A program made the translations under genes and the position numbers. Below, piece after piece: positions 1-64,000 of a DNA stretch of 64,000 bases. Source of the DNA: Tsukamurella ocularis (GTDB lineage Bacteria > Actinomycetota > Actinomycetes > Mycobacteriales > Mycobacteriaceae); contig NZ_JANUCJ010000004.1 of NCBI RefSeq assembly GCF_024807615.1, positions 248,001 through 312,000 of the forward strand. Reading direction: 5' to 3'. The notes beneath the pieces were generated by a model. That model saw only the letters and a list, made by a program, of their open reading frames with translations, did no database searches and was not told the DNA's origin. Position 1 is the stretch's first letter; each line of letters opens with the position of its first letter.

Positions 1-39
1 GATTTACGTGGACGTCCAACTAAATTTTCCGGCACCCGG

Positions 40-45
40 TAGCCT
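40..45 (+). promoter_or_regulatory. -10-like hexamer of a leaderless start (echA)
   Basis: TAGCCT ends 8 nt before the ATG at 54. There is no purine-rich ribosome site in between, so transcription probably starts at or next to the start codon. Same layout as at least a dozen other genes here. Confidence 0.5.
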
Positions 46-53
46 CTGGGGTC

Positions 54-842
54 ATGACTGAATTCGTGACCCTCGAGACCTCCGACGAGCACCCCGGCAT
101 CGGCACCATCCGCCTGAACCGTCCGCCGATGAACGCCATCAACTCGCAGGTCCAGGACGAGCTCATCGCCCTCGCCGCCGAGGTGAACAAGCGCGACGAC
201 ATCAAGGCCGTCGTCGTCTACGGCGGCCCGAAGGTGTTCGCGGCCGGCGCCGACATCAAGGAGATGCAGGCGATGGGCTACACGGACATGAGTGAGGCCA
301 TCAAGCTGCTCCAGGGCGGCCTCTCCGCCATCGCGTCGATCACCAAGCCGACCGTCGCCGCCATCACCGGCTACGCCCTCGGCGGCGGCCTCGAGGTGGC
401 CCTCGGCGCCGACCGCCGAATCGTCGGCGACAACGCCAAGGTGGGCGTGCCCGAGATCCTGCTCGGCGTGATCCCCGGCGGCGGCGGCACCCAACGCCTC
501 GCCCGCCTGGTGGGCCCGGCCAAGGCCAAGGACATGGTCTTCACCGGCCGCTTCGTCGGCGCCGACGAGGCCCTGCAGATCGGACTGGTCGACGAGGTCG
601 TCGCCCCCGACGAGGTCTACAACGCCGCCCTGACGTGGGCGAAGCAGTTCTCGGGCGCCGCCTCGCAGGCGCTGCGCGCCGCCAAGCAGGCCATCGACCA
701 GGGCCTCGACACCGACCTGAACACCGGCCTCGCCATCGAACGGCATTTGTTCGCAGGCCTCTTCGCCACTGAGGACCGCACCATCGGTATGACCTCGTTC
801 ATCGAGAACGGGCCGGGCAAGGCGAGGTTCGTCGGCAAGTAA
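54..842 (+). CDS. echA17: Enoyl-CoA hydratase/isomerase, EchA17-like
   Basis: A 262-residue crotonase-family protein of normal length, expected to hydrate trans-2-enoyl-CoA in fatty-acid beta-oxidation. The oxyanion-hole segment AAGADIKEM (about residues 63-71) and the GGGLEVALGAD loop are intact. Both catalytic glutamates of a true hydratase are present: E114 in GGGLE and E134 in VPEILLG. It is followed by a strong hairpin and then two methyltransferase genes, the order seen around Rv3039c (echA17) in M. tuberculosis. The family call is firm; the symbol rests on gene order. Confidence 0.9.
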   Translation: MTEFVTLETSDEHPGIGTIRLNRPPMNAINSQVQDELIALAAEVNKRDDIKAVVVYGGPKVFAAGADIKEMQAMGYTDMSEAIKLLQGGLSAIASITKPTVAAITGYALGGGLEVALGADRRIVGDNAKVGVPEILLGVIPGGGGTQRLARLVGPAKAKDMVFTGRFVGADEALQIGLVDEVVAPDEVYNAALTWAKQFSGAASQALRAAKQAIDQGLDTDLNTGLAIERHLFAGLFATEDRTIGMTSFIENGPGKARFVGK

Positions 843-849
843 CCCGCCG

Positions 850-886
850 CCCCGCGGGCGCCCGGTGGTCCGGGCGGCCCGCGGGG
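850..886 (+). terminator. Hairpin terminator after echA
   Basis: A 16-bp GC-rich stem (left arm CCCCGCGGGCGCCCGG) closes over the loop TGGT, with a single bulged base in the right arm. It begins 8 bp after the echA stop. There is no U-tract, as is usual for actinobacterial hairpin terminators. Confidence 0.7.
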
Positions 887-920
887 CAGAACGTGTTCCA
901 TCACGCGGGTTGGCGGTGAT

Positions 921-936
921 CTGACCGGGCGGTAAC
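921..936. promoter_or_regulatory. Imperfect copy of the CGGTAAC palindrome
   Basis: CTGACCG-GG-CGGTAAC lies 32 bp before the methyltransferase gene. Its right half equals the half-site of the perfect palindrome at 16681-16698; the left half is degenerate. A binding site for an unknown regulator is possible, not shown. Confidence 0.3.
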
Positions 937-967
937 CTGACGGGAACAATCTTCTCGAAAGGCCTTC

Positions 968-1930
968 ATGACCGACCAGCAGCCGGCTCCCAACCCGCAC
1001 GCCACGGCGGACGAGGTTGAGGCCGCATTCTCCGATACGAAGCTCGCCCAGGTGCTCTACCACGACTGGGAAGCCGAGACGTACGACGAGAAGTGGCACA
1101 TCAGCTTCGACGAGCGGTGCATCGACTACGCCCGCGAGCGTTTCGAGGCCGCCACCGGCGGGGAGAACGAGAAGCCCTACGGTCGAGCCCTGGAGCTGGG
1201 CTGCGGCACCGGCTTCTTCCTGCTCAACCTCATGTCCGCGGGGGTCGCGGAGACCGGCTCGGTCACCGACCTCTCGCCCGGCATGGTGAAGGTCGCGCTG
1301 CGCAACGGCGAGGCCCTCGGCCACACCGTCGACGGGCGCGTCGCGGACGCGGAGACGATCCCGTACGAGGACAACACGTTCGACCTGGTCGTCGGACACG
1401 CCGTGCTGCACCACATCCCCGACGTGGAGCAGTCGCTGCGCGAGGTGCTGCGCGTGCTCAAGCCCGGCGGCCGGTTCGTCTTCGCGGGCGAGCCCACCAC
1501 CATCGGCGACTTCTACGCTCGCTGGCTCGGGCGGATCACCTGGGGCATCACCACCAACGCGACGAAGCTTCCGTTCCTCGCGGACTGGCGCCGCCCGCAG
1601 GCCGAGCTCGACGAGTCCTCGCGCGCCGCGGCGCTCGAGGCCGTCGTCGACATCCACACCTTCGACCCCGACGAGATGGAGGCCATGGCGGCCCGCGCCG
1701 GCGCCGTCGAGGTCGAGGCCACCACCGACGAGTTCACCGCCGCCTTCCTCGGCTGGCCCGTGCGCACCTTCGAGGCCGCCGTACCGCCGTCGAAGCTCGG
1801 CTTCGGCTGGGCCGGGTTCGCCTTTGGCGGCTGGAAGAAGCTCTCCGCGCTCGACGAGGCCGTGATGCGCCGCATCGTGCCGCGCAAGTTCTTCTACAAC
1901 CTGGCCATCACGGGCACCAAGCCCGAGTAG
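968..1930 (+). CDS. Class I SAM-dependent methyltransferase (Rv3038c type)
   Basis: A 320-residue methyltransferase. Motif I, ELGCGTGFF, sits at about residues 76-84 and is followed by DLSPGMV (SAM ribose contact) and the usual LRVLKPGGRFVF strand near residue 160. The C-terminal half is a helical extension, typical of small-molecule or lipid methylases rather than rRNA enzymes. GAAAGG precedes the ATG. It lies between echA and a THUMP-like methyltransferase, as Rv3038c does in M. tuberculosis. The substrate is unknown; the neighbourhood points to lipid or polysaccharide. Confidence 0.8.
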   Translation: MTDQQPAPNPHATADEVEAAFSDTKLAQVLYHDWEAETYDEKWHISFDERCIDYARERFEAATGGENEKPYGRALELGCGTGFFLLNLMSAGVAETGSVTDLSPGMVKVALRNGEALGHTVDGRVADAETIPYEDNTFDLVVGHAVLHHIPDVEQSLREVLRVLKPGGRFVFAGEPTTIGDFYARWLGRITWGITTNATKLPFLADWRRPQAELDESSRAAALEAVVDIHTFDPDEMEAMAARAGAVEVEATTDEFTAAFLGWPVRTFEAAVPPSKLGFGWAGFAFGGWKKLSALDEAVMRRIVPRKFFYNLAITGTKPE

Positions 1931-1946
1931 TCCGGGCACGCCGGGT

Positions 1947-3101
1947 TTGGACGGGGCCGATCTCGCCTATCTCCGCACGGCCGACGGCGCCGCTGCCGTC
2001 GCCGTGGCGGGTCGGCTCGCGTTGACTGACACCACCCTCCTCGCCGACGTGGGGACGGTGCGCGGCATCGCGGGTGCGCACGCCCCCGCCGTCATCGAGC
2101 AAGTGCGCGCGCGTCGCCGCGCCGCCGCCAAACTCGGCGACGTCGACGGCTGGCTGCTCACCGACGAGGCGGTGCAGCAGGCCACCCCGTCGGCGGTCGC
2201 GGAGCACCGCGCCCGCCGCCTGGCATGGCTCTCGGTGCACGACGTCACCTGCTCGATCGGCGCGGAGCTGCGCGCACTGGTGCAGGTGTGCCCGCGGGTC
2301 GTCGGCAGCGACCTGGACCCGCTGCGCGCCCGGATGGCCGCGCACAACGTGCCCCGCGCGCTGGTCTACGTGGCCGACGCGCTCACTCCCACATCTACCG
2401 CCGACGTCGTCATCGCCGACCCGGCCCGCCGGTCCGGCGGGCGGCGCATCGTCGATCCCGAACAGATGTCGCCCGCGCTCTCGGCCCTGCGCGCCGCGTA
2501 CGCCGGACGCTCGCTGGCGGTGAAGACCGCGCCCGGCATCGACTACGACGGCCTGCGGCGGGGTGGCTTCGACGGGGAGGTCGAGATCGTCTCCCTCGAC
2601 GGCGGCGTCCGGGAGGCCTGCCTGTGGTCCGGCCCCGTCGCCGTCCCGGGCCTGACCCGGGCGACGGTGCTGCGCGCGCCGGGTTCCCGCGGCTACGAGG
2701 TGTTCTCGACCGACCCGCACGACGTGGACCCGGAGCCGGCGGGGAAGTACCTCGTCGAGCCCGACGGCGCAGTCATCCGCGCCGGCCTGGTGCGGCACTA
2801 CGCCGCGCGCCACGGGCTGTGGCAGATCGACCCGCACATCGCCTACCTCAGCGGCGACGCCGTGCCCGCGGGGGAGCGCGGCTTCGAGATCCTCGATGAG
2901 GTGAAGTTCTCCGAGAAGGCGCTGCGCGCGGAGCTGCGGCGGCGCGACGTGGGGTCGGTCGAGATCCTCACCCGCGGCGCGGGCGTGGATCCCGACGTCC
3001 TGCGGAAGAAGCTGAAACTCGCGGGCTCGCTGCCCATGACGGTGGTGATCACCCGCATCGGTCGTGAGGTCGTGGCGTTCCTGACCCGCCCGACGCGGTG
3101 A
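1947..3101 (+). CDS. Methyltransferase with THUMP-like C-terminal domain (Rv3037c type)
   Basis: A 384-residue protein. The first 100 residues are helical, followed by a Rossmann methyltransferase core with DVTCSIG (motif I region), GSDLDPLRARMAAHN and VIADPARRSGG at the catalytic position. The last 80 residues resemble the THUMP-like domain of this family. The start is a TTG 16 bp after the preceding stop. From memory, Rv3037c was listed in the MGLP cluster as a candidate methylase. The DPARR motif would also fit a nucleic-acid target, so the substrate stays open. Confidence 0.7.
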   Translation: MDGADLAYLRTADGAAAVAVAGRLALTDTTLLADVGTVRGIAGAHAPAVIEQVRARRRAAAKLGDVDGWLLTDEAVQQATPSAVAEHRARRLAWLSVHDVTCSIGAELRALVQVCPRVVGSDLDPLRARMAAHNVPRALVYVADALTPTSTADVVIADPARRSGGRRIVDPEQMSPALSALRAAYAGRSLAVKTAPGIDYDGLRRGGFDGEVEIVSLDGGVREACLWSGPVAVPGLTRATVLRAPGSRGYEVFSTDPHDVDPEPAGKYLVEPDGAVIRAGLVRHYAARHGLWQIDPHIAYLSGDAVPAGERGFEILDEVKFSEKALRAELRRRDVGSVEILTRGAGVDPDVLRKKLKLAGSLPMTVVITRIGREVVAFLTRPTR

Positions 3102-3107
3102 TCGTCG

Positions 3108-3178
3108 TCCGAAACCAACTGATTTCTGGGCCGGGCCGAAGTATTCGCGTCCTGACCGAGTGCGAGGCCGGTTTCGGA
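3108..3178. repeat. Separated 9-bp inverted repeat before the aminotransferase
   Basis: TCCGAAACC at 3108-3116 and its exact complement GGTTTCGGA at 3170-3178 frame the gap before the aminotransferase. They could be paired operator halves or chance; nothing else links them. Confidence 0.25.
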
Positions 3179-3197
3179 AGCGACCGAGCGTGACACC

Positions 3198-4358
3198 ATG
3201 GACGGCATGCAGGAAGCGCGGCGGTCCGATGTCGAGATGTTCCACGTCATGGACGTGCTGGCCGCCGCGGCTCGGCGCCGGGAGACCCACGGCGACGTGA
3301 TCTCGCTGGCCGCAGGCCAGCCCAGCGCCGGGGCGCCCAAGCCGGTGCTCGCCGCCGCGCACGCGGCGCTGGACGGTGGGCCGCTCGGTTACACCGAGTC
3401 GCTGGGCATCGCGCCCCTGCGGGAGACCATCGCCGCCCACTACGGTCGCGCCTACGGCCTGGACGTCCCGTCGGAGGCGGTCGCCGTGACCACCGGCTCG
3501 TCGGGCGCGTTCACGCTGGTCTTCCTCGCCGCCTTCGACGTGGGCGACACCGTGGTCATGGCCAGGCCCGGCTACCCCGCCTACCGGAACACGCTGAAAG
3601 CCCTGGGCTGCGAGGTCGTGGAACTGGATTGCGGCGCGGCCACGCGCTATCAGCCGACGGTCGCGATGCTCGAAGCATTGGATAGGCCGCCGAAGGGTCT
3701 CATCGTGGCGAGCCCGGCGAACCCGACCGGGACGATCCTGGCACCGTCGGAACTCGCGGGGCTGGCGCGCTGGTGCGAGGCCAATGGCACCCTGCTCATC
3801 TCCGACGAGATCTACCACGGCGTGAGCTACGGGCGGCCCACGTCGTGCGCGTGGGAGACCTCCCGCGAGCAGGTCGTGATGGGTTCGGTGTCCAAGTACT
3901 TCGCCATGACCGGCTGGCGGCTCGGATGGATGCTGCTGCCCGAGTACCTGCGGCGGCCCGTCGAACGGCTCACCGCGAACATGACCATCTGCCCGCCGGC
4001 GATCAGCCAGTACGCGGCCGTCGCCGCCTTCTCCGACGAGGCACGGGCCGAGCTGGACGCGCACGTCGCCGGGTACGCGCGCAACCGCGAGATCGTGCTC
4101 GCCGGGCTGCGGGAGCTGGGGGTGACCGAGGTCGCGCCGCCCGACGGGGCGTTCTACGCGTACGCCGACATCGGCCACCTCACCGATGACTCGCTCGCCT
4201 GGTGCGCGCGGGTGCTCGACGAGACCGGCGTCGCGATCACCCCCGGCCTGGACTTCGACACCGCGCGCGGTCGGCGGACCATCCGGATCAGTTTCGCCGG
4301 CGCGACCGCGGAGATCGAGGAGGCGCTACACCGCCTGCGGCCCGTGTTCCAGCACTGA
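3198..4358 (+). CDS. PLP-dependent class I/II aminotransferase
   Basis: A 386-residue fold-type I aminotransferase of typical length. Visible marks are SPANPTGTI (substrate carboxylate contact), ISDEIYHGVSYG (PLP pyridine nitrogen and O3'), the Schiff-base lysine K233 in SVSKYFAMTGWR, and the C-terminal arginine in RRTIRISF. Such enzymes are usually called aspartate/alanine-type. The amino donor cannot be read from sequence. The start ATG at 3198 has a weak ribosome site; an in-frame ATG lies nine bases on. Confidence 0.85.
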   Translation: MDGMQEARRSDVEMFHVMDVLAAAARRRETHGDVISLAAGQPSAGAPKPVLAAAHAALDGGPLGYTESLGIAPLRETIAAHYGRAYGLDVPSEAVAVTTGSSGAFTLVFLAAFDVGDTVVMARPGYPAYRNTLKALGCEVVELDCGAATRYQPTVAMLEALDRPPKGLIVASPANPTGTILAPSELAGLARWCEANGTLLISDEIYHGVSYGRPTSCAWETSREQVVMGSVSKYFAMTGWRLGWMLLPEYLRRPVERLTANMTICPPAISQYAAVAAFSDEARAELDAHVAGYARNREIVLAGLRELGVTEVAPPDGAFYAYADIGHLTDDSLAWCARVLDETGVAITPGLDFDTARGRRTIRISFAGATAEIEEALHRLRPVFQH

Positions 4359-4421
4359 GTGGCATGTTTGGTGATCCATGTCCCGCTGGAAAGGCCGTCG
4401 CGGCGTGCGTAGGGACTCGGA

Positions 4422-5372
4422 TCAGGCCAGGGCGCGGCGGAACGCGGTGATGGCGAGGTCGAAACCGGCCTGCGCGCCGTGGGTCTCGCGTAGGGCGTTG
4501 AGCATCATGAAGTCGTGGATGACGCCGCCGACGCGCACGGCGGTCACCTGGTTGCCGGCCTCGCGGAGCTTGGCGGCGTAGGCCTCACCGCCGTCGCGCA
4601 GCACGTCGGCCTCGGCGGTGATGACGGTGGCGGGCGGCAGGTCCCGCAGCTGCTCGACGGTCGCGTTCAGCGGCGAGGCGAAGATCTCGGCGCGCTGCGC
4701 GGGGTCCGTCGTGTACTGGTCCCAGAACCATTGCATGGCGTCGCGGCGCAGGAAGTAGCCCTCGGCGAACTCGTGGTACGAGCCGGTCTCGAAGTCCGCG
4801 TCCACCACGGGGTACAGCAGGACCTGCGCGGCCAGCGCCACGTCACCGCGGGCCTTGGCCTGCAGGGCGAGGACGGCCGCCATGTCGCCGCCGACGGAGT
4901 CGCCGGAGACGGCGATCCGGGTGCCGTCGAGGTCCTTCTCGGCGCCGTTGTTCACGACCCACTGCGCGACGGCGTAGTTCTGCTCGATCGCGATCGGGTA
5001 CCGCGCCTCGGGGGAGAGGTCGTACTCGGGGAAGACGACGGCCGCGCCGGTGCCGACCGCGAACTCGCGGACCAGGCGGTCGTGGGTGTGGGCGTTTCCG
5101 AAGACCCAGCCGGCGCCGTGGATGTAGAGGATGACGGGCAGGACCCCGGTGGCGCCCTTCGGGCGGACGATGCGGGTGCGGACCTCGCCGGTGGGGCCGC
5201 CGGGCACGGTGATCCACTCCTCGTCGACCTCGGGGAAGGTGACGCCCTCGCCCGACTGGACCTCATCGACGGTCTTCCGGCCCTCGATGGGGCCGAGGTC
5301 GAACAGATAGGGCGGTTTGGCGGTGGCGTCGGAGAAGGCCTGGGCGGCGGGCTCGAGGACGGTCTTGCTCAT
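4422..5372 (-). CDS. Alpha/beta hydrolase (HSL/esterase family)
   Basis: A 316-residue esterase of the hormone-sensitive-lipase family. The oxyanion motif is HGAGW (residues 85-89). The nucleophile elbow GDSVGG gives S159, and D256 (AEADVLRD) and H286 (GVIHDFMM) complete the triad. There is no signal peptide, so it should act in the cytoplasm on short acyl esters. It is transcribed divergently from a TetR regulator across 95 bp that hold two near-identical operators, so TetR control is very likely. Confidence 0.85.
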   Translation of the reverse strand: MSKTVLEPAAQAFSDATAKPPYLFDLGPIEGRKTVDEVQSGEGVTFPEVDEEWITVPGGPTGEVRTRIVRPKGATGVLPVILYIHGAGWVFGNAHTHDRLVREFAVGTGAAVVFPEYDLSPEARYPIAIEQNYAVAQWVVNNGAEKDLDGTRIAVSGDSVGGDMAAVLALQAKARGDVALAAQVLLYPVVDADFETGSYHEFAEGYFLRRDAMQWFWDQYTTDPAQRAEIFASPLNATVEQLRDLPPATVITAEADVLRDGGEAYAAKLREAGNQVTAVRVGGVIHDFMMLNALRETHGAQAGFDLAITAFRRALA

Positions 5373-5397
5373 GATCTGCTCCTTGTCGACTCGTGCG

Positions 5398-5413
5398 GAG
5401 AACGTTCGTTCTC
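5398..5413. promoter_or_regulatory. TetR operator 1
   Basis: Perfect inverted repeat GAGAACG-TT-CGTTCTC between the esterase and the TetR gene. Its centre is 34 bp from that of operator 2. It would overlap the -35 region for the rightward promoter whose -10 is TACAGT at 5425-5430. Confidence 0.7.
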
Positions 5414-5431
5414 GCGCTGCCTGCTACAGTA

Positions 5432-5447
5432 GGGAACGATCGTTCTC
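5432..5447. promoter_or_regulatory. TetR operator 2
   Basis: GGGAACG-AT-CGTTCTC, the same 7-2-7 layout with one mismatched pair. It covers the expected transcription start of the TetR gene. Two copies of one motif around one -10 element are good evidence of autoregulation and control of the esterase. Confidence 0.7.
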
Positions 5448-5467
5448 TCGTCAAGGGGGCAGATGGA

Positions 5468-6022
5468 ATGGATACCGACCAGCAACGCGCCGCGGTGCTC
5501 GAGGCGGCCGAGAAGCTCTTCTACGGCAAGGGTATCCAGGCCGTCGGCATGGATGAGATCCGCACCGCCGCCGGCGTCTCGCTCAAGGCGATCTACAAGC
5601 TCTTCCCGTCGAAGGACGCGCTCGTCGCCGAGGTGCTGACCATCCGTGACCGGCGCTGGACCGACGGGCTGCACAAGTACGTCGACCGGGCGATCGCGCC
5701 GGAGGAACGGGTGCTCGCCGTCTTCGACTGGCTCGATGAGATGTTCGCCGAGAACGACTTCCGCGGCTGCTCGTTCATCAACAGCTACGGCGAGCTCGGC
5801 GCCACGTCAACGACGGTCGCGGAGGCGGCGCAGCACAACAAGTCCTGCTACCAGGACGAACTGACGGCACTGGTCGCCGAGGCCGGGCTACCGGAGCGCG
5901 TCGCGGTCCAGATCGGCCTGCTCACCGAGGGTGCGCTCACCACCGCCGCCATCCTCGGGCCGGACGGCGTGGTCGACGGTGCGCGCCAGGCCGCGCGCGT
6001 ACTCATCGGCGCCCAGCGCTGA
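5468..6022 (+). CDS. TetR-family transcriptional regulator
   Basis: A 184-residue one-component repressor. The N-terminal helix-turn-helix (MDEIRTAAGVSLKAIYKLF) spans roughly residues 23-41, followed by a helical ligand-binding domain. I chose the ATG at 5468 because it follows the ribosome site AAGGGGG and gives the usual short N-terminus; an upstream in-frame ATG would start inside the operators. The divergent esterase and the two operators make it the likely repressor of both genes. The ligand may be the esterase substrate or product. Confidence 0.88.
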   Translation: MDTDQQRAAVLEAAEKLFYGKGIQAVGMDEIRTAAGVSLKAIYKLFPSKDALVAEVLTIRDRRWTDGLHKYVDRAIAPEERVLAVFDWLDEMFAENDFRGCSFINSYGELGATSTTVAEAAQHNKSCYQDELTALVAEAGLPERVAVQIGLLTEGALTTAAILGPDGVVDGARQAARVLIGAQR

Positions 6023-6151
6023 CTTCTATTGCAGGGGATTAGCTTGACGAGCGAATGATTGGCGGTGGCAGCTTATCCGCAATTCATGTACGCCTCGCTG
6101 CGCAACCTGCGACACTGTGATCTAGGGTGTTGTCGAGCAGGAGGCTTACTT

Positions 6152-7780
6152 ATGTCTGAGTCGGACTCGCTGTCTGAAGAAGATTCAAGCGACAATGTCA
6201 GGCAGACTGTAAATGAATCGCTCAATCGCCTAGTTCGTCACTTTGCCTCGCGCGCTGAAAACATGCCGGAAGGCGTTGCGCAAGATACCTTCGTGTCAGT
6301 CAGCGACGTCACTGACGGGCTGATCAGGAGGGATCATCAGGTGCTATTCGGGCGTCGAGGATCGGGTAAGACTCACGCGTTTAGGTATCTAGAAGCAGCG
6401 ATTGAAGACCGTGGCGATCTTGCAATCTTTGTCGATCTCCGCACGGTGGGTTCATCGGGCGGAATGTACGCTGACGATGCGATATCCAGGGCAAGTCGCG
6501 GAACGCAACTGCTCATTGACGTATTGGAGGCTGTGCACTCCAGTTTGCTTGCCGCGGCAATTGGCAATGACGGGTTTGAGGGGCTACTGCCCCATCTTGA
6601 TCAGTTGGCCGAAGCGCTAACCGAAGTGCGGGTTGATGGCTCGTTAAGCCTCACGAGCGAGAGTGCCGGGTCGGTCGACAGTTCTAAAGGAGGAAGCGTT
6701 GAGCTTGCGGCAGATTTCTCGAGTAAGGCAGGACTAAAGGGTAAGAGGGAGCGCAGCTCGAAGAAGAGTTCCTCAACGAAGACCACGTTGCAGCGATCAG
6801 GAGTAGAAGTTCCGAGGGTGCTGTTTGGCCGTCTGACTCGCGCGCTTGGCGCGCTTGGTGGTTCGATTAGTCCGAGACGCGTGTGGCTACTGCTCGACGA
6901 GTGGAGCTCACTCCCGAAGGACTTGCAGCCCATACTCGCCGACATGTTTCGGCGCGCGATGTTTCCGGTTGCTTCATTCTCAATCAAGATTGCGGCGATT
7001 GAACGAAGGTCGAACTTTCTTGAGCGTACTCACGATTCTGCCAATTACATCGGATTCGAAATGGGATCGGACACCGCGGCGTCGATCAGCCTGGATGAGA
7101 GAATTGCCGACGAGGTTGAGCGGCGAACTTTCTTTGCGGAGTTGTTGTATAAACACCTAGCTGTGACCATGCGAACAGAATTCGACCGGGTGCTTTCGAT
7201 TGGATCGGCCGCAGAGCTAGCTAATACGATGTTTGGGGAGGGTGCTCTAGAGGAATTCGTCAGAGCGGCGGAGGGTGTCCCTCGCGACGCATTGCAGATT
7301 GTTGGGCACGCGGCAAAAATGGCCAACACGAAAGCGATCTCACGCAGCAATGTCCATTCTGGAGCGCACAGGTTCTACCTCCAGGACAAGGAGCTTGGGA
7401 TAGCGGGCAATGATGCTGCGGAGGCGACGTGGAGGAAATTGATTAGAGATATCGTGGACGCTCGTCGTTCGCGCGCATTTCTGGTCCGGCGGGACAGGTT
7501 GAATACCTCTCCGGGATTGCTTGATCTTCACGATGCGAGGTTGATTCATCTAGTTCAATCGGGCCTGTATACGAAACGGGACCCAGGGACAATGTATGAC
7601 GGATACTATCTGGACTTTGGGTCCTACATAACAATGCTGAACGAGATAGAATTGGCGCAGCAGTGGAGCTCTAACGGTAATCCGTGGCGGGTCGAATCCG
7701 GAGAGGCAGTCCTGCCTGACAGCTTCGAACCAGGACTAATCTTCAATCCTCCGACTGCGCGTAAGGGAAGAAGTCGGTAG
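6152..7780 (+). CDS. AAA-type P-loop ATPase with predicted C-terminal winged helix (ORC/Cdc6-like), probably horizontally acquired
   Basis: A 542-residue protein. The Walker A motif FGRRGSGKTH carries K73 and Walker B WLLLDEW carries D249/E250. A strand ending IAAIE follows where sensor 1 would be, and GVPRD (R378) fits an AAA sensor 2. A Ser/Lys-rich linker (about residues 163-214) splits the ATPase domain. Residues 424-494 read like a winged helix, giving the AAA-plus-wHTH order of Cdc6/ORC-type proteins. AGGAGG lies 8 nt before the ATG. The gene stands alone, is clearly AT-richer than its neighbours and uses codons rare around it (ATT, AAT, GCA, TTG). Its role is unknown; defence or mobile-element functions are possible. 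Confidence 0.7.
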   Translation: MSESDSLSEEDSSDNVRQTVNESLNRLVRHFASRAENMPEGVAQDTFVSVSDVTDGLIRRDHQVLFGRRGSGKTHAFRYLEAAIEDRGDLAIFVDLRTVGSSGGMYADDAISRASRGTQLLIDVLEAVHSSLLAAAIGNDGFEGLLPHLDQLAEALTEVRVDGSLSLTSESAGSVDSSKGGSVELAADFSSKAGLKGKRERSSKKSSSTKTTLQRSGVEVPRVLFGRLTRALGALGGSISPRRVWLLLDEWSSLPKDLQPILADMFRRAMFPVASFSIKIAAIERRSNFLERTHDSANYIGFEMGSDTAASISLDERIADEVERRTFFAELLYKHLAVTMRTEFDRVLSIGSAAELANTMFGEGALEEFVRAAEGVPRDALQIVGHAAKMANTKAISRSNVHSGAHRFYLQDKELGIAGNDAAEATWRKLIRDIVDARRSRAFLVRRDRLNTSPGLLDLHDARLIHLVQSGLYTKRDPGTMYDGYYLDFGSYITMLNEIELAQQWSSNGNPWRVESGEAVLPDSFEPGLIFNPPTARKGRSR

Positions 7781-7836
7781 GGGCAGTAGATCGCGGTCGC
7801 GACAGGTCAAGCGGCGATATCGGCGCAAAGGGGTGG

Positions 7837-8604
7837 CTACGCCGGGGCGGTGAGGACGAGCGGACCGTCCTCCGTGATGGCGACGGTGTGCTCGCTGTGC
7901 GCGGCGCGGGAGCCGTCGGCGGAGCGTAGGGTCCAGCCGTCCGGATCGAAGATGATCTTCTCCGTGGTGGCGCAGAACCAGGGTTCCAGGGCCAGCGTCG
8001 TACCGGTCTGCAGCAGCATTCCCTTGCGTGCCTTGCCGGTGTTCGGCACGTGCGGGTCCTCGTGCATCGTGCGGCCCAGGCCGTGCCCGCCGAACTGTGT
8101 GTTCACCGGGTAGCCGTACTTCTTCGCGACCCCGCCGATGGATGCCGAGACCGTGCCCAGCTTGGTGCCCGGGCGCATGTGATCGATCGCGGCGTCGAGG
8201 GCCTCGCGCGTGGCGAGGATGAGTCGCGTGTCCTCGTCGCGCGCCGTGCCCACGCTCACGCTGCGGGCGGCGTCGGCGACCCAGCCGTCGATCGACACTG
8301 CGATGTCCACGGTGAGCAGGTCCCCGTCCTCGAAGACGTACTCGTGCGGAAGGCCGTGCAGGCAGGCGTCGTTGACCGACAGGCAGGTCACGTTGCGGAA
8401 CGGGCCACTGCCGAAGGACGGCGCGTAGTCCCAGTAGCAGGAGACGGCGCCGCGGTCCTCGATCATCGTCCGCGCGCGGTACTCGAGCTCCATGAGGTTC
8501 ATCCCGGGCTCGGCCATCGTGGTGAGCTGCTCGAGGAGCTCGGCGATGAAGATGCCGGTGGTGCGCATCTTCGCGATCTCGGCGGGGGTTTTGAGCTCCA
8601 TCAT
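7837..8604 (-). CDS. map: Type I methionine aminopeptidase
   Basis: A 255-residue enzyme that removes the initiator methionine from nascent proteins. All five metal ligands are visible: the two Asp in DIAVSIDGWVADAARS, His in GGHGLGRTMHED, Glu in LALEPWF and Glu in EHTVAITEDG. I start at the first of two adjacent ATGs (8604), where the family normally begins (MELKTPAEI). The gene follows a thioesterase and an XRE regulator with gaps of 17 and 19 bp, so the three probably form one transcript. An inverted repeat covers the start codon. Confidence 0.92.
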   Translation of the reverse strand: MMELKTPAEIAKMRTTGIFIAELLEQLTTMAEPGMNLMELEYRARTMIEDRGAVSCYWDYAPSFGSGPFRNVTCLSVNDACLHGLPHEYVFEDGDLLTVDIAVSIDGWVADAARSVSVGTARDEDTRLILATREALDAAIDHMRPGTKLGTVSASIGGVAKKYGYPVNTQFGGHGLGRTMHEDPHVPNTGKARKGMLLQTGTTLALEPWFCATTEKIIFDPDGWTLRSADGSRAAHSEHTVAITEDGPLVLTAPA

Positions 8605-8619
8605 GGTATTAAAATACCA
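8604..8619. promoter_or_regulatory. Inverted repeat at the map start codon
   Basis: TGGTATT-AA-AATACCA, perfect 7-bp arms, AT-rich in a GC-rich setting, fills the short gap between the XRE gene and map and touches the map ATG. It is probably an operator of the XRE protein encoded just upstream, or an RNA hairpin hiding the map start. Confidence 0.55.
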
Positions 8620-8623
8620 CGCG

Positions 8624-8890
8624 CTAACCGGTGGGGCTGAATCGCTCCGCGTCGACGTACTCCGCAGCCAGGGCATCCAGGGGCTCGCCCAGCACGGCCG
8701 CCAGCGCGACGACGGTGCCGAACGCGGGGGTCGCCATCCGGCCGGTCTCGATCTTGCGGAGCGTCTCCGGGGAGATCCCGGCCGCGCGTGCCACCTCGTC
8801 GGGCCGGCGATCGCCGCGGGCCGCGCGCAGCCGCGCCCCCAGGCGCCGACCCGCGGCGATCTGTTCGGGGGTGAGGGGCTGGCGGACCAT
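8624..8890 (-). CDS. Small XRE-family DNA-binding protein
   Basis: An 88-residue protein that is almost only a Cro/CI helix-turn-helix. The recognition region AGISPETLRKIETGRMATP lies near residues 38-56. There is no sensor domain. It sits between the thioesterase and map genes on the same strand, 17 and 19 bp apart. With the inverted repeat right after its stop, it likely controls map or its own operon. The DNA-binding call is firm; the target is inferred. Confidence 0.8.
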   Translation of the reverse strand: MVRQPLTPEQIAAGRRLGARLRAARGDRRPDEVARAAGISPETLRKIETGRMATPAFGTVVALAAVLGEPLDALAAEYVDAERFSPTG

Positions 8891-8907
8891 GCGCCCAGCT
8901 TAGCCGG

Positions 8908-9870
8908 TCAGATCGCCACCATCCGGGTCGCGGCCGAGGCGCTGCGCCGGCCACGGATCGCGATCAGCTCGCGAGCGTGCGCGTCGAGCGCCACGTCGCC
9001 CGGCAGCTGCGGCGCCCACGGGCGGACCGCGGTGGCATCTCCGCCGGCATCGAGCGCGGCCAGCACGTGCAGCGCGTGCGCCGCAGACTGGGGCTCGTGC
9101 TCATGTGGCCAGCAGGTCGCGAGGTGCACGGAGACGTGCATCGTCTGGCGGCCCGTGTGCAGCAGCCGCGCCGTCACCTCGATGACCTGGCCGATCTGCA
9201 CCGGGCGGTAGAAGCGCACGCCGCCCACGTAGACAGTGACGGCCTCGCCTCCGCTCCAGCCCGCCGCGCAGAGGTAGGCGGCGTCGTCCATCCAGCCCAT
9301 CACCCGTCCGCCGTGCGCCTTGCCACCCCAATTGATGTCGGTGGGCGCCGCGAGGAAGCGCGTGGTGCGCCGCTCCGCCTCGGTCGGCAGCGAATAGTCG
9401 GCGCCGTTCATCGCCGCGGCGATCCGCCTCCGCACGTCAGCGCGGGCCTCGGCCTCCTCCGCGGCGCGCACGTCCTCGGCGAGGACGGGCTGCCACTGCC
9501 GCACCGGCGTCGGCTTCCCGGCATCGTCGACCGCGACGAAGACGAGCAGGCACGAGCTGGCGACGGTGAACGTGCCGACCCGCGGATCGGCGGAGGCGAC
9601 CTCGCATCGGATGTGCATGCTGCTGCGGCCCGTGTAGACCAGTGTGGCGCGCACTTCGACCACGTCGCCCGAGGCGATGTCGCGGCCGAAGCCGATGTTG
9701 CCGACGTACGCGGTCACGGAGTAGCCGCCCGACCAGGCGGCCGCGCAGGCGTAGGCCGCCTTGTCGATCCACTCGAGGACGCGGCCGCCGCGGACGCCGC
9801 CGCCGAGGGTCGCGACGTCGGTGGGTGCGGCGAGGAACCGCAGGGTGATCCGGCGATCGGTGATGGGCAT
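8908..9870 (-). CDS. Acyl-CoA thioesterase with two hotdog domains
   Basis: A 320-residue protein made of two similar hotdog units (about 1-145 and 165-320). Each has a TxRFLAAPTD entry, a GGRVxxWxDxAAYxCAAxWSGG helix segment and a TGRxxMH strand, as in double-hotdog acyl-CoA hydrolases. The conserved Asp in the WIDKAAY and WMDDAAY helices is the expected catalytic residue. GAAGGAG is well placed for the ATG at 9870. It leads an apparent operon with an XRE regulator and map. The acyl chain hydrolysed is unknown. Confidence 0.85.
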   Translation of the reverse strand: MPITDRRITLRFLAAPTDVATLGGGVRGGRVLEWIDKAAYACAAAWSGGYSVTAYVGNIGFGRDIASGDVVEVRATLVYTGRSSMHIRCEVASADPRVGTFTVASSCLLVFVAVDDAGKPTPVRQWQPVLAEDVRAAEEAEARADVRRRIAAAMNGADYSLPTEAERRTTRFLAAPTDINWGGKAHGGRVMGWMDDAAYLCAAGWSGGEAVTVYVGGVRFYRPVQIGQVIEVTARLLHTGRQTMHVSVHLATCWPHEHEPQSAAHALHVLAALDAGGDATAVRPWAPQLPGDVALDAHARELIAIRGRRSASAATRMVAI

Positions 9871-9965
9871 CGGGCTGAGCTCCTTCGCAGAGCGGTGGAC
9901 GGATCGCACCATGGTGGAGAGGTCGGCGAACGCACTCGACACCGGGGGAGTGCGATGAGAAGTCG

Positions 9966-9981
9966 GTGATCGGGCGGTAAC
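9966..9981. promoter_or_regulatory. Imperfect CGGTAAC palindrome before the thioesterase
   Basis: GTGATCG-GG-CGGTAAC about 100 bp upstream of the thioesterase start. It shares the GTGATC...GGGCGGTAACC context with the site at 921-936 and the half-site with 16681-16698. Confidence 0.28.
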
Positions 9982-10141
9982 CGCGCGGGTCGTCCGTGCG
10001 TAACACCGCGAGTGAGGCGCTCTCGCTGGCCCGCTGTCAGGTCAGCGACGCGGTCTCACCCCACCTCGCGCCGGATCGTGGACGGCACGCCACCGTCGCG
10101 CACCGTCGGCACGAGCCTCGATGATTTCGGGGACCTGCTAC

Positions 10142-10161
10142 CGGTCACTCTGCTGTGACCG
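10142..10161. terminator. Possible hairpin downstream of the beta-propeller gene
   Basis: CGGTCAC and GTGACCG close over a 6-nt loop about 70 bp beyond the stop of the leftward beta-propeller gene. The stem is short, so the terminator role is tentative. Confidence 0.3.
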
Positions 10162-10212
10162 CGTACTGCCGCTGATCCCCGCGCCGGAGGCGCCGTTGTT
10201 CGACAGTCCCGC

Positions 10213-10236
10213 GCGCGTCAGTTCGCGCGTCAGTTC
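10213..10236. repeat. 12-bp tandem duplication across a stop codon
   Basis: GCGCGTCAGTTC occurs twice in tandem. On the minus strand it duplicates the last Asn codon and TGA stop of the beta-propeller lipoprotein, leaving a second in-frame stop copy behind the first. Confidence 0.75.
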
Positions 10237-11561
10237 TTGGCGACGCTGTCGCCCGTTCGGCGGCCCGATGTGAACGCGAAGACGGTCCCGTCGTCGCCGA
10301 CGGTGACCAGCTCGCCGTCGGGCCCGATCGAGACGCCCGACGCGGACTTCATCGAGTCCGGCAGGTCGAAGGTGCGCAGCGTCGTGCCGGTGTCGGTGCG
10401 GAACTCGATGAGCTGTGTCTGCACCGCCGCCCAGGACCGGACCACCGCATAGCCGACGCCACCGCGGATCTGGGTGGCGGGGGAGACCATCGCGACGTCG
10501 GTGCGCTTGAAGGCCTCGCGCACGCTCGTGCCCTCGTCCTTGAGCGCGATGAACGAAGCGCGGTGCAGGCCGGGCGCGGCGGGGATGATGGTCCCGTCGG
10601 GCGAGACCGACGGGGGCAACGTGCTCTGGTACCCCAGGTCGTGCGTCCACTTCGTGGCGCCGGTCTTCGCGTCGAGCGCGGCCAGCTTCTCGCCCCGCAG
10701 GTTCACGTACAGCGTCGAGCGGTCCGCCGACAGCGCGGGCGAGCCGATCGCACCGTCGGGCAGGTCAGCGCGCTCCCACGCGTATCGCAGGTCGTGCCGG
10801 TCACCGCCGTTCTTGTCGTAGTCGACCGCCATCACCTTCGACGGTCCGCCCTTCGCCCCGACGACGACGAAGGCGCGTTCGGTCTGCGTGTCGACGGCGG
10901 GCGGCCCGGACACCGGGCAGCCGGGACCGTTTGTCGCGCAGTCCTCGAGGCCGGCACTGTTGGCGTTCGCCGAGACCTGCGGAAACAGGCCGATCGCGGC
11001 GCCCGCGGCGTCCCCGTCGTGCGTGTCGACGAGCACCATCTGGCCGAGGTGCGTCACGGCGAGCACGGTGTTGTCGCCCGCGAGCTTGATCCACAACGGG
11101 GTGCCCGCAGTGGGGTATCGCCAGCGCACCTGGTTGTCCGCATTGAAGCTGTACACCCAGCCGGGGATGCCGAGGTAGGTGTAGTCGAACTGGTCCACGA
11201 CGGGGGCCTGCAGGTCGGCGCCCGCGGCGTCGCGCCGGCAGTAGGTCTTGCGGCCCACGGTGAGCTCGAGGTTGAACGTGGTGCAGCCCGTCTCGGTGCG
11301 CGCGGTCACCGAGACCACGCCGCGGTTGGAGATCGCGGGCGCCGCGGTGTTGGGGCCGACGAGGTCGCGGGTCCACGCGGGGACGAGAGAAGAGGCGGCG
11401 TCCTTCTCGGCGTAGGAGTTGTTGCGCGAGTCGCCGTACATGCCGGGCCAGGCGGCCGAGTCATCGGCGTACACCCAGGTGGTGTCGGGCGTGCAGGACA
11501 CCAGCACCGCGGCGGTGGCCACCGTCGCGCCCAGCGTGAGCGCGCGCCTACCCAACCGCAT
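10230..11561 (-). CDS. Lipoprotein with PQQ-like beta-propeller (Rv3035 type)
   Basis: A 443-residue exported protein. MRLGRRALTLGATVATAAVL followed by VSC is a lipoprotein signal with a lipobox cysteine near residue 23. The rest reads as repeated PQQ/BamB-like blades (for example GAIGSPALSADRSTLYVNLR and LAALDAKTGATKWTHDLG). It should sit on the outer face of the membrane. GAGGGAGA precedes the ATG at 11561. It is divergent from an LbH transferase, the same pair as Rv3035/Rv3034c beside the MGLP genes. A scaffold or sugar-binding role is inferred only. Confidence 0.8.
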   Translation of the reverse strand: MRLGRRALTLGATVATAAVLVSCTPDTTWVYADDSAAWPGMYGDSRNNSYAEKDAASSLVPAWTRDLVGPNTAAPAISNRGVVSVTARTETGCTTFNLELTVGRKTYCRRDAAGADLQAPVVDQFDYTYLGIPGWVYSFNADNQVRWRYPTAGTPLWIKLAGDNTVLAVTHLGQMVLVDTHDGDAAGAAIGLFPQVSANANSAGLEDCATNGPGCPVSGPPAVDTQTERAFVVVGAKGGPSKVMAVDYDKNGGDRHDLRYAWERADLPDGAIGSPALSADRSTLYVNLRGEKLAALDAKTGATKWTHDLGYQSTLPPSVSPDGTIIPAAPGLHRASFIALKDEGTSVREAFKRTDVAMVSPATQIRGGVGYAVVRSWAAVQTQLIEFRTDTGTTLRTFDLPDSMKSASGVSIGPDGELVTVGDDGTVFAFTSGRRTGDSVAKN

Positions 11562-11647
11562 GTGTCTCCCTCGAATGTTCACACCGACTTTTCGCCCCAC
11601 AGACTAGCGCGGCGGCGGTACCGGACCGGCGGGGCGCACCCGCCGGA

Positions 11648-11653
11648 TAGGCT
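11648..11653 (+). promoter_or_regulatory. -10-like hexamer of a leaderless start (LbH transferase)
   Basis: TAGGCT ends 7 nt before the ATG at 11661, with no ribosome site between. Confidence 0.55.
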
Positions 11654-11660
11654 CCGCGGC

Positions 11661-12416
11661 ATGACGAGCATGTGGAACGCCCCGTACCGATCGCGGTGGC
11701 GGCACGCGCGGCAGGCCGATCAGCAGGCGCGATTCCTGACCCCCGCCTCCTTGCGCTGGGTCCTCAAGAACAAGGCTTACACGCCCTGGTACCTGGTGCG
11801 GTACTTCCGCCTCCTGAAGTTCCGGGTGGCGAACCCGCACATCGTGCTCAAGGGCATGGTCTTCCTCGGTAAGAACGTCGAGATCCACGCGACGCCCGGC
11901 CTCGGCCGGATGGAGATCGGCCGCTGGGTGCACATCGGCGACTCGAACAAGATCCGCTGCCACGAGGGCTCGCTGCGTATCGGCGACAAGTCGGTCTTCG
12001 GCCGCGACAACGTGGTCAACTGCTATCTCGACATCGAGTTCGGCCCCGCGTCGCTCGTCGCCGACTGGTGCTACATCTGCGACTTCGACCACAAGATGGA
12101 CGACATCACCATCCCCATCAAGGACCAGGGCATCGTCAAGGGGCCTGTGCGTATCGGCGGCGACACCTGGGTCGGCACCAAGGTCACCGTCACCCGCAAC
12201 ACCCTGATCGGCCATGGCACCGTGCTCGGCGCGCACGCCGTGGTGCGCGGCGAGATCCCGCCCTACTCGATCGCGGTCGGCTCGCCGGCGCGCGTGGTGA
12301 AGAACCGCAAGGACATGTGGGACGCGAGCGTCGCCGAGCGTGCCGAGCTCGAGCGCGCCCTCGCCGACATCGAGCGCAAGAAGGCCGAGGCCCGAGGGCT
12401 GCCGGGGAACGGCTAG
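11661..12416 (+). CDS. Left-handed beta-helix acyltransferase (Rv3034c type)
   Basis: A 251-residue hexapeptide-repeat transferase. The repeat zone runs from about residue 70 to 200, with isoleucine- and valine-led turns such as LRIGDKSVFG, VRIGGDTWVGTKVTVTRN and TLIGHGTVLGAHAVVRG, and ends in the usual AVGSPARVVKNR. The C-terminal 40 residues form a charged helix. The family O-acetylates or acylates sugars from acyl-CoA. From memory, Rv3034c is the proposed acetyltransferase of MGLP synthesis, and its position here next to those genes supports the same role. Confidence 0.8.
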   Translation: MTSMWNAPYRSRWRHARQADQQARFLTPASLRWVLKNKAYTPWYLVRYFRLLKFRVANPHIVLKGMVFLGKNVEIHATPGLGRMEIGRWVHIGDSNKIRCHEGSLRIGDKSVFGRDNVVNCYLDIEFGPASLVADWCYICDFDHKMDDITIPIKDQGIVKGPVRIGGDTWVGTKVTVTRNTLIGHGTVLGAHAVVRGEIPPYSIAVGSPARVVKNRKDMWDASVAERAELERALADIERKKAEARGLPGNG

Positions 12417-12419
12417 GAG

Positions 12420-12947
12420 CTACAGCACGTAGAACGGCCGGGCGTAGCGGAACTCGCCCCGCAGGTCCGGGGTGTACGCGCCGAGAGTGCGCACCATGAA
12501 CGAGTCGCCGGACCACTCCGCGACGTCGGGCTCGATGCCTACCTCGGTGCCGGCCACGAAGCCGAAGCGCGGGTAGTACTCCTTGTGGCCGAGCAGCGCG
12601 ACGAGCCGCTCGCCGAGGGCGTCGGCGGCGCCGAGCGCGGCGAGGATCAACGCGGAGCCGACGCCCTGGGCCTGCACCTCGGAGCGCACGCCGAGCGGTC
12701 CCGCCGCCAGCACGGGCGTCTCGCCGACGGCGGCGCGGGTGAGGCAGACGTGACCGATCACGGCACCGTCGTCGTCCTCGGCGACGAAGGACAACTCGTC
12801 GATCCAGGCGCCGCTCAGCCGGAGGGCCTCGACGAGCACGACCTCCAGCGGCTCGGTGCGCCCGGGGGGCGTCATGGGCGCGAACGCACTCCGATGCACG
12901 TCCGCGACCACGGCGTGATCCTCCGGCGTCTCGTTGCGGATCAACAC
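12420..12947 (-). CDS. GNAT-family N-acetyltransferase
   Basis: A 175-residue GCN5-related acetyltransferase. The acetyl-CoA loop is seen in LGVRSEVQAQGVGSALI and the last strand in HKEYYPRFGF, the signature of the YhbS-like subgroup. I choose the GTG at 12947 because the protein then opens with VLIRNETPEDHAVV, where family members begin; an ATG 29 codons upstream would add an unconserved tail. It lies tail-to-tail with the LbH transferase, 3 bp apart. The substrate is unknown. Confidence 0.78.
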   Translation of the reverse strand: MLIRNETPEDHAVVADVHRSAFAPMTPPGRTEPLEVVLVEALRLSGAWIDELSFVAEDDDGAVIGHVCLTRAAVGETPVLAAGPLGVRSEVQAQGVGSALILAALGAADALGERLVALLGHKEYYPRFGFVAGTEVGIEPDVAEWSGDSFMVRTLGAYTPDLRGEFRYARPFYVL

Positions 12948-13061
12948 GTCCGGCCCCGATCGTGGATGGGAAGCAGGCCGAACGGTCGTACTGTCATGAA
13001 TCGACCGTGCCACAGGATTTGCGATGATGCACATCGCGCAGGTCGGGCGGCCGGGGCCGAC

Positions 13062-14369
13062 CTAGAGCGGATTCGTGGGGTCGCGCTCGGGGAGCGGGCG
13101 CTCGTCGATCACGCGCCGCCCCAGCGGCGTGCGCGGACGCCGCTTCGCGGCGAGGTAGACCTGCGTCGTCTCGCGGGCAACGGCCTCCCAGCTGAGCTCC
13201 TCCACCTCGGCGCGCGCCGCCGCGGCCCAGCGGTACGACGACGCCGGATCGTCGAGCACACTGCGGATCGCCGCCGTGAGGGCGGGCACGTCGCCTGGCT
13301 CGACGGACAGGCCCGTCTCGTCCGTGCGGATGAAGTCCGCCAGGCCGCCGGCCGTGGTCGCGATGACGGGGATGCCGGTGGCGGCGCCCTCGAGCGCGAC
13401 GATGCCGAAGGGCTCGTAGCGGGACGGGATCACCAGGGCGTCCGCGGAGTGAAGCTGCGCGACCAGTTCCTCGTGGTCCAGCGCGCCCGTGAACTCGACG
13501 GCCCGCAGTACCCGCTGCTCCCGCGCGACCTCGCGCAGCCACGTGGCCTGCGTTCCGTCGCCTGCCACCGTCAACGTGGTCCCGGGGTGCGTGCGGCGTA
13601 CCCGGGCCAGCGCGGCGATGAGGTCCTGGACGCCCTTCTCGTACTCCAGCCGGCCGACGTAGAGCAGGCGGGGCGCGCCCCGTCGGGCCGCGGTGCGGGT
13701 CCGATCCCGGAAGGGCCAGGCGGTCGCGTCGATGCCGTTCGCGATGGTGTGCAGCTGCGCGAGGCCGGGCCCGAACAGGCGGTTGACCTCGTCGGACATC
13801 GAGCGCGAGCACGTGATCACCGCGTCGGCCTCGTTGGCGAGCCACCACTCGGTGGAGTGCACCTGCCGGTTCACCGGCCCGGAGACCCAGCCGCTGTGCC
13901 GGCCGGCCTCGGTGGCGTGGATCGTCGCGACGAGGGGCGCGTCGAAGGCCTCGGCGAGTCCGACGGCGGCGTGCGCGGCGAGCCAGTCGTGGGCGTGCAC
14001 CACGTCGGGCACCCAGGGTCGGCCGACGGTGCCGGCGCCGTGCAGGGCGTCCTCGCCGGCGGTCGGGTTGTACCCGGCGAGCCGCAGGCCCGCGCGCAGC
14101 ATGGAGTGCCCCATGGACAGCACCCACGGCATCATGTCGGTGCCGAAGTCGAGGGCCAGCGGGTCCTCGGCGGCCATGATGACGCGGATCCCGTCGACCA
14201 CCGCGTCGGACGTCGGGTGGCTGCGCGGGTCGGTACCCGTGGGCTGGCGTGAGACGACGACCACCTCGTGGCCCTGGTCGCGCAGCTGCAGCGCGAGGTG
14301 GTGGACGTGGCGGCCGAGGCCGCCGACCACGACGGGCGGGTACTCCCAGGAGACGAGCAGGACGCGCAT
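13062..14369 (-). CDS. GT4 alpha-1,4-glucosyltransferase (Rv3032 type)
   Basis: A 435-residue GT-B glycosyltransferase. The N-terminal half has the acceptor-side segments SWEYPPVVVGGLGRH and VVHAHDWLA. The C-terminal half has LLYVGRLEYEKGVQDL and the nucleotide-sugar motif RYEPFGIVALEGAATGIPV (E-x7-E). This fits Rv3032, which extends the glucan of methylglucose lipopolysaccharide and contributes to glycogen-type glucan. It starts 1 bp after the stop of the GH57 gene with GGAGGG in front, so the two are translationally linked in one operon with the methyltransferase. Confidence 0.88.
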   Translation of the reverse strand: MRVLLVSWEYPPVVVGGLGRHVHHLALQLRDQGHEVVVVSRQPTGTDPRSHPTSDAVVDGIRVIMAAEDPLALDFGTDMMPWVLSMGHSMLRAGLRLAGYNPTAGEDALHGAGTVGRPWVPDVVHAHDWLAAHAAVGLAEAFDAPLVATIHATEAGRHSGWVSGPVNRQVHSTEWWLANEADAVITCSRSMSDEVNRLFGPGLAQLHTIANGIDATAWPFRDRTRTAARRGAPRLLYVGRLEYEKGVQDLIAALARVRRTHPGTTLTVAGDGTQATWLREVAREQRVLRAVEFTGALDHEELVAQLHSADALVIPSRYEPFGIVALEGAATGIPVIATTAGGLADFIRTDETGLSVEPGDVPALTAAIRSVLDDPASSYRWAAAARAEVEELSWEAVARETTQVYLAAKRRPRTPLGRRVIDERPLPERDPTNPL

Positions 14370-14370
14370 G

Positions 14371-15897
14371 TCAGAACCCTCCCAGCGGCGCCGGGAGGCG
14401 CCGGGCGTCGAGGCCGGGGAACGGATCGTCGGCCAGCCGCCAGGTGCGGGCCAGCGCGACGGCGCGGGCCTCATCGCCCCGCTCGGCGGCCTCGGCGATC
14501 TCTCGCAGGGCGTGGGCGTGCTTGTAGGCGCGGTCGCGGGCGTATCCCGCGGCGGTGTCCTTGGAGACCATGAACGGCCAATCGGACTGCAGGCACATCA
14601 ACGCCTCCTGCAGCACCTGGTCGCTCACCACATCGCGCGTGCGTCCGGCCCGCTTGTCCAGGACCCGCAGCACCGTCGTGGTGATCTCCTCGTTGAGCTC
14701 GACGAACTCGCGCACGAGCGGGCCGTCCCAGACGTGCCAGTCCTTGCCGGAGCCCCACGAGCTCGCGGGGATCTCGCGGGCCTCGCCCACGTACCCGGCG
14801 TCCGCGGCGGAGCGCAGCGTGCCGACACGGACGCCGGCCTCGGGCAGTGCGCGTAGGACGCGCTCGAGCCAGATCGGGCCCTCGTACCACCAGTGGCCGA
14901 AGAGCTCGGTGTCGAAGGCGGCGACCACGAGGGCGTCACGGCCGATGCGGGCGCTCTCGGAGCGCACGCGCGCGACGACGGTGTCGACGAAGTCGGCGAC
15001 GTGCTTGTCGATCGCGGCGTCGGCGCGCGCGGGGTCGTACGGCGCCTTGTCGGCCTCGGCGACGTTCTTACCGGTGACTCGGCTGGGCTTGAGGCCGGAG
15101 GCGTGGTCGTGGGCGTAGAAGTCGCGGTAGGCGGCGTGGCCGGGGTAGCCGGACTTGGGCGACCACACCCGGTAGCTCACGGGCAGGTCCCGGCCGAACG
15201 CGAGGACGGAGGACTCGCCCACGGGGCGGGCCAGTGCGGTGTCGCCCCCGAGGGTGGGCCCGTCGACCATGAAATGCGTGACGCCGGCGGCCTCGTATCC
15301 CGCTTCCATACCGGGCTTGTAGGCGCACTCGGGCGCCCAGATCCCGGTGTGGGCGGGGGACCCGAGCCGCGCGGTGCCGTAGGCGAGGCCCTCGCGCAGC
15401 GCGAGCTCGCGCAGACGGGGGTGGAGGAGGGGCTGGAAGGGGTGCGCGAGGGGTCCGCCCAGCAGTTCGACGGTGCCGGCGTCCGCGAGCCGGCGCAGGA
15501 CGGGGCTGCCGCCGTGCCGCCACCGGGTCTCGAAGAGTTCCAGCGCGTGCGCGGCGTTGCGGTGCTCGCGCGCGCCGAGCTCGGCCGCGGCGGGGCGCCC
15601 GGAGAGGGCGGCCTCGTGGGCCCGGAGCTGCCAGTTGCCGAGGTAATGGTGCATGGCCTCGAGGCAGTACGGGTCGTCGAGCTGGGCGGCGAGCACGGGG
15701 GTCACGCCGAGCGTGAGCTGGTCGGTGCGCCCCTCGGCGGCGAGCCGGTCAAGCATCTCCGCCATCGGCAGGTAGGAGGCCGCCCACGACTGGTACAGCC
15801 ACTCCTCGCCGACGGGCCACGCGCCGTGGTGGGCGAGCCACGGCAGGTGGGAGTGCAGGACGAAGGCGATCATCCCGGGCTCGCGCCCGGCGGTCAC
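14371..15897 (-). CDS. GH57 alpha-glucan branching enzyme (Rv3031 type)
   Basis: A 508-residue family 57 glycoside hydrolase. Motifs in order are LHSHLPWLAHHG, GGPLAHPFQPLL, GIWAPECAY (nucleophile Glu) and AAFDTELFGHWWYEGP (catalytic Asp), then the C-terminal helical domain. I start at the GTG at 15897: GAGGAAG is correctly spaced and the GTGA overlaps the stop of the methyltransferase gene. It introduces alpha-1,6 branches into the glucan made by the adjacent GT4 enzyme, the Rv3031 role in MGLP synthesis. Confidence 0.88.
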   Translation of the reverse strand: MTAGREPGMIAFVLHSHLPWLAHHGAWPVGEEWLYQSWAASYLPMAEMLDRLAAEGRTDQLTLGVTPVLAAQLDDPYCLEAMHHYLGNWQLRAHEAALSGRPAAAELGAREHRNAAHALELFETRWRHGGSPVLRRLADAGTVELLGGPLAHPFQPLLHPRLRELALREGLAYGTARLGSPAHTGIWAPECAYKPGMEAGYEAAGVTHFMVDGPTLGGDTALARPVGESSVLAFGRDLPVSYRVWSPKSGYPGHAAYRDFYAHDHASGLKPSRVTGKNVAEADKAPYDPARADAAIDKHVADFVDTVVARVRSESARIGRDALVVAAFDTELFGHWWYEGPIWLERVLRALPEAGVRVGTLRSAADAGYVGEAREIPASSWGSGKDWHVWDGPLVREFVELNEEITTTVLRVLDKRAGRTRDVVSDQVLQEALMCLQSDWPFMVSKDTAAGYARDRAYKHAHALREIAEAAERGDEARAVALARTWRLADDPFPGLDARRLPAPLGGF

Positions 15898-16634
15898 GGC
15901 TTCCTCGCGTAGAAGAACAGGTCGAGGCTGTCCGGGGCGTCGGCGCGCAGGTCGAAGTCCTGCGCCGCGACGGCGGCGACGTCGTTCGACAGTTCGTCCG
16001 GCCAGGGCTCGCCGGCCAGCGAGCGCTCGATCTGCGCGTCGATGAAGCTGCCGCCGTGGCGCCGGTCCAGCTCGGCGAGCCGCGCGCCGTGGTAGACGCC
16101 GAGCTTCTCCGTCACCTCGAAACCCGCGTCCTCGAGCAGCTCGGCCAGCTCGGCCGAGTTGAGCTCGCGGGTGTGGAAGGGATTGAGCGGGGTGTCGCGG
16201 CCGGGGGAGAAGGTGACGCGGTTGGGGGTCGAGATCGCGAGCTCGCCGCCGGGGCGCAGGACGCGCGCCACCTCGCGGAGGAACTGCGGCTGGTCCCACA
16301 GGTGCTCGATCACCTGGAAGTTGACGACGGCGTCCACGGACGCGTCGTCCAGCGGTAGCTCCGCGAGGTTGCCGTGCAGCATCGTCACCGCCGGGTACGC
16401 GGCCCGCACGTGCGCGACCGCCGACTCGTCATAGTCGAGCGCGGTCACCGTCGCTCCGGCGCCGGCGAGCATCGCGGCGCCGTAGCCCTCGCCGCTGCCG
16501 GCCTCGAAGACCGACTTCCCGGCGTAGCGGTCGACGATCGCGAGGTAGGCGATCTCGTGCCGGCGGAACCAGTAGTTCTCCTCGGGGATACCGGGAACGG
16601 TTCGCTCGCCGGTCAGGGGCAGCGGGTCACACAT
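15894..16634 (-). CDS. SAM-dependent methyltransferase of the MGLP cluster (Rv3030 type)
   Basis: A 246-residue class I methyltransferase. FEAGSGEGYGAAML is motif I, TALDYDESAVAHVRAAYP motif II, and VVNFQVIEHLWDQPQFLREV with RPGGELAISTPNR completes the core. ENYWFRRHE near the N-terminus and FSPGRDTPLNPFHTRELN match what I remember of Rv3030. It is first in a leftward operon with the GH57 and GT4 enzymes, so it very probably methylates glucose in the MGLP chain; which hydroxyl is not visible. The start ATG at 16634 follows GAGAAGA. Confidence 0.85.
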   Translation of the reverse strand: MCDPLPLTGERTVPGIPEENYWFRRHEIAYLAIVDRYAGKSVFEAGSGEGYGAAMLAGAGATVTALDYDESAVAHVRAAYPAVTMLHGNLAELPLDDASVDAVVNFQVIEHLWDQPQFLREVARVLRPGGELAISTPNRVTFSPGRDTPLNPFHTRELNSAELAELLEDAGFEVTEKLGVYHGARLAELDRRHGGSFIDAQIERSLAGEPWPDELSNDVAAVAAQDFDLRADAPDSLDLFFYARKP

Positions 16635-16680
16635 TCTTCTCAGCCTAGTCGTCGCGGGGCGTGGGCCATCCCACATGGAC

Positions 16681-16698
16681 AGTTACCGTCCGGTAACT
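16681..16698. promoter_or_regulatory. 18-bp palindromic operator between the MGLP operon and etfB
   Basis: AGTTACCG-TC-CGGTAACT has perfect 8-bp arms. It lies in the divergent control region, 47 bp before the methyltransferase start and about 145 bp before etfB. The 8-2-8 shape suits a TetR-type dimer. Its regulator is not in sight. Confidence 0.6.
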
Positions 16699-16841
16699 TA
16701 CTCTGGCGTTAAACAGTGTGGTGAGGCGGTGCTACGTTCTACTCGCAGAGACTGCGGTGGGGACGATTTTCCGTACCTCGCGGCAGTGTGAGAATGTGCC
16801 CTACGAGTATCCCGATCATCGATGGAGGTCGACGAAGACCA

Positions 16842-17621
16842 ATGACGAACGTAGTCGTACTGATCAAGCAGGCTCCCGATCCCGGGTCCGAGCGCAAGCT
16901 GTCCGATGACTTCACGGTCGACAGGTCGATCGACCCGTGGCTCGAGGAGATCAACGAGCGCGCCGTCGAGGCCGCGCTCCAGATCAAGGAGGCCCACGGC
17001 GGCGAGGTCACCGTCCTGACCGTCGGCCCCGCCAGCGCCACCGATGCCATCCGCAAGGCGCTGTCCATGGGCGCCGATAGGGCCGTTCACGTGCAGGACG
17101 ACGCGATGCACGGCTCGGACGCGATCCAGACCTCCTGGGTCATCGCCCGCGCGCTGGGCACCATCGAGGGCGTCGAGCTCGTCATCGCCGGTAACGAGGC
17201 CACCGACGGTCGCGTCGGCGCCGTCCCGGCCATCCTGGCCGAGTACCTGGGCCTGCCGCAGCTGACCCACATGCGCACGCTGGTCGTCGACGGCGACTCG
17301 CTCAAGGGCGAGCGCGAGACCGATGAGGGCATCTTCGAGCTCGAGGCCTCGCTTCCGGCTATCGTCTCGGTGAACGAGAAGATCAACGAGCCCCGCTTCC
17401 CCTCCTTCAAGGGCATCATGGCCGCGAAGAAGAAGGAGATCAACGTGCTCTCCCTCGCGGAGATCGGCGTGGAGCTCGACGAGGTCGGCGGCGCGAACGC
17501 CGGCACCACCGTCACGGCTGTCACCCCGAAGCCGCCCAAGGAGGCGGGCGAGAAGGTCGTGGACGAGGGCGACGGCGGCGACAAGGTCGCGGCCTTCCTC
17601 ATCGGCCAGAAGATCATCTAA
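16842..17621 (+). CDS. etfB: Electron transfer flavoprotein beta subunit
   Basis: A 259-residue EtfB/FixA protein. It opens with VVVLIKQAPDPGSERKLS and contains KALSMGADRAVHVQDD and AGNEATDGRVGAVPAILAEYLG, the AMP-binding and interface regions. With EtfA it carries electrons from acyl-CoA dehydrogenases to ETF:quinone oxidoreductase. I chose the ATG at 16842; GGAGG lies 13 nt upstream, slightly far. etfA follows after 36 bp in the same direction, so they form an operon, as fixA-fixB does in M. tuberculosis. Confidence 0.93.
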   Translation: MTNVVVLIKQAPDPGSERKLSDDFTVDRSIDPWLEEINERAVEAALQIKEAHGGEVTVLTVGPASATDAIRKALSMGADRAVHVQDDAMHGSDAIQTSWVIARALGTIEGVELVIAGNEATDGRVGAVPAILAEYLGLPQLTHMRTLVVDGDSLKGERETDEGIFELEASLPAIVSVNEKINEPRFPSFKGIMAAKKKEINVLSLAEIGVELDEVGGANAGTTVTAVTPKPPKEAGEKVVDEGDGGDKVAAFLIGQKII

Positions 17622-17657
17622 GACCCCTCGAATCCCCTCATAAGGAGAGAAGCCGTT

Positions 17658-18614
17658 ATGGCAGACGTACTCGTCCTCGTCGAGCAGGTCGACGGGAAGC
17701 TGAAGAAGGTCACGGCTGAGCTGCTGACCGCCGCCAAGGCGCTGGGTGAGCCCGCCGCCGTCGTCGTGGGCGCCCCCGGCACCACCGATGCCGTCGCCGA
17801 GCAGCTCAAGGCCGCCGGCGCCGCCAAGATCTACCGCGCGGAGTCGGCCGAGGCCGACACCCACCTGGTGACCCCGAAGGTCGGCGTGCTGGCCGAGCTC
17901 GCCGAGAGCCAGGGCGCCGCCGCGATCCTCACCGCCGCCACGTTCGAGGGCAAGGAGGTGGCCGGTCGCGTCGCCGCGCGCCTCGGCTCCGGCCTGATCG
18001 CCGACGCGATCGCCTTCGGACCCGGTGGCACCGCCACCCACTCGATCTTCGGTGGCGCGTTCACCGTCGAGGCCACCGCGGGTGGCGACACCCCCGTCGC
18101 GTCGCTGCGCCCCGGCGCCGTCGAGGCCGACGGTGTCGCCGGCGCCGGTGAGATCGTCGACGTCGCGGTCCCGGCCGAGGCCGAGAACGCCGTGAAGGTC
18201 ATCTCGAAGCAGCCGATCCAGGGCGGCAACCGTCCGGAGCTCACCGAGGCCTCGATCGTCGTCTCCGGTGGCCGTGGCGTGGGCTCGGCCGAGAAGTTCT
18301 CGGTCGTGGAGGAGCTCGCCGACTCGCTGGGTGCCGCCGTCGGCGCTTCGCGTGCCGCCGTCGATTCGGGCTTCTACCCGGGCCAGTTCCAGGTCGGCCA
18401 GACCGGCAAGACCGTGTCGCCGCAGCTGTACATCGCCCTCGGTATCTCGGGCGCCATCCAGCACCGCGCCGGCATGCAGACCTCGAAGACCATCGTGGCC
18501 GTCAACAAGGACGAAGAGGCCCCGATCTTCGAGATCGCCGACTACGGCATCGTGGGCGACCTCTTCGACGTCGCCCCGCAGCTCACCGCGGCCGTCAAGG
18601 CGCACAAGGGCTGA
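17658..18614 (+). CDS. etfA: Electron transfer flavoprotein alpha subunit
   Basis: A 318-residue EtfA/FixB protein. The N-terminal domain pairs with EtfB. The FAD-binding C-terminal domain is clear in [69 protein letters not shown] and [21 protein letters not shown] precedes the ATG. A hairpin follows the gene. The length is normal and all FAD motifs are present. Confidence 0.94.
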
Positions 18615-18623
18615 TAGCAGTAC

Positions 18624-18637
18624 CTCGTACGTACGAG
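18624..18637. repeat. 14-bp perfect palindrome after etfA
   Basis: CTCGTACGTACGAG lies 10 bp after the etfA stop and shares its last bases with the following hairpin, so the two could form alternative structures. Function unknown. Confidence 0.55.
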
Positions 18638-18667
18638 CCCCGTCCGGATCCGTCCGGGCGGGGCTCG
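18634..18667 (+). terminator. Hairpin terminator after etfA
   Basis: CGAGCCCCG and CGGGGCTCG form a perfect 9-bp stem around a 16-nt loop, followed by TTCGTCTTCG. It separates etfBA from the catalase gene. Confidence 0.65.
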
Positions 18668-18772
18668 TTCGTCTTCGCTACCGTGGGGAGAGGACCCCGC
18701 TTCCGCTCGTCGACCAGCCCGACGGGTGTGAACGGTCCTGAACGACAACCACATACGCGGAGGAGAACAGCC

Positions 18773-20227
18773 ATGTCCGAGAACGCGAACTTCACCACTT
18801 CCGATTCGGGAGCGCCCGCCGGGAGCGACGAGCTCTCGTTGACCGTTGGCGCTGCCGGCCCCATCGCCCTGCACGACCACTACCTGATCGAGCAGATGGC
18901 GCAGTTCAACCGGGAGCGGATCGCCGAACGCCAGCCGCACGCGAAGGGCAGCGGCGCCTTCGGCACGTTCGAGACGACCGCCGATGTCACCGCCTTCACG
19001 TGCGCGGAGGTCTTCGCGCCCGGCGCGAAGACCGAGATGATGGCCCGGTTCTCGACGGTGGCGGGCGAGCGCGGAAGCCCCGACACGTGGCGCGATCCGC
19101 GGGGCTTCGCACTCAAGTTCTACACGCCCGCGGGCGTGTACGACATGGTCGGCAACAACACCCCCGTGTTCTTCATCAAGGACCCGATGAAGTTCCAGCA
19201 CTTCATCCGCTCGCAGAAGCGCCGCGCCGACAACAACCTGCGCGACCACGACATGCAATGGGACTTCTGGACCCTGTCGCCGGAGTCCGCGCACCAGGTC
19301 ACCTGGCTGATGGGCGACCGCGGCATCCCGAAGTCGTGGCGGCACATGAATGGCTACAGCTCGCACACGTACCTGTGGGTCAATGCCGAGGGCGTCAAGC
19401 ACTGGGTCAAGTACCACTTCGTCTCCGACCAGGGCGTCGAGACGCTCACGCAGGACGAGGCCGATCGGCTGGCAGGGGCCGACGGCGACTTCCACGTGCG
19501 CGACCTCTTCGACGCCATCGACCGCGGCGAGCACCCGAGCTGGACGCTCAAGGTCCAGCTGATGCCCTTCGACGACGCGGCCGACTACCGGTTCAACCCG
19601 TTCGACCTGACGAAGGTGTGGCCGCACGCCGACTACCCGCTGCGGGAGGTCGGGCGCATGACGCTGCACACCAACCCGACGGACAACCACAGCCAGATCG
19701 AGCAGGCGGCGTTCGAGCCGAGCAACATCGTCCCTGGCATCGGTTTCAGCCCGGACCGGATGCTGCTCGGGCGCGTCTTCGCGTACGCCGACGCGCACCG
19801 CGCGCGGCTCGGGGCGAACTACAAGCAGATCCCCGTGAACCGGCCGCGGAACGAGGTCCGCAGTTACTCCAAGGACGGTGCCATGCGGATCGATCCCGTC
19901 CGCGATCCGGTCTACGCTCCGAACTCCAAGGGTGGACCCGCCGCCGACTACCCTGGACAGCCAGAGCCGCAGTGGGCGGCCGACGGAGAGCTGCTGCGGG
20001 CGGCGTACGTCGCGCACCGCGAGGACGACGACTGGGGCCAGGCCGGCACCCTGGTCCGCGACGTGATGGACGACGCGCAGCGCGACCGGCTGGTGTCGAA
20101 CGTCGCCGGGCACCTTCTCGACGGGGTGACGGAGCTGGTCCTCGTGCGCGCCTTCGACTACTGGCGGCGGATCGACCAGGAGACCGGGGAGCGGATCGAG
20201 CGGGCCGTGCGCGAGGCGCAGGGCTGA
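18773..20227 (+). CDS. katA: Monofunctional haem catalase
   Basis: A 484-residue small-subunit catalase that dismutates hydrogen peroxide. The distal catalytic His is H56 in [15 protein letters not shown], the distal Asn is in [11 protein letters not shown], and the proximal haem-ligand Tyr is in [37 protein letters not shown] is the classic family signature. GGAGGAG sits 7 nt before the ATG at 18773. There is no export signal. It is a lone gene between etfBA and a response regulator. The symbol katA is a family convention, not proven orthology. Confidence 0.92.
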
Positions 20228-20264
20228 CATCACCGACGGGGCCGGGTGCGGGCGCGGCCGCGTC

Positions 20265-20270
20265 TAGGAT
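20265..20270 (+). promoter_or_regulatory. -10-like hexamer of a leaderless start (response regulator 1)
   Basis: TAGGAT ends 8 nt before the GTG start at 20279. Confidence 0.5.
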
Positions 20271-20278
20271 CGTCTCTC

Positions 20279-20917
20279 GTGAGCAGTGTGTTGATCGTCG
20301 ACGACCAGCGGCTGATCCGCGACGGCCTGAAGATGCTGCTCACCGCCGCCCCCGACTTCACCGTCGCGGGCGAGGCGACCAACGGCGATGAGGCCGCCCG
20401 CGCCTACCGCGAGTTCGCGCCCGACGTCGTGCTCATGGACCTGCGGATGCCCGGCGCCGACGGGGTGCACGGCATCGAGCGGATCATCGCCGCGGACCCG
20501 TCCGCCCGCATCGTCGTGCTCACCACCTTCGATGACGACGAGCACATGTACCCCGCGCTCGCCGCGGGCGCCGTCGGCTTCCTGGTCAAGGACATCGCCC
20601 CCGAGGCACTCCTCGACGGTCTGCGGCGGGCGCTCGGTGGCGAGGTCCCCATGTCGCCCGGCCCCGCGCGCCGGGTGCTCGACGAGGCCCTGCGCGCCCG
20701 GTCAGCGGTCCCGGAACCGGCGGCCCACGAGCCCGCGGTGCCGCTCACCGACCGCGAGCGCGACGTGCTCGCTCTGGTCGCCGACGGGTTGGGCAACGCG
20801 GCCATCGCCGGTCGGCTGCACGTCGCCGAGTCCACGGTGAAGGCGCATATCGCGAACCTGCGGCAGAAGACGGGGGCCCGCTCCCGGGTCGAGCTGGCAC
20901 GGTTCGCTTCCCGGTAG
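20279..20917 (+). CDS. NarL/LuxR-type response regulator
   Basis: A 212-residue regulator. The receiver domain (1-120) has the acidic pair in IVDDQ, the phospho-acceptor Asp in VLMDLRMPG, Thr in VLTTFDDD and Lys in LVKDIAP. The LuxR helix-turn-helix (about 148-205) reads LTDREREVLAL-like, then NAAIAGRLHVAESTVKAHI. I start at GTG 20279 behind a TAGGAT hexamer. Its probable kinase is the next gene, on the opposite strand and ending 18 bp away, an unusual convergent layout for a two-component pair. Confidence 0.88.
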   Translation: MSSVLIVDDQRLIRDGLKMLLTAAPDFTVAGEATNGDEAARAYREFAPDVVLMDLRMPGADGVHGIERIIAADPSARIVVLTTFDDDEHMYPALAAGAVGFLVKDIAPEALLDGLRRALGGEVPMSPGPARRVLDEALRARSAVPEPAAHEPAVPLTDRERDVLALVADGLGNAAIAGRLHVAESTVKAHIANLRQKTGARSRVELARFASR

Positions 20918-20935
20918 CCGCGCCAGCTCAACCCG

Positions 20936-22051
20936 TCAGGCGGCGCGGATCGGCACCGAGAGCGCGACCACCCAGCGATCGCCGTCGGGCCCGGCGGCGA
21001 TGGTGCCGCCGGCGAGTTCCGCGCGCTCGGCCATCCCGGTCAGGCCGTAGCCGTGCCCGCGCTGCCCGTGCGCGGGAAGCGGGCTCGTCACCCGGGCCTC
21101 CCAGGAGCCGTCAGCCGCGCCCACGTCGACGGTGACCGTCGCGCCCCGGGGTGCGTGCTTCATGACGTTCGTCAGCGCCTCCTGCACGACCCGCACCAGC
21201 GTCAGGGCGTCGATCGCGGCGGGGCCGGCCTCGCCCAGGTCGATGCGCGCACGGACGTCGAAGCCCGCGTCGACGGTGCGCTCCACCGCCCGCCGCAGCT
21301 CGGCGTCGGTGTCGTCGATCGTCCTGTCCTGCACGGGGTCCCGTGCCCGCATCGCGGCGAGCAGCCGACGGATGTCGGCGAGGGAGTCCGTCGCCGTCCC
21401 GTGGATGTCCGCGAGGACCTCGTCGAGGCCGGGGTCGATGCCCGCGTAGACGGCGCGCGCGACGCCGACGCGCAGCGAGATCGCCGACATGTGGTGGGCC
21501 ATCAGGTCGTGCAGCTCGCGGGCGAGGGCCGCGCGCTCATCACGGCGGGCCTGGAGCGCCTCCTCCGCGAGCGCGCGCCGTTCGCGTTCCGCCTGCGCGA
21601 ACCGCTCCCGCATGTACAGCCCGCCCACGACGGGGAGCCCGACGAAGCTGAGCGTCTCGGCCAGTACCCGGATCAGCGTGTGCTGTTCGTTGTCGAGCAG
21701 GGATCCGGTGATGTAGCAGGCCGCCCACACGAGCGTCGCCGTGACCACCTGCCACCGCGGCCGCTGCGACGCCGCGAGCTCGGCGAGGGCGAGCGCGGCG
21801 AGGTAGGGCACGAGCCCCGCCGGCCCCCAAGCCTCCGCCGAGAGCAGGCCTCCGCACAGCACCGACAGGGCGAGCGAGACGGCGAACGGCGCGCGGCCAC
21901 CGAGGGCGAACAGCGCGGCGGCGAGCATCGACCCGGCGATGTACGCGGGCGAGGAGTGAAAGCGCCCGGGGTACACACTCACCGCGAGCAGCACGGGCAC
22001 CACCACGAGGGGAGCGGCCCGCACCCCGACGGTCCATCTGGTGCGTGACAT
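20936..22051 (-). CDS. NarL-type sensor histidine kinase
   Basis: A 371-residue membrane kinase with about five or six hydrophobic helices in residues 10-150. The dimerisation/phospho-acceptor helix RAALARELHDLMAHHMSAI follows near residue 190. The ATPase end shows the N-box VVQEALTNVMKHA and G-box GHGYGLTGMAERAELAGG. There is no large extracellular sensor loop, so the signal is probably sensed within the membrane. It faces the response regulator at 20279-20917 and is most likely its partner. Confidence 0.87.
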   Translation of the reverse strand: MSRTRWTVGVRAAPLVVVPVLLAVSVYPGRFHSSPAYIAGSMLAAALFALGGRAPFAVSLALSVLCGGLLSAEAWGPAGLVPYLAALALAELAASQRPRWQVVTATLVWAACYITGSLLDNEQHTLIRVLAETLSFVGLPVVGGLYMRERFAQAERERRALAEEALQARRDERAALARELHDLMAHHMSAISLRVGVARAVYAGIDPGLDEVLADIHGTATDSLADIRRLLAAMRARDPVQDRTIDDTDAELRRAVERTVDAGFDVRARIDLGEAGPAAIDALTLVRVVQEALTNVMKHAPRGATVTVDVGAADGSWEARVTSPLPAHGQRGHGYGLTGMAERAELAGGTIAAGPDGDRWVVALSVPIRAA

Positions 22052-22100
22052 GGCAGCACCGTACGGCACCGCGGGGCCGGGGGAGAAGCCATGATCTGCG

Positions 22101-22129
22101 CACTTAGCGTCGGGGTGGGGAATTGTCAA
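22101..22129 (-). promoter_or_regulatory. Possible sigma-70-type promoter for the histidine kinase
   Basis: On the minus strand a perfect TTGACA (22129-22124) is followed after 17 bp by TAAGTG (22106-22101), about 50 bp before the kinase start. Runs of G and C flank it. Confidence 0.4.
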
Positions 22130-22212
22130 CCCCCTCCCGGCTAGTCCAGGACCCGGTTTCCATGTCCGAAGGGCGGAGTCGCGCGCGGGCGCCGCCGACG
22201 ACGCTGGAGTGC

Positions 22213-23868
22213 ATGATCACCGATACCGCCGCGCGGCCACGAGCCGTCGCCGGCACGAACCGCCGCCGCTTCCTCACCGCCCTGATCGCCGCCCCGCTCG
22301 CGGGTGCCGCGGTCGCCGGATGCCGTGCGCCGTCGGCACCATCGGCCCCCGGTGCGTCCGTCCTGCCGGGCGGTCGCAGGGCCCTGCCGATTCCTCCGCT
22401 CGCGCGCTCCGTCGTGGGCGCCGACGGGGTGCGTCGGTTCGACCTCGCCGCGCAGGCCGGATCGACGGAGATCGTGGCGGGCCGCCGCAGCGCGACGTGG
22501 GGATTCAACGGCGACATCCTCGGCCCCACGCTGCGCGCCCGCGACGGCGAGAAGGTCGCGGTGACGGTGCAGAACGGTCTCGCCGAGGCGACCAGCGTGC
22601 ACTGGCACGGCATGCACGTACCGGCCCGCGCCGACGGCGGCCCGCACCAGATGGTCGAACCCGGCGCCACCTGGAAGGCGGAATGGACGGTGCGGCAACG
22701 CGCCTCGACGCTCTGGTATCACCCGCACCCGCACGGCGTGACCGAGAAGCACGTCTACCGCGGGCTCTCCGGCTTCTTCCTCCTCGACGACGACGCGCAG
22801 GACGCGCTGGGCCTGCCGTCCGAGTACGGCGTCGACGACATCCCCGTCGTCGTACAGGACCGGAAGTTCACGCCTGCCGGCGAACTGGACGAGACGGCAC
22901 CCGGCGAGACCGGGCTCATCGGCCCGACCGTGATCACCAACGGGATCGCAGGGGCGAGTCTCGTGGCGCGCCGCGACCGGATGCGGCTGCGTCTGCTCAA
23001 CGGCGCGTCCGCGCGCTGCTTCGAGTTCGGCTTCGCCGACGGGCGCCGGTTCGAGTTGATCGCTTCTGACGGCGGGCTGCTCGCCGCGCCGGTGTCCCTC
23101 GACCGCCTTATGCTCAGCCCGGGGGAGCGGGCCGAGATCGTCGTGCGCGTCGCGGCCGGCGAGCGCACGATGTTGCGTTCGTTCCCGATCACGCAGCGCG
23201 GCAAAATCTCCGGCGAGACGGCGCGGGAGTACGGGCAGGAGGACACCCTCGACGTGCTCGAACTCGTCGGGTCCGAGACCCTCGTCGCCGGGTCCGGCGC
23301 CGTGCCCCGCGACCTCGGCGCCATCGCGCCGCTCGCCGCGGGCGCGACGGCACCGTCGCCGGCGGCGCGGACCTTCGACCTGCAGTGGTACATGATCAAC
23401 GGCGAGCGGATGGATATGAGCCGCATCGACCTCGCGCCCGTCGTCGACACGACCGAGGTGTGGATGGTGCGTAACAAGGACAACTGGCCGCACAACTTCC
23501 ACATCCACGACGTGCAGTTCCAGATCGCCTCGTTCAACGGGAAGACCCCGCCCGCGCACCTGCGCGGCTGGAAGGACACCGTCTACCTCGCGCCCGGCGA
23601 CAGCTGTGCCCTCGCGATGCGCTTCACCGACTACACCGACCTGACGATGCCGTACATGTACCACTGTCACCTCCTCTACCACGAGGACCGCGGCATGATG
23701 GGCCAGTTCGTCGTGGCTGGGAAGGGGGAGCAGGCGCCTACGCGGCTGGAGATGCCGGGCATGGCGATGTCCATGCCCTCGTCGTCGGCGCCTTCGTCGT
23801 CCGGTGCCTCCGCTCCCTCCGCTCCCTCCGCTCCCTCCGCGCCCGCGGGATCGCACGGCGGGCATTGA
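22213..23868 (+). CDS. Tat-exported multicopper oxidase (CueO/bilirubin oxidase-like)
   Basis: A 551-residue enzyme. The twin-arginine signal is TNRRRFLTALIAAPLAGAAVAGC, with a possible lipidation Cys. All copper motifs are intact: HWHG (H130, H132), HPHPHG (H170-H174), HNFHIHD (H427, H430, H432) and HCHLLYHEDRGM, giving type-1 ligands H427, C485, H490 and M495. It oxidises Cu(I) or phenolic substrates with reduction of O2 outside the membrane. The C-terminus is a low-complexity Ser/Ala/Pro tail ending GSHGGH. I chose the ATG at 22213 for its short Tat n-region. Copper tolerance is the likeliest role. Confidence 0.88.
   Translation: MITDTAARPRAVAGTNRRRFLTALIAAPLAGAAVAGCRAPSAPSAPGASVLPGGRRALPIPPLARSVVGADGVRRFDLAAQAGSTEIVAGRRSATWGFNGDILGPTLRARDGEKVAVTVQNGLAEATSVHWHGMHVPARADGGPHQMVEPGATWKAEWTVRQRASTLWYHPHPHGVTEKHVYRGLSGFFLLDDDAQDALGLPSEYGVDDIPVVVQDRKFTPAGELDETAPGETGLIGPTVITNGIAGASLVARRDRMRLRLLNGASARCFEFGFADGRRFELIASDGGLLAAPVSLDRLMLSPGERAEIVVRVAAGERTMLRSFPITQRGKISGETAREYGQEDTLDVLELVGSETLVAGSGAVPRDLGAIAPLAAGATAPSPAARTFDLQWYMINGERMDMSRIDLAPVVDTTEVWMVRNKDNWPHNFHIHDVQFQIASFNGKTPPAHLRGWKDTVYLAPGDSCALAMRFTDYTDLTMPYMYHCHLLYHEDRGMMGQFVVAGKGEQAPTRLEMPGMAMSMPSSSAPSSSGASAPSAPSAPSAPAGSHGGH
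23812..23838 (+). repeat. 9-bp codon repeat in the oxidase tail
   Basis: GCTCCCTCC occurs three times in tandem, in frame, encoding Ala-Pro-Ser units. The exact DNA identity suggests recent slippage and length variation in this tail. Confidence 0.8.
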
Positions 23869-23986
23869 CCGGCGGGACGCAGGGGGAGACCCGGTGTAAC
23901 GATCGCAAGGACGGCGCCGACTTTCCTGGTGAGGAACGCTCCGCGCCGCAACCCCTGCGCCACGGACGAGTAGGAGGAGGACGCAC

Positions 23987-24433
23987 ATGCTGAAGAGGAC
24001 TCTCGTCACCGGAATCGCCACGGCGGGTCTGGTCGCCGGAATCGGCGCCGTGCCCGCGCAGGCCGCACCGCTCGCCGTGCCGCAGATACCGCTGGCGGCC
24101 ACGCAGGTCGCGGGCCTCGGCATCCCGCAACCCTTCACCACCCGGATCGGCGCCGACACGACGGGCCGGCCGGGCGAGGTGCGCCTCGCCGCGCACAGCT
24201 CCGTCGGCTACAACTCGTACGGATCGCTCGTGCGGATCGACTTCCGCAACGTGCGCACCGGCGCGCGGGGCTCCGTCACCGTCAAACCCTTTGCCAACGG
24301 TCAGGTCCCGCAGTCTGCCGTCGCGCACACGGGGACCGGCAGGGTCACCTACGCGGCGCGCTTCGTCAGTGCCGGCACCGTCGCGGTCGTACTGGCCCCT
24401 ACGCCCGGGAGCGGCTCGTTCGACGTTCGCTGA
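23987..24433 (+). CDS. Small secreted protein of unknown function
   Basis: A 148-residue protein with a clear Sec signal (MLKRTLVTGIATAGLVAGIG, cleavage probably after AQA near residue 26). The mature part is about 120 residues, beta-rich by pattern (VRLAAHSSVGYNSYGSLVRIDF, GSVTVKP, AARFVSAGTVAVVLAP), without cysteines. GGAGGAGG lies just upstream. It follows the multicopper oxidase in the same direction at 118 bp. I do not recognise the family; a small immunoglobulin-like exported fold is only an impression. Confidence 0.65.
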   Translation: MLKRTLVTGIATAGLVAGIGAVPAQAAPLAVPQIPLAATQVAGLGIPQPFTTRIGADTTGRPGEVRLAAHSSVGYNSYGSLVRIDFRNVRTGARGSVTVKPFANGQVPQSAVAHTGTGRVTYAARFVSAGTVAVVLAPTPGSGSFDVR

Positions 24434-24465
24434 GCCCGTCGCGCACGAGAGCCGTCCGCTCGGTC

Positions 24466-24471
24466 TAGTTT
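24466..24471 (+). promoter_or_regulatory. -10-like hexamer of a leaderless start (small membrane protein)
   Basis: TAGTTT ends 6 nt before the ATG at 24478; no ribosome site is visible. Confidence 0.45.
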
Positions 24472-24477
24472 CGTCGT

Positions 24478-24726
24478 ATGACGGAACGCAGTTGCACCGT
24501 GCCCGTGGCGGCGACGGTCGGCCGCAACGCGATCGGCGTCGCCACGACGCCGATCGCGTTGCTGCCCTTCTGGCTGTCGGCGTCGTCGCGGCTCGCGAGG
24601 GAGGGCGGGCGGCGTCCCGCGGCCGGACGGTTGCCCGGCGCGGCGGCCATGCTCGCCGGTGGGCTCGCGGGGTCCTTCGCCGTGGCCGCCCTGGTGCAGC
24701 CCGGCGTGCACGGTTGCGCGACATGA
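24478..24726 (+). CDS. Small membrane protein coupled to the MFS pump
   Basis: An 82-residue protein with two hydrophobic stretches (about 18-35 and 55-75) separated by a basic loop. I do not recognise the family. Support for a real gene is its stop overlapping the MFS start as ATGA and a -10-like hexamer 6 nt before its ATG, so it would open the pump's transcript. Without it the MFS gene would have no obvious promoter or ribosome site. It may be an accessory subunit or a leader peptide for translational coupling. Confidence 0.5.
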   Translation: MTERSCTVPVAATVGRNAIGVATTPIALLPFWLSASSRLAREGGRRPAAGRLPGAAAMLAGGLAGSFAVAALVQPGVHGCAT

Positions 24727-26144
24727 CGTTCGGGGGTGACGGCGCGTCTCCGCGTCTGGCACTGGCGTCTGCCTCCGGCCGCTGGCTGATCGCCGCCGCG
24801 GCCCTCGGTTCGGGCGTCGCCTTCCTCGACGGTTCCGTGGTGAATGTCGCCCTGCCGGCGATCGGGCGGGATCTCGGTGGAGGACTCTCTGTGCTGCAGT
24901 GGGTCCTCGACGGCTACCTCCTCACCCTCAGTGCCCTCCTGCTGCTCGGGGGCGCGCTGGGCGACAGGTACGACCGGCGCCTCGTCTTCCTGGCCGGGCT
25001 CGTGGTGTTCACGATCGCCTCCGTCGGATGCGGGCTCGCGCCCACCGGCGAGGTCCTGATCCTCGCGCGCATCGTGCAGGGCATTGGCGGCGCGCTGCTG
25101 GTGCCCAGCAGTCTCGCCATGATCGAGACGGTCATCCGCCCGGAGGACCGCGGCCGCGCGATCGGGCTGTGGGCCGGGCTCAGCGGAGTCTCGTCCGCGA
25201 TCGGGCCCTTCGTCGGCGGGTGGCTGGTCGACGCCGCCTCGTGGCGCTGGGTGTTCCTGATCAACGTGCCCCTCGCCGCGGCTGCCCTGATCCTTACCGT
25301 CCGGCACGTGCCCCGGATCCGTGACACCCGGGTGCGGGGGCCGCTCGACGTGGCTGGCGCGGCCGCCGTCACGATCGGCCTGGGCGGGATCACCTTCGCG
25401 CTGATCGAGGCGCCGGTCCAGGGCTGGACGCCCACCGTCGTGGGCGCGCTCGTCGTCGGGGTGCTCGCCGTCGCCGCATTCCCCGTCGTCGAGCACCGCG
25501 CCGCGGATCCCCTCGTCCCGTTGCGCCTGTTCCGCTCGCCGCAGTTCAGCGGCACCAACATCGTGACGCTCGCGGTCTACACCGGGCTCGGCGGCGCGCT
25601 GTTCCTACTGTCGCTGCACCTGCAGGCGAACCTCGGATACGGCGCGCTGCAGGCGGGCCTGGCATTCGTCCCGTTCACGGCGATCATGCTGGTGCTGTCC
25701 GGCCGGATGGGGGCGCTCGCGCAACGGACCGGTCCCCGCGCGCTGATGACGGCGGGCCCGCTGGTCGCGGGCATCGGCCTGGCCCTTCTGGTCCGCGTAG
25801 TTCCCGGCGCGACCTACTGGGGCGGGGTGTTGCCCGGAATCCTCGTCTTCGGTCTCGGCATGGCCATGACGGTCGCGCCGCTCACCGCGACGGTGCTCGA
25901 GGCCGTGCCCGCCGAGTACGTCGGCGCCGCGTCCGGGGCGAACAACGCGATCTCGCGTTTCGCGAGCCTGCTCGCCGTGGCCGTCCTCCCGCTCGCGGTG
26001 GGAATCACCGATCCGAGCGGGCCGTCGCTGGAGAGCGGCTTCGCCCGGGCGATGCTCGTCTCGGCCGCGCTGTGCGTGATCGGCGGCGCGGTCGCCTTCG
26101 CGACCGTGCGGAACCCTGCCGGTGCGGCTCAGCCCCGCGCGTAG
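24723..26144 (+). CDS. MFS multidrug efflux transporter, DHA2 (14-TMS) family
   Basis: A 473-residue transporter with about 14 hydrophobic helices. Family marks are FLDGSVVNVALPAIGRDL in the first helix, WVLDGYLLTLSALLLLGGALGDRYDRR (motif A) and ARIVQGIGGALLVPSS (motif B region). Such EmrB/QacA-type proteins exchange protons for drugs or lipophilic compounds. Translation is coupled to the preceding 82-residue gene by ATGA. The substrate cannot be told from sequence. Confidence 0.88.
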   Translation: MTFGGDGASPRLALASASGRWLIAAAALGSGVAFLDGSVVNVALPAIGRDLGGGLSVLQWVLDGYLLTLSALLLLGGALGDRYDRRLVFLAGLVVFTIASVGCGLAPTGEVLILARIVQGIGGALLVPSSLAMIETVIRPEDRGRAIGLWAGLSGVSSAIGPFVGGWLVDAASWRWVFLINVPLAAAALILTVRHVPRIRDTRVRGPLDVAGAAAVTIGLGGITFALIEAPVQGWTPTVVGALVVGVLAVAAFPVVEHRAADPLVPLRLFRSPQFSGTNIVTLAVYTGLGGALFLLSLHLQANLGYGALQAGLAFVPFTAIMLVLSGRMGALAQRTGPRALMTAGPLVAGIGLALLVRVVPGATYWGGVLPGILVFGLGMAMTVAPLTATVLEAVPAEYVGAASGANNAISRFASLLAVAVLPLAVGITDPSGPSLESGFARAMLVSAALCVIGGAVAFATVRNPAGAAQPRA

Positions 26145-26184
26145 TCGGCCCCGTCGAACCGGACATCGGCGCGGGCAGGTCGGA

Positions 26185-26190
26185 TACGGT
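26185..26190 (+). promoter_or_regulatory. -10-like hexamer of a leaderless start (NUDIX)
   Basis: TACGGT ends 6 nt before the ATG at 26197. Confidence 0.45.
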
Positions 26191-26196
26191 GAGCGA

Positions 26197-27015
26197 ATGT
26201 CTTCGAACATCGAATCTCCCGCGGCGCCGCCCCAGCCGAAGGACGCGGCCACCGTGGTCCTCGTCCGCGACGGCGCGGACGGCATCGAGGTCTTCCTGCA
26301 GCGCCGCGTGCAGCAGATGGCCTTCGCCGGCGGGATGACGGTCTTCCCCGGCGGGGGCGTGGACCCGCGGGACGGCGAGGCCGACCTCGCCTGGCAGGGC
26401 CCGGCCGCCCCGTGGTGGGCCGAGCGCTTCGGCGCCACCGAACGCGACGCGCGACAGCTGGTCTGCGCCGCCGTGCGCGAGACCTTCGAGGAGTGCGGGG
26501 TCCTGCTCGTCTCCGCGGCCGACGGCGGCGCGCCCGACGTGGCGGCCCTCGCGCCCTCCCGCGCCCGGCTCGAGGCCAAGGAACTCTCCCTCGCCCAGTT
26601 CCTCCGCGACCACGAACTCGTGCTGCGCGCCGATCTGCTGCGGCCGTTCGCGCACTGGATCACGCCGAAGAACGAGAAGCGCCGCTACGACACCCGGTTC
26701 TTCCTCGCGGCCCTGCCCGCTGGCCAGCGCGCCGACGACCGCACCAGCGAGGTCGAGGAGGCCGGCTGGCGGACCGCCGCGCAGGCCCTCGCGGACTGGT
26801 CCGCGGGCCGCTGCTTCCTGCTGCCACCCACCTGGTCCCAGCTGCGCGCCGTGGCAGAGCACCGCACCGTCGCCGAGTTGCTCGCGGCGGAGCGGGCGAT
26901 CGAACCCGTGGAGCCCGAGCTGCCGCTCGGCGGCGCGATCGATTCCCTGCAGTTCGCGGAGGCCGCGGAGTACGTCGCGTCGATGCCCGCGAACATCCCG
27001 CGTCCGACGCTGTAG
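26197..27015 (+). CDS. NUDIX hydrolase (NUDT19-like, Rv3040c type)
   Basis: A 272-residue protein. The Nudix box is split: the leading glycine part FPGGGVDPRD is followed, about 40 residues on, by the metal-binding REtfEECGVLL. This long insertion is typical of NUDT19-like CoA-diphosphatase relatives. The C-terminal half (WITPKNEKRRYDTRFFLAAL) carries the substrate-side region of that group. In M. tuberculosis a similar gene is beside echA17; here it has moved about 25 kb from the echA gene. Acyl-CoA or CoA hydrolysis is the likely activity. Confidence 0.8.
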   Translation: MSSNIESPAAPPQPKDAATVVLVRDGADGIEVFLQRRVQQMAFAGGMTVFPGGGVDPRDGEADLAWQGPAAPWWAERFGATERDARQLVCAAVRETFEECGVLLVSAADGGAPDVAALAPSRARLEAKELSLAQFLRDHELVLRADLLRPFAHWITPKNEKRRYDTRFFLAALPAGQRADDRTSEVEEAGWRTAAQALADWSAGRCFLLPPTWSQLRAVAEHRTVAELLAAERAIEPVEPELPLGGAIDSLQFAEAAEYVASMPANIPRPTL

Positions 27016-27047
27016 CGGCGGGGCGCGGCACCGGGGCGTAGCCCGCT

Positions 27048-27098
27048 ATTCACCCGCGTTCTCACAGGATTCACCGACCCGCTCGGTCGCGGTTCACC
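27048..27098 (+). promoter_or_regulatory. Pho-box-like direct repeats before the OlsB-like gene
   Basis: TTCACC occurs three times (27049, 27070, 27093), 21 and 23 bp apart, as ATTCACC, ATTCACC and GTTCACC. Units with a GTTCACC-like core at multiples of about 11 bp are how PhoP/RegX3 sites look in actinobacteria. They lie 33-82 bp before the start codon, with TAGGTC at 27101-27106 as a possible -10. Confidence 0.45.
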
Positions 27099-27130
27099 GG
27101 TAGGTCGCCTGACCGGCCCACTGTGAGGTC

Positions 27131-27931
27131 ATGAGTACACCGGGAACACTGCTCGTCGGCCGGACCCCCGCACACGAGACCCTGATCCACGGCGCCGAGT
27201 ACGAGGTGGTGCTCACGACCCGCGCGGACGACGTCGACACGGTGCAGCGCCTGCGGTACGAGGTCTTCGGCTCCGAGCCGGGCTTCGAGGCATCGATGGC
27301 CGGGGTCGCCGACGGCCGCGACGCCGACCGGTTCGACGAGTTCTGCGACCACCTCGTGATCCGGCACAAGCCGAGCGACGCGATCGTCGGCTGCTACCGG
27401 ATCCTCCCGCCGCCCGGCGCGATCGCCGCCGGCGGGCTCTACCTGGCCACCGAGTTCGAGCTCGGCGCCCTCGACCACATCCGGCCGGAGACGCTGGAGA
27501 TGGGACGGGCCTGCGTCCGCGCCGACCACCGCACCGGCGGCGTCCTGTGCCTGATGTGGGCCGGCCTCCTCGCCTACAGCGACCTGCGCGGCATCCGGTA
27601 CGCGATGGGCGCGGTCAGCGTCCCGATGCAGTACGAGGGTTACGGCCGCGGCGCGACGGTGCGCGCGGTCCGCGAACTGGTCGACGCCAAGCACCGCGCC
27701 CAGTGGGTCGTCACCCCGCGGACCGCGGTCGAGGAGATCACCGCCGAGCCCGCCTCCCGCCGCACCTTCCCGCCGCTCGTCACCGGCTACCTGCGGATGA
27801 ACGCGGAGATCCTCGGCGCCCCGAGCTTCGACCCGGTCTTCGACGTCGCCGACTTCCCGATGATCATCGACCGCACCCGGTTCAACGTGCGGTACCTCGA
27901 ACGCCTGCAGCAGGCGGCGGGAAGCCTCTAG
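27131..27931 (+). CDS. GNAT-fold acyltransferase, OlsB-like (Rv3027c type)
   Basis: A 266-residue protein of the haemolysin/OlsB acyltransferase group (Acetyltransf_5). Typical segments are VQRLRYEVFGSEPGF, DEFCDHLVIRHKPSDAIVGCYRILPP, ETLEMGRACVRADHRTGGVLCLMWAGL and the late PLVTGYLRMNAEILGAPSFDP. OlsB adds a 3-hydroxyacyl chain to ornithine. The next gene, 2 bp on, is a PlsC/OlsA-like acyltransferase that could add the second chain. An ornithine- or other aminoacyl-lipid product is inferred from the pair. GAGG precedes the ATG; Pho-like repeats lie upstream. Confidence 0.78.
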   Translation: MSTPGTLLVGRTPAHETLIHGAEYEVVLTTRADDVDTVQRLRYEVFGSEPGFEASMAGVADGRDADRFDEFCDHLVIRHKPSDAIVGCYRILPPPGAIAAGGLYLATEFELGALDHIRPETLEMGRACVRADHRTGGVLCLMWAGLLAYSDLRGIRYAMGAVSVPMQYEGYGRGATVRAVRELVDAKHRAQWVVTPRTAVEEITAEPASRRTFPPLVTGYLRMNAEILGAPSFDPVFDVADFPMIIDRTRFNVRYLERLQQAAGSL

Positions 27932-27933
27932 CC

Positions 27934-28806
27934 GTGATCCCCGTCGCGGAACTGACCAGGCATCCCTGGCAGCAGGTCGCACCCTGCGACGCGGCCTGCT
28001 CCGCCGACGAGCCGCAGGAGGCCGCGGCCTGGCTCCGGGCGGTGCGGTGGGCCGCGCTCGTCACGGTGATGGTGATGGGCCTGCTCGCGCTCGGGCTCAC
28101 CTACCCCTGCGGCGCCACCATGCGCCGCGTCGTGATTCGCGGCGGTGCGCGGGCGATGCTGTGGTCGCTCGGGATGCGCGTCGAGCCGGTCGGCAACGTG
28201 CCGCTGCGCTCCCTCGTGGCCGCGAACCATCAGTCGTTGCTCGACATCGTCGCCATCGCGTCGATCGCGCCCGCCGCGTTCGTCGCCAAGGCCGACATCT
28301 TCGACGTCCGCCCCGTCGCGGTGCTGATGCGCGCGTTCGGCGCGATCCCGCTGCGCCGCGAGCGCCTGCGCGAGCTCCCCGCCACCGTCGACCACGTCGC
28401 GGACCTGCTCCGACGGGGCCACACCGTCGCCCTCTTCCCCGAGGGCACCACCTACTGCGGCGTCCACCGCGGCGACTTCCGCCCCGCCTTCTTCCAGGCC
28501 GCGATCGACGCCCGCGCCGACGTGGTCCCCGTCTCGCTGCGCTACTCGATCCGGCTGCCCGGCCCCGCGCGCGGCGCGCGGCAGAGCACCGTCGCGGCCT
28601 ACGTCGGCGCCGACACCGAGATCAGCACGCTCTCCCGCGTGATCGCCGCGCGCGGCGTCGCGGTGCGGGTGCACGCGACCGAGGTGATCGACGCCGGTCA
28701 GTGGGTCGCCGCGGGCCGCGGGGCGCTCGCGGCGCGGGCCGAGGCGGCCGTCTTCGCCGATGCCGAGGTCCTCGACGCCGCCGCACCGCTGCCGCTCGCG
28801 GCCTGA
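27934..28806 (+). CDS. 1-acyl-glycerol-phosphate/OlsA-like acyltransferase (PlsC family, Rv3026c type)
   Basis: A 290-residue membrane acyltransferase. One strong hydrophobic helix (about residues 43-60) precedes the PlsC domain, whose HX4D motif is NHQSLLD and whose second motif is FPEGTTYCG. It starts with GTG 2 bp after the OlsB-like gene, so the two are co-translated. It transfers acyl groups to a lysolipid on the cytoplasmic face. With its partner it may make an acyl-oxyacyl aminoacid lipid rather than phosphatidic acid. The family is certain, the substrate is not. Confidence 0.82.
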   Translation: MIPVAELTRHPWQQVAPCDAACSADEPQEAAAWLRAVRWAALVTVMVMGLLALGLTYPCGATMRRVVIRGGARAMLWSLGMRVEPVGNVPLRSLVAANHQSLLDIVAIASIAPAAFVAKADIFDVRPVAVLMRAFGAIPLRRERLRELPATVDHVADLLRRGHTVALFPEGTTYCGVHRGDFRPAFFQAAIDARADVVPVSLRYSIRLPGPARGARQSTVAAYVGADTEISTLSRVIAARGVAVRVHATEVIDAGQWVAAGRGALAARAEAAVFADAEVLDAAAPLPLAA

Positions 28807-28855
28807 GCGCGGAAACGGGGAGGACCGCCGATATCGGCGGCGCCGCCGTCGCGCG

Positions 28856-28861
28856 TATTCT
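28856..28861 (+). promoter_or_regulatory. -10-like hexamer before the cysteine desulfurase
   Basis: TATTCT ends 9 nt before the ATG at 28871, so the transcript would have at most a few leader bases. Confidence 0.4.
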
Positions 28862-28870
28862 TGGGACGCG

Positions 28871-30076
28871 ATGACTCCCGACCGCGAGAACCCCGTCTAC
28901 CTCGACCACGCCGCGGACACCCCGATGGTGCCCGAGGCGCTGGCGGCGATGGCGCAGGCCGCGGCCCGGCCGGGTAACGCCTCCTCGCAGCACGGCTCCG
29001 GCCGTCGGGCCCGCCGCATCCTCGAGGAATCACGCGAGTCCATCGCCCGCGACCTGGGCGCCCGCCCCTCCGAGGTGATCTTCACCGGCGGCGGCACCGA
29101 GGCGGTCAACCTCGCGGTCAAGGGCCTGTACTGGGCCCGCCGCGCCGAGAACCCCGCGGCGGTCACCGTGATCGCCTCCGCGATCGAGCACCACGCCGTG
29201 CTCGACGCTTGTCAGTGGCTCGGCGAGCACGAGGGCGCCGTGGTGCGCCTGCTGCCCGTCGACCAGCGCGGGCTGGTCGACCCCGCCGACCTACGCACCG
29301 CGCTCGACGAGGCGGCCGGCACGGTCGCGCTGGTCAGCGTGATGTGGGCCAACAACGAGGTCGGCACGCTGCAGCCGATCGCGGAACTGGCCGCCGAGTG
29401 CGCCCGCGACGGCGTGCCGATGCACTCCGACGCCACCCAGGCCACGGGCCACGTGGCCATCGACTTCGACGCCAGCGGCCTCGCCGTGCTGACCAACGCC
29501 GCGCACAAGTTCGGCGGGCCGCAGGGCGTGGGCACCATGCTCATCGGCCGCAGCGTCGCCCTCGTGCCGCTGGCGCACGGCGGCGGCCACGAGCGGGACC
29601 TGCGTTCCGGCACGCCCAACGTCGCGGGCGCCGCCGGCATGGCGGCCGCGCTCACGGTGGCGATCAGCCGGATGGACGAGGAGTCGCCCCGCCGCGCCGC
29701 GCTGCGCGACCGTCTCATCGCGGGCGTCCGCGGCTTCGAGGGCGCAGCGGTCAACGGCGGCGCCGCGCACGGCATCCCCGCGCTGCCGGGCATCGCCCAC
29801 GTCTCCTTCGCGGGCTGCGAGGGCGATTCGCTGCTCATGCTGCTCGACGCCCGCGGCATCGAGTGCGCCACCGGCTCCGCCTGCAGCGCAGGCGTCGCGC
29901 GGGTCAGCCACGTCCTCGAGGCCATGGGCGCGGATCCTGGGGTCGCGCGCGGCTCGCTGCGCTTTTCCTTCGGCCCCGAGAACACGGAGGCCGACGTCGA
30001 CGCGGTGCTCGACGCGCTGGCCCAGGTCGTCGACCGCGCCCGCGCCGCGGGACTGAGCTTCACGGGGGCCCGCTGA
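28871..30076 (+). CDS. iscS: Cysteine desulfurase (IscS/NifS type)
   Basis: A 401-residue PLP enzyme that takes sulfur from cysteine as a persulfide. Seen in order: [48 protein letters not shown], the PLP lysine in [11 protein letters not shown] and the persulfide cysteine in [10 protein letters not shown] on a flexible loop. It overlaps the start of mnmA by one base (TGATG), so sulfur delivery to tRNA thiolation is a clear role; Fe-S assembly is possible too. Same order as Rv3025c-Rv3024c. Confidence 0.92.
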
Positions 30077-31173
30077 TGCGCGTACTGGCCGCGATGAGCG
30101 GCGGCGTGGACTCCGCCGTCGCCGCGGCGCGGGCCGTCGAGGCCGGGCACGACGTGGTCGGCGTGCACCTCGCGCTGTCCGAGGCCCCGGGCACCCTGCG
30201 CACGGGCTCGCGCGGTTGCTGCTCGAAGGAGGACGCGGGCGACGCCCGCCGCGCCGCCGACGTGTTGGGCATTCCGTTCTACGTCTGGGACTTCGCCGAC
30301 CGCTTCCGCGAGGACGTGATCGACGACTTCGTCGCCGCCTACGCCGCGGGGGAGACCCCGAATCCGTGCCTGCGCTGCAACGAGAAGATCAAGTTCTCCG
30401 CGCTCGCGGAGCGGGCCTACGCGCTGGGCTTCGACGCCGTCGCCACGGGCCACTACGCGCGTCTCGAGGGCGGTGAGCTGCGCCGCGCCGTCGACGCCGA
30501 CAAGGACCAGTCCTACGTGCTCGCGGTGCTCACCGCCGAGCAGCTCTCCCGCGCGCTGTTCCCGGTCGGCGACACCCCAAAGCCGCTGATCCGCGAGGAG
30601 GCCGCCCGCCGCGGCCTCGCCCTGGCGGACAAGCCCGATAGCCACGACATCTGTTTCATCCCGTCGGGCGACACCCAGGCCTTCCTCGGCGCCCGCATCG
30701 GCGTGCGCCCCGGCGCCGTCGTCGACGGCGAGACCGGCGAGCGCCTCGGCGAGCACGCCGGCGTGCACGAGTTCACCATCGGCCAGCGCAAGGGGCTCGG
30801 CCTGCCCGGGCCCGCCCGCGACGGCGAGCCCCGCTACGTCACCGCGATCGACGCCGCCACCGGCGACGTCACGGTCGGGCGCGGCGAGCGCCTCGACGTC
30901 ACGCGCATCGTCGCCGACGGTGCCGTGTGGACGTCCGGGAGCGCACCGTCGGGCCCGGTCGAGGCGATGGTGCAGGTCCGCGCGCACGGCGGGCTCGCCC
31001 CCGTCACCGTGTCCGCCGACGGCGACCGGCTGGTCATGGACCTGGCGACGCCGCTCCGCGGCGTGGCCCCCGGGCAGGCCGCGGTGCTGTACGCGCCGGA
31101 CGCCGAGCGCGGCGACCTGGTCCTCGGGTCGGGAACGATCCGCTCGACCGCGCACGACGCCGCGCATGTCTGA
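30076..31173 (+). CDS. mnmA: tRNA-specific 2-thiouridylase
   Basis: A 365-residue MnmA that thiolates U34 of Lys, Glu and Gln tRNAs. [10 protein letters not shown] is the PP-loop ATP motif. The two catalytic cysteines are in [13 protein letters not shown] and [11 protein letters not shown], and [10 protein letters not shown] marks the following domain. Translation starts inside the stop of the cysteine desulfurase gene. The whole family length is present. Confidence 0.95.
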
Positions 31174-32170
31174 TCCCCTCGCGCCGCTGGTCGGGGGAGT
31201 GACGGGGATCGGCTCGGTGCCGGGCACGGACCCGCGCGAGGCGGCCGCCACCGTCGTCGGCGAGCTCGAGGTGCCCTTCCTGCCCGAGCTCCCGAACCGG
31301 GGGATCGGCGCCGACATGATCGGCCGCGGCGCCGGGCTCCTCGTCGACATCGGGTTCGACGTCTCCACCACCGGCTACCGGATCGGCGTCCCCGACGGGC
31401 GCGTCGCGCGGCTCACCGCCGACTACCTGGAACGCGACCTGGACGCCTTCGAGGAGGCCTACGAGATCGCCCGCAGGCGGGGTGGCGGCCTGGTCAAGGC
31501 CCAGGTCGCGGGCCCGCTGACCCTCGCGGCCGGGCTGGAGCTGCCGAACGGCCACCGCGTGGCCCGCGACCGCGGGGCGATGCGCGACGTCGCCGCCTCG
31601 CTCGCGGAGGGCCTCGTCCGCCACGTCGCCGACCTGCGGCGCCGCCTCGGTGCCGACGTGGTGCTGCAGCTCGACGAGCCCTCGCTGTGGTCGGTCGTGC
31701 ACGGCACGGTCCCCGCGCTCACCAAGCTCGACCCGGTGCGGGCCGTTCCCGCGCCCGAGGCGGCCGAGATCCTCGCGTCCGTCGTCGAAGCCGTCGACGC
31801 GCCCGTCCTTTTGCACCTGTGCGGCCCGATCGACTGGGACGTCGTGCGCCGCGTCCCCGTCGACGGTGCGCTGCTCGACGCGACCCGCCTGACGGTGGCC
31901 GACTACGAGGGCTTCGGCGAGCTCGCCGAGTCGCGCACCGTCGTGGGGCTCGGCCTCGCACCGGCGACACCGGCACCGCGGCGTCGCTCGCCCGCCGACC
32001 TGGCCGCCCCGGCGATCCGCCTCTACGACGAGGTCGGCCTGCCGCGCCGCGATCTCACCCGCGCCACCGTCACCCCCGTGTGCGGTTCGCCCGGTTCGCC
32101 CGGAATTCGACCGATTCTCGACGCCTGCAAGGAGATTCGCGCCGTCTTGGCGGAGGCATCGGCGGAGTAG
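31166..32170 (+). CDS. MetE C-terminal-like protein (Rv3015c type)
   Basis: A 334-residue TIM-barrel protein related to the catalytic half of cobalamin-independent methionine synthase. It has the entry [22 protein letters not shown] and a zinc-type HxC in LLHLCGP. It lacks the N-terminal folate half of MetE, so ordinary methionine synthesis is doubtful. Its start overlaps mnmA by 8 bp; together with the desulfurase and mnmA it forms one operon, the order seen near ligA in M. tuberculosis. Confidence 0.75.
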
Positions 32171-32175
32171 CCCGC

Positions 32176-32181
32176 TACACT
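32176..32181 (+). promoter_or_regulatory. -10-like hexamer of a leaderless start (amt)
   Basis: TACACT ends 6 nt before the ATG at 32188, in the 17-bp gap after the MetE-like gene. Confidence 0.5.
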
Positions 32182-32187
32182 TCGGCG

Positions 32188-33513
32188 ATGTTCCCGACCA
32201 CCGGGGCAGTCGATGGTGCAGATACCGCCTGGCTGCTCGCCGCGTTCGCGCTCGTGCTGTTGATGACGCCGGGGCTCGCCCTGTTCTACGGCGGCATGGT
32301 GCGCAGCAAGAGCGTGCTCAACATGATGATGATGTGCCTCACCGCGATCCCGGTGGTGTGGCTGCTGTGGGTCGCCTTCGGCTATTCGATGACCTTCGGA
32401 CCCGACCGGGGCGGCGTCGTGGGCGATCCGACGACGTTCGCGGGCCTGCGCGGGCTGGTCGGCGCGTTCGGGGCCGACGGTTCCGACGCCGGCGCGGTGC
32501 CGCTCGTCGGGCACGTTCCCGCGCTTCTGTTCGTCGCATTCCAGGCGGGCTTCGCCATGGTCACCGTCGCCCTGATCGCCGGCGCCGTCGCGGACCGCAT
32601 GCGGTTCGTCTCGTGGCTCGTCTTCGCCGCGCTGTGGGCGACGCTGGTCTACTTCCCGGTCGCGCACTGGGTGTTCTCCGTCCCCGGCCTCACGGCCGAG
32701 CGCGGCGGCTGGATCGTCGAGCACCTCAAGGCGATCGACTTCGCGGGCGGCACGGCGGTCGAGATCAATTCCGGCGCCTCCGCGCTGGTCATGGCGCTCC
32801 TGCTGGGGCGCCGTGCCGGCTGGCCGCGGGATCCGATGCGCCCCCACAATCTGCCCTTCGTCATGCTCGGCGCCGGCCTGCTGTGGTTCGGCTGGTTCGG
32901 CTTCAACGCCGGGTCGACGCTGGCGGCGAACGGTGCGGCGGCGCTGATCGTCGTGAACACCCTCGGCGCGGGCGCGGTGTCGATGGTCTCCTGGCTGATC
33001 GTCGAGAAGGTCCGGCACGGTAAGCCGACGTCCTTCGGCGCCGCGTCCGGCGTCGTGGCGGGACTGGTGGCCATCACCCCGTCGTGCTCGGCGGTCACGC
33101 CCATCGGGGCGCTCGCGGTGGGCGCCGCCGCGGGCGCGATCAGCTCGTACGCGATCGAACTCAAGTACCGCTGGCGCTACGACGACTCGCTCGACGTCGT
33201 CGGCGTGCACCTGGTCAGCGGCGTCGTGGGCATGCTGATGATCGGGCTGGTCGGCAGTGCCTCCGCCCCGGCGGGACGCGACGGCCTGCTGTACGGCGGC
33301 GGCGTCGACCAGCTGTGGCGGCAGGCGGTCGCGGTGATCGTGGTGCTCGGCTACGCCATGGTGGTCACGCTGCTCATCGGCCTGGTCCTCAAGGCGACCA
33401 TCGGGCTCCGGGCGGATCCGCAGCACGAGGCCGACGGCCTCGACGACGGACAGCACGCCGAATCCGCTTACGACCTGCACGTGCGTGGCGGGCGGCTCGA
33501 GCCCGGACGCTGA
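32188..33513 (+). CDS. amt: Ammonium transporter with Glu in place of the first pore histidine
   Basis: A 441-residue Amt with about 11 hydrophobic helices. Signature parts are TPGLALFYGGMVRSKSVLN and LWFGWFGFNAGS. The twin-His pore is altered: where DFAGGTVVHINSG is usual, this protein reads DFAGGTAVEINSG, so E192 replaces the first histidine, while H341 in VVGVHLVSG is kept. The same change is known in fungal Mep1/Mep3-type transporters, where it affects transport. The gene follows a MetE-like gene; no glnK lies next to it. Confidence 0.9.
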   Translation: MFPTTGAVDGADTAWLLAAFALVLLMTPGLALFYGGMVRSKSVLNMMMMCLTAIPVVWLLWVAFGYSMTFGPDRGGVVGDPTTFAGLRGLVGAFGADGSDAGAVPLVGHVPALLFVAFQAGFAMVTVALIAGAVADRMRFVSWLVFAALWATLVYFPVAHWVFSVPGLTAERGGWIVEHLKAIDFAGGTAVEINSGASALVMALLLGRRAGWPRDPMRPHNLPFVMLGAGLLWFGWFGFNAGSTLAANGAAALIVVNTLGAGAVSMVSWLIVEKVRHGKPTSFGAASGVVAGLVAITPSCSAVTPIGALAVGAAAGAISSYAIELKYRWRYDDSLDVVGVHLVSGVVGMLMIGLVGSASAPAGRDGLLYGGGVDQLWRQAVAVIVVLGYAMVVTLLIGLVLKATIGLRADPQHEADGLDDGQHAESAYDLHVRGGRLEPGR

Positions 33514-33527
33514 TGCGGCCGCAAAGG

Positions 33528-33533
33528 TATCGT
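33528..33533 (+). promoter_or_regulatory. -10-like hexamer of a leaderless start (lipoprotein)
   Basis: TATCGT ends 6 nt before the ATG at 33540, which favours that start over the upstream ATG at 33513. Confidence 0.45.
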
Positions 33534-33539
33534 GCCGCT

Positions 33540-33920
33540 ATGACCGGATCGCACCGATTCTCCGTCCTGGCCGTCGCACTGATCGCCGCGGGCGCGCTCG
33601 CGGGGTGCTCGTCGAACTCGGGCTCGGACGCGGCCTCCACCTCTGCCCCCGCGTCCGCCTCCACCTCGGCGCCCGCGCAGTCTGCCGCCTCGATCCCCGC
33701 GCACGTGCCGGGCACGTACGCGAACGGCGACTGGGTCGTCCGGCTCGCCGCCGACGGGACGTGGGAGGAGGACCTGCGCGGCCAGGTCAACGCCTACGGC
33801 GGCACGTACACCGTCACGGGCGATCGGGTGCTGCTCCGCGATCGCGGCGGGTCGAGCGAGACCGCCACCCTGCAGGGCGACGAGCTGCGGCTGCCCTCGA
33901 TCACCCTCACGCGCCGGTAG
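33540..33920 (+). CDS. Small lipoprotein
   Basis: A 126-residue exported lipoprotein: signal MTGSHRFSVLAVALIAAGAL, lipobox LAGC, then a Ser/Ala/Pro/Thr-rich linker and a compact beta-rich domain (GTYANGDWVVRLAADGTW, GTYTVTGDRVLLRDRGG). The pattern resembles lipocalin-like small domains, but I do not recognise a named family. An alternative ATG at 33513 overlaps the amt stop (TGATG) and would extend the signal by nine residues. Confidence 0.65.
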   Translation: MTGSHRFSVLAVALIAAGALAGCSSNSGSDAASTSAPASASTSAPAQSAASIPAHVPGTYANGDWVVRLAADGTWEEDLRGQVNAYGGTYTVTGDRVLLRDRGGSSETATLQGDELRLPSITLTRR

Positions 33921-33969
33921 GCGCGTTCCGCGCTCGGCGATATCTCTCGACAGCCGCTCTCGGCCTGAG

Positions 33970-33993
33970 TAATCATGTAATTATGTAATCAGG
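33970..33993. repeat. Three 8-bp tandem repeats, probable RHH operator
   Basis: TAATCATG, TAATTATG and TAATCAGG follow one another without gaps, 20 bp before the next start codon, in an AT-rich patch. Tandem short repeats are the usual operator form of ribbon-helix-helix proteins, which the next gene seems to encode. Confidence 0.55.
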
Positions 33994-34013
33994 ACCGATT
34001 GAGGAGGTCTCCC

Positions 34014-34535
34014 ATGATGGCAGGACGAGGGCCGCGCGGAGCGGCGCCGGATGCGAAGGATGCGGGCGAATGGTTCGCCGGACGGCTCCCGGAGGGCTGG
34101 TTCGACGGTCCGCCGACGGTCACCGTCGACCGCGAGGAGATCGTCGTGGTCGGCGCGCTGCCGGCCGGCGGCGAGGACTCCACCGCGCAGCGGGAGGGCC
34201 GCGCCGCGCGGTTCCGGGAGGAGACCCGCGACCAGCGCATGCGGATCGCCGACGAGGCGCAGGAGCGGTACCAGCGGCGCGTCTCCTGGGGCGTGGACAC
34301 CGGATCAGAGACGATCCTCTACACCCATCAGGCGGTGCCTGTGATGACCCGCCTGCGCCAGCCCGAGCGGCTGGTGCTGGACACGTTGGTCGACGCCGGG
34401 GTGGCTCGCTCGCGCGCCGACGCGCTGGCCTGGTGCGTGCGGCTCGTCGGCGAGCACACGGAGGACTGGCTCGGGCAGCTGCGGCAGGCCATGAAGGACG
34501 TCGACGACCTGCGGGAGCAGGGCCCGCGGCTCTGA
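34014..34535 (+). CDS. Putative ribbon-helix-helix-type regulator
   Basis: A 173-residue acidic protein of no named family. Residues about 100-140 (VMTRLRQPERLVLDTLVDAG, then VARSRADALAWCVRLV) have the strand-helix-helix pattern of CopG/RHH repressors, including the R-S-x-A-D-A-L step. The N-terminal part contains EGWFDGPPTVTVDREEIVVVG, which looks like a small beta domain. GAGGAGG is ideally placed for the ATG at 34014. Tandem 8-bp repeats before it suggest autoregulation. It lies tail-to-tail with the MmcQ/YjbR gene, 6 bp apart. Confidence 0.6.
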   Translation: MMAGRGPRGAAPDAKDAGEWFAGRLPEGWFDGPPTVTVDREEIVVVGALPAGGEDSTAQREGRAARFREETRDQRMRIADEAQERYQRRVSWGVDTGSETILYTHQAVPVMTRLRQPERLVLDTLVDAGVARSRADALAWCVRLVGEHTEDWLGQLRQAMKDVDDLREQGPRL

Positions 34536-34541
34536 TCTGGG

Positions 34542-34943
34542 TCAGCCCTCGTCGAGGGCGGCGATCGCGCGCTTCGGCGCGATCTGCCGGTAGCTCGCGT
34601 CGACGAGCTCGCGCACCTCGTCCCAGTCGACGACGCCGATCGTCAGGTCGAGGCCGAGCCAGCCCGCGGACGCCATGTACGCCGGGAGGTAGAAGCGTTC
34701 GTCCTGTTCGAGCGCGGTGCGTTCGGCGGGATCGGCGATGAACAGCACGCTGGTGTTGCGCTGCTCGTGCGGTCGCGTGGCGGTCTTCTTCGTGCCGCCG
34801 CCGTACATCGCGAACATCTTGCCGCAGCGGAAGGTCGGGCGGCCGTGGGCGATCTTCTCCGTGGATTCGGGGAAGGCGAGCGCGATCTCCCGCACCCGGG
34901 CGAGCGCCGGATCGTCGTCGGAGAACATGATCGGATGGGGCAT
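34542..34943 (-). CDS. MmcQ/YjbR-family protein
   Basis: A 133-residue single-domain protein of the MmcQ/YjbR (CyaY-like fold) family. It shows ALAFPESTEKIAHGRPTFRCGKMFAMYGG, RNTSVLFIADPAE, RFYLPAYMASAGWLGLDL and a final ASYRQIAPKRAIAAL. Proteins of this family are small DNA-binding candidates of undefined role. It is divergent from the LLM oxidoreductase gene across 60 bp. Confidence 0.8.
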   Translation of the reverse strand: MPHPIMFSDDDPALARVREIALAFPESTEKIAHGRPTFRCGKMFAMYGGGTKKTATRPHEQRNTSVLFIADPAERTALEQDERFYLPAYMASAGWLGLDLTIGVVDWDEVRELVDASYRQIAPKRAIAALDEG

Positions 34944-34983
34944 GACTGCAGACCCTAGGGCGGATCGGCCGCGCGCGTCGATG

Positions 34984-34993
34984 GAACATGTTC
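34984..34993. promoter_or_regulatory. Palindrome overlapping the LLM gene's -10
   Basis: GAACATGTTC is a perfect 10-bp palindrome in the divergent region between the YjbR-like and LLM genes. The adjoining TCTACT (34992-34997) ends 6 nt before the GTG at 35004. It lacks the 4-bp spacer of a LexA box. Confidence 0.35.
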
Positions 34994-35003
34994 TACTGCG
35001 AGG

Positions 35004-35867
35004 GTGAGTGATCAGCACCCCGCAGTCGGCATCGTCCAGTTCACCTCCGATCGCGGCCTGCCGCCGCAGCGGCTTGCGCCGCTGATCGAGGCCGCGGGCT
35101 TCGCGTCCTACTTCGTGCCGGAGCACGGCCACATCCCCACGCGGCGCGACGCCGCGCATCCGGGGACCGGCACCGCGGAACTCCCCGACGACCGCTACCT
35201 CCGCACCCTCGACCCGTGGACGACGCTGGCGGCCGCCGCCGCGGTGACCGAGCGGATCGAGCTCGCGACCGCCGTCGCTCTGCCCGTCCAGGCCGATCCG
35301 ATCACGCTCGCCAAGACCATCGCCACCGTCGACCACCTCGCCGGCGGGCGGGTCACGCTCGGCGTCGGCTTCGGCTGGAACCTCGACGAGCTCGCGGACC
35401 ACGGCGTGCCCGCGGGCCGGCGCCGGACCATGCTCCGTGAGTACCTCGAAGCGATGCGCGCGCTGTGGCGCGACGAGGAGGCGGAGTACGACGGCGAGTT
35501 CGTCTCCTTCGGGCCGAGCTGGGCGTGGCCCAAGCCGCTGGGGTCGGTGCCCGTTCTCGTCGGTGCGGGAGCCACCGACAAGAACTTCGCGTGGATCGCG
35601 AAGAACGCCGACGGCTGGATCACCACCCCGCAGGACCGGGGGATCACCGACGCCGCACGCCGGCTCGCCGAGGTCTGGCGGGAGCACGGGCGCGACGGTG
35701 CGCCCCGCATCGTCGCGCTCGACGGACGCCCCGACCGGGACCGGCTGGCCCGCTGGGGCGAGGCCGGCGTCACCGACGTCCTGTACCCGGCGGTCGACTC
35801 CGATGAGGCCGCCGCCGGCGAGTACCTCCGACGGCTGGCCGACACCGTCGCGCCCGCCGACGCCTGA
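35004..35867 (+). CDS. LLM-class F420-dependent oxidoreductase
   Basis: A 287-residue luciferase-like TIM-barrel protein of the F420-dependent subgroup. It has YFVPEHGHIP at the N-terminal barrel, ATAVALPVQADPITLAKTIATVDHLAGGRVTLGVGFGWN (positions about 85-125), and LVGAGATDKNFAWIAKNADGWI near the cofactor phosphate site. The start is GTG 35004, with a -10-like TCTACT 6 nt before it. Mycobacteriales use F420 widely, so the cofactor call is reasonable. The substrate is unknown. Confidence 0.82.
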   Translation: MSDQHPAVGIVQFTSDRGLPPQRLAPLIEAAGFASYFVPEHGHIPTRRDAAHPGTGTAELPDDRYLRTLDPWTTLAAAAAVTERIELATAVALPVQADPITLAKTIATVDHLAGGRVTLGVGFGWNLDELADHGVPAGRRRTMLREYLEAMRALWRDEEAEYDGEFVSFGPSWAWPKPLGSVPVLVGAGATDKNFAWIAKNADGWITTPQDRGITDAARRLAEVWREHGRDGAPRIVALDGRPDRDRLARWGEAGVTDVLYPAVDSDEAAAGEYLRRLADTVAPADA

Positions 35868-38054
<2,187 letters not shown>

Positions 38055-38064
38055 GCGCCGGGGT

Positions 38065-38841
38065 ATGAGCGCCTCGCCCGCGGTGGGCCGCGCCCTCGAC
38101 ATCCTGCTGCTCCTGGCCGGGAAGCCGGGACCGGTGTCGGCAGCCGTCCTGGCGCGGGAGCTCGACCTGCCGCGGTCGTCGGTGTACCACATCCTGACGG
38201 TGCTGCAGGACCGCGGCTTCGTGGTGCACCTGCCCGAGCACCAGGGTTACGGCCTCGGCGTCACCGCGTTCGAGATCGGTTCCGCGTACCTACGGCACGC
38301 CCCGCTGGAGCGGCTCGCGCAGCCGATCCTGCACCGGCTGGCGATCCAGCTGGGTCAGGCTGTGCACCTGGGAGTGCTGCACGGCAACGAGACCCTGTAC
38401 CTGCTCAAGGAGCGGCCCTCGTCGGGGCCGGCGGCCGAGGTCTCGCTCATCACCGACGTGGGCGTGCGGCTCCCGGCGCACCTCACCGCCAACGGCCGCG
38501 CCATCCTGGCTGCCCTCCCGGACGCGCAGGTGGCGGCCCTGTACACCCGGTCGTCGACGCTGGTGAGCCGTACCGGGCGAGGCCCGCGCACGCTCGCGGA
38601 GCTGCGCCGCCTCCTCGGCGAGACCCGCGAGCGCGGCTGGGCGGACGAGGTCGAGGACGTGACCGTGGGCCTGCGGTCCGTGGGCGCGGCGGTCTTCGAC
38701 CACAGCGGGCACCCCGTCGCGGCGCTCTCGACCACGTGGCGCCGGCACCTCGCGTTGCCCGAGCCCGGCACCGTCGGGCAGGTCCTGCGAGACGGTGCCG
38801 CCCGCCTCACGGCCAGGATCTCCGGTCGCGCACCGGAGTAA
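38065..38841 (+). CDS. IclR-family regulator, candidate hut regulator
   Basis: A 258-residue IclR protein: N-terminal winged helix (AVGRALDILLLLAG; LDLPRSSVYHILTVLQDRG) and C-terminal effector domain (AHLTANGRAILAALP; VGAAVFDHSGHPVAALS). It starts 10 bp after ligA and lies tail-to-tail with the hutC-type gene. In Corynebacterium resistens the hut genes are controlled by an IclR protein, HutR. A palindrome close to its reported site lies before hutU here, so this gene is a good candidate for the same job. Confidence 0.82.
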   Translation: MSASPAVGRALDILLLLAGKPGPVSAAVLARELDLPRSSVYHILTVLQDRGFVVHLPEHQGYGLGVTAFEIGSAYLRHAPLERLAQPILHRLAIQLGQAVHLGVLHGNETLYLLKERPSSGPAAEVSLITDVGVRLPAHLTANGRAILAALPDAQVAALYTRSSTLVSRTGRGPRTLAELRRLLGETRERGWADEVEDVTVGLRSVGAAVFDHSGHPVAALSTTWRRHLALPEPGTVGQVLRDGAARLTARISGRAPE

Positions 38842-38844
38842 CCT

Positions 38845-39594
38845 TTACGCGTCGAAGACGCCCTCGAGCCGGTACCGCGTGCCGGGGTGCAGGAGCCGGG
38901 CGACCGAGACGACGCGGTCGCGGGACCAGGTGCGCCGCCGAATCATCAGGCCCGCCTCGCTCTCACCGAGCTGCAGCAGACGGCGCTGTTGCGCGGTCGG
39001 CGTGACCGCCTCCACGACGTGCTCGCCGCGCATGAGCGGGGCGATCTCCATCAGGTAGTCGTGCGGGGTGCGGTGGGTGAAGTCCTGACTCAGGTAGTCG
39101 GGGGCCTCGGCGGCGACCACGAGGCGGTCCTCGAGCTGGATCGCGCGCTCGTCCTCGAAGTGCACCAGCACGGAGTGGAAGACGGCTGCGCCCTCGGGAA
39201 CATCGAGATCTGCGGCGGCGCGGGAATCCGCGGATTCCGCTGTCAGGGTGCGCACTTCGGCACGGTGCCGGTGGCCGCGCGCCGCCACCTCGTCGGCGAT
39301 CGAGTGCACCTCGAACAGGGCCGAACTGGCCTTCGGCTTCGCCACGAACGACCCGACGCCGGCAGTGCGAACCACGAGTCCTTCCGCGGTGAGCTCGCGC
39401 AGCGCGCGGTTCACCGTCATCCGGGACAGGCCGAGCGACGTGGCGAGCAGGGTCTCCGCAGGCAACTGCTGGCCCTCGGTCCAGTGCCCGCTGGCGATCT
39501 GCTCCACGACGAGCTCCTTGAGGCGGCGGTACGCCGGTCCGTGGAGCTGCTGCGCACGATAGAGCGACGCGACCTCCGTGTCCGCAATCGTCAC
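38845..39594 (-). CDS. hutC: GntR/HutC-family histidine-utilization repressor
   Basis: A 249-residue GntR regulator. The winged helix ([32 protein letters not shown]) spans roughly residues 44-75. The UTRA ligand domain follows ([36 protein letters not shown]), which in HutC binds urocanate. It starts with GTG behind GAGGAGG and is divergent from hutU. Family and position agree. It is one of two regulators next to this hut block. Confidence 0.87.
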
Positions 39595-39643
39595 CGTCGA
39601 ACCTCCTCGGTGAGCACACTACCCGGCGGACCGTTCCGCAGAT

Positions 39644-39665
39644 GATGTCTCGGATACGAGACGTC
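39644..39665. promoter_or_regulatory. Palindromic operator between hutC and hutU
   Basis: GATGTCTCG-GATA-CGAGACGTC: 9-bp arms with one mismatch. Its core TCTCGGATACGAGA (39648-39661) matches the C. resistens HutR motif TCTGwwATwCCAGA, as I recall it, at 10 of 14 positions. It is about 85 bp before hutU and 50 bp before hutC. Confidence 0.6.
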
Positions 39666-39750
39666 ACGGTGCCGTGCCTGGCCGCAGCGGGTGGACGCCG
39701 TGTGTCATGGATCACGACAGCACTTCCGTCCCCTCGAGAGGACTCGCCCC

Positions 39751-41417
<1,667 letters not shown>

Positions 41418-41418
<1 letters not shown>

Positions 41419-42596
41419 TGTCGCCCGGCTGGACCGTCATCGACGGCATCGGATCGCTCGTCACCAACGACCCCGAGGCGGGGGAGGGGCGGCTCGGGCT
41501 GATCCGCGACGCCGCCGTCGTCATCGGCGACGGTGCCGTCCAGTGGGTCGGCGCGTCGGCCCGCGTCCCCGACGGCGCCGCTGGTGCGCGCATCGACGTC
41601 GACGGCCGCGCAGTGCTGCCGGGATTCGTGGACAGCCACTCGCACACTGTCTTCGGCGGCGACCGGGCGGAGGAGTTCGCGGCCCGGATGACCGGAGCCG
41701 CGTACGGCGCCGGCGGCATCCGCACCACGATCGCCGCGACCCGCGCGGCCTCCGACGAGGCGTTGTCGGCGAACGCCGCCCGGCTCGCGGCCGAGGCGCG
41801 GGCGCAGGGCACGACCACGCTGGAGATCAAGACCGGGTACGGCCAGACGGTGCGCGACGAGTCGCGCAGCCTCGACGTCGCGTCGGGGGTGTCCGAGGAG
41901 GTGACGCTGCTCGCCGCGCACGTCGCGCCGCCCGAGTACGCAGGGCGGCAGGACGATTACGTCGCGATGGTGATGGACGAGATGATTCCGGCGTGCGCGG
42001 CGCGCGCTAAGTGGATCGACGTCTTCTGCGAGGAGGGCGCTTTCACGGAGGAGCAGTCCCGGGCGGTGCTGACGGCGGGCATGGCTGCGGGGCTGGTGCC
42101 GCGTGTGCACGGCAACCAGCTCTCCTACGGCGCGGGCGTGCGCCTCGCCGTGGAACTGGGCGCCGCGTCCGTGGACCACGTCACGTACACCACCGACGCC
42201 GACGTCGAGGCCCTCGCCGGCGGCAGCACCGTCGCCACGCTGCTGCCGGGCGCGGACTTCAGCACGCGCAACAAGTACCCCGACGCGCGGGCTCTGCTCG
42301 ACGCGGGCGTGACGGTCGCCCTGGCGGCGGACTGCAACCCGGGCACGAGCTACACCACGAGCATCCCGTTCTGCATCGCGCTCGCCGTGCGGGAGATGCA
42401 CATGAGCCCCGACGAGGCGGTGTGGGCCGCGACCGCCGGCGGCGCTGCCGCGTTGCGGCGCACCGATGTCGGCGCGCTCCGCGTCGGCATGCGGGCCGAC
42501 CTGACGGTGCTCGACGCCCCGTCGCACCTGCATCTGGCCTACCGGCCCGGCGTGCCACTGGTGTCCCGGGTGTTCTCGGCCGGAGTCGAGCGATGA
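41418..42596 (+). CDS. hutI: Imidazolonepropionase
   Basis: A 392-residue amidohydrolase that opens the imidazolone ring to formiminoglutamate. Metal-site marks are [13 protein letters not shown] (HxH), the His in [12 protein letters not shown], the His in [10 protein letters not shown] and the Asp in [10 protein letters not shown]. The start ATG overlaps the hutU stop by one base, and its own stop overlaps hutG as ATGA. Confidence 0.95.
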
Positions 42597-43525
42597 CGGA
42601 CCGGGCACCGTCGGCCTGGACGGGACGCGACGACGGTCCCGGCCGGGAGCACCTTCGCTGGCACTCGGCGATGGCATCCGGGCCGGTCCCGGGCGCGACC
42701 GCGCTGATCGGCTTCGCCAGCGATGCCGGCGTGGTGCGCAACCTCGGGCGGCCCGGCGCCGCCGCGGGCCCGGCCGCGCTGCGTGGCGCCCTCGGAACGC
42801 TCGCGCTCGCTGCGAATCTGGAGGTCACGGACCTCGGCGACGTGGTCGTGACCGGCGACGACGACCTCGAGGCGGGACAGGCACGGCTCGGCGCGGCGGT
42901 GACGTCCGTGCTCGACGACGGTGGCCTCCCCGTCGTCCTCGGCGGCGGCCACGAGGTCGCCTACGGCAGCTACCTGGGCATCGCGGACTCGCGCGCCGTC
43001 GCCGACGGCGCGCGCCTCGGCGTCCTGAACCTGGACGCGCACTTCGATCTTCGCGCCGCGCCGCGGCCCAGCTCCGGGACCCCGTTCCGGCAGATGGCGC
43101 TCGCCGAGGACGCCGCGGGGCGGCGGCTGGACTACGCCGTCGTGGGCATCTCGCAGCCGGGCAACACCCGCGCGCTGTTCGACGAGGCCGAGCGCCTCGG
43201 CGTGCGCTACCTCCTCGACGACGAGTGCGGCGTGCTGTCGATGCCCGCCGTGGAGCGGTTCGTGCAGGAGTTCCTCGGCGGGATCGACGCGCTGTACCTA
43301 ACCATCGACCTCGACGTGCTGCCGGCGGCCGTCGCCCCCGGCGTCTCCGCGCCTGCGGGCCTGGGTGTTCCGCTCGAGGTGATCTCGCGGGTGTGCGATG
43401 TGGCGGCGGCGAGCGGCAAGCTCCGCCTTCTCGATATTGCCGAGCTCAACCCGTCCCTGGACGTCGACAACCGCACGGCTCGCACGGCGGCCCGACTCAT
43501 CCATCGCATCGTCACCCGCCGCTGA
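42593..43525 (+). CDS. hutG: Formimidoylglutamase
   Basis: A 310-residue ureohydrolase (arginase fold) that hydrolyses N-formimidoyl-glutamate to glutamate and formamide. The binuclear Mn ligands are seen in [14 protein letters not shown] and [10 protein letters not shown] pathway ending with this enzyme needs no separate formiminoglutamate deiminase. ATGA overlap couples it to hutI. A hairpin (43543-43584) and the palindrome-rich region follow its stop. Confidence 0.93.
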
Positions 43526-43542
43526 GAGCGGGCGTTCAGCGA

Positions 43543-43584
43543 GCTGTCGCGCTCCGTGCTGGTGCGGTGGTCGATCGCGACAGC
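43543..43584. terminator. Hairpin after hutG (copy A leader)
   Basis: GCTGTCGCG (43543-43551) and CGCGACAGC (43576-43584) are exact complements with a 24-nt loop, just past the hutG stop. It could end hutG transcription; it also abuts the first palindrome. Confidence 0.45.
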
Positions 43585-43603
43585 CATGCGACGCGCGCAT
43601 GGC
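43583..43603. repeat. Palindrome 1 (type I, copy A)
   Basis: Arms GCCATGCG and CGCATGGC, loop ACGCG. Core ATGCGACGCGCGCAT at 43586-43600. Confidence 0.7.
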
Positions 43604-43634
43604 GTGAAAGGTACTGTTCAGAGGCTGTTTCACT

Positions 43635-43669
43635 GAGTGAGGCTATGTGCCAGGCGCATAGCCTCACTC
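43635..43669. repeat. Palindrome 2 (type II, copy A)
   Basis: Perfect 13-bp arms GAGTGAGGCTATG and CATAGCCTCACTC, 9-nt loop. Core ATGTGCCAGGCGCAT at 43645-43659, exactly 59 bp after the core of palindrome 1. Confidence 0.75.
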
Positions 43670-43864
43670 GCGCGTGTCGCGGATCTCGCCCGCAGCGGTA
43701 GTCGTCCCCCGCGCCGCACCGATTCCCCCGTACGGCGTTTCGTCCCCCGCCGCACGACGCGCGTCCGGTGGGGGCTCGGCCGTCCCCTGCGCGGCGCGGA
43801 TTCGCCATCGAACGCCGCCTCTCCCACGCTGAACGCCGGGTTTCCCTGACGTACGCCTGCTCGC

Positions 43865-43884
43865 GCGAGGCGGCGGCGCCTCGC
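43865..43884. repeat. GC hairpin leading copy B
   Basis: GCGAGGCG and CGCCTCGC, exact 8-bp arms with a 4-nt loop, 10 bp before palindrome 3. Counterpart in position to the hairpin before palindrome 1. Confidence 0.5.
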
Positions 43885-43894
43885 CGCAGACGTA

Positions 43895-43923
43895 TGGGGC
43901 CATGCGCCGCGCGCATGGCCCCA
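43895..43923. repeat. Palindrome 3 (type I, copy B)
   Basis: Perfect 13-bp arms TGGGGCCATGCGC and GCGCATGGCCCCA around the 3-nt loop CGC. Core ATGCGCCGCGCGCAT at 43902-43916. The strongest stem in the window. Confidence 0.78.
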
Positions 43924-43957
43924 CCGCTGATTCACGCCTCTCACCGGCGAAGACGTA

Positions 43958-43978
43958 GGTATGTGCCGTGCGCATACC
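43958..43978. repeat. Palindrome 4 (type II, copy B)
   Basis: GGTATGTGC and GCGCATACC, 8 of 9 paired plus one T-G, loop CGT. Core ATGTGCCGTGCGCAT at 43961-43975, again exactly 59 bp after the preceding type-I core. Confidence 0.72.
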
Positions 43979-44062
43979 GATCGGCAGCGACGACCGGTGC
44001 CGCCGAAGCGCCGCAACCGCCGTGCCCCGCTCCGCCGCGCCCTCCGGGCCGAGGCCGCCGGC

Positions 44063-45598
44063 TCAGGCCAGCTCGCCCGCGACCTGCTCCGCGGCGGCCA
44101 CGAGCGAGCCGGAAGCGGCGAGCTCGACGACGGCCTCGATCTCCGGGGCGAGGTAGCGGTCCGTACCGGGACCCTCGACGCGGCTGCGGATGAGATCGCG
44201 GACGGCGCCGGTCGCGGCGGCGGGCTGCAGCGGCGCGCGCATGTCGATGGCACGGGCCGCGGTCAGCGCCTCGATCGCCAGCACACGGCTGAGGCCGTCG
44301 ATCGCGCGACGCAGCTTCCGCGCGCCGGACCAACCCATCGAGACGTGGTCCTCCTGCATCGCGGAGGAGGGGATCGAGTCCACCGACGACGGTGCCGCGA
44401 GCCGCTTGAGCTCGGAGACGATCGCCGCCTGCGTGTACTGCGCGATCATGTGGCCCGAGTCGACGCCGGGATCGTCCGCGAGGAACGGGTTCAGCCCGTG
44501 GTTGCGTGCCTTGTCCAAGAACCGGTCCGTGCGCCGCTCGCTCATGGATGCCACGTCGGCGGCGACGATGGCGAGGAAGTCGAGCACGTAGGCGACGGGT
44601 GCGCCGTGGAAGTTGCCGTTCGACTCCACCCGGCCGTCGAGGGTGATGACGGGGTTGTCCACCGCGGCGGCCAGCTCGTACCCGGCCACGGTCTCGGCGT
44701 GCGCGACGGTGTCGCGGGCGGCGCCGGTGACAATCGGGGCGCAGCGCAGCGAGTAGGCGTCCTGCACCACGGTGGTGTCCTCGCGGTGGCTCGCGACGAT
44801 CGGTGAGCCGTCGAGCAGGCGCGTCATGTTCGCGGCCGCTACGGCCTGGCCGGGCTGCGGCCGCAGGGCCTGCAGGTCGGCGGCGAAGACCCGGTTGGTG
44901 CCCATGAGGCCCTCCACGCTCATCGCCGCGGTGATATCGGCGAGCTTGAGGAGGCCGCGCAGGTCGTGGCAGGCCATGACCAGCATGCCGAGCATGCCGT
45001 CGGTGCCATTGATGAGGGCGAGGCCCTCCTTCTCCTCCAGCACCACGGGCTCGATGCCGGCGGCGGCCAGGGCCTCCGCGGCGGGGGCGAGCGCACCGTC
45101 GGACGTACGGACCGTGCCCTCGCCGATCACCGCGAGCGCGCAGTGCGCCAGCGGCGCGAGGTCGCCCGAGCAGCCCAGGCTGCCGTACTCGTGCACGACA
45201 GGGGTGATGCCGGCGGTGAGCAGCGCTGCGTAGGCCTTCGCGACCTCGGGGCGGACGCCGGTGCGGGCGGTGGCCAGCGTCGAGAGGCGCAGCAGCATGA
45301 GGCCGCGGATCACCTCGCGCTCGACCTCGGGCCCGGAGCCGGCGGCATGCGAGCGGATCAGGCTGCGCTGCAACTGCTTGCGCAGCTCGGTAGGAATGTG
45401 CCGGGTGGCGAGCGCGCCGAAGCCGGTGGAGACGCCGTAGACGGGCTCCGGGCTGTCGGCGAGCGCGCGGATGTGCGCGCGGGTCGCGGCCATCGCGTCC
45501 AGCGACTCCTGCGACAGCTCCACGGCGGCGCCTTCGCGGGCGACCCGTAGGACGTCCTCGGGGCTGACGGGGCCGAGGCCGACGGTGACGGTGCTCAT
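44063..45598 (-). CDS. hutH: Histidine ammonia-lyase with a Cys-Ser-Gly MIO triad
   Basis: A 511-residue HAL that deaminates histidine to urocanate. The electrophilic MIO group normally forms from Ala-Ser-Gly; here the loop reads YGSLGCSGDLAPLAHC, giving C143-S144-G145. The catalytic Ser is kept, and from memory CSG occurs in other actinobacterial HutH, so activity is expected. Other family parts (VYGVSTGFGALA, INGTDGML, QEDHVSMGW) are intact. Its ATG overlaps the permease stop (TGATG); it is convergent with hutG, separated by the palindrome region. Confidence 0.94.
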   Translation of the reverse strand: MSTVTVGLGPVSPEDVLRVAREGAAVELSQESLDAMAATRAHIRALADSPEPVYGVSTGFGALATRHIPTELRKQLQRSLIRSHAAGSGPEVEREVIRGLMLLRLSTLATARTGVRPEVAKAYAALLTAGITPVVHEYGSLGCSGDLAPLAHCALAVIGEGTVRTSDGALAPAAEALAAAGIEPVVLEEKEGLALINGTDGMLGMLVMACHDLRGLLKLADITAAMSVEGLMGTNRVFAADLQALRPQPGQAVAAANMTRLLDGSPIVASHREDTTVVQDAYSLRCAPIVTGAARDTVAHAETVAGYELAAAVDNPVITLDGRVESNGNFHGAPVAYVLDFLAIVAADVASMSERRTDRFLDKARNHGLNPFLADDPGVDSGHMIAQYTQAAIVSELKRLAAPSSVDSIPSSAMQEDHVSMGWSGARKLRRAIDGLSRVLAIEALTAARAIDMRAPLQPAAATGAVRDLIRSRVEGPGTDRYLAPEIEAVVELAASGSLVAAAEQVAGELA

Positions 45599-46974
45599 CA
45601 GATCTTCTCCATTTCGATCTTCGGGGTGCGGGGGAGGAGGCCGAACGCGACGGCCAGAATGACCAGCCAGGCCGCGCCGACGTAGAGGGCGACACGGGTG
45701 TCCGCGTGGAACCCGAGGAGGACGGTGACGAAGACGAGGAAGGCCATCGTGATCAGCTGGCCGTAGGGCCACAGCGGCACGGGGAACTTCAGGCCGGCCT
45801 CCTGTTCGGGCGTCATCGAGCGGCGCGCCTTGTACTGCGCGGCCAGGATCATCAGCCAGACGAAGATGGTGGCGAAGGTGGCGATCGAGGCGATCACCGC
45901 GAAGACGTTCTCCGGGATCAGCCAGTTCAGGACGACGCCCACCAGCAGCGCGCCGGCCATGATGACCACGGTGAGATACGGGACACCGTTCCGCGAGACC
46001 TTGGTCAGGGCCTGCGGCGCCTGCCCGCGCTGCGCCATGCCGTAGAGCATGCGGCCGGCGCCGAAGACGTCGCTGTTGATCGCGGAGAGTGCCGCGGTGA
46101 TGACGACGACGTTGAGCACCGCTGCCGCGGGGCCGACGCCCAGGGCCTCGAAGATCTGCACGAAGGGGCTGCGGTCCTTGGTGATCTCATTCCACGGGAT
46201 GATCGCCATGATTACCGCGAGGGTGAGTACGTAGAACAGCAGGATGCGGATCGGCACCGTGTTGACGGCGCGGGGGATGGTCTTCTCCGGATCCTTCGCC
46301 TCCCCGGCGGTGATGCCGATGATCTCGCTGCCGCCGAAGGCGAAGATGACGATGGCGAAACAGCCCAGAAAGCCGCCGAGACCGGTGGCGAAGAAACCGC
46401 CGTTCGACCACAGGTTGGACACGCCCTGCGAGGTGTCGTGCAGTCCGAAGCCGAAGATGAGGACGGCGATGCCGCCGCCGATCATCGCGATGATCGCCGC
46501 GATCTTGATCAGGGTGAACCAGAACTCGAGCTCGCCGAAGGTCTTGACGCCCACCAGGTTCACGGCGGCGATGAAGAAGATGATCGACAGCACCCAGATC
46601 CAGCGCGGCACGTCGGGGAACCAGAATCCCATGTACACGCCGAACGCCGTGACGTCGGCGAGCGCCACCACGATCATCTCGAAGATGTAGGTCCACCCCG
46701 TCATGAAGCCCGCGAGCGGGCCGAGGTTCGCGGAGGCGAACTCGCCGAACGAGCCGGCAACGGGATTGCGGACGGCGAGTTCGCCGAGGGCGCGCAGCAC
46801 GATGTAGATCGCCGCGCCGCCGATGATGTACGCGACGAGGACCGCGGGGCCGGCCGACTGAATGGCCGACGCGGAGCCGTAGAACAGGCCGGTGCCGATG
46901 GCGGAGCCGAGGGCGATGAAGCGGATGTGGCGCGCGGACAGGCCGCGGACCAGGGTGGAGCCGAGGTCGCTCAC
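45598..46974 (-). CDS. hutT: APC-family amino acid permease, probable histidine transporter
   Basis: A 458-residue permease of the amino-acid transporter (AAT) group with 12 hydrophobic helices. It shows [67 protein letters not shown] (the family signature) and PYLTVV. It is translationally coupled to hutH and has a palindrome related to HutC sites upstream, so histidine (or urocanate) is the likely substrate. The symbol is inferred from context. Confidence 0.85.
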
Positions 46975-47024
46975 GGGGACTCCTTAACGGGCGAGCGGAG
47001 GTGTGTGGCGAATCACACCTGATA

Positions 47025-47044
47025 TGTATAGCGCTGTCTATACA
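47025..47044. promoter_or_regulatory. Palindrome upstream of the permease-hutH operon
   Basis: TGTATAG and CTATACA, perfect 7-bp arms 6 bp apart, 51 bp before the permease start. The inner TGTCTATACA is close to the TGTA-N2-TACA form reported for HutC. A likely HutC site. Confidence 0.55.
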
Positions 47045-47087
47045 AATCTGCAAGACCTTGACCGGTGCGGATCCGGCAGCGCTGTAC

Positions 47088-47741
47088 TTAGCGGACCAGA
47101 ACCGTCGCCACGATGCCCGCGAGGTAGCCCAGTCGCGCCACCTCGGACGGGCGGAAGTCGGGGCCTCCCGGGCGTCCGACGAGGACCACCTTGCCGATCG
47201 CGCCGAGCGGCGCGGCGGCCAGCTTGGTATCCAGCTGCTGCCAGGCCTGCGGCACCCAGTCGGCCTCGGCGTCGAGTTCGACGGGCCCGCCGAGCGGCAG
47301 GAAGTCGAGATGCTCGGGCGGTGTCTCCGGCAGGCCCGACGAGCCGAAGATGGGCCACGGTGTGTCCGCGGCGTTGCTCAGCACCGCGCACCAGCCCACC
47401 CGCAGCACGCGCGGCACCTGATCCGCCAGCATCTGCAGCTGGTCGTGCCCGGCCCCCGCCACGTGATCGATGAGCTCGAGCTCACGGTGGGTGTCCAGCA
47501 CGTCGGCGTACGGGCGGATCGAGTCGACCGTGATCCCTTCGAGGGACTCCGCCGCCGTGATCAGCGTGTCCGGGAGCGACTGCGGTCCGAGGTCCACGAC
47601 GATGTCGTCGACCGCGAAGCCCTCGCCGCGCTCCACGACGTCGAGCGAGAGGATGTCGGCGCCCACTGAGCCGAGGGCCACGGCCAGGGAGCCGAGGCTG
47701 CCGGGACGGTCGGTGAGGCGGACACGCAGGAGGTAGGACAC
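47088..47741 (-). CDS. ACT-domain protein (Rv3013 type)
   Basis: A 217-residue protein with two ACT-like units: YLLRVRLTDRPGSLGSLAVALGSVGADILSLDV-type first domain (residues 3-75), then a second region containing WCAVLSNAADTPWPIFGSSG. ACT domains bind amino acids. In M. tuberculosis the homologue lies between ligA and gatC on the opposite strand, as here; here the hut block separates it from ligA. No enzyme domain is attached, so a sensory role is inferred. Confidence 0.8.
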   Translation of the reverse strand: MSYLLRVRLTDRPGSLGSLAVALGSVGADILSLDVVERGEGFAVDDIVVDLGPQSLPDTLITAAESLEGITVDSIRPYADVLDTHRELELIDHVAGAGHDQLQMLADQVPRVLRVGWCAVLSNAADTPWPIFGSSGLPETPPEHLDFLPLGGPVELDAEADWVPQAWQQLDTKLAAAPLGAIGKVVLVGRPGGPDFRPSEVARLGYLAGIVATVLVR

Positions 47742-47882
47742 GCCTCCGATTGTGGCACCCGGCCCCGCGTCGCGCTGATCCTGCCCGGTCTCGCAGGGTG
47801 TCTCCGCGCACCGAGACGGACGTCGGCAAGATCACACCGCCCCGGTTGGTGTCCCGGAGCTTCCGCCTCGACACTGGTACGC

Positions 47883-48500
47883 ATGCCCCACACCGAGACC
47901 CGGTCGGAGGCAGGAGCGGCCCACAAGGCCTCGCTGACCTCCGTCGCCCGACGCATCGCCCCCGGCCGCGAACACGAATTCCTGGCCTGGACCGACGCGG
48001 GAATCGCCTTGGCCCGTACCTACCGCGGCTTCCTGGGCGGCGGATGGGTCCGTTCCGCGGACGACCCCGAGCTCTACTTCGTGATCTACCGCTTCGCCTC
48101 CGACGAGGAGCTGGAGGACTGGCAGAGTTCCCGCGTGCGCAAGCACTGGCTGGAGCGGTGCGAGGGTCTCGCCGTCGAGACCGCGACGCACCGTCTCTCC
48201 GGGATCGAGGGCTGGTTCTCCCCCCAGTCCGACGGTGCCGGCCCCGTCGCGGCCCCCGTGGCGAAGGTTCCGCCGCGGTGGAAGCAGGCCGTCGCCATCT
48301 GGCTGGGCTTCTTCCCGCTGTCGTTGCTGATCAACTTCCTGGTGCTGCCGCACCTGACCTTCCTGCCCGCGCACGGCTGGGGCCTGATGGGCCGCACCCT
48401 GATCGCGACGCTGATCAACACCCCGCTCATGGTCTTCCTGGTGCTGCCGTGGGTGACCGCGAGGATCAAGCCGTGGCTGGAGCGACGTTCTCTCACCTGA
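47883..48500 (+). CDS. Antibiotic-biosynthesis-monooxygenase-like domain with C-terminal membrane anchor
   Basis: A 205-residue protein. Residues 15-105 form a dimeric alpha/beta ferredoxin (ABM-like) domain: ARRIAPGREHEFLAWTDAG, FLGGGWVRSADDPELYFVIYRF and WQSSRVRKHWLERCE. Residues about 130-195 contain two hydrophobic helices (WLGFFPLSLLINFLVLP; TLINTPLMVFLVLPWV). This domain plus two-helix anchor is a known actinobacterial architecture of unknown role. It is divergent from the ACT gene. Confidence 0.75.
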   Translation: MPHTETRSEAGAAHKASLTSVARRIAPGREHEFLAWTDAGIALARTYRGFLGGGWVRSADDPELYFVIYRFASDEELEDWQSSRVRKHWLERCEGLAVETATHRLSGIEGWFSPQSDGAGPVAAPVAKVPPRWKQAVAIWLGFFPLSLLINFLVLPHLTFLPAHGWGLMGRTLIATLINTPLMVFLVLPWVTARIKPWLERRSLT

Positions 48501-48559
48501 TCTCGAGCTGAGCAAGAACGGTCAAGCGGCGGCGGGGTCCGGCGGTCGATACTGTTCCC

Positions 48560-49489
48560 ATGTCCGAACCCGCCGATCCGCTGCGCCGACTCCTCGAGGC
48601 CGTCCTCGCTGATCCGCACGAGAGTCTCGACGCTATGGCAGCAGGCGCACACAGCTCGCTGCATCACTTCGCCCGGCAGGTGCGCGCCGGCGCGGGCGAA
48701 TCGCCCGTCGCCCTGCGTCGCCGGGTGCTGCTCGAGCGCTCCGCCTGGCAGTTGCAGCGCGGATCGACGGTGACCGACGCCGCCTTCGGCGCGGGGTACG
48801 AGTCCGTCGAGGGGTTCATCCGGGCCTTCGCCCGGGCCTACGGGCATTCGCCCTCGCAGCTCCCGGCCACCGTCGGGCACTGGCTGCCATCGCCGAACGG
48901 CCTGCACTTCCACTCGCCGACGGTGCTCTACGTCGAGGACGGGCACGAGGAGTCCACGGGGGACGTGCTGGCGCTGCAGGTGCAGCACGACGCGGCCGAT
49001 ATCGGTGCGCTCCTGGACGCGGTCGCGGGACTGTCGGCCGAGGAGTACCGGAAGGTTCGGCTGCCCGGGTCGTCGCCGCGCCACTGGGACGGACCGGACG
49101 AGTCCCTCTCCCAACTGATGTGGCACCTCGTGCACAGCGCCGAGCCCTGGCTCGCGACGATCGCGGGCGACGCCGAGCCTCAGCGCGATCCCGACGCCGA
49201 TCCCGATGTTCTTCGCGCGCACCACGAGCGGATCTCGCCGCGGTGGCTGGGCCTGATTCGCGACATCGGACGACGTGGCGCGTGGGGCGATCGCGTGATC
49301 GACGCGCTCTGTGATCCGCCCGAGTCCTTCCTGCTCTCGCAGATCGTGGTGCACGAGCTGACCTTCTCCGCGCACCGTCGGCTGCTGGTGCGCTGGATGC
49401 TGGCCGATGTCGGCGTCGCCCTCGACACCCCCGAACTGGACCCCGATCCCATCATCTGGCACCGACGCGTCACCGGAGGAGCATCGTGA
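48560..49489 (+). CDS. AraC-type HTH fused to a DinB-like helical domain
   Basis: A 309-residue protein. The N-terminal 100 residues carry an AraC helix-turn-helix (ALRRRVLLERSAWQLQRGSTV; DAAFGAGYESVEGFIRAFARAYGHSPSQ). Residues about 140-300 look like a DinB/mycothiol-type four-helix bundle with histidines at LMWHLVHSAEP and IVVHELTFSAHRRLL. The GTGA overlap with the next gene, preceded by GGAGGA, shows a shared transcript. The HTH is sure; the ligand or metal role of the second domain is inferred. Confidence 0.75.
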   Translation: MSEPADPLRRLLEAVLADPHESLDAMAAGAHSSLHHFARQVRAGAGESPVALRRRVLLERSAWQLQRGSTVTDAAFGAGYESVEGFIRAFARAYGHSPSQLPATVGHWLPSPNGLHFHSPTVLYVEDGHEESTGDVLALQVQHDAADIGALLDAVAGLSAEEYRKVRLPGSSPRHWDGPDESLSQLMWHLVHSAEPWLATIAGDAEPQRDPDADPDVLRAHHERISPRWLGLIRDIGRRGAWGDRVIDALCDPPESFLLSQIVVHELTFSAHRRLLVRWMLADVGVALDTPELDPDPIIWHRRVTGGAS

Positions 49490-50040
49490 CCGCCTACTCG
49501 TACTACACCGCTTCCACGCTCGACGGTTTCCTTGCCGACGAGAACGACAGCCTGGACTGGCTGCTCAGCCAGCCGATCGACGACGGCGGGCCGATGAACA
49601 TCGAGGAGTACATGACCGGCGTCGGCGCGATCGTGATGGGCTACACCACCTACCAGTGGGTGGTCGATAGGGTCGAAGCCGGCGACGAACCGTGGTACTA
49701 CGCCGACTACGCGGTGTTCGTGTTCACCCACCGGGAGCTGGACCCGATCCACCCCGGCGTGCGCTTCGTGGCGGGCACCCCGGCCGAACTCCGCGCGACG
49801 ATCGAGGAGGCCGCAGGGGAGAAAGGCGTGTGGGTGGTCGGCGGCGGCGACCTTGCGGCGCAGTTCGCTGAGGCGGGCATGCTCGACGAGGTGATGATCA
49901 GTTACGCGCCCGCTACCGTCGGGTCCGGGCGGCCACTCTTCCCGCGCGCCTTCGACTTCGAGCTGATCGAGTGGGCGCGCAACAAGGCCTTCCTCTGCGG
50001 CCGTTACCGCGTGGTCGGGGCGCGGTCCGCCGCGTCGTAG
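49486..50040 (+). CDS. Dihydrofolate-reductase-like protein (RibD C-terminal family)
   Basis: A 184-residue protein of the YyaP/RibD-C group. It begins YYTASTLDGFLADENDSLDWL and has GAIVMGYTTYQWV, VWVVGGGDLAAQFAEAGMLDEVMIS and GSGRPLFP, the NADPH-binding pattern of DHFR-like reductases. It starts with GTG overlapping the AraC-type gene's stop. That regulator is probably dedicated to it. The physiological substrate is unknown. Confidence 0.82.
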   Translation: MTAYSYYTASTLDGFLADENDSLDWLLSQPIDDGGPMNIEEYMTGVGAIVMGYTTYQWVVDRVEAGDEPWYYADYAVFVFTHRELDPIHPGVRFVAGTPAELRATIEEAAGEKGVWVVGGGDLAAQFAEAGMLDEVMISYAPATVGSGRPLFPRAFDFELIEWARNKAFLCGRYRVVGARSAAS

Positions 50041-50053
50041 TCGGCGCGGGCCA

Positions 50054-50070
50054 GATGCACCGCGTGCATC
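50054..50070. repeat. Palindrome 5, related to the hut-region family
   Basis: GATGCAC-CGC-GTGCATC. Its 15-bp core ATGCACCGCGTGCAT (50055-50069) differs from palindrome 3 at two positions that still pair with each other. Confidence 0.55.
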
Positions 50071-50082
50071 GAGGTGTTGCTT

Positions 50083-50101
50083 TCCGGGACCGAGCCCCGG
50101 A
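50083..50101 (+). terminator. Hairpin after the reductase gene
   Basis: TCCGGG and CCCGGA with a 7-nt loop, 43 bp after the stop; followed at once by the stem ACGGACC/GGTCCGT. Confidence 0.4.
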
Positions 50102-50323
50102 CGGACCGGATCTGGTCCGTATCAGTGTCGGTCCGCGCCGACGGGGCCGGCCTGGCGACCCTGTCGCCCTCGCCGTCCAGGGCGTCCTCGTTCCCCGGGG
50201 CGCGCCACCGTGCCGCTTGCGCGATTCGACGAGGCGCCGGCTGCGGCAGCGATGTGCGGCGCGCGGAGTCAGGTGGTCGTGACGGTGCGATGACGCCGTG
50301 TGCGGGCGCCGGCCCGCGCCGCC

Positions 50324-50329
50324 TAGGAT
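50324..50329 (+). promoter_or_regulatory. -10-like hexamer of a leaderless start (gatC)
   Basis: TAGGAT ends 7 nt before the ATG at 50337. Confidence 0.55.
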
Positions 50330-50336
50330 CTAGGGC

Positions 50337-50633
50337 ATGTCTGCCATCTCCCGGGACGAGGTCGCCCATCTGGCGCGCCTGTCGCGCCTCGCCGTCACTG
50401 ACGAAGAGCTCGACGTCTTCGCCACGCAGCTCGATTCGATCCTCGAGCACGTCAAGGTGGTGACGGAGGTCGGCGACGCCGACGTCGCGCCGCTCACTCT
50501 GCCGGTCGGCAACATCAACGTGAACCGGGCCGACGCACCGTCGGGCAGCCTGACGCCGGAGGAGGCGCTCTCGGGCGCCCCGAACCGCGAGGGCGACCGC
50601 TTCGCCGTGCCGCGCATCCTGGGGGAGGAGTGA
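50337..50633 (+). CDS. gatC: Asp/Glu-tRNA(Asn/Gln) amidotransferase subunit C
   Basis: A 98-residue GatC, the belt that holds GatA and GatB together. The N-terminal helix [22 protein letters not shown] and the tail segment [17 protein letters not shown] are typical. gatA begins within 3 bp of its stop or overlaps it. The pathway makes Gln-tRNA and Asn-tRNA where the direct synthetases are lacking. Confidence 0.93.
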
Positions 50634-50635
50634 CC

Positions 50636-52126
<1,491 letters not shown>

Positions 52127-52138
52127 CGGTGCTCCGAC

Positions 52139-52166
52139 CCACCCGACCGACTACGCGGCCGGGTGG
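52139..52166. terminator. Hairpin between convergent gatA and ahpD-like genes
   Basis: CCACCCG and CGGGTGG, exact 7-bp arms with a 14-nt loop, starting 12 bp after gatA and running into the 3' end of the opposite gene. Could serve both strands. Confidence 0.35.
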
Positions 52167-52582
52167 AGGTGGGTGGTGACGCCCAGCATGTTCCAGGTGT
52201 TGATGGTGCCGACGGCGACGAGTAGATCGGTGCGGCGCTCCTCGCCGAGGAGGCGGCCGGCCTCGTCCCACAGGGCGTCGTCGACCGCGTCGATGCCTCC
52301 CGTGAGGCGCTCGACGAAGGCGAGCGCGACGCGCTGCGTCTCGTCGAAGAACGGGCTCTCCTCCCACGCGGCGACGCCGTAGATGGTGCGGGTGGGCGTG
52401 CCCAGCCGCTCGAGGTCGCTCGCGTGCATGTCGACGCAGTACGCGCAGCCGTTGATCTGCGAGGCGCGCAGCTTGACGATGTCGTACAAGACCTTGCCGA
52501 GCGACTTCGCCAGCCGTCCGTCCAGCGCGACCAGCGCCTTGTAGGTCTCGGGCGACGACGTGGCTCCGGGGGTGCGGCTCAT
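52151..52582 (-). CDS. AhpD/carboxymuconolactone decarboxylase-family protein
   Basis: A 143-residue alkylhydroperoxidase-core protein. The redox motif CAYCVDMH (CxxC plus His) sits near residue 46, with FVERLTGG and NTWNMLGVTT following. Such proteins reduce peroxides through a thiol relay. Upstream lies TGGATAT-TCA-ATGTCCA, the same operator as before the adjacent Rrf2 regulator, so it is very likely under Rrf2 control and induced by redox or nitrosative stress. Confidence 0.85.
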   Translation of the reverse strand: MSRTPGATSSPETYKALVALDGRLAKSLGKVLYDIVKLRASQINGCAYCVDMHASDLERLGTPTRTIYGVAAWEESPFFDETQRVALAFVERLTGGIDAVDDALWDEAGRLLGEERRTDLLVAVGTINTWNMLGVTTHLHPAA

Positions 52583-52602
52583 GGTGGATTCCTCTCAATA
52601 AA

Positions 52603-52619
52603 TGGATATTCAATGTCCA
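52603..52619. promoter_or_regulatory. Rrf2-type operator before the AhpD-like gene
   Basis: TGGATAT-TCA-ATGTCCA, 7-3-7 inverted repeat with one mismatch, 21 bp before the start codon. Confidence 0.6.
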
Positions 52620-52659
52620 GGTTTTGGGCCCTGGGGTCTCTGGGGGTGTGGAGCGGACT

Positions 52660-53139
52660 TCAGGCGCCGCCGAAGTGGCGGCGGGCCGCGTCGGCGACCC
52701 GCCGCGGCGTTGCGTCCGACAGGTCGGCGATGGAGGTGGCGGCCAGCTCGCGGCGCCAGGCCAACTCCGCGCCGCGCATGGCGTGGGCGATGCCGCACGG
52801 CTGCGAGAACTCGCTGCGCGGTTTGCCCTCGTTCATGCCGCGCTGCCGGATCTCGGTGCAGGCGAAGGCCGACGTGCCCCCCTCGATGGCCGCGACGACG
52901 TCCATCAGGGTGATCTCGGACGCGGGTCGGGCCAGCCGGATGCCGCCCCGACGGCCGGGGAGGGACTCGGTGATCCCGTTGCGCGCCAGGGCCTGCAGCT
53001 GCTTGCCGAGGTAGGCGGCGGGCAGGTCGTAGGATTCGGCGAGCCGCGAGGCGGGGACGGGGGTGATGCCGCCCTCGTCGAGCCAGTGCAGCAGCACGCA
53101 CGCGTGTGCCGCCCACTCGACGCCTTCGTTCATTCGCAT
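52660..53139 (-). CDS. Rrf2-family transcriptional regulator
   Basis: A 159-residue Rrf2 protein. The winged helix (VPASRLAESYDLPAAYLGKQLQALARNGI) covers residues 28-56, followed by RRGGIRLARPASEITLMDVVAAIEG. The sensor segment has only two plain cysteines (C94 in FACTEI and C114 in QPCGIA) in this short family member, so a thiol switch or an incomplete Fe-S site is possible. AAGGAG precedes the ATG. Matching operators lie before this gene and before the downstream AhpD-like gene. Confidence 0.85.
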   Translation of the reverse strand: MRMNEGVEWAAHACVLLHWLDEGGITPVPASRLAESYDLPAAYLGKQLQALARNGITESLPGRRGGIRLARPASEITLMDVVAAIEGGTSAFACTEIRQRGMNEGKPRSEFSQPCGIAHAMRGAELAWRRELAATSIADLSDATPRRVADAARRHFGGA

Positions 53140-53154
53140 ACCGACTCCTTAACC

Positions 53155-53171
53155 TGGATACAAAGTATCCG
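53155..53171. promoter_or_regulatory. Rrf2-type operator before the Rrf2 gene
   Basis: TGGATAC-AAA-GTATCCG, flanked by TTAACC/GGTTAA that extend the symmetry with one bulged base. 15 bp before the start codon. Confidence 0.65.
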
Positions 53172-53172
53172 G

Positions 53173-54369
53173 TTAAGCCGCGGCGGGCAAGCCCTCCCGC
53201 GCGACGAGGTCGGCGACCAGCGCCGAGCCTTGGCGCTCGTCGTAGCGGTGCCCCAGCCCGGGCGGCGGGGCTGTGGCGCCCAGCAGGTCGACGGTGGCCT
53301 GGACGAACGAGAGCACGGGCAGCCACGGCGGGCGCGGTGTGGCGCGGCCGGACCCGGACGCGGCCCGCTCCGGCGGCGCGACCAGCAGCCGTGAGGACCA
53401 GACGCCCACCGGATCGGAAGCGTTGAGCTGCGCGGGGCCCGTGATCGCCACGCCCGCCGGCGTGCCCACCTGCAGCGTCGCCGCGATCGGTGCGTGGAGC
53501 TCCGCCGCCCGCCGCTGTGCGGCGAGGACGCCCACGGTCCCGAGGCTCTGCCCGTACACCCGGACCGGGGTCGACGGTGCCCGCCGGTGCAGCTCGTCGA
53601 TCAGGGCCGCCGTATTCGCGGCGGCGGCGTTGCGGTGCAGGACGAAGGACTGCCAGCTCGGCATCTCCGTGTACTGCACCGCGAGGATTGCGCTGTCGCC
53701 GTGCAGCGCCTCCTCGACACCCCGCACGAAATGCGGGTCCACCCATCCGGACCCGGTCGGTACCGCGATCACCACGGCCCGACGAGCGAGGCCGCCCGCG
53801 GCGATGAGCCGGTCCACCGCCACCGCGGCGCGGGCGGCGGGGGAGGCGCCGTCGGCGAGCGAGGCGTACGCCCGTACGCCCTGCGACGACGACTCGATCC
53901 TCACGAAACGCTCGGCGTACGACGCGGTCTCCGCGGACGTCGCGGTCGCGGGCCAGGCGATCCCAGCGACGACGGTGACCGCCGCAAGGGCGCCCGCGGC
54001 GGCCCGCGCCCGGACGGGCCACAGTGCAGCTATCGCCAGCGGTGCGGCCGCCACCGCGAACGCGAGCGCGGCGAAGGCCATCGGCCCCACCGGATCCGCG
54101 CCGGCGGCAGCCCTGAGGTGGTTCTGCCACAGCACCCATCCGACCAGCGCAGCCGACCCGAGGTACAGCGCGACCCGGCCGCCACCGTCGGACACCGCGC
54201 GCCGCCTGACGATCGCCCAGCCGACCAACGCCCCGATTGCGCCGAACAGCAGGCACACCACGATCTGCACGACGACGGTGCGCGGCAACTGGTTCGGGAA
54301 CAGCGCGCACGCCACGCCGACCGCGTAGCCCGTGAGCACCCCGCCGCGGATGCGCGGCGGCGCGATCAC
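53173..54369 (-). CDS. Membrane-anchored serine hydrolase, alpha/beta-hydrolase_9 (DUF) family
   Basis: A 398-residue protein. Residues 1-130 hold about four hydrophobic helices (RGGVLTGYAVGVACALFPNQ; IVVCLLFGAIGALVGWAIV). The outer domain follows, with the serine elbow YGQSLGTVG, AILAVQYTEMPSWQSFV and LNASDPVGVWSSRLL. The catalytic Ser is in GQSLG. It starts as GTGA overlapping the stop of the phospholipase A2 gene, so the two are co-translated. A role in envelope lipid turnover is inferred; some relatives hydrolyse lipids or esters. Confidence 0.8.
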   Translation of the reverse strand: MIAPPRIRGGVLTGYAVGVACALFPNQLPRTVVVQIVVCLLFGAIGALVGWAIVRRRAVSDGGGRVALYLGSAALVGWVLWQNHLRAAAGADPVGPMAFAALAFAVAAAPLAIAALWPVRARAAAGALAAVTVVAGIAWPATATSAETASYAERFVRIESSSQGVRAYASLADGASPAARAAVAVDRLIAAGGLARRAVVIAVPTGSGWVDPHFVRGVEEALHGDSAILAVQYTEMPSWQSFVLHRNAAAANTAALIDELHRRAPSTPVRVYGQSLGTVGVLAAQRRAAELHAPIAATLQVGTPAGVAITGPAQLNASDPVGVWSSRLLVAPPERAASGSGRATPRPPWLPVLSFVQATVDLLGATAPPPGLGHRYDERQGSALVADLVAREGLPAAA

Positions 54370-54929
54370 AGCCGTTCCCCGCCCGTGAGCCAGCTGGTGA
54401 CGAGCTCGCCCGCGGACTCGGCGCGCGGCGGACCGTCGTGCTGGCGCCAGGTATTGGCGCGCACCGCCATCACCGTCAGCCCGGCGATCTCGGTGCAGTG
54501 GCGGCGCTGGGCGATGGGGCGCGCGGCGCAGGCGGCGGCGAGCCGGTCGGCGAAGGTGTCGTCGATCCGGCGCCGCGCCCAGCCACCCAGCGGGCGCCCG
54601 GCGGCGTCGGCGTGCCGCAGCAGGTCGTAGCCGAGGTCGTGCGCCTTGCACGGCGCGTCGAAGTCGGCCGGCAGGCGGACCACCGACGAGCAGTCGCCGT
54701 GCGGGTTCACCGCGTATCCCGGCCCGGCGGCCGCCGCGTATCCCAGCGTGCGGGGCACCGTGCGTACTTGGTCGGCGGGGTCCAGCGCGGGATCGGTGAT
54801 CGCGCGGACGGCCACAGCGGTCGCGGCGTCCTCGCGCTCGGCGGTGTCGCCCGCAGCGGCGGGGAGGGAGATCCCGAACGAGAGGGGGACGGCGAGGACG
54901 GCTGCGGTGGCGAGCATGCGGCGGTTCAT
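54366..54929 (-). CDS. Secreted prokaryotic phospholipase A2
   Basis: A 187-residue protein with a Sec signal (MNRRMLATAAVLAVPLSFG, cleaved after AAA near residue 26). The PLA2 core is CKAHDLGYDLLRHA, holding the catalytic His-Asp pair. GDCSS and a later Cys (RRHC) could complete the disulfides. It should cut fatty acyl chains from phospholipids outside the cell. The operon partner, at GTGA overlap, is a membrane serine hydrolase. The start ATG at 54929 is set by the signal peptide. Confidence 0.82.
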   Translation of the reverse strand: MNRRMLATAAVLAVPLSFGISLPAAAGDTAEREDAATAVAVRAITDPALDPADQVRTVPRTLGYAAAAGPGYAVNPHGDCSSVVRLPADFDAPCKAHDLGYDLLRHADAAGRPLGGWARRRIDDTFADRLAAACAARPIAQRRHCTEIAGLTVMAVRANTWRQHDGPPRAESAGELVTSWLTGGERL

Positions 54930-55041
54930 GACAGCGACGCTAGGAACGCCGAACGGACGCGCGGATCGGCTGCGCGAGGGGTTCGATATCACCCGGAAGT
55001 ATGAGGACGCCGAGCGCGCGGTGCACCTAGCGTTTCCTTTC

Positions 55042-56316
55042 ATGAGGACGACCACGAAGAGGATCGAGCGGATCGGACGCGCCACGGTGCGCGCCAGCCG
55101 CTACCTGGATCAGCAGAGCGCGTTGCACATCGCGGACCCGAACGGCTCGCTGCACGACACCCCGCTCGGGAACTTCCTGCGGCGCAAGGTCAACTGGCTG
55201 TTCCTGATCGTCGCGCTGATCATGTGGGCCGTCGCCTGGCCCACGTTGAACGAGCAGTTCACCGTCCCCGCGGCGCTCTTGCCCATCATCAGCGGGCTGT
55301 CAGTGCTGCCGATCGCCGTCGCCTGGGCGCATCCGCGCGCCGCCTGGGGGATCGTGGCCGGAACCGCGCTCGTGTTCCCGATGCTCTGGTTCGACCAGAA
55401 GCAGGACTGGCAGTGGAACTGGCAGGTCTCGCTCATCATCGCACTGCTGGTGACCAGCTGGATCGTCTTCCTGCGCGCCACGCCGCTCGACGCGATAGCG
55501 GTGGCCGCGGCCACCGCCATGCTGTTCTTCGTGAACGCGCAGGCCGGCACGGGCGGCGGCTGGGTGGCCGGGATCATGGTCTCGCTCGTGGTGATCCTGT
55601 TGCTGCGGCTGGCACTGCAGTCTCGGTCGCGGCTCGAGGAGCAGACCGAGGTGAGCGAGCTCGAGCGCGGCCGCCGCGCCATCCTCGAGGAACGCACCCG
55701 CATCGCCCGCGACCTGCACGACATCGTTGCGCACCGAATGTCGCTCGTGGTGGTGCAGGCCCAGACCGCGCAGTACCGCGTGCCCGACGTCTCCGAGCGC
55801 GCCCGGGCGGAGTTCGACGGGATCGCCGTTTCCGCCCGCGAGGCTCTCAACGAGGTCCGCGCCCTGCTCGGCGTGCTCCGTCTTGACGACGCCTCCGCCG
55901 ATCTCGCCCCAGCTCCAGGCCTCGGTGGGGTCGACGAGCTCATCGACGGTGCCCGCGCGGCCGGGGTCGTCGTCGAATACCTGCCGCTGCCCGATCCGTC
56001 GGCGATAGGCGAGAGCACGGCCCTCGTCGCCTACCGCATCGTGCAGGAGTCGATCGCGAACGCCACCCGGCACGCGCAGGGCGCCGCGATCACCGTCGCG
56101 CTCACGCTCGACACCGGAACCCTCAACCTGAGCATCGAGAACGGCCCGCGGACCTCCGACGCCGATCTCGGCGGACCCGGTCTGGGCCAGGGCATCCCCG
56201 GCATGACCGAGCGGGCCCGCACCGTCGGCGGCTCCCTGTCGGCCACGCCGACGGCGGGTGGCGGGTTCGCGGTCCGCGCGTCGTTCCCGGCGCGCCCCGA
56301 CGGTGCCACCGCCTAG
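55042..56316 (+). CDS. NarL-type sensor histidine kinase (second system)
   Basis: A 424-residue kinase. Residues 48-190 carry about five or six hydrophobic helices. The phospho-acceptor helix is EERTRIARDLHDIVAHRMSL near residue 221. The ATPase end shows VQESIANATRHA and LGQGIPGMTERARTVGGSL. The cytoplasmic N-terminal 45 residues (ASRYLDQQSALHIADPNGS) are unusual for the family. It is divergent from the phospholipase gene and 9 bp before its response regulator. Confidence 0.88.
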   Translation: MRTTTKRIERIGRATVRASRYLDQQSALHIADPNGSLHDTPLGNFLRRKVNWLFLIVALIMWAVAWPTLNEQFTVPAALLPIISGLSVLPIAVAWAHPRAAWGIVAGTALVFPMLWFDQKQDWQWNWQVSLIIALLVTSWIVFLRATPLDAIAVAAATAMLFFVNAQAGTGGGWVAGIMVSLVVILLLRLALQSRSRLEEQTEVSELERGRRAILEERTRIARDLHDIVAHRMSLVVVQAQTAQYRVPDVSERARAEFDGIAVSAREALNEVRALLGVLRLDDASADLAPAPGLGGVDELIDGARAAGVVVEYLPLPDPSAIGESTALVAYRIVQESIANATRHAQGAAITVALTLDTGTLNLSIENGPRTSDADLGGPGLGQGIPGMTERARTVGGSLSATPTAGGGFAVRASFPARPDGATA

Positions 56317-56319
56317 GCT
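56314..56319 (+). promoter_or_regulatory. -10-like hexamer before response regulator 2
   Basis: TAGGCT overlaps the end of the kinase gene and ends 6 nt before the GTG at 56326, so the regulator may also be made from its own leaderless transcript. Confidence 0.4.
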
Positions 56320-56325
56320 GGGTGC

Positions 56326-56982
56326 GTGCCCATCACCGTGTTCATCGCCGACGATCAGGCCATGGTCCGGCAGGGCTTCGGCGCCCTGTTGGGCGCGCAG
56401 CCGGACATCTCCGTGATCGGGGACGCCCCCGACGGCAAGGCCGCGGTGGCGGAGGTCGCACGGCTGCTGCCCGACGTGGTGCTCATGGACGTCCGCATGC
56501 CCGAGATGAACGGGTTACAGGCCGCCGCCGAGATCCTGCGCCGCCATGACGGCGTGCGGGTGCTCATGCTCACGACCTTCGACATCGACGACTACGTCTA
56601 TGAGGCACTGCGCGTCGGGGCGTCGGGGTTCATGCTCAAGGACGCACCGGCGGAGGAGCTGGTCCGCGCTGTCCGGGTGGTGCACGAGGGACAGTCGCTG
56701 CTCGCCCCGTCGGTCACCCGGCGCATGATCGCCGAGGTCACCGCGGCCCGGGCGCACCGGCGAACCGCGCCGCCCGAGCTCGCGACGCTCACACCCCGCG
56801 AGCGCGAGGTGCTCGAGGCCGTCGCCGCTGGGCGGTCCAACGCCGAGATCGCCGCGGCCCTGTTCGTCTCCGATCAGACCGTGAAGACGCACGTCAGCAA
56901 GGTCCTGCAGAAGCTCGGCCTGCGCGACCGCGCGCAGGCCGTGGTCTACGCCTACGAGACCGGCGTCGTCACGCCCGGGTGA
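56326..56982 (+). CDS. NarL/LuxR-type response regulator (second system)
   Basis: A 218-residue regulator: receiver with ADDQ, phospho-Asp in VLMDVRMPEM, LTTFDIDDY and MLKDAP; LuxR helix-turn-helix with LTPREREVLEAV, AEIAAALFVSDQTVKTHVSKVL. It begins with GTG 9 bp after the kinase gene. Its targets may include the divergent phospholipase/hydrolase operon, by position only. Confidence 0.9.
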   Translation: MPITVFIADDQAMVRQGFGALLGAQPDISVIGDAPDGKAAVAEVARLLPDVVLMDVRMPEMNGLQAAAEILRRHDGVRVLMLTTFDIDDYVYEALRVGASGFMLKDAPAEELVRAVRVVHEGQSLLAPSVTRRMIAEVTAARAHRRTAPPELATLTPREREVLEAVAAGRSNAEIAAALFVSDQTVKTHVSKVLQKLGLRDRAQAVVYAYETGVVTPG

Positions 56983-57035
56983 ACTCCTCGTGAGATGTCA
57001 TGACAGGTTCGGGGTGAGGCGGCAAGATCGATGCC

Positions 57036-58073
57036 ATGAGCCTGCGCATCGGAGTGTTGACCGGTGGTGGTGACTGCCCCGGCCTGAACGCGGTGATCCG
57101 CGCGGTGGTCCGCACCAGCGACTCCCGCTACGGATCCGCCGTCGTCGGATTCCAAGACGGCTGGCGCGGCCTCCTCGAAGACCGCCGCATCCACCTATCC
57201 AACGACGACCGCAACGACCGGTTATTGACCAAAGGCGGCACCATACTCGGCACCGCCCGCACCCACCCCGACATCCTCAAAGCCGGCCTCGACCGCATCA
57301 AAGCCACCCTCGACGACAACGGCATCGACGTCCTCATCCCCATCGGAGGCGAAGGCACCCTCACCGCCGCCTCCTGGCTCGCCGACGAAGGCGTCCCCGT
57401 CATCGGCGTCCCCAAGACCATCGACAACGACATCGACTGCACCGACGTCACCTTCGGCTTCGACACCGCCCTGACCATCGCCACCGACGCCATCGACCGC
57501 CTCCACTCCACCGCAGAATCACACCAACGCGTCATGCTCGTCGAAGTCATGGGCCGCCACGCCGGCTGGATCGCCCTCAACTCCGGCATCGCCTCCGGCG
57601 CCCACGCCGTCCTCATCCCCGAAGTCCCCTTCGACGTCGAAGAACTCTGCACCATGATCAAACGCCGCTTCCAACGCGGCCACGCCAGCTTCATCGTCGT
57701 CGTCGCCGAAGGCGCCAAACCCGCCGAAAACACCATGGAACTACGCCTCGGCGGCACCGACGAATTCGGCCACGAACGCTTCACCGGCGTCGCCCACCAA
57801 CTCGGCATCGAAATCGAAAAACGCATCAACAAAGAAGTCCGCACCACCGTCCTCGGCCACGTCCAACGCGGCGGCACACCCACCCCCGCCGACCGCGTCC
57901 TCGCCACCCGCTACGGCGTCAACGCCGCCCACGCCGCCCACGCCGGCACCACCGGACAAATGGTCTCCCTCCACGGCACCCAAATCACCCTCGTCCCCCT
58001 CGCCGAAGCCGTCAAACAACTCAAACGCGTCCCCCGCGACCGCTACGACGACGCCGCCGAATTCTTCGGCTGA
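57036..58073 (+). CDS. pfkA: 6-phosphofructokinase, with abnormal G-depleted codons
   Basis: A 345-residue PfkA. Motifs are [34 protein letters not shown] and [14 protein letters not shown]. Gly after the acidic residue in GGEGT predicts ATP rather than pyrophosphate as donor, despite the Lys in PKTIDND. The first 30 or so codons are ordinary for this genome (GTG, CTG, GCG). After about 57160 the third base is almost only C or A: all later Glu are GAA and Gln CAA, and all Lys but one AAA. Only some four G-ending codons besides ATG/TGG remain, none after 57480. Neighbours return to normal at once. Confidence 0.93.
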
Positions 58074-58130
58074 ACCGACGACCGTCCACCGGATTAGCCA
58101 CCCTGAAGCGATCCTTAAGGGCCGTAGTCC

Positions 58131-59372
58131 ATGATTCCCCGTATGAACCCGAATCCTCCCTCGAACCCGGGCGGCTACCCGGGCCCGGATCCGTCCGACC
58201 CGAACGAGCAGACACAGCTGCGCCCCACCTGGCAGCCCGAGCCCCCGATCGGCGGCGTGCCGGCGTACCCGCACCAGGGCGATGCACCGTCGTATCCCCA
58301 GTACCCGGCGGTGCAGGGCTTCCCTGCCCCCGGTCAGCAGGGTGGCGTCCCCCCGTTCCCGCCGGCACCCGGAGCACCCGGAGCGCCCGGCGGCCCCAAG
58401 AAGCAGCGCCCGGCCTGGCTGATTCCGGCGTTGATCGGTGGCGGCGCCATCGCCCTGGTCATCGTGTTGATCGCGGGCATCGCCATCGTCAAGAGCGTCG
58501 GCGGCGGGGGCGACACCGGCTCGCCCGGCGCCACCATCAAGGCCTACTTCGCCGCCCTGCAGGCCGGCGACGCCAAGAAGGCCCTGAGCTACGGCAAGGA
58601 GGCCCCGGCGTCCACCGAGCTGCTCACCGACGAGGTCCTGCGCAAGCAAACCGGACTGGCACCGATCAAGGACCTCAAGATCGTCAGCGAGACAGACGGA
58701 TTCATGGGCTCAGCGCATCTGACGGTGACGATTGGCGAGGTCTCTTACGACGAGAACCTGAACCTCGAGAAGGTGGGCGACGAGTGGAAACTGCAGACCG
58801 CGGCAGTGCAGCTCAAGCCGTACTCGTCGTACGACTCCGACAAGAAGAACATCACCATTCTCGGTAAGCCGCTGCCCGCGTCGGGCGTCGTCTACGTCTT
58901 CCCCGGCGCACTCGACCTCGGCTCCGCCAACAAGAACCTGGTGCCGCAGCTGGAGAAGATCAGCGTCGGCGACAAGAAGGGGCAGGCACCGGTCGACGGA
59001 CTGTCGCGCTACAGCGCGGGCAGCACGTTCAGCATCGCCTTCGGCCTGAGCGACGCCGCGAAGACCTCCGCCCGCCAGCAGATCGCGGCGAAGTACTCGG
59101 CCTGCGCCGCCTCCAAGGACCGCTTCCCCTCGGGTTGCCCGCAGTCGGACTTCTCCGGCGAGAACGGGACGTACACGTGGACCGCACCGAGCGTCCAGGA
59201 GATCGAGCTCGGTGACACCGTCCGCGACGGCCAGGTCTCCTTCCGGGACAACCGGCCGTGGACGTTCACCGCGACTGGGCGCGACGGCGCACCGATCACG
59301 GGATCCGACTCGGGCTTCGTCTCGGGCACGATCACCGTGACCGCCGACGCGGTGGCCGTCTCGGTCCGCTGA
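58131..59372 (+). CDS. Proline-rich single-pass membrane protein
   Basis: A 413-residue protein: cytoplasmic Pro/Gly/Gln-rich tail (1-88), one transmembrane helix (about 94-117, WLIPALIGGGAIALVIVLIA), then an extracellular region. The first outer part (SPGATIKAYFAALQAGDAKKAL to VGDEWKL) resembles DUF4878/NTF2-like lumazine-type domains; a second beta-rich part follows to the end. AAGGG lies 9 nt before the ATG. It stands between pfkA and gatB. Function unknown; an envelope role is likely. Confidence 0.75.
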   Translation: MIPRMNPNPPSNPGGYPGPDPSDPNEQTQLRPTWQPEPPIGGVPAYPHQGDAPSYPQYPAVQGFPAPGQQGGVPPFPPAPGAPGAPGGPKKQRPAWLIPALIGGGAIALVIVLIAGIAIVKSVGGGGDTGSPGATIKAYFAALQAGDAKKALSYGKEAPASTELLTDEVLRKQTGLAPIKDLKIVSETDGFMGSAHLTVTIGEVSYDENLNLEKVGDEWKLQTAAVQLKPYSSYDSDKKNITILGKPLPASGVVYVFPGALDLGSANKNLVPQLEKISVGDKKGQAPVDGLSRYSAGSTFSIAFGLSDAAKTSARQQIAAKYSACAASKDRFPSGCPQSDFSGENGTYTWTAPSVQEIELGDTVRDGQVSFRDNRPWTFTATGRDGAPITGSDSGFVSGTITVTADAVAVSVR

Positions 59373-59383
59373 CCGGCGCCCAT

Positions 59384-59389
59384 TAGGCT
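59384..59389 (+). promoter_or_regulatory. -10-like hexamer of a leaderless start (gatB)
   Basis: TAGGCT ends 6 nt before the ATG at 59396. Confidence 0.55.
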
Positions 59390-59395
59390 GGGGGC

Positions 59396-60907
59396 ATGAG
59401 TGCCGAGCTTGCCGATATCGATCTTCCCGAGTACGCGGACGTCGTCGCCCGCTACGAGCCCGTCATGGGCATGGAGGTCCACGTCGAGCTCGGCACGGCC
59501 ACCAAGATGTTCTGCGGCTGCCGCACCGAGTTCGGCGCCGAGCCGAACACCCAGGTGTGCCCCACGTGCCTCGGCATGCCGGGCGCGCTGCCCGTCGTCA
59601 ATCGCGAGGCGGTGCGCTCGGCCATCCGGATCGGCCTCGCCCTGAACTGCTCCATTCGTCCGAGCTCGGTGTTCGCGCGGAAGAACTACTTCTACCCGGA
59701 CCAGCCGAAGAACTACCAGATCAGCCAGTACGAGGACCCGATCGCCTACGACGGCCACCTCGACGTCCCCCTCGAGGACGGCACCGTCTGGCGCGTGGAG
59801 ATCGAGCGCGCGCACATGGAGGAGGACACGGGCAAGTCGACGCACATCGGGTCCGCGACCGGCCGTATCCACGGCGCCTCGCACTCCCTGCTCGACTTCA
59901 ACCGGGCCGGTGTGCCGCTGGTGGAGATCGTCTCGCGCCCCATCGAGGGCGCGGGGGAGCGGGCGCCCGAGATCGCCCGCGCCTACGTGACCGCGCTGCG
60001 CGATCTGCTCGCCTCGCTCGACGTCTCCGACGTCCGCATGGATCAGGGCTCCATGCGCTGCGATTCGAACGTCTCGCTCAAGCCGGTCGGCGCCACGGAG
60101 TTCGGCACCCGCACCGAGACCAAGAACGTCAACTCGCTGCGCTCGGTCGAGGTCGCCGTGCGCTACGAGATGCGGCGCCAGGCAGCGGTTCTCGACGGTG
60201 GCGGCGAAGTGGTCCTCGAGACCCGGCACTTCCAGGAGGGTGACGGCACGACCACCTCCGGCCGGCCCAAGGAGACCGCTGACGACTACCGGTACTTCCC
60301 CGACCCGGACCTCGGCCCCGTCGCGCCGCCGGCGGAGCTCGTCGAGGAGTTGCGCGCGACGATCCCCGAGCTGCCGTGGCTGCGCCGCGCCCGGATCCAA
60401 TCCGACTGGGGCCTGTCCGACGAGGTCATGCGCGACCTGGTCAACCTCGGCGCCATCGACAAGATCATCGCCACCGTCGACGCCGGGGCCACCCCCGACG
60501 CGGCACGGTCCTGGTGGGGCAGCTTCCTGCCGCAGCAGGCCAACACCCGTGACGTCGAGCTCGAGGCGCTGGCGATCTCGCCCGCGCAGGTGGCCCGCGT
60601 GATCGCCCTCGTCGACGAGGGCAAGCTCACGAGCAAGCTGGCGCAGCAGGTCATCGTAGGCGTACTCGACGGCGAGGGCGAGCCCGACGAAGTCGTCGCC
60701 GCCCGCGGCCTGGAGGTGGTCCGCGACGACGGTGCGCTGCAGAAGGCCGTCGACGAGGCGCTCGCCGCCAACCCCGACATCGTCGACAAGATCAAGGCCG
60801 GCAAGGTCCAGGCCGCGGGCAAGATCGTCGGCGACGTCATGAAGGCCACGCGCGGCCAGGCCGATGCGGCCCGCGTCCGGGAGCTAGTCCTCGCCGCCTG
60901 CGAGTGA
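59396..60907 (+). CDS. gatB: Asp/Glu-tRNA(Asn/Gln) amidotransferase subunit B
   Basis: A 503-residue GatB that binds the misacylated tRNA and activates the Glu/Asp side chain. It has [67 protein letters not shown] and the C-terminal YqeY-like tail. The zinc site cysteines (CGC and CPTC) are present. Its last 24 bp overlap the end of the opposite-strand diguanylate cyclase gene. Confidence 0.95.
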
Positions 60908-62107
60908 CGTCGCACCCCGGCAGGTTCCGCCGACGGTCACGCTGTCGGAGATCACACCGACCTCGCTGACGACGACGTCCGCATCGGCCGCTCGCTTCGC
61001 CGCGTACATCGCCTCGTCCGCCGCGGCGAGCAGCACGTCGACGGCGTCGTGGACGTGGAACGGCACCATCGCGGTAGCGACGCCTATGCTCGCGGTCACC
61101 ACGGTGCCCCCGGCCACGGGGATCGCCTCGATCGCCCGACGGTAGATCTCCGCAGATGCGCGGTGGTCCTGCGGTGAGCCGCCGACCACGGCGACGGCGA
61201 ACTCGTCGCCGCCGATCCGAGCGACGACCGCTTTGTCGGATACCGCGCGCAGGACGTCGGCCACGCGGACGAGCACGGCGTCACCCGTGTGGTGACCCAG
61301 TTCATCATTCACTACTTTGAACTCGTCAACGTCGATCAGCATCACAGCCACGGGAACGTCGCCGCGGTCGGGCGCGTGCGCGGCGACGATCCGCCGGCTC
61401 GCCCGGCGAAAGCCTCGCCGATTGAGAGCGCTCGTGAGCGGGTCGGTGTCCGAATCCGCTGCGTCCTGAGAAAGGAAGGCGATCCCGATCTGCACGCATG
61501 CGGGTACGCCGATCGCGACGACCGCAAGCATCACCGCCTTGACGGCGGCCATCGTCACCCCGTATTCGGCGACGATCGGAGGAACGAACAGTGCGATCGT
61601 CGCGATGGATAGCGCGGAGTGGGCGACGAAGTGCCAGGGCGAGAGCATGAAGGCCGTGAACACGGCGACGAGGACGATCGCGCTGAGCCCGGCGATGCCT
61701 GCCATGGTCTCGGCGTCTGTCCAGCAGACCGCGGCGATCGACACCGTCGAACTGAGGACGAAGGCCACGGCGGCGCGCTCGCTCGGCACTGCGCCGAGCT
61801 GCCATCGCACGGCCCAGAAGAGACCCATGGCTGCGCCGGCCACCTGGATCACCGTGGGCAACGCCGGGGCGACTGCGAAGCTCCGCGTCTCGTCGGTGAA
61901 CAGGAGCGCCGCGGAGATGGATCCGAGGAGCGCGGCGCACACACCGACCACCACGCGGAAGCCTCGAAGCAGGCTGCGGCCGGCGAAGTAGTCGATCCGA
62001 TCGTCGTAGTCGGGGCCGCCGTGCCACCAGGTCCCGCCGACGTAGGCAAACCACGAGACGAGGTTACCGGCGGCGATGCGTTCCCTGCGGGAAGGCGTTG
62101 TCTTCAC
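60884..62107 (-). CDS. Membrane GGDEF diguanylate cyclase
   Basis: A 407-residue protein: about six hydrophobic helices (residues 45-210) and a GGDEF domain (about 225-385) with the intact active site RIGGDEFAV and the usual [31 protein letters not shown] and [11 protein letters not shown]. It should make cyclic di-GMP. I see no RxxD inhibitory site before GGDEF. AGGAG sits 6 nt before the GTG at 62107, which I prefer to the upstream TTG/ATG pair. No EAL or HD-GYP gene lies in the window. Confidence 0.88.
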
Positions 62108-62239
62108 CTTGTGCTCCTGCGGCCGATCCATCAATGTCGATGGTTGATCGCGGAACGGAGGGTTTCGTTACCGGACGGTCGTGGTGTTTAGGATCTCAGT
62201 CGTCGGCGGCGGTCGAATCGCCGCTGGCATTCGCAGGGG

Positions 62240-63379
62240 TTAGTCGGGTCCCTCGCCGGTCGAAGCCGGGTCCGGAGGTGCCAGCAGGACCAACCGGTCG
62301 TCCGTGGGCGAGGGAGCGCCCGCCGCCTTGTTGACGGTACCGGCGAGAACGGTCTTGGGGTCGGAGCCTCCTCCGATCCGGCCGAACGATCCGAAGGTGC
62401 GCCCCTGTTCGACGCGCATGCGGACGGGATCCTGCTCGGCGGTCGCAGATCCGGGCTTGACTTTGACCCAGTAGACGTTGTCCGCGCCTCGCTGCGAAAC
62501 GCCGATCCAGTCACCGGACACTCCGCAGCCGAGAGCCCCAGGGCGGTCCGCCCAGGTCCAGACGGTTTCGGCCGGGCGCGTCGGATACACCACGCGCAGG
62601 GTGTCGCCGGACCGACCGTTGTCATCCGCGACGTACAGCGGCGCATCGGATTCGCCCCACTGTTGGCAGAGGGAGGAGCGGGCTCCGCCGTTGTTGGCGA
62701 GTATGCGCGCCGTCGCGGGCTGGTTCGGTCCGTGGCCTTCGAGAAGGAAGACCTTCCCGGCGAGTGAGTTCGGATCCGCCGCCGCGGCTGGATCGCCGGC
62801 GTTGCCCGCCGCCACCACCAGTCCTTGACGCGTCCACAAGAGTGATCCCATATTGCCCGTACGCCCCTTGGGGATGCCGCTGAAGATGACCTTCGGGACA
62901 TCGCCCTGGGTGATGCGGACGATGCGGTTGTCTGTCGGCGTCGAAATGAGCGCGTAGATGAGTCGATCTTCGTCGTACGTGGGCGACAACGCGATCGACG
63001 CCAGGCCACCGTCGCCGGAGGTGTCCACCTCCAATCGGAGCATCTCGCGGCTCGGCTGATCCGTCGTCGTGTACGTCACGATGCCGTTCCGCTGGGCCAC
63101 GATCGAGTGTTCAGCCGTATCAGTGGGAATGATGGTGGACGGTGCGTCGAGGCAGGTGGCTGTGACCGCCCGATCCATATCGACGCACGGCCCGGGAAAC
63201 TTCGGCTTCTGGCTCGGCGTCGACGGGCGCTTCGTCGTGACCTGGCCCGTCGGCGGGCCGGTGAAGGGCGCGGCCTCGCTGCCGGAGAAGTCGGCGCACC
63301 CCGCCAGCAGCGCCGCGGCCGTCGCGACCACGACGGCGCGCCGCGCGCCGGATAGCGCGCGTCCGGTCCCCACACTCAT
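62240..63379 (-). CDS. lppZ: Lipoprotein with glucose/sorbosone-dehydrogenase-like propeller (LppZ type)
   Basis: A 379-residue exported protein: signal with AVVVATAAALLAGC giving a lipidated Cys near residue 28, then a Thr/Pro-rich linker and a beta-propeller (GGLASIALSPTYDEDRLIYALIS; GNMGSLLWTRQGLVVAAGNAGD; LAGKVFLLEGHG). This matches LppZ (Rv3006), which lies near gatB in M. tuberculosis. PQQ-dependent activity is not assured, as the catalytic His/Arg set cannot be confirmed by eye. Confidence 0.8.
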   Translation of the reverse strand: MSVGTGRALSGARRAVVVATAAALLAGCADFSGSEAAPFTGPPTGQVTTKRPSTPSQKPKFPGPCVDMDRAVTATCLDAPSTIIPTDTAEHSIVAQRNGIVTYTTTDQPSREMLRLEVDTSGDGGLASIALSPTYDEDRLIYALISTPTDNRIVRITQGDVPKVIFSGIPKGRTGNMGSLLWTRQGLVVAAGNAGDPAAAADPNSLAGKVFLLEGHGPNQPATARILANNGGARSSLCQQWGESDAPLYVADDNGRSGDTLRVVYPTRPAETVWTWADRPGALGCGVSGDWIGVSQRGADNVYWVKVKPGSATAEQDPVRMRVEQGRTFGSFGRIGGGSDPKTVLAGTVNKAAGAPSPTDDRLVLLAPPDPASTGEGPD

Positions 63380-63443
63380 GCCGCCACCCTACCGATCGGG
63401 CCCCGGCCGCGGTTCGCTCCCGCCCCGCGGCGCGTTCGCACTC

Positions 63444-63449
63444 TAGGGT
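63444..63449 (+). promoter_or_regulatory. -10-like hexamer of a leaderless start (last gene)
   Basis: TAGGGT ends 7 nt before the GTG at 63457. Confidence 0.5.
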
Positions 63450-63456
63450 GGATTCC

Positions 63457-64000
63457 GTGAGTGACAAGGACGGAACCGAGAACGCGACCAGCGAGGGTGC
63501 GGGCGAATCCCCTTTCGACTTCCGGCCGACGGGCGAGCTGCCCCGGTTCGGTGAGAAGCACCCCACGGGCGGGTTCATCCTGGACCCCCACGACGATTCG
63601 GACACGGGCATCGGGCCGGTGCTGCCGCGCTACCGCGACGAGCCGGCTGGCACGGCGCCCGCCTCCGAGCCCGCGGAGGCCCCGGCCGCCGCGGTGAGCG
63701 CGCCTACCGCAGCGGCGGCCTCGGCACCGTTGGGCGGCGACGAGCCCACCACCTCCGTGCCGGACACCAGCGACCTCGCGGCCGCGATCGCCGCCGCGAA
63801 CGCGGCCACCGCCGCGATCTCCACCTCCGGGACCCCGGACGCCGCGACCGAACGCGCCGACCTCTCGAGCGACGAGCGGGACGAGTTCGGCAAGCGTTAC
63901 AACCGCCGACGGGGCCGTGAGCGCGCCGCGCAGGCCCGCGCCGAGGCGGAGGGCATCCCGCTCGAGGCCGCCGCTACCGAGCAGATCGCGCCGCCGCCGG
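63457..64000 (+). CDS. Partial gene: protein with long disordered Ala/Pro/Glu-rich N-terminus
   Basis: An open frame from GTG 63457 runs off the window with no stop (181 codons visible). It starts VSDKDGTENATSEG, has SPFDFRPTGELPRFGEKHPT and GGFILDPHDD, then a long Ala/Pro/Thr region, and near the end the basic KRYNRRRGRERAAQARAEAE. No known domain is seen yet. Codon use is that of a real gene and a -10-like hexamer precedes it. In M. tuberculosis a DoxX-type gene (Rv3005c) lies here, so a DoxX membrane domain may follow; unproven. Confidence 0.7.
   Translation, partial: MSDKDGTENATSEGAGESPFDFRPTGELPRFGEKHPTGGFILDPHDDSDTGIGPVLPRYRDEPAGTAPASEPAEAPAAAVSAPTAAAASAPLGGDEPTTSVPDTSDLAAAIAAANAATAAISTSGTPDAATERADLSSDERDEFGKRYNRRRGRERAAQARAEAEGIPLEAAATEQIAPPP

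Follow-up and report, generated by a model that had tools for sequence, protein, structure and literature searches.

A directional, genus-limited 3'-end element of paired palindromes in Tsukamurella

Genomes of Tsukamurella harbor a real, genus-limited and directional 3'-end element. It is about 103 bp long and consists of a 25-nt leader, a first palindrome (H1), a directional linker of about 44 nt (CAGKTCAGRGGC..TTTT) and a second palindrome (H2). On balance, we favor the reading that this Tsukamurella-limited element marks the ends of selected transcription units. Its role, as judged from sequence and gene context, is probably that of a terminator or an insulator.

Two copies were found in the window, the whole stretch of 64,000 nucleotides that was analyzed (C4:248001-312000 of a 4.3-Mb Tsukamurella genome, G000). 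They occupy the gap between the convergent genes hutG (+) and hutH (−), the names of which are taken from the initial annotation; hutG ends at 43525 and the stop codon of hutH lies at 44063. Copy 1 starts 36 nt past the stop codon of hutG and copy 2 starts 63 nt past that of hutH. The features are as follows.

42593..43525, plus strand: hutG, Pfam Arginase family; upstream gene of copy 1
43561..43663, plus strand: copy 1, sense to hutG (model match 43561-43667, 81.1 bits; boundaries −25 to about +4)
43561..43585, plus strand: GTNGTCG-type leader of copy 1 (conservation of columns −25 to −1)
43586..43600, plus strand: palindrome H1 of copy 1 (window pattern search and model match)
43614..43630, plus strand: directional linker motif of copy 1, CTGTTCAGAGGC then TGTTT (sequence, family motif)
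43645..43659, plus strand: palindrome H2 of copy 1, within the long stem 43635-43669
43898..44000, minus strand: copy 2, sense to hutH (model match 43894-44000 on the minus strand, 71.9 bits)
43976..44000, minus strand: leader of copy 2 (column conservation and model match)
43961..43975, minus strand: palindrome H1 of copy 2 (pattern search and model match)
43917..43960, minus strand: linker of copy 2, with the motif on the minus strand (motif alignment and model match)
43902..43916, minus strand: palindrome H2 of copy 2, within the stem 43895-43923 (pattern search and model match)
44063..45598, minus strand: hutH, Pfam aromatic amino acid lyase; upstream gene of copy 2

The initial annotation had described four palindromes in this gap with a pitch of 59 bp and long complementary arms. 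All four were recovered (43586-43600, 43645-43659, 43902-43916 and 43961-43975), both pairs have a pitch of 59 bp, and the arms are 17 nt long and 94% paired at 43635-43669 and paired in 13/13 positions at 43895-43923. A search of the window for ATGYGNCNNGCRCAT with ≤1 mismatch gave seven matches as compared to 2.03 (sd 1.52, max 6) in 100 shuffles; all seven are readings of the four palindrome places. The two units had been taken for a duplication in the same direction. Scores of a covariance model contradicted this: copy 1 lies on the plus strand behind hutG (81.1 bits vs 18.0 on the minus strand) and copy 2 on the minus strand behind hutH (71.9 bits vs 25.0 on the plus strand). Therefore, the palindrome at 43902 is H2 of copy 2 and that at 43961 is its H1, and the proposed correspondence of type I and type II palindromes across the units is an accident of the core common to both. 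The linkers, described as unlike, share a motif that becomes visible once copy 2 is reversed. The GC hairpins said to lead each unit exist (43543-43584 and 43865-43884, the second on the 3' side of copy 2) and do not belong to the family, as columns −42 to −26 hold little information in 122 copies.

Between copies 1 and 2 (window 43660-43840), we also observed a second dispersed, degenerate repeat of the GTCCCCCRCG..RCGCCGATTCCCCC type. Eight more similar places with 71-81% identity were seen on contig C3 (L002-L008), and this repeat is retained in the hut gap of genome G005.

Alignment of the palindrome pairs brought out the directional linker motif and the leader. A covariance model was trained on 22 copies including both window copies, with the two 6-bp cores as its only paired columns. 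The 100 fetched stretches were those which the model had matched, its 22 training copies among them; 99 of these and the window were searched (L234 was left out). The search yielded 217 matches, the best 150 of which gave 137 separate copies; the dropped rows 151-217 were mostly antisense readings with some weak separate copies. For the statistics on 122 copies, 15 of the 137 were removed, either because their core score was low or because their pitch fell outside 50-66. Among these 122 clear-core copies, drawn from the best 150 of the 217 matches, 119 have a pitch of 58-61 bp (59 bp in 47, 60 bp in 46, 58 bp in 20 and 61 bp in six copies; other values in three). The conserved columns run from position −25 ahead of H1 to roughly +4 past H2, and the profile is flat beyond. 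In the same set, the leader consensus is GG..GTNGTCGYTC..RAAGCS, the palindrome core is ATGCGYNNNRCGCAT with G/C at ±3, and the linker consensus is CAGKTCAGRGGC followed by TTTT about 28-32 nt past H1. A GCG/ACC flank is common at the ends of H1, where it does not lengthen the stem.

The initial annotation had proposed a search for further copies in this genome and in relatives, and these were found with both a pair pattern and the covariance model. The palindrome pattern ATGYGNNNNNCGCAT occurred 22/20 times (forward/reverse) in the whole genome of the window as compared to 0/1 for the pattern read backwards, which is a loose control because it is not itself palindromic. In 15 other Tsukamurella genomes, counts ranged from 3/4 up to 63/63; in 25 genomes of other genera, 0 to 13 per strand were found, some slightly above the loose control. 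The pair pattern with a gap of 34-62 bp was present in 12 of 16 Tsukamurella genomes, and control matches in 0 of 16. With a cut-off of E ≤ 0.01, the covariance model matched 391 times across 14 of the 16 genomes (antisense readings counted in); at this cut-off, G006 and G009 gave zero matches and G007 one weak match. The genome of the window holds at least 11 separate copies. Furthermore, among 151 genomes drawn from the family and searched with stricter filters, nine matched at E ≤ 1e-4, and all nine belong to Tsukamurella, one of 31 genera.

Across the genome collection, the exact pair pattern occurred in 49 stretches, 37 of them from Tsukamurella and none in viral contigs; a viral source was hence rejected. 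The 12 loci from outside Tsukamurella were rejected as members, being without the linker motif by eye and scoring ≤31.9 bits (the weakest accepted copy scores 36.1 bits); they fall within the score range of antisense readings, so that score alone cannot split them from the faintest Tsukamurella matches. In Actinokineospora auranticolor (L088 1995-2175), we observed tandem direct repeats bearing a ATGCGCTCCGCGCAT palindrome at intervals of about 55 bp; the Tsukamurella linker is missing there. The earlier remark that no named family of this form is known agrees with Rfam and with the accessible parts of open PMC papers. In Rfam, the stretch 43300-44200 gave nothing over the gathering cut-off and one sub-threshold match, mir-3116 (20.4 bits vs 65). 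The papers yielded no description of such an element within these parts, and a term search of the T. paurometabola genome paper (PMC3156402) gave no hit for 'palindrom', 'hairpin' or 'intergenic'.

The position of the element relative to genes was analyzed with genes called by an in-house codon model. The window served as its training set, and the model placed the start of hutG at 42671, not 42593. Considering the 137 separate copies from the best 150 of the 217 matches, none was located within a called gene, and 120 had a gene on the same strand upstream. The distance from the stop codon to the element (n = 120) was below 10 nt in 13, 10-90 nt in 91 and above 90 nt in 16 cases, with a median of 38 nt; therefore, the element usually is the first structure past the stop. 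A count of same-direction copies is automatic in convergent gaps, so the useful tests are tandem gaps, the order in two-copy gaps and the nearness in one-copy gaps. Tandem gaps contained 29 sense vs 8 antisense copies (two-sided p = 0.0008; orthologues kept in). In every one of the 22 two-copy convergent gaps, the order was plus then minus, each copy being sense to its own gene. With one copy in a convergent gap, it lay nearer to the sense gene in 31 of 46 cases (p = 0.026). Convergent gaps accounted for 68 of 111 gaps with a copy as compared to 35 of 328 without. A role at the end of the transcript best accounts for where the copies lie and which way they point; among the points that count for it are the 22/22 order in convergent gaps, the 29 vs 8 sense copies in tandem gaps and the 0/137 copies inside genes.

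The 17 of 137 copies lacking a same-strand upstream gene comprise the 8 antisense copies in tandem gaps and 9 in divergent gaps. Four of the divergent-gap copies (L138, L148, L193 and L211) and also L180 appear, from gene spacing, to represent one common locus, where four or five species keep a copy that breaks the 3'-end rule. This locus may include a small gene overlooked by the gene calls, or the copy may act in a 5' leader.

The 120 upstream genes formed 53 clusters, and 26 of these have a copy in at least two species. A Pfam scan of all 53 cluster representatives assigned a family to 50 and none to three; functions were mixed, and a functional regulon was rejected on this ground. Recurrent gene clusters of mixed function indicate that the element is kept behind particular genes and that no single pathway is marked.

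Covariation of the arms, also named in the initial annotation as a property to look for, was observed. Orthologues from 20 clusters showed 102 compensated arm differences in register vs 34-39 in slid registers. Seven or more extra arm pairs were present in 8 H1 and 14 H2 hairpins vs about 0.9 and 1.9 with randomly dealt arms, and these 22 hairpins have 7-11 extra pairs. At the hut locus, the H2 arms of G000 and G014 differ by four pairs changed on both sides with pairing kept, provided that the two are one by descent. Among one-sided arm changes, C-A (158) exceeded sense G-U (68), which counts against an RNA reading; part of this excess stems from the base composition at ±1 and ±4. The arms showed no clear preference for sense G-U.

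Template switching at imperfect palindromes makes arms alike. The complementarity of the arms could hence be a mutational by-product, with selection acting on the core only; we regard this as rather improbable. The base adjoining the core is common to all four half-sites, and its sharing, which agrees with template switching as does the unclear G-U preference, beat within-genome shuffles for all six half-site pairs (z 4.9-6.9; 3.6-5.3 with one copy per cluster); orthologues inflate several z-values, and one-per-cluster figures refer to the column-pair scan, folding energies and half-site sharing. The base is also partly shared with the partner copy across the gap (n = 19, z 2.8). However, sharing weakens at −2 to −5 while the 22 hairpins have 7-11 extra pairs, and REPIN-like cross-pairing of H1 and H2 explains the link equally: either cross-pairing or homogenization by template switching would give the sharing of half-site bases. 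A scan of all column pairs brought out chiefly the −1 half-site positions and linker columns reflecting length shifts. Upon RNA folding, 48 of 122 copies preferred a single long H1-H2 hairpin. The long-range fold given by RNAalifold was discarded as evidence: since every arm belongs to a near-identical palindrome, such a fold is inseparable from hairpins formed locally. Folding energy was likewise rejected as a discriminator of sense and antisense, as shuffles show a like bias.

A further alternative is that ATGCGY-NNN-RCGCAT is read as double strand, i.e., that the palindromes are paired DNA sites for a dimeric DNA-binding protein such as a roadblock, an insulator or a chromosome-organizing factor. 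We consider this possible and less probable than not. The core itself agrees with it: H1 positions 6 and 10 are near-independent (TA 35, CG 29, TG 26, CA 26; n = 122) and deviations within the core are symmetric between the strands (31 keep G-U, 28 are the mirror form). The folding energies also agree with it, sense and antisense differing no more than in shuffles. These three observations and the unclear G-U preference of the arms count against a simple RNA hairpin. In the H2 core, however, TG (41) outnumbers CA (21; n = 122), and with one row per gene cluster, TG exceeds CA by 41 vs 20 over both palindromes (p = 0.01), as would be expected of a sense RNA. Moreover, the arms covary outside the core, which a plain protein site does not need, and the direction of the element follows the gene. 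An additional point for protein sites is that copies lie closer to the replication origin than a uniform distribution in G004, G013 and G014 (KS p = 2.2e-5, 0.008 and 0.0016), as determined from the listed places of these three genomes; in G005 and G012, dnaA or the contigs did not permit this test.

In the same three genomes, no listed element was closer to dnaA than roughly a tenth of the half-circle. Additionally, we noticed several open frames of 280 aa in different places (G000:C1:1018084 and 1084353, with others in G004, G005 and G013) that match the DnaA model with one and the same weak score; presumably, they encode an insertion-sequence helper ATPase of the IstB type.

The initial annotation had suggested a structured mobile repeat. 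The element is indeed structured and dispersed, with conserved core and spacing and covarying arms; recent mobility is not supported. Among 1005 same-genome copy pairs, mean identity was 0.56 and the maximum 0.83, 26 of the 53 gene clusters have a copy in at least two species, and Y1_Tnp (PF01797; RAYT, GTAG class) was absent from 16 of 16 Tsukamurella genomes, while the control turned up in 5 of the 14 named genomes. Both copies are present in the hut gap of G000, G014 and G003; G005 has the hutG copy only and G008 the hutH copy only. The hut gaps of G002 and G004 gave no element match at E ≤ 1. By eye, that of G004 holds two plain strong hairpins in the element's stead, and that of G002 no obvious equal-sized replacement. 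From these sequences, the hut-locus pattern suggests that a gene-end module is slowly gained and lost.

The nearest known kind are REP doublets and REPINs. These are paired small palindromes with a 20-100 bp spacer, intergenic and present in many to few copies, that fold separately or as one hairpin (PMC3733652, PMC3116915). An old REP/REPIN-like mobile repeat, with inverted palindromes round a spacer, spread by a transposase since lost or of another type, would account for the dispersed intergenic doublet, presence and absence at the hut locus, and folding of 48/122 copies as one long hairpin as in REPINs; remnants would persist mainly after genes because insertion elsewhere is harmful. We regard such an origin as unlikely. 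The doublet with spacer is common to both, but the pitch of 58-61 bp in 119/122 copies differs from the 71 bp given for the GI REPIN (PMC3116915), and the Tsukamurella element has a conserved leader and a directional linker, sense to the upstream gene. Its strict gene-wise direction also contrasts with REPIN doublets, described as randomly distributed in extragenic space (PMC3116915). No conserved GTAG or CGTC tag adjoins the stems at H1 or H2; the leader motif GTNGTCG occupies columns −19 to −13, and at −17 the share of A is 31% and that of C is 4%. The Y1 transposase is missing in 16/16 genomes; CGTC REPs are said to have no dedicated transposase (PMC3733652). Conserved copies within one genome, a REP/REPIN trait, were not found, the average being 56%. 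The closest same-genome pairs reach 77-83% (L196/L194 and L200), which agrees with a mobile origin.

In G003, the convergent double elements L196 2060-2321 and L194 2076-2335 lie behind different genes and are alike (83% and 73%), and the inter-copy stretch is also alike by eye. This likeness is a hint of copying of the whole double unit.

BIMEs of E. coli are REP mosaics, i.e., palindromes with conserved linkers at gene ends. The Tsukamurella element resembles them in this arrangement and differs, by description, in having other sequences and in being a fixed two-palindrome unit limited to one genus. U-poor intrinsic terminator hairpins occur in actinobacteria. Like intrinsic terminators, the element is a hairpin-forming sequence soon past the stop and commoner in convergent gaps, the window arms being 13-17 nt long, and plain hairpins occupy the hut gap of G004, itself without the element. 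Unlike them, it comprises two palindromes with conserved core, leader and linker at a near-fixed pitch. The stretch 43300-44200 contained 0 terminator-like sites with a U-run, and no T preference past H2 was seen in 122 copies.

Within the favored gene-end reading, both palindromes would act jointly at the transcript end to halt or trim the transcript, and run-through into the convergent neighbor would be prevented. They may act as mRNA hairpins or as paired sites where a candidate dimeric protein blocks polymerase. Direction would be set by the leader and linker because the palindromes are symmetric. Counted against this reading are the 17/137 copies without a same-strand upstream gene, the missing U-run site, the one-copy bias of 31/46, ordinary gene ends without the element, the unmatched genomes G006 and G009, the G002 hut gap without replacement and the H1 GCG/ACC flanks.

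To our knowledge, it is not firmly established how actinobacteria, in which U-rich terminators are scarce, end their transcripts. More tentatively, the element may be a new kind of bipartite, directional, genus-limited gene-end signal read by a putative Tsukamurella factor, with half-sites, partly including those of the convergent partner, evolving in concert. Paired palindromes covary here across many loci without the transposase linked to GTAG REPs. As a directional, multi-copy gene-end element that is present or absent between sister species at one locus, it makes the question testable by 3'-end mapping.
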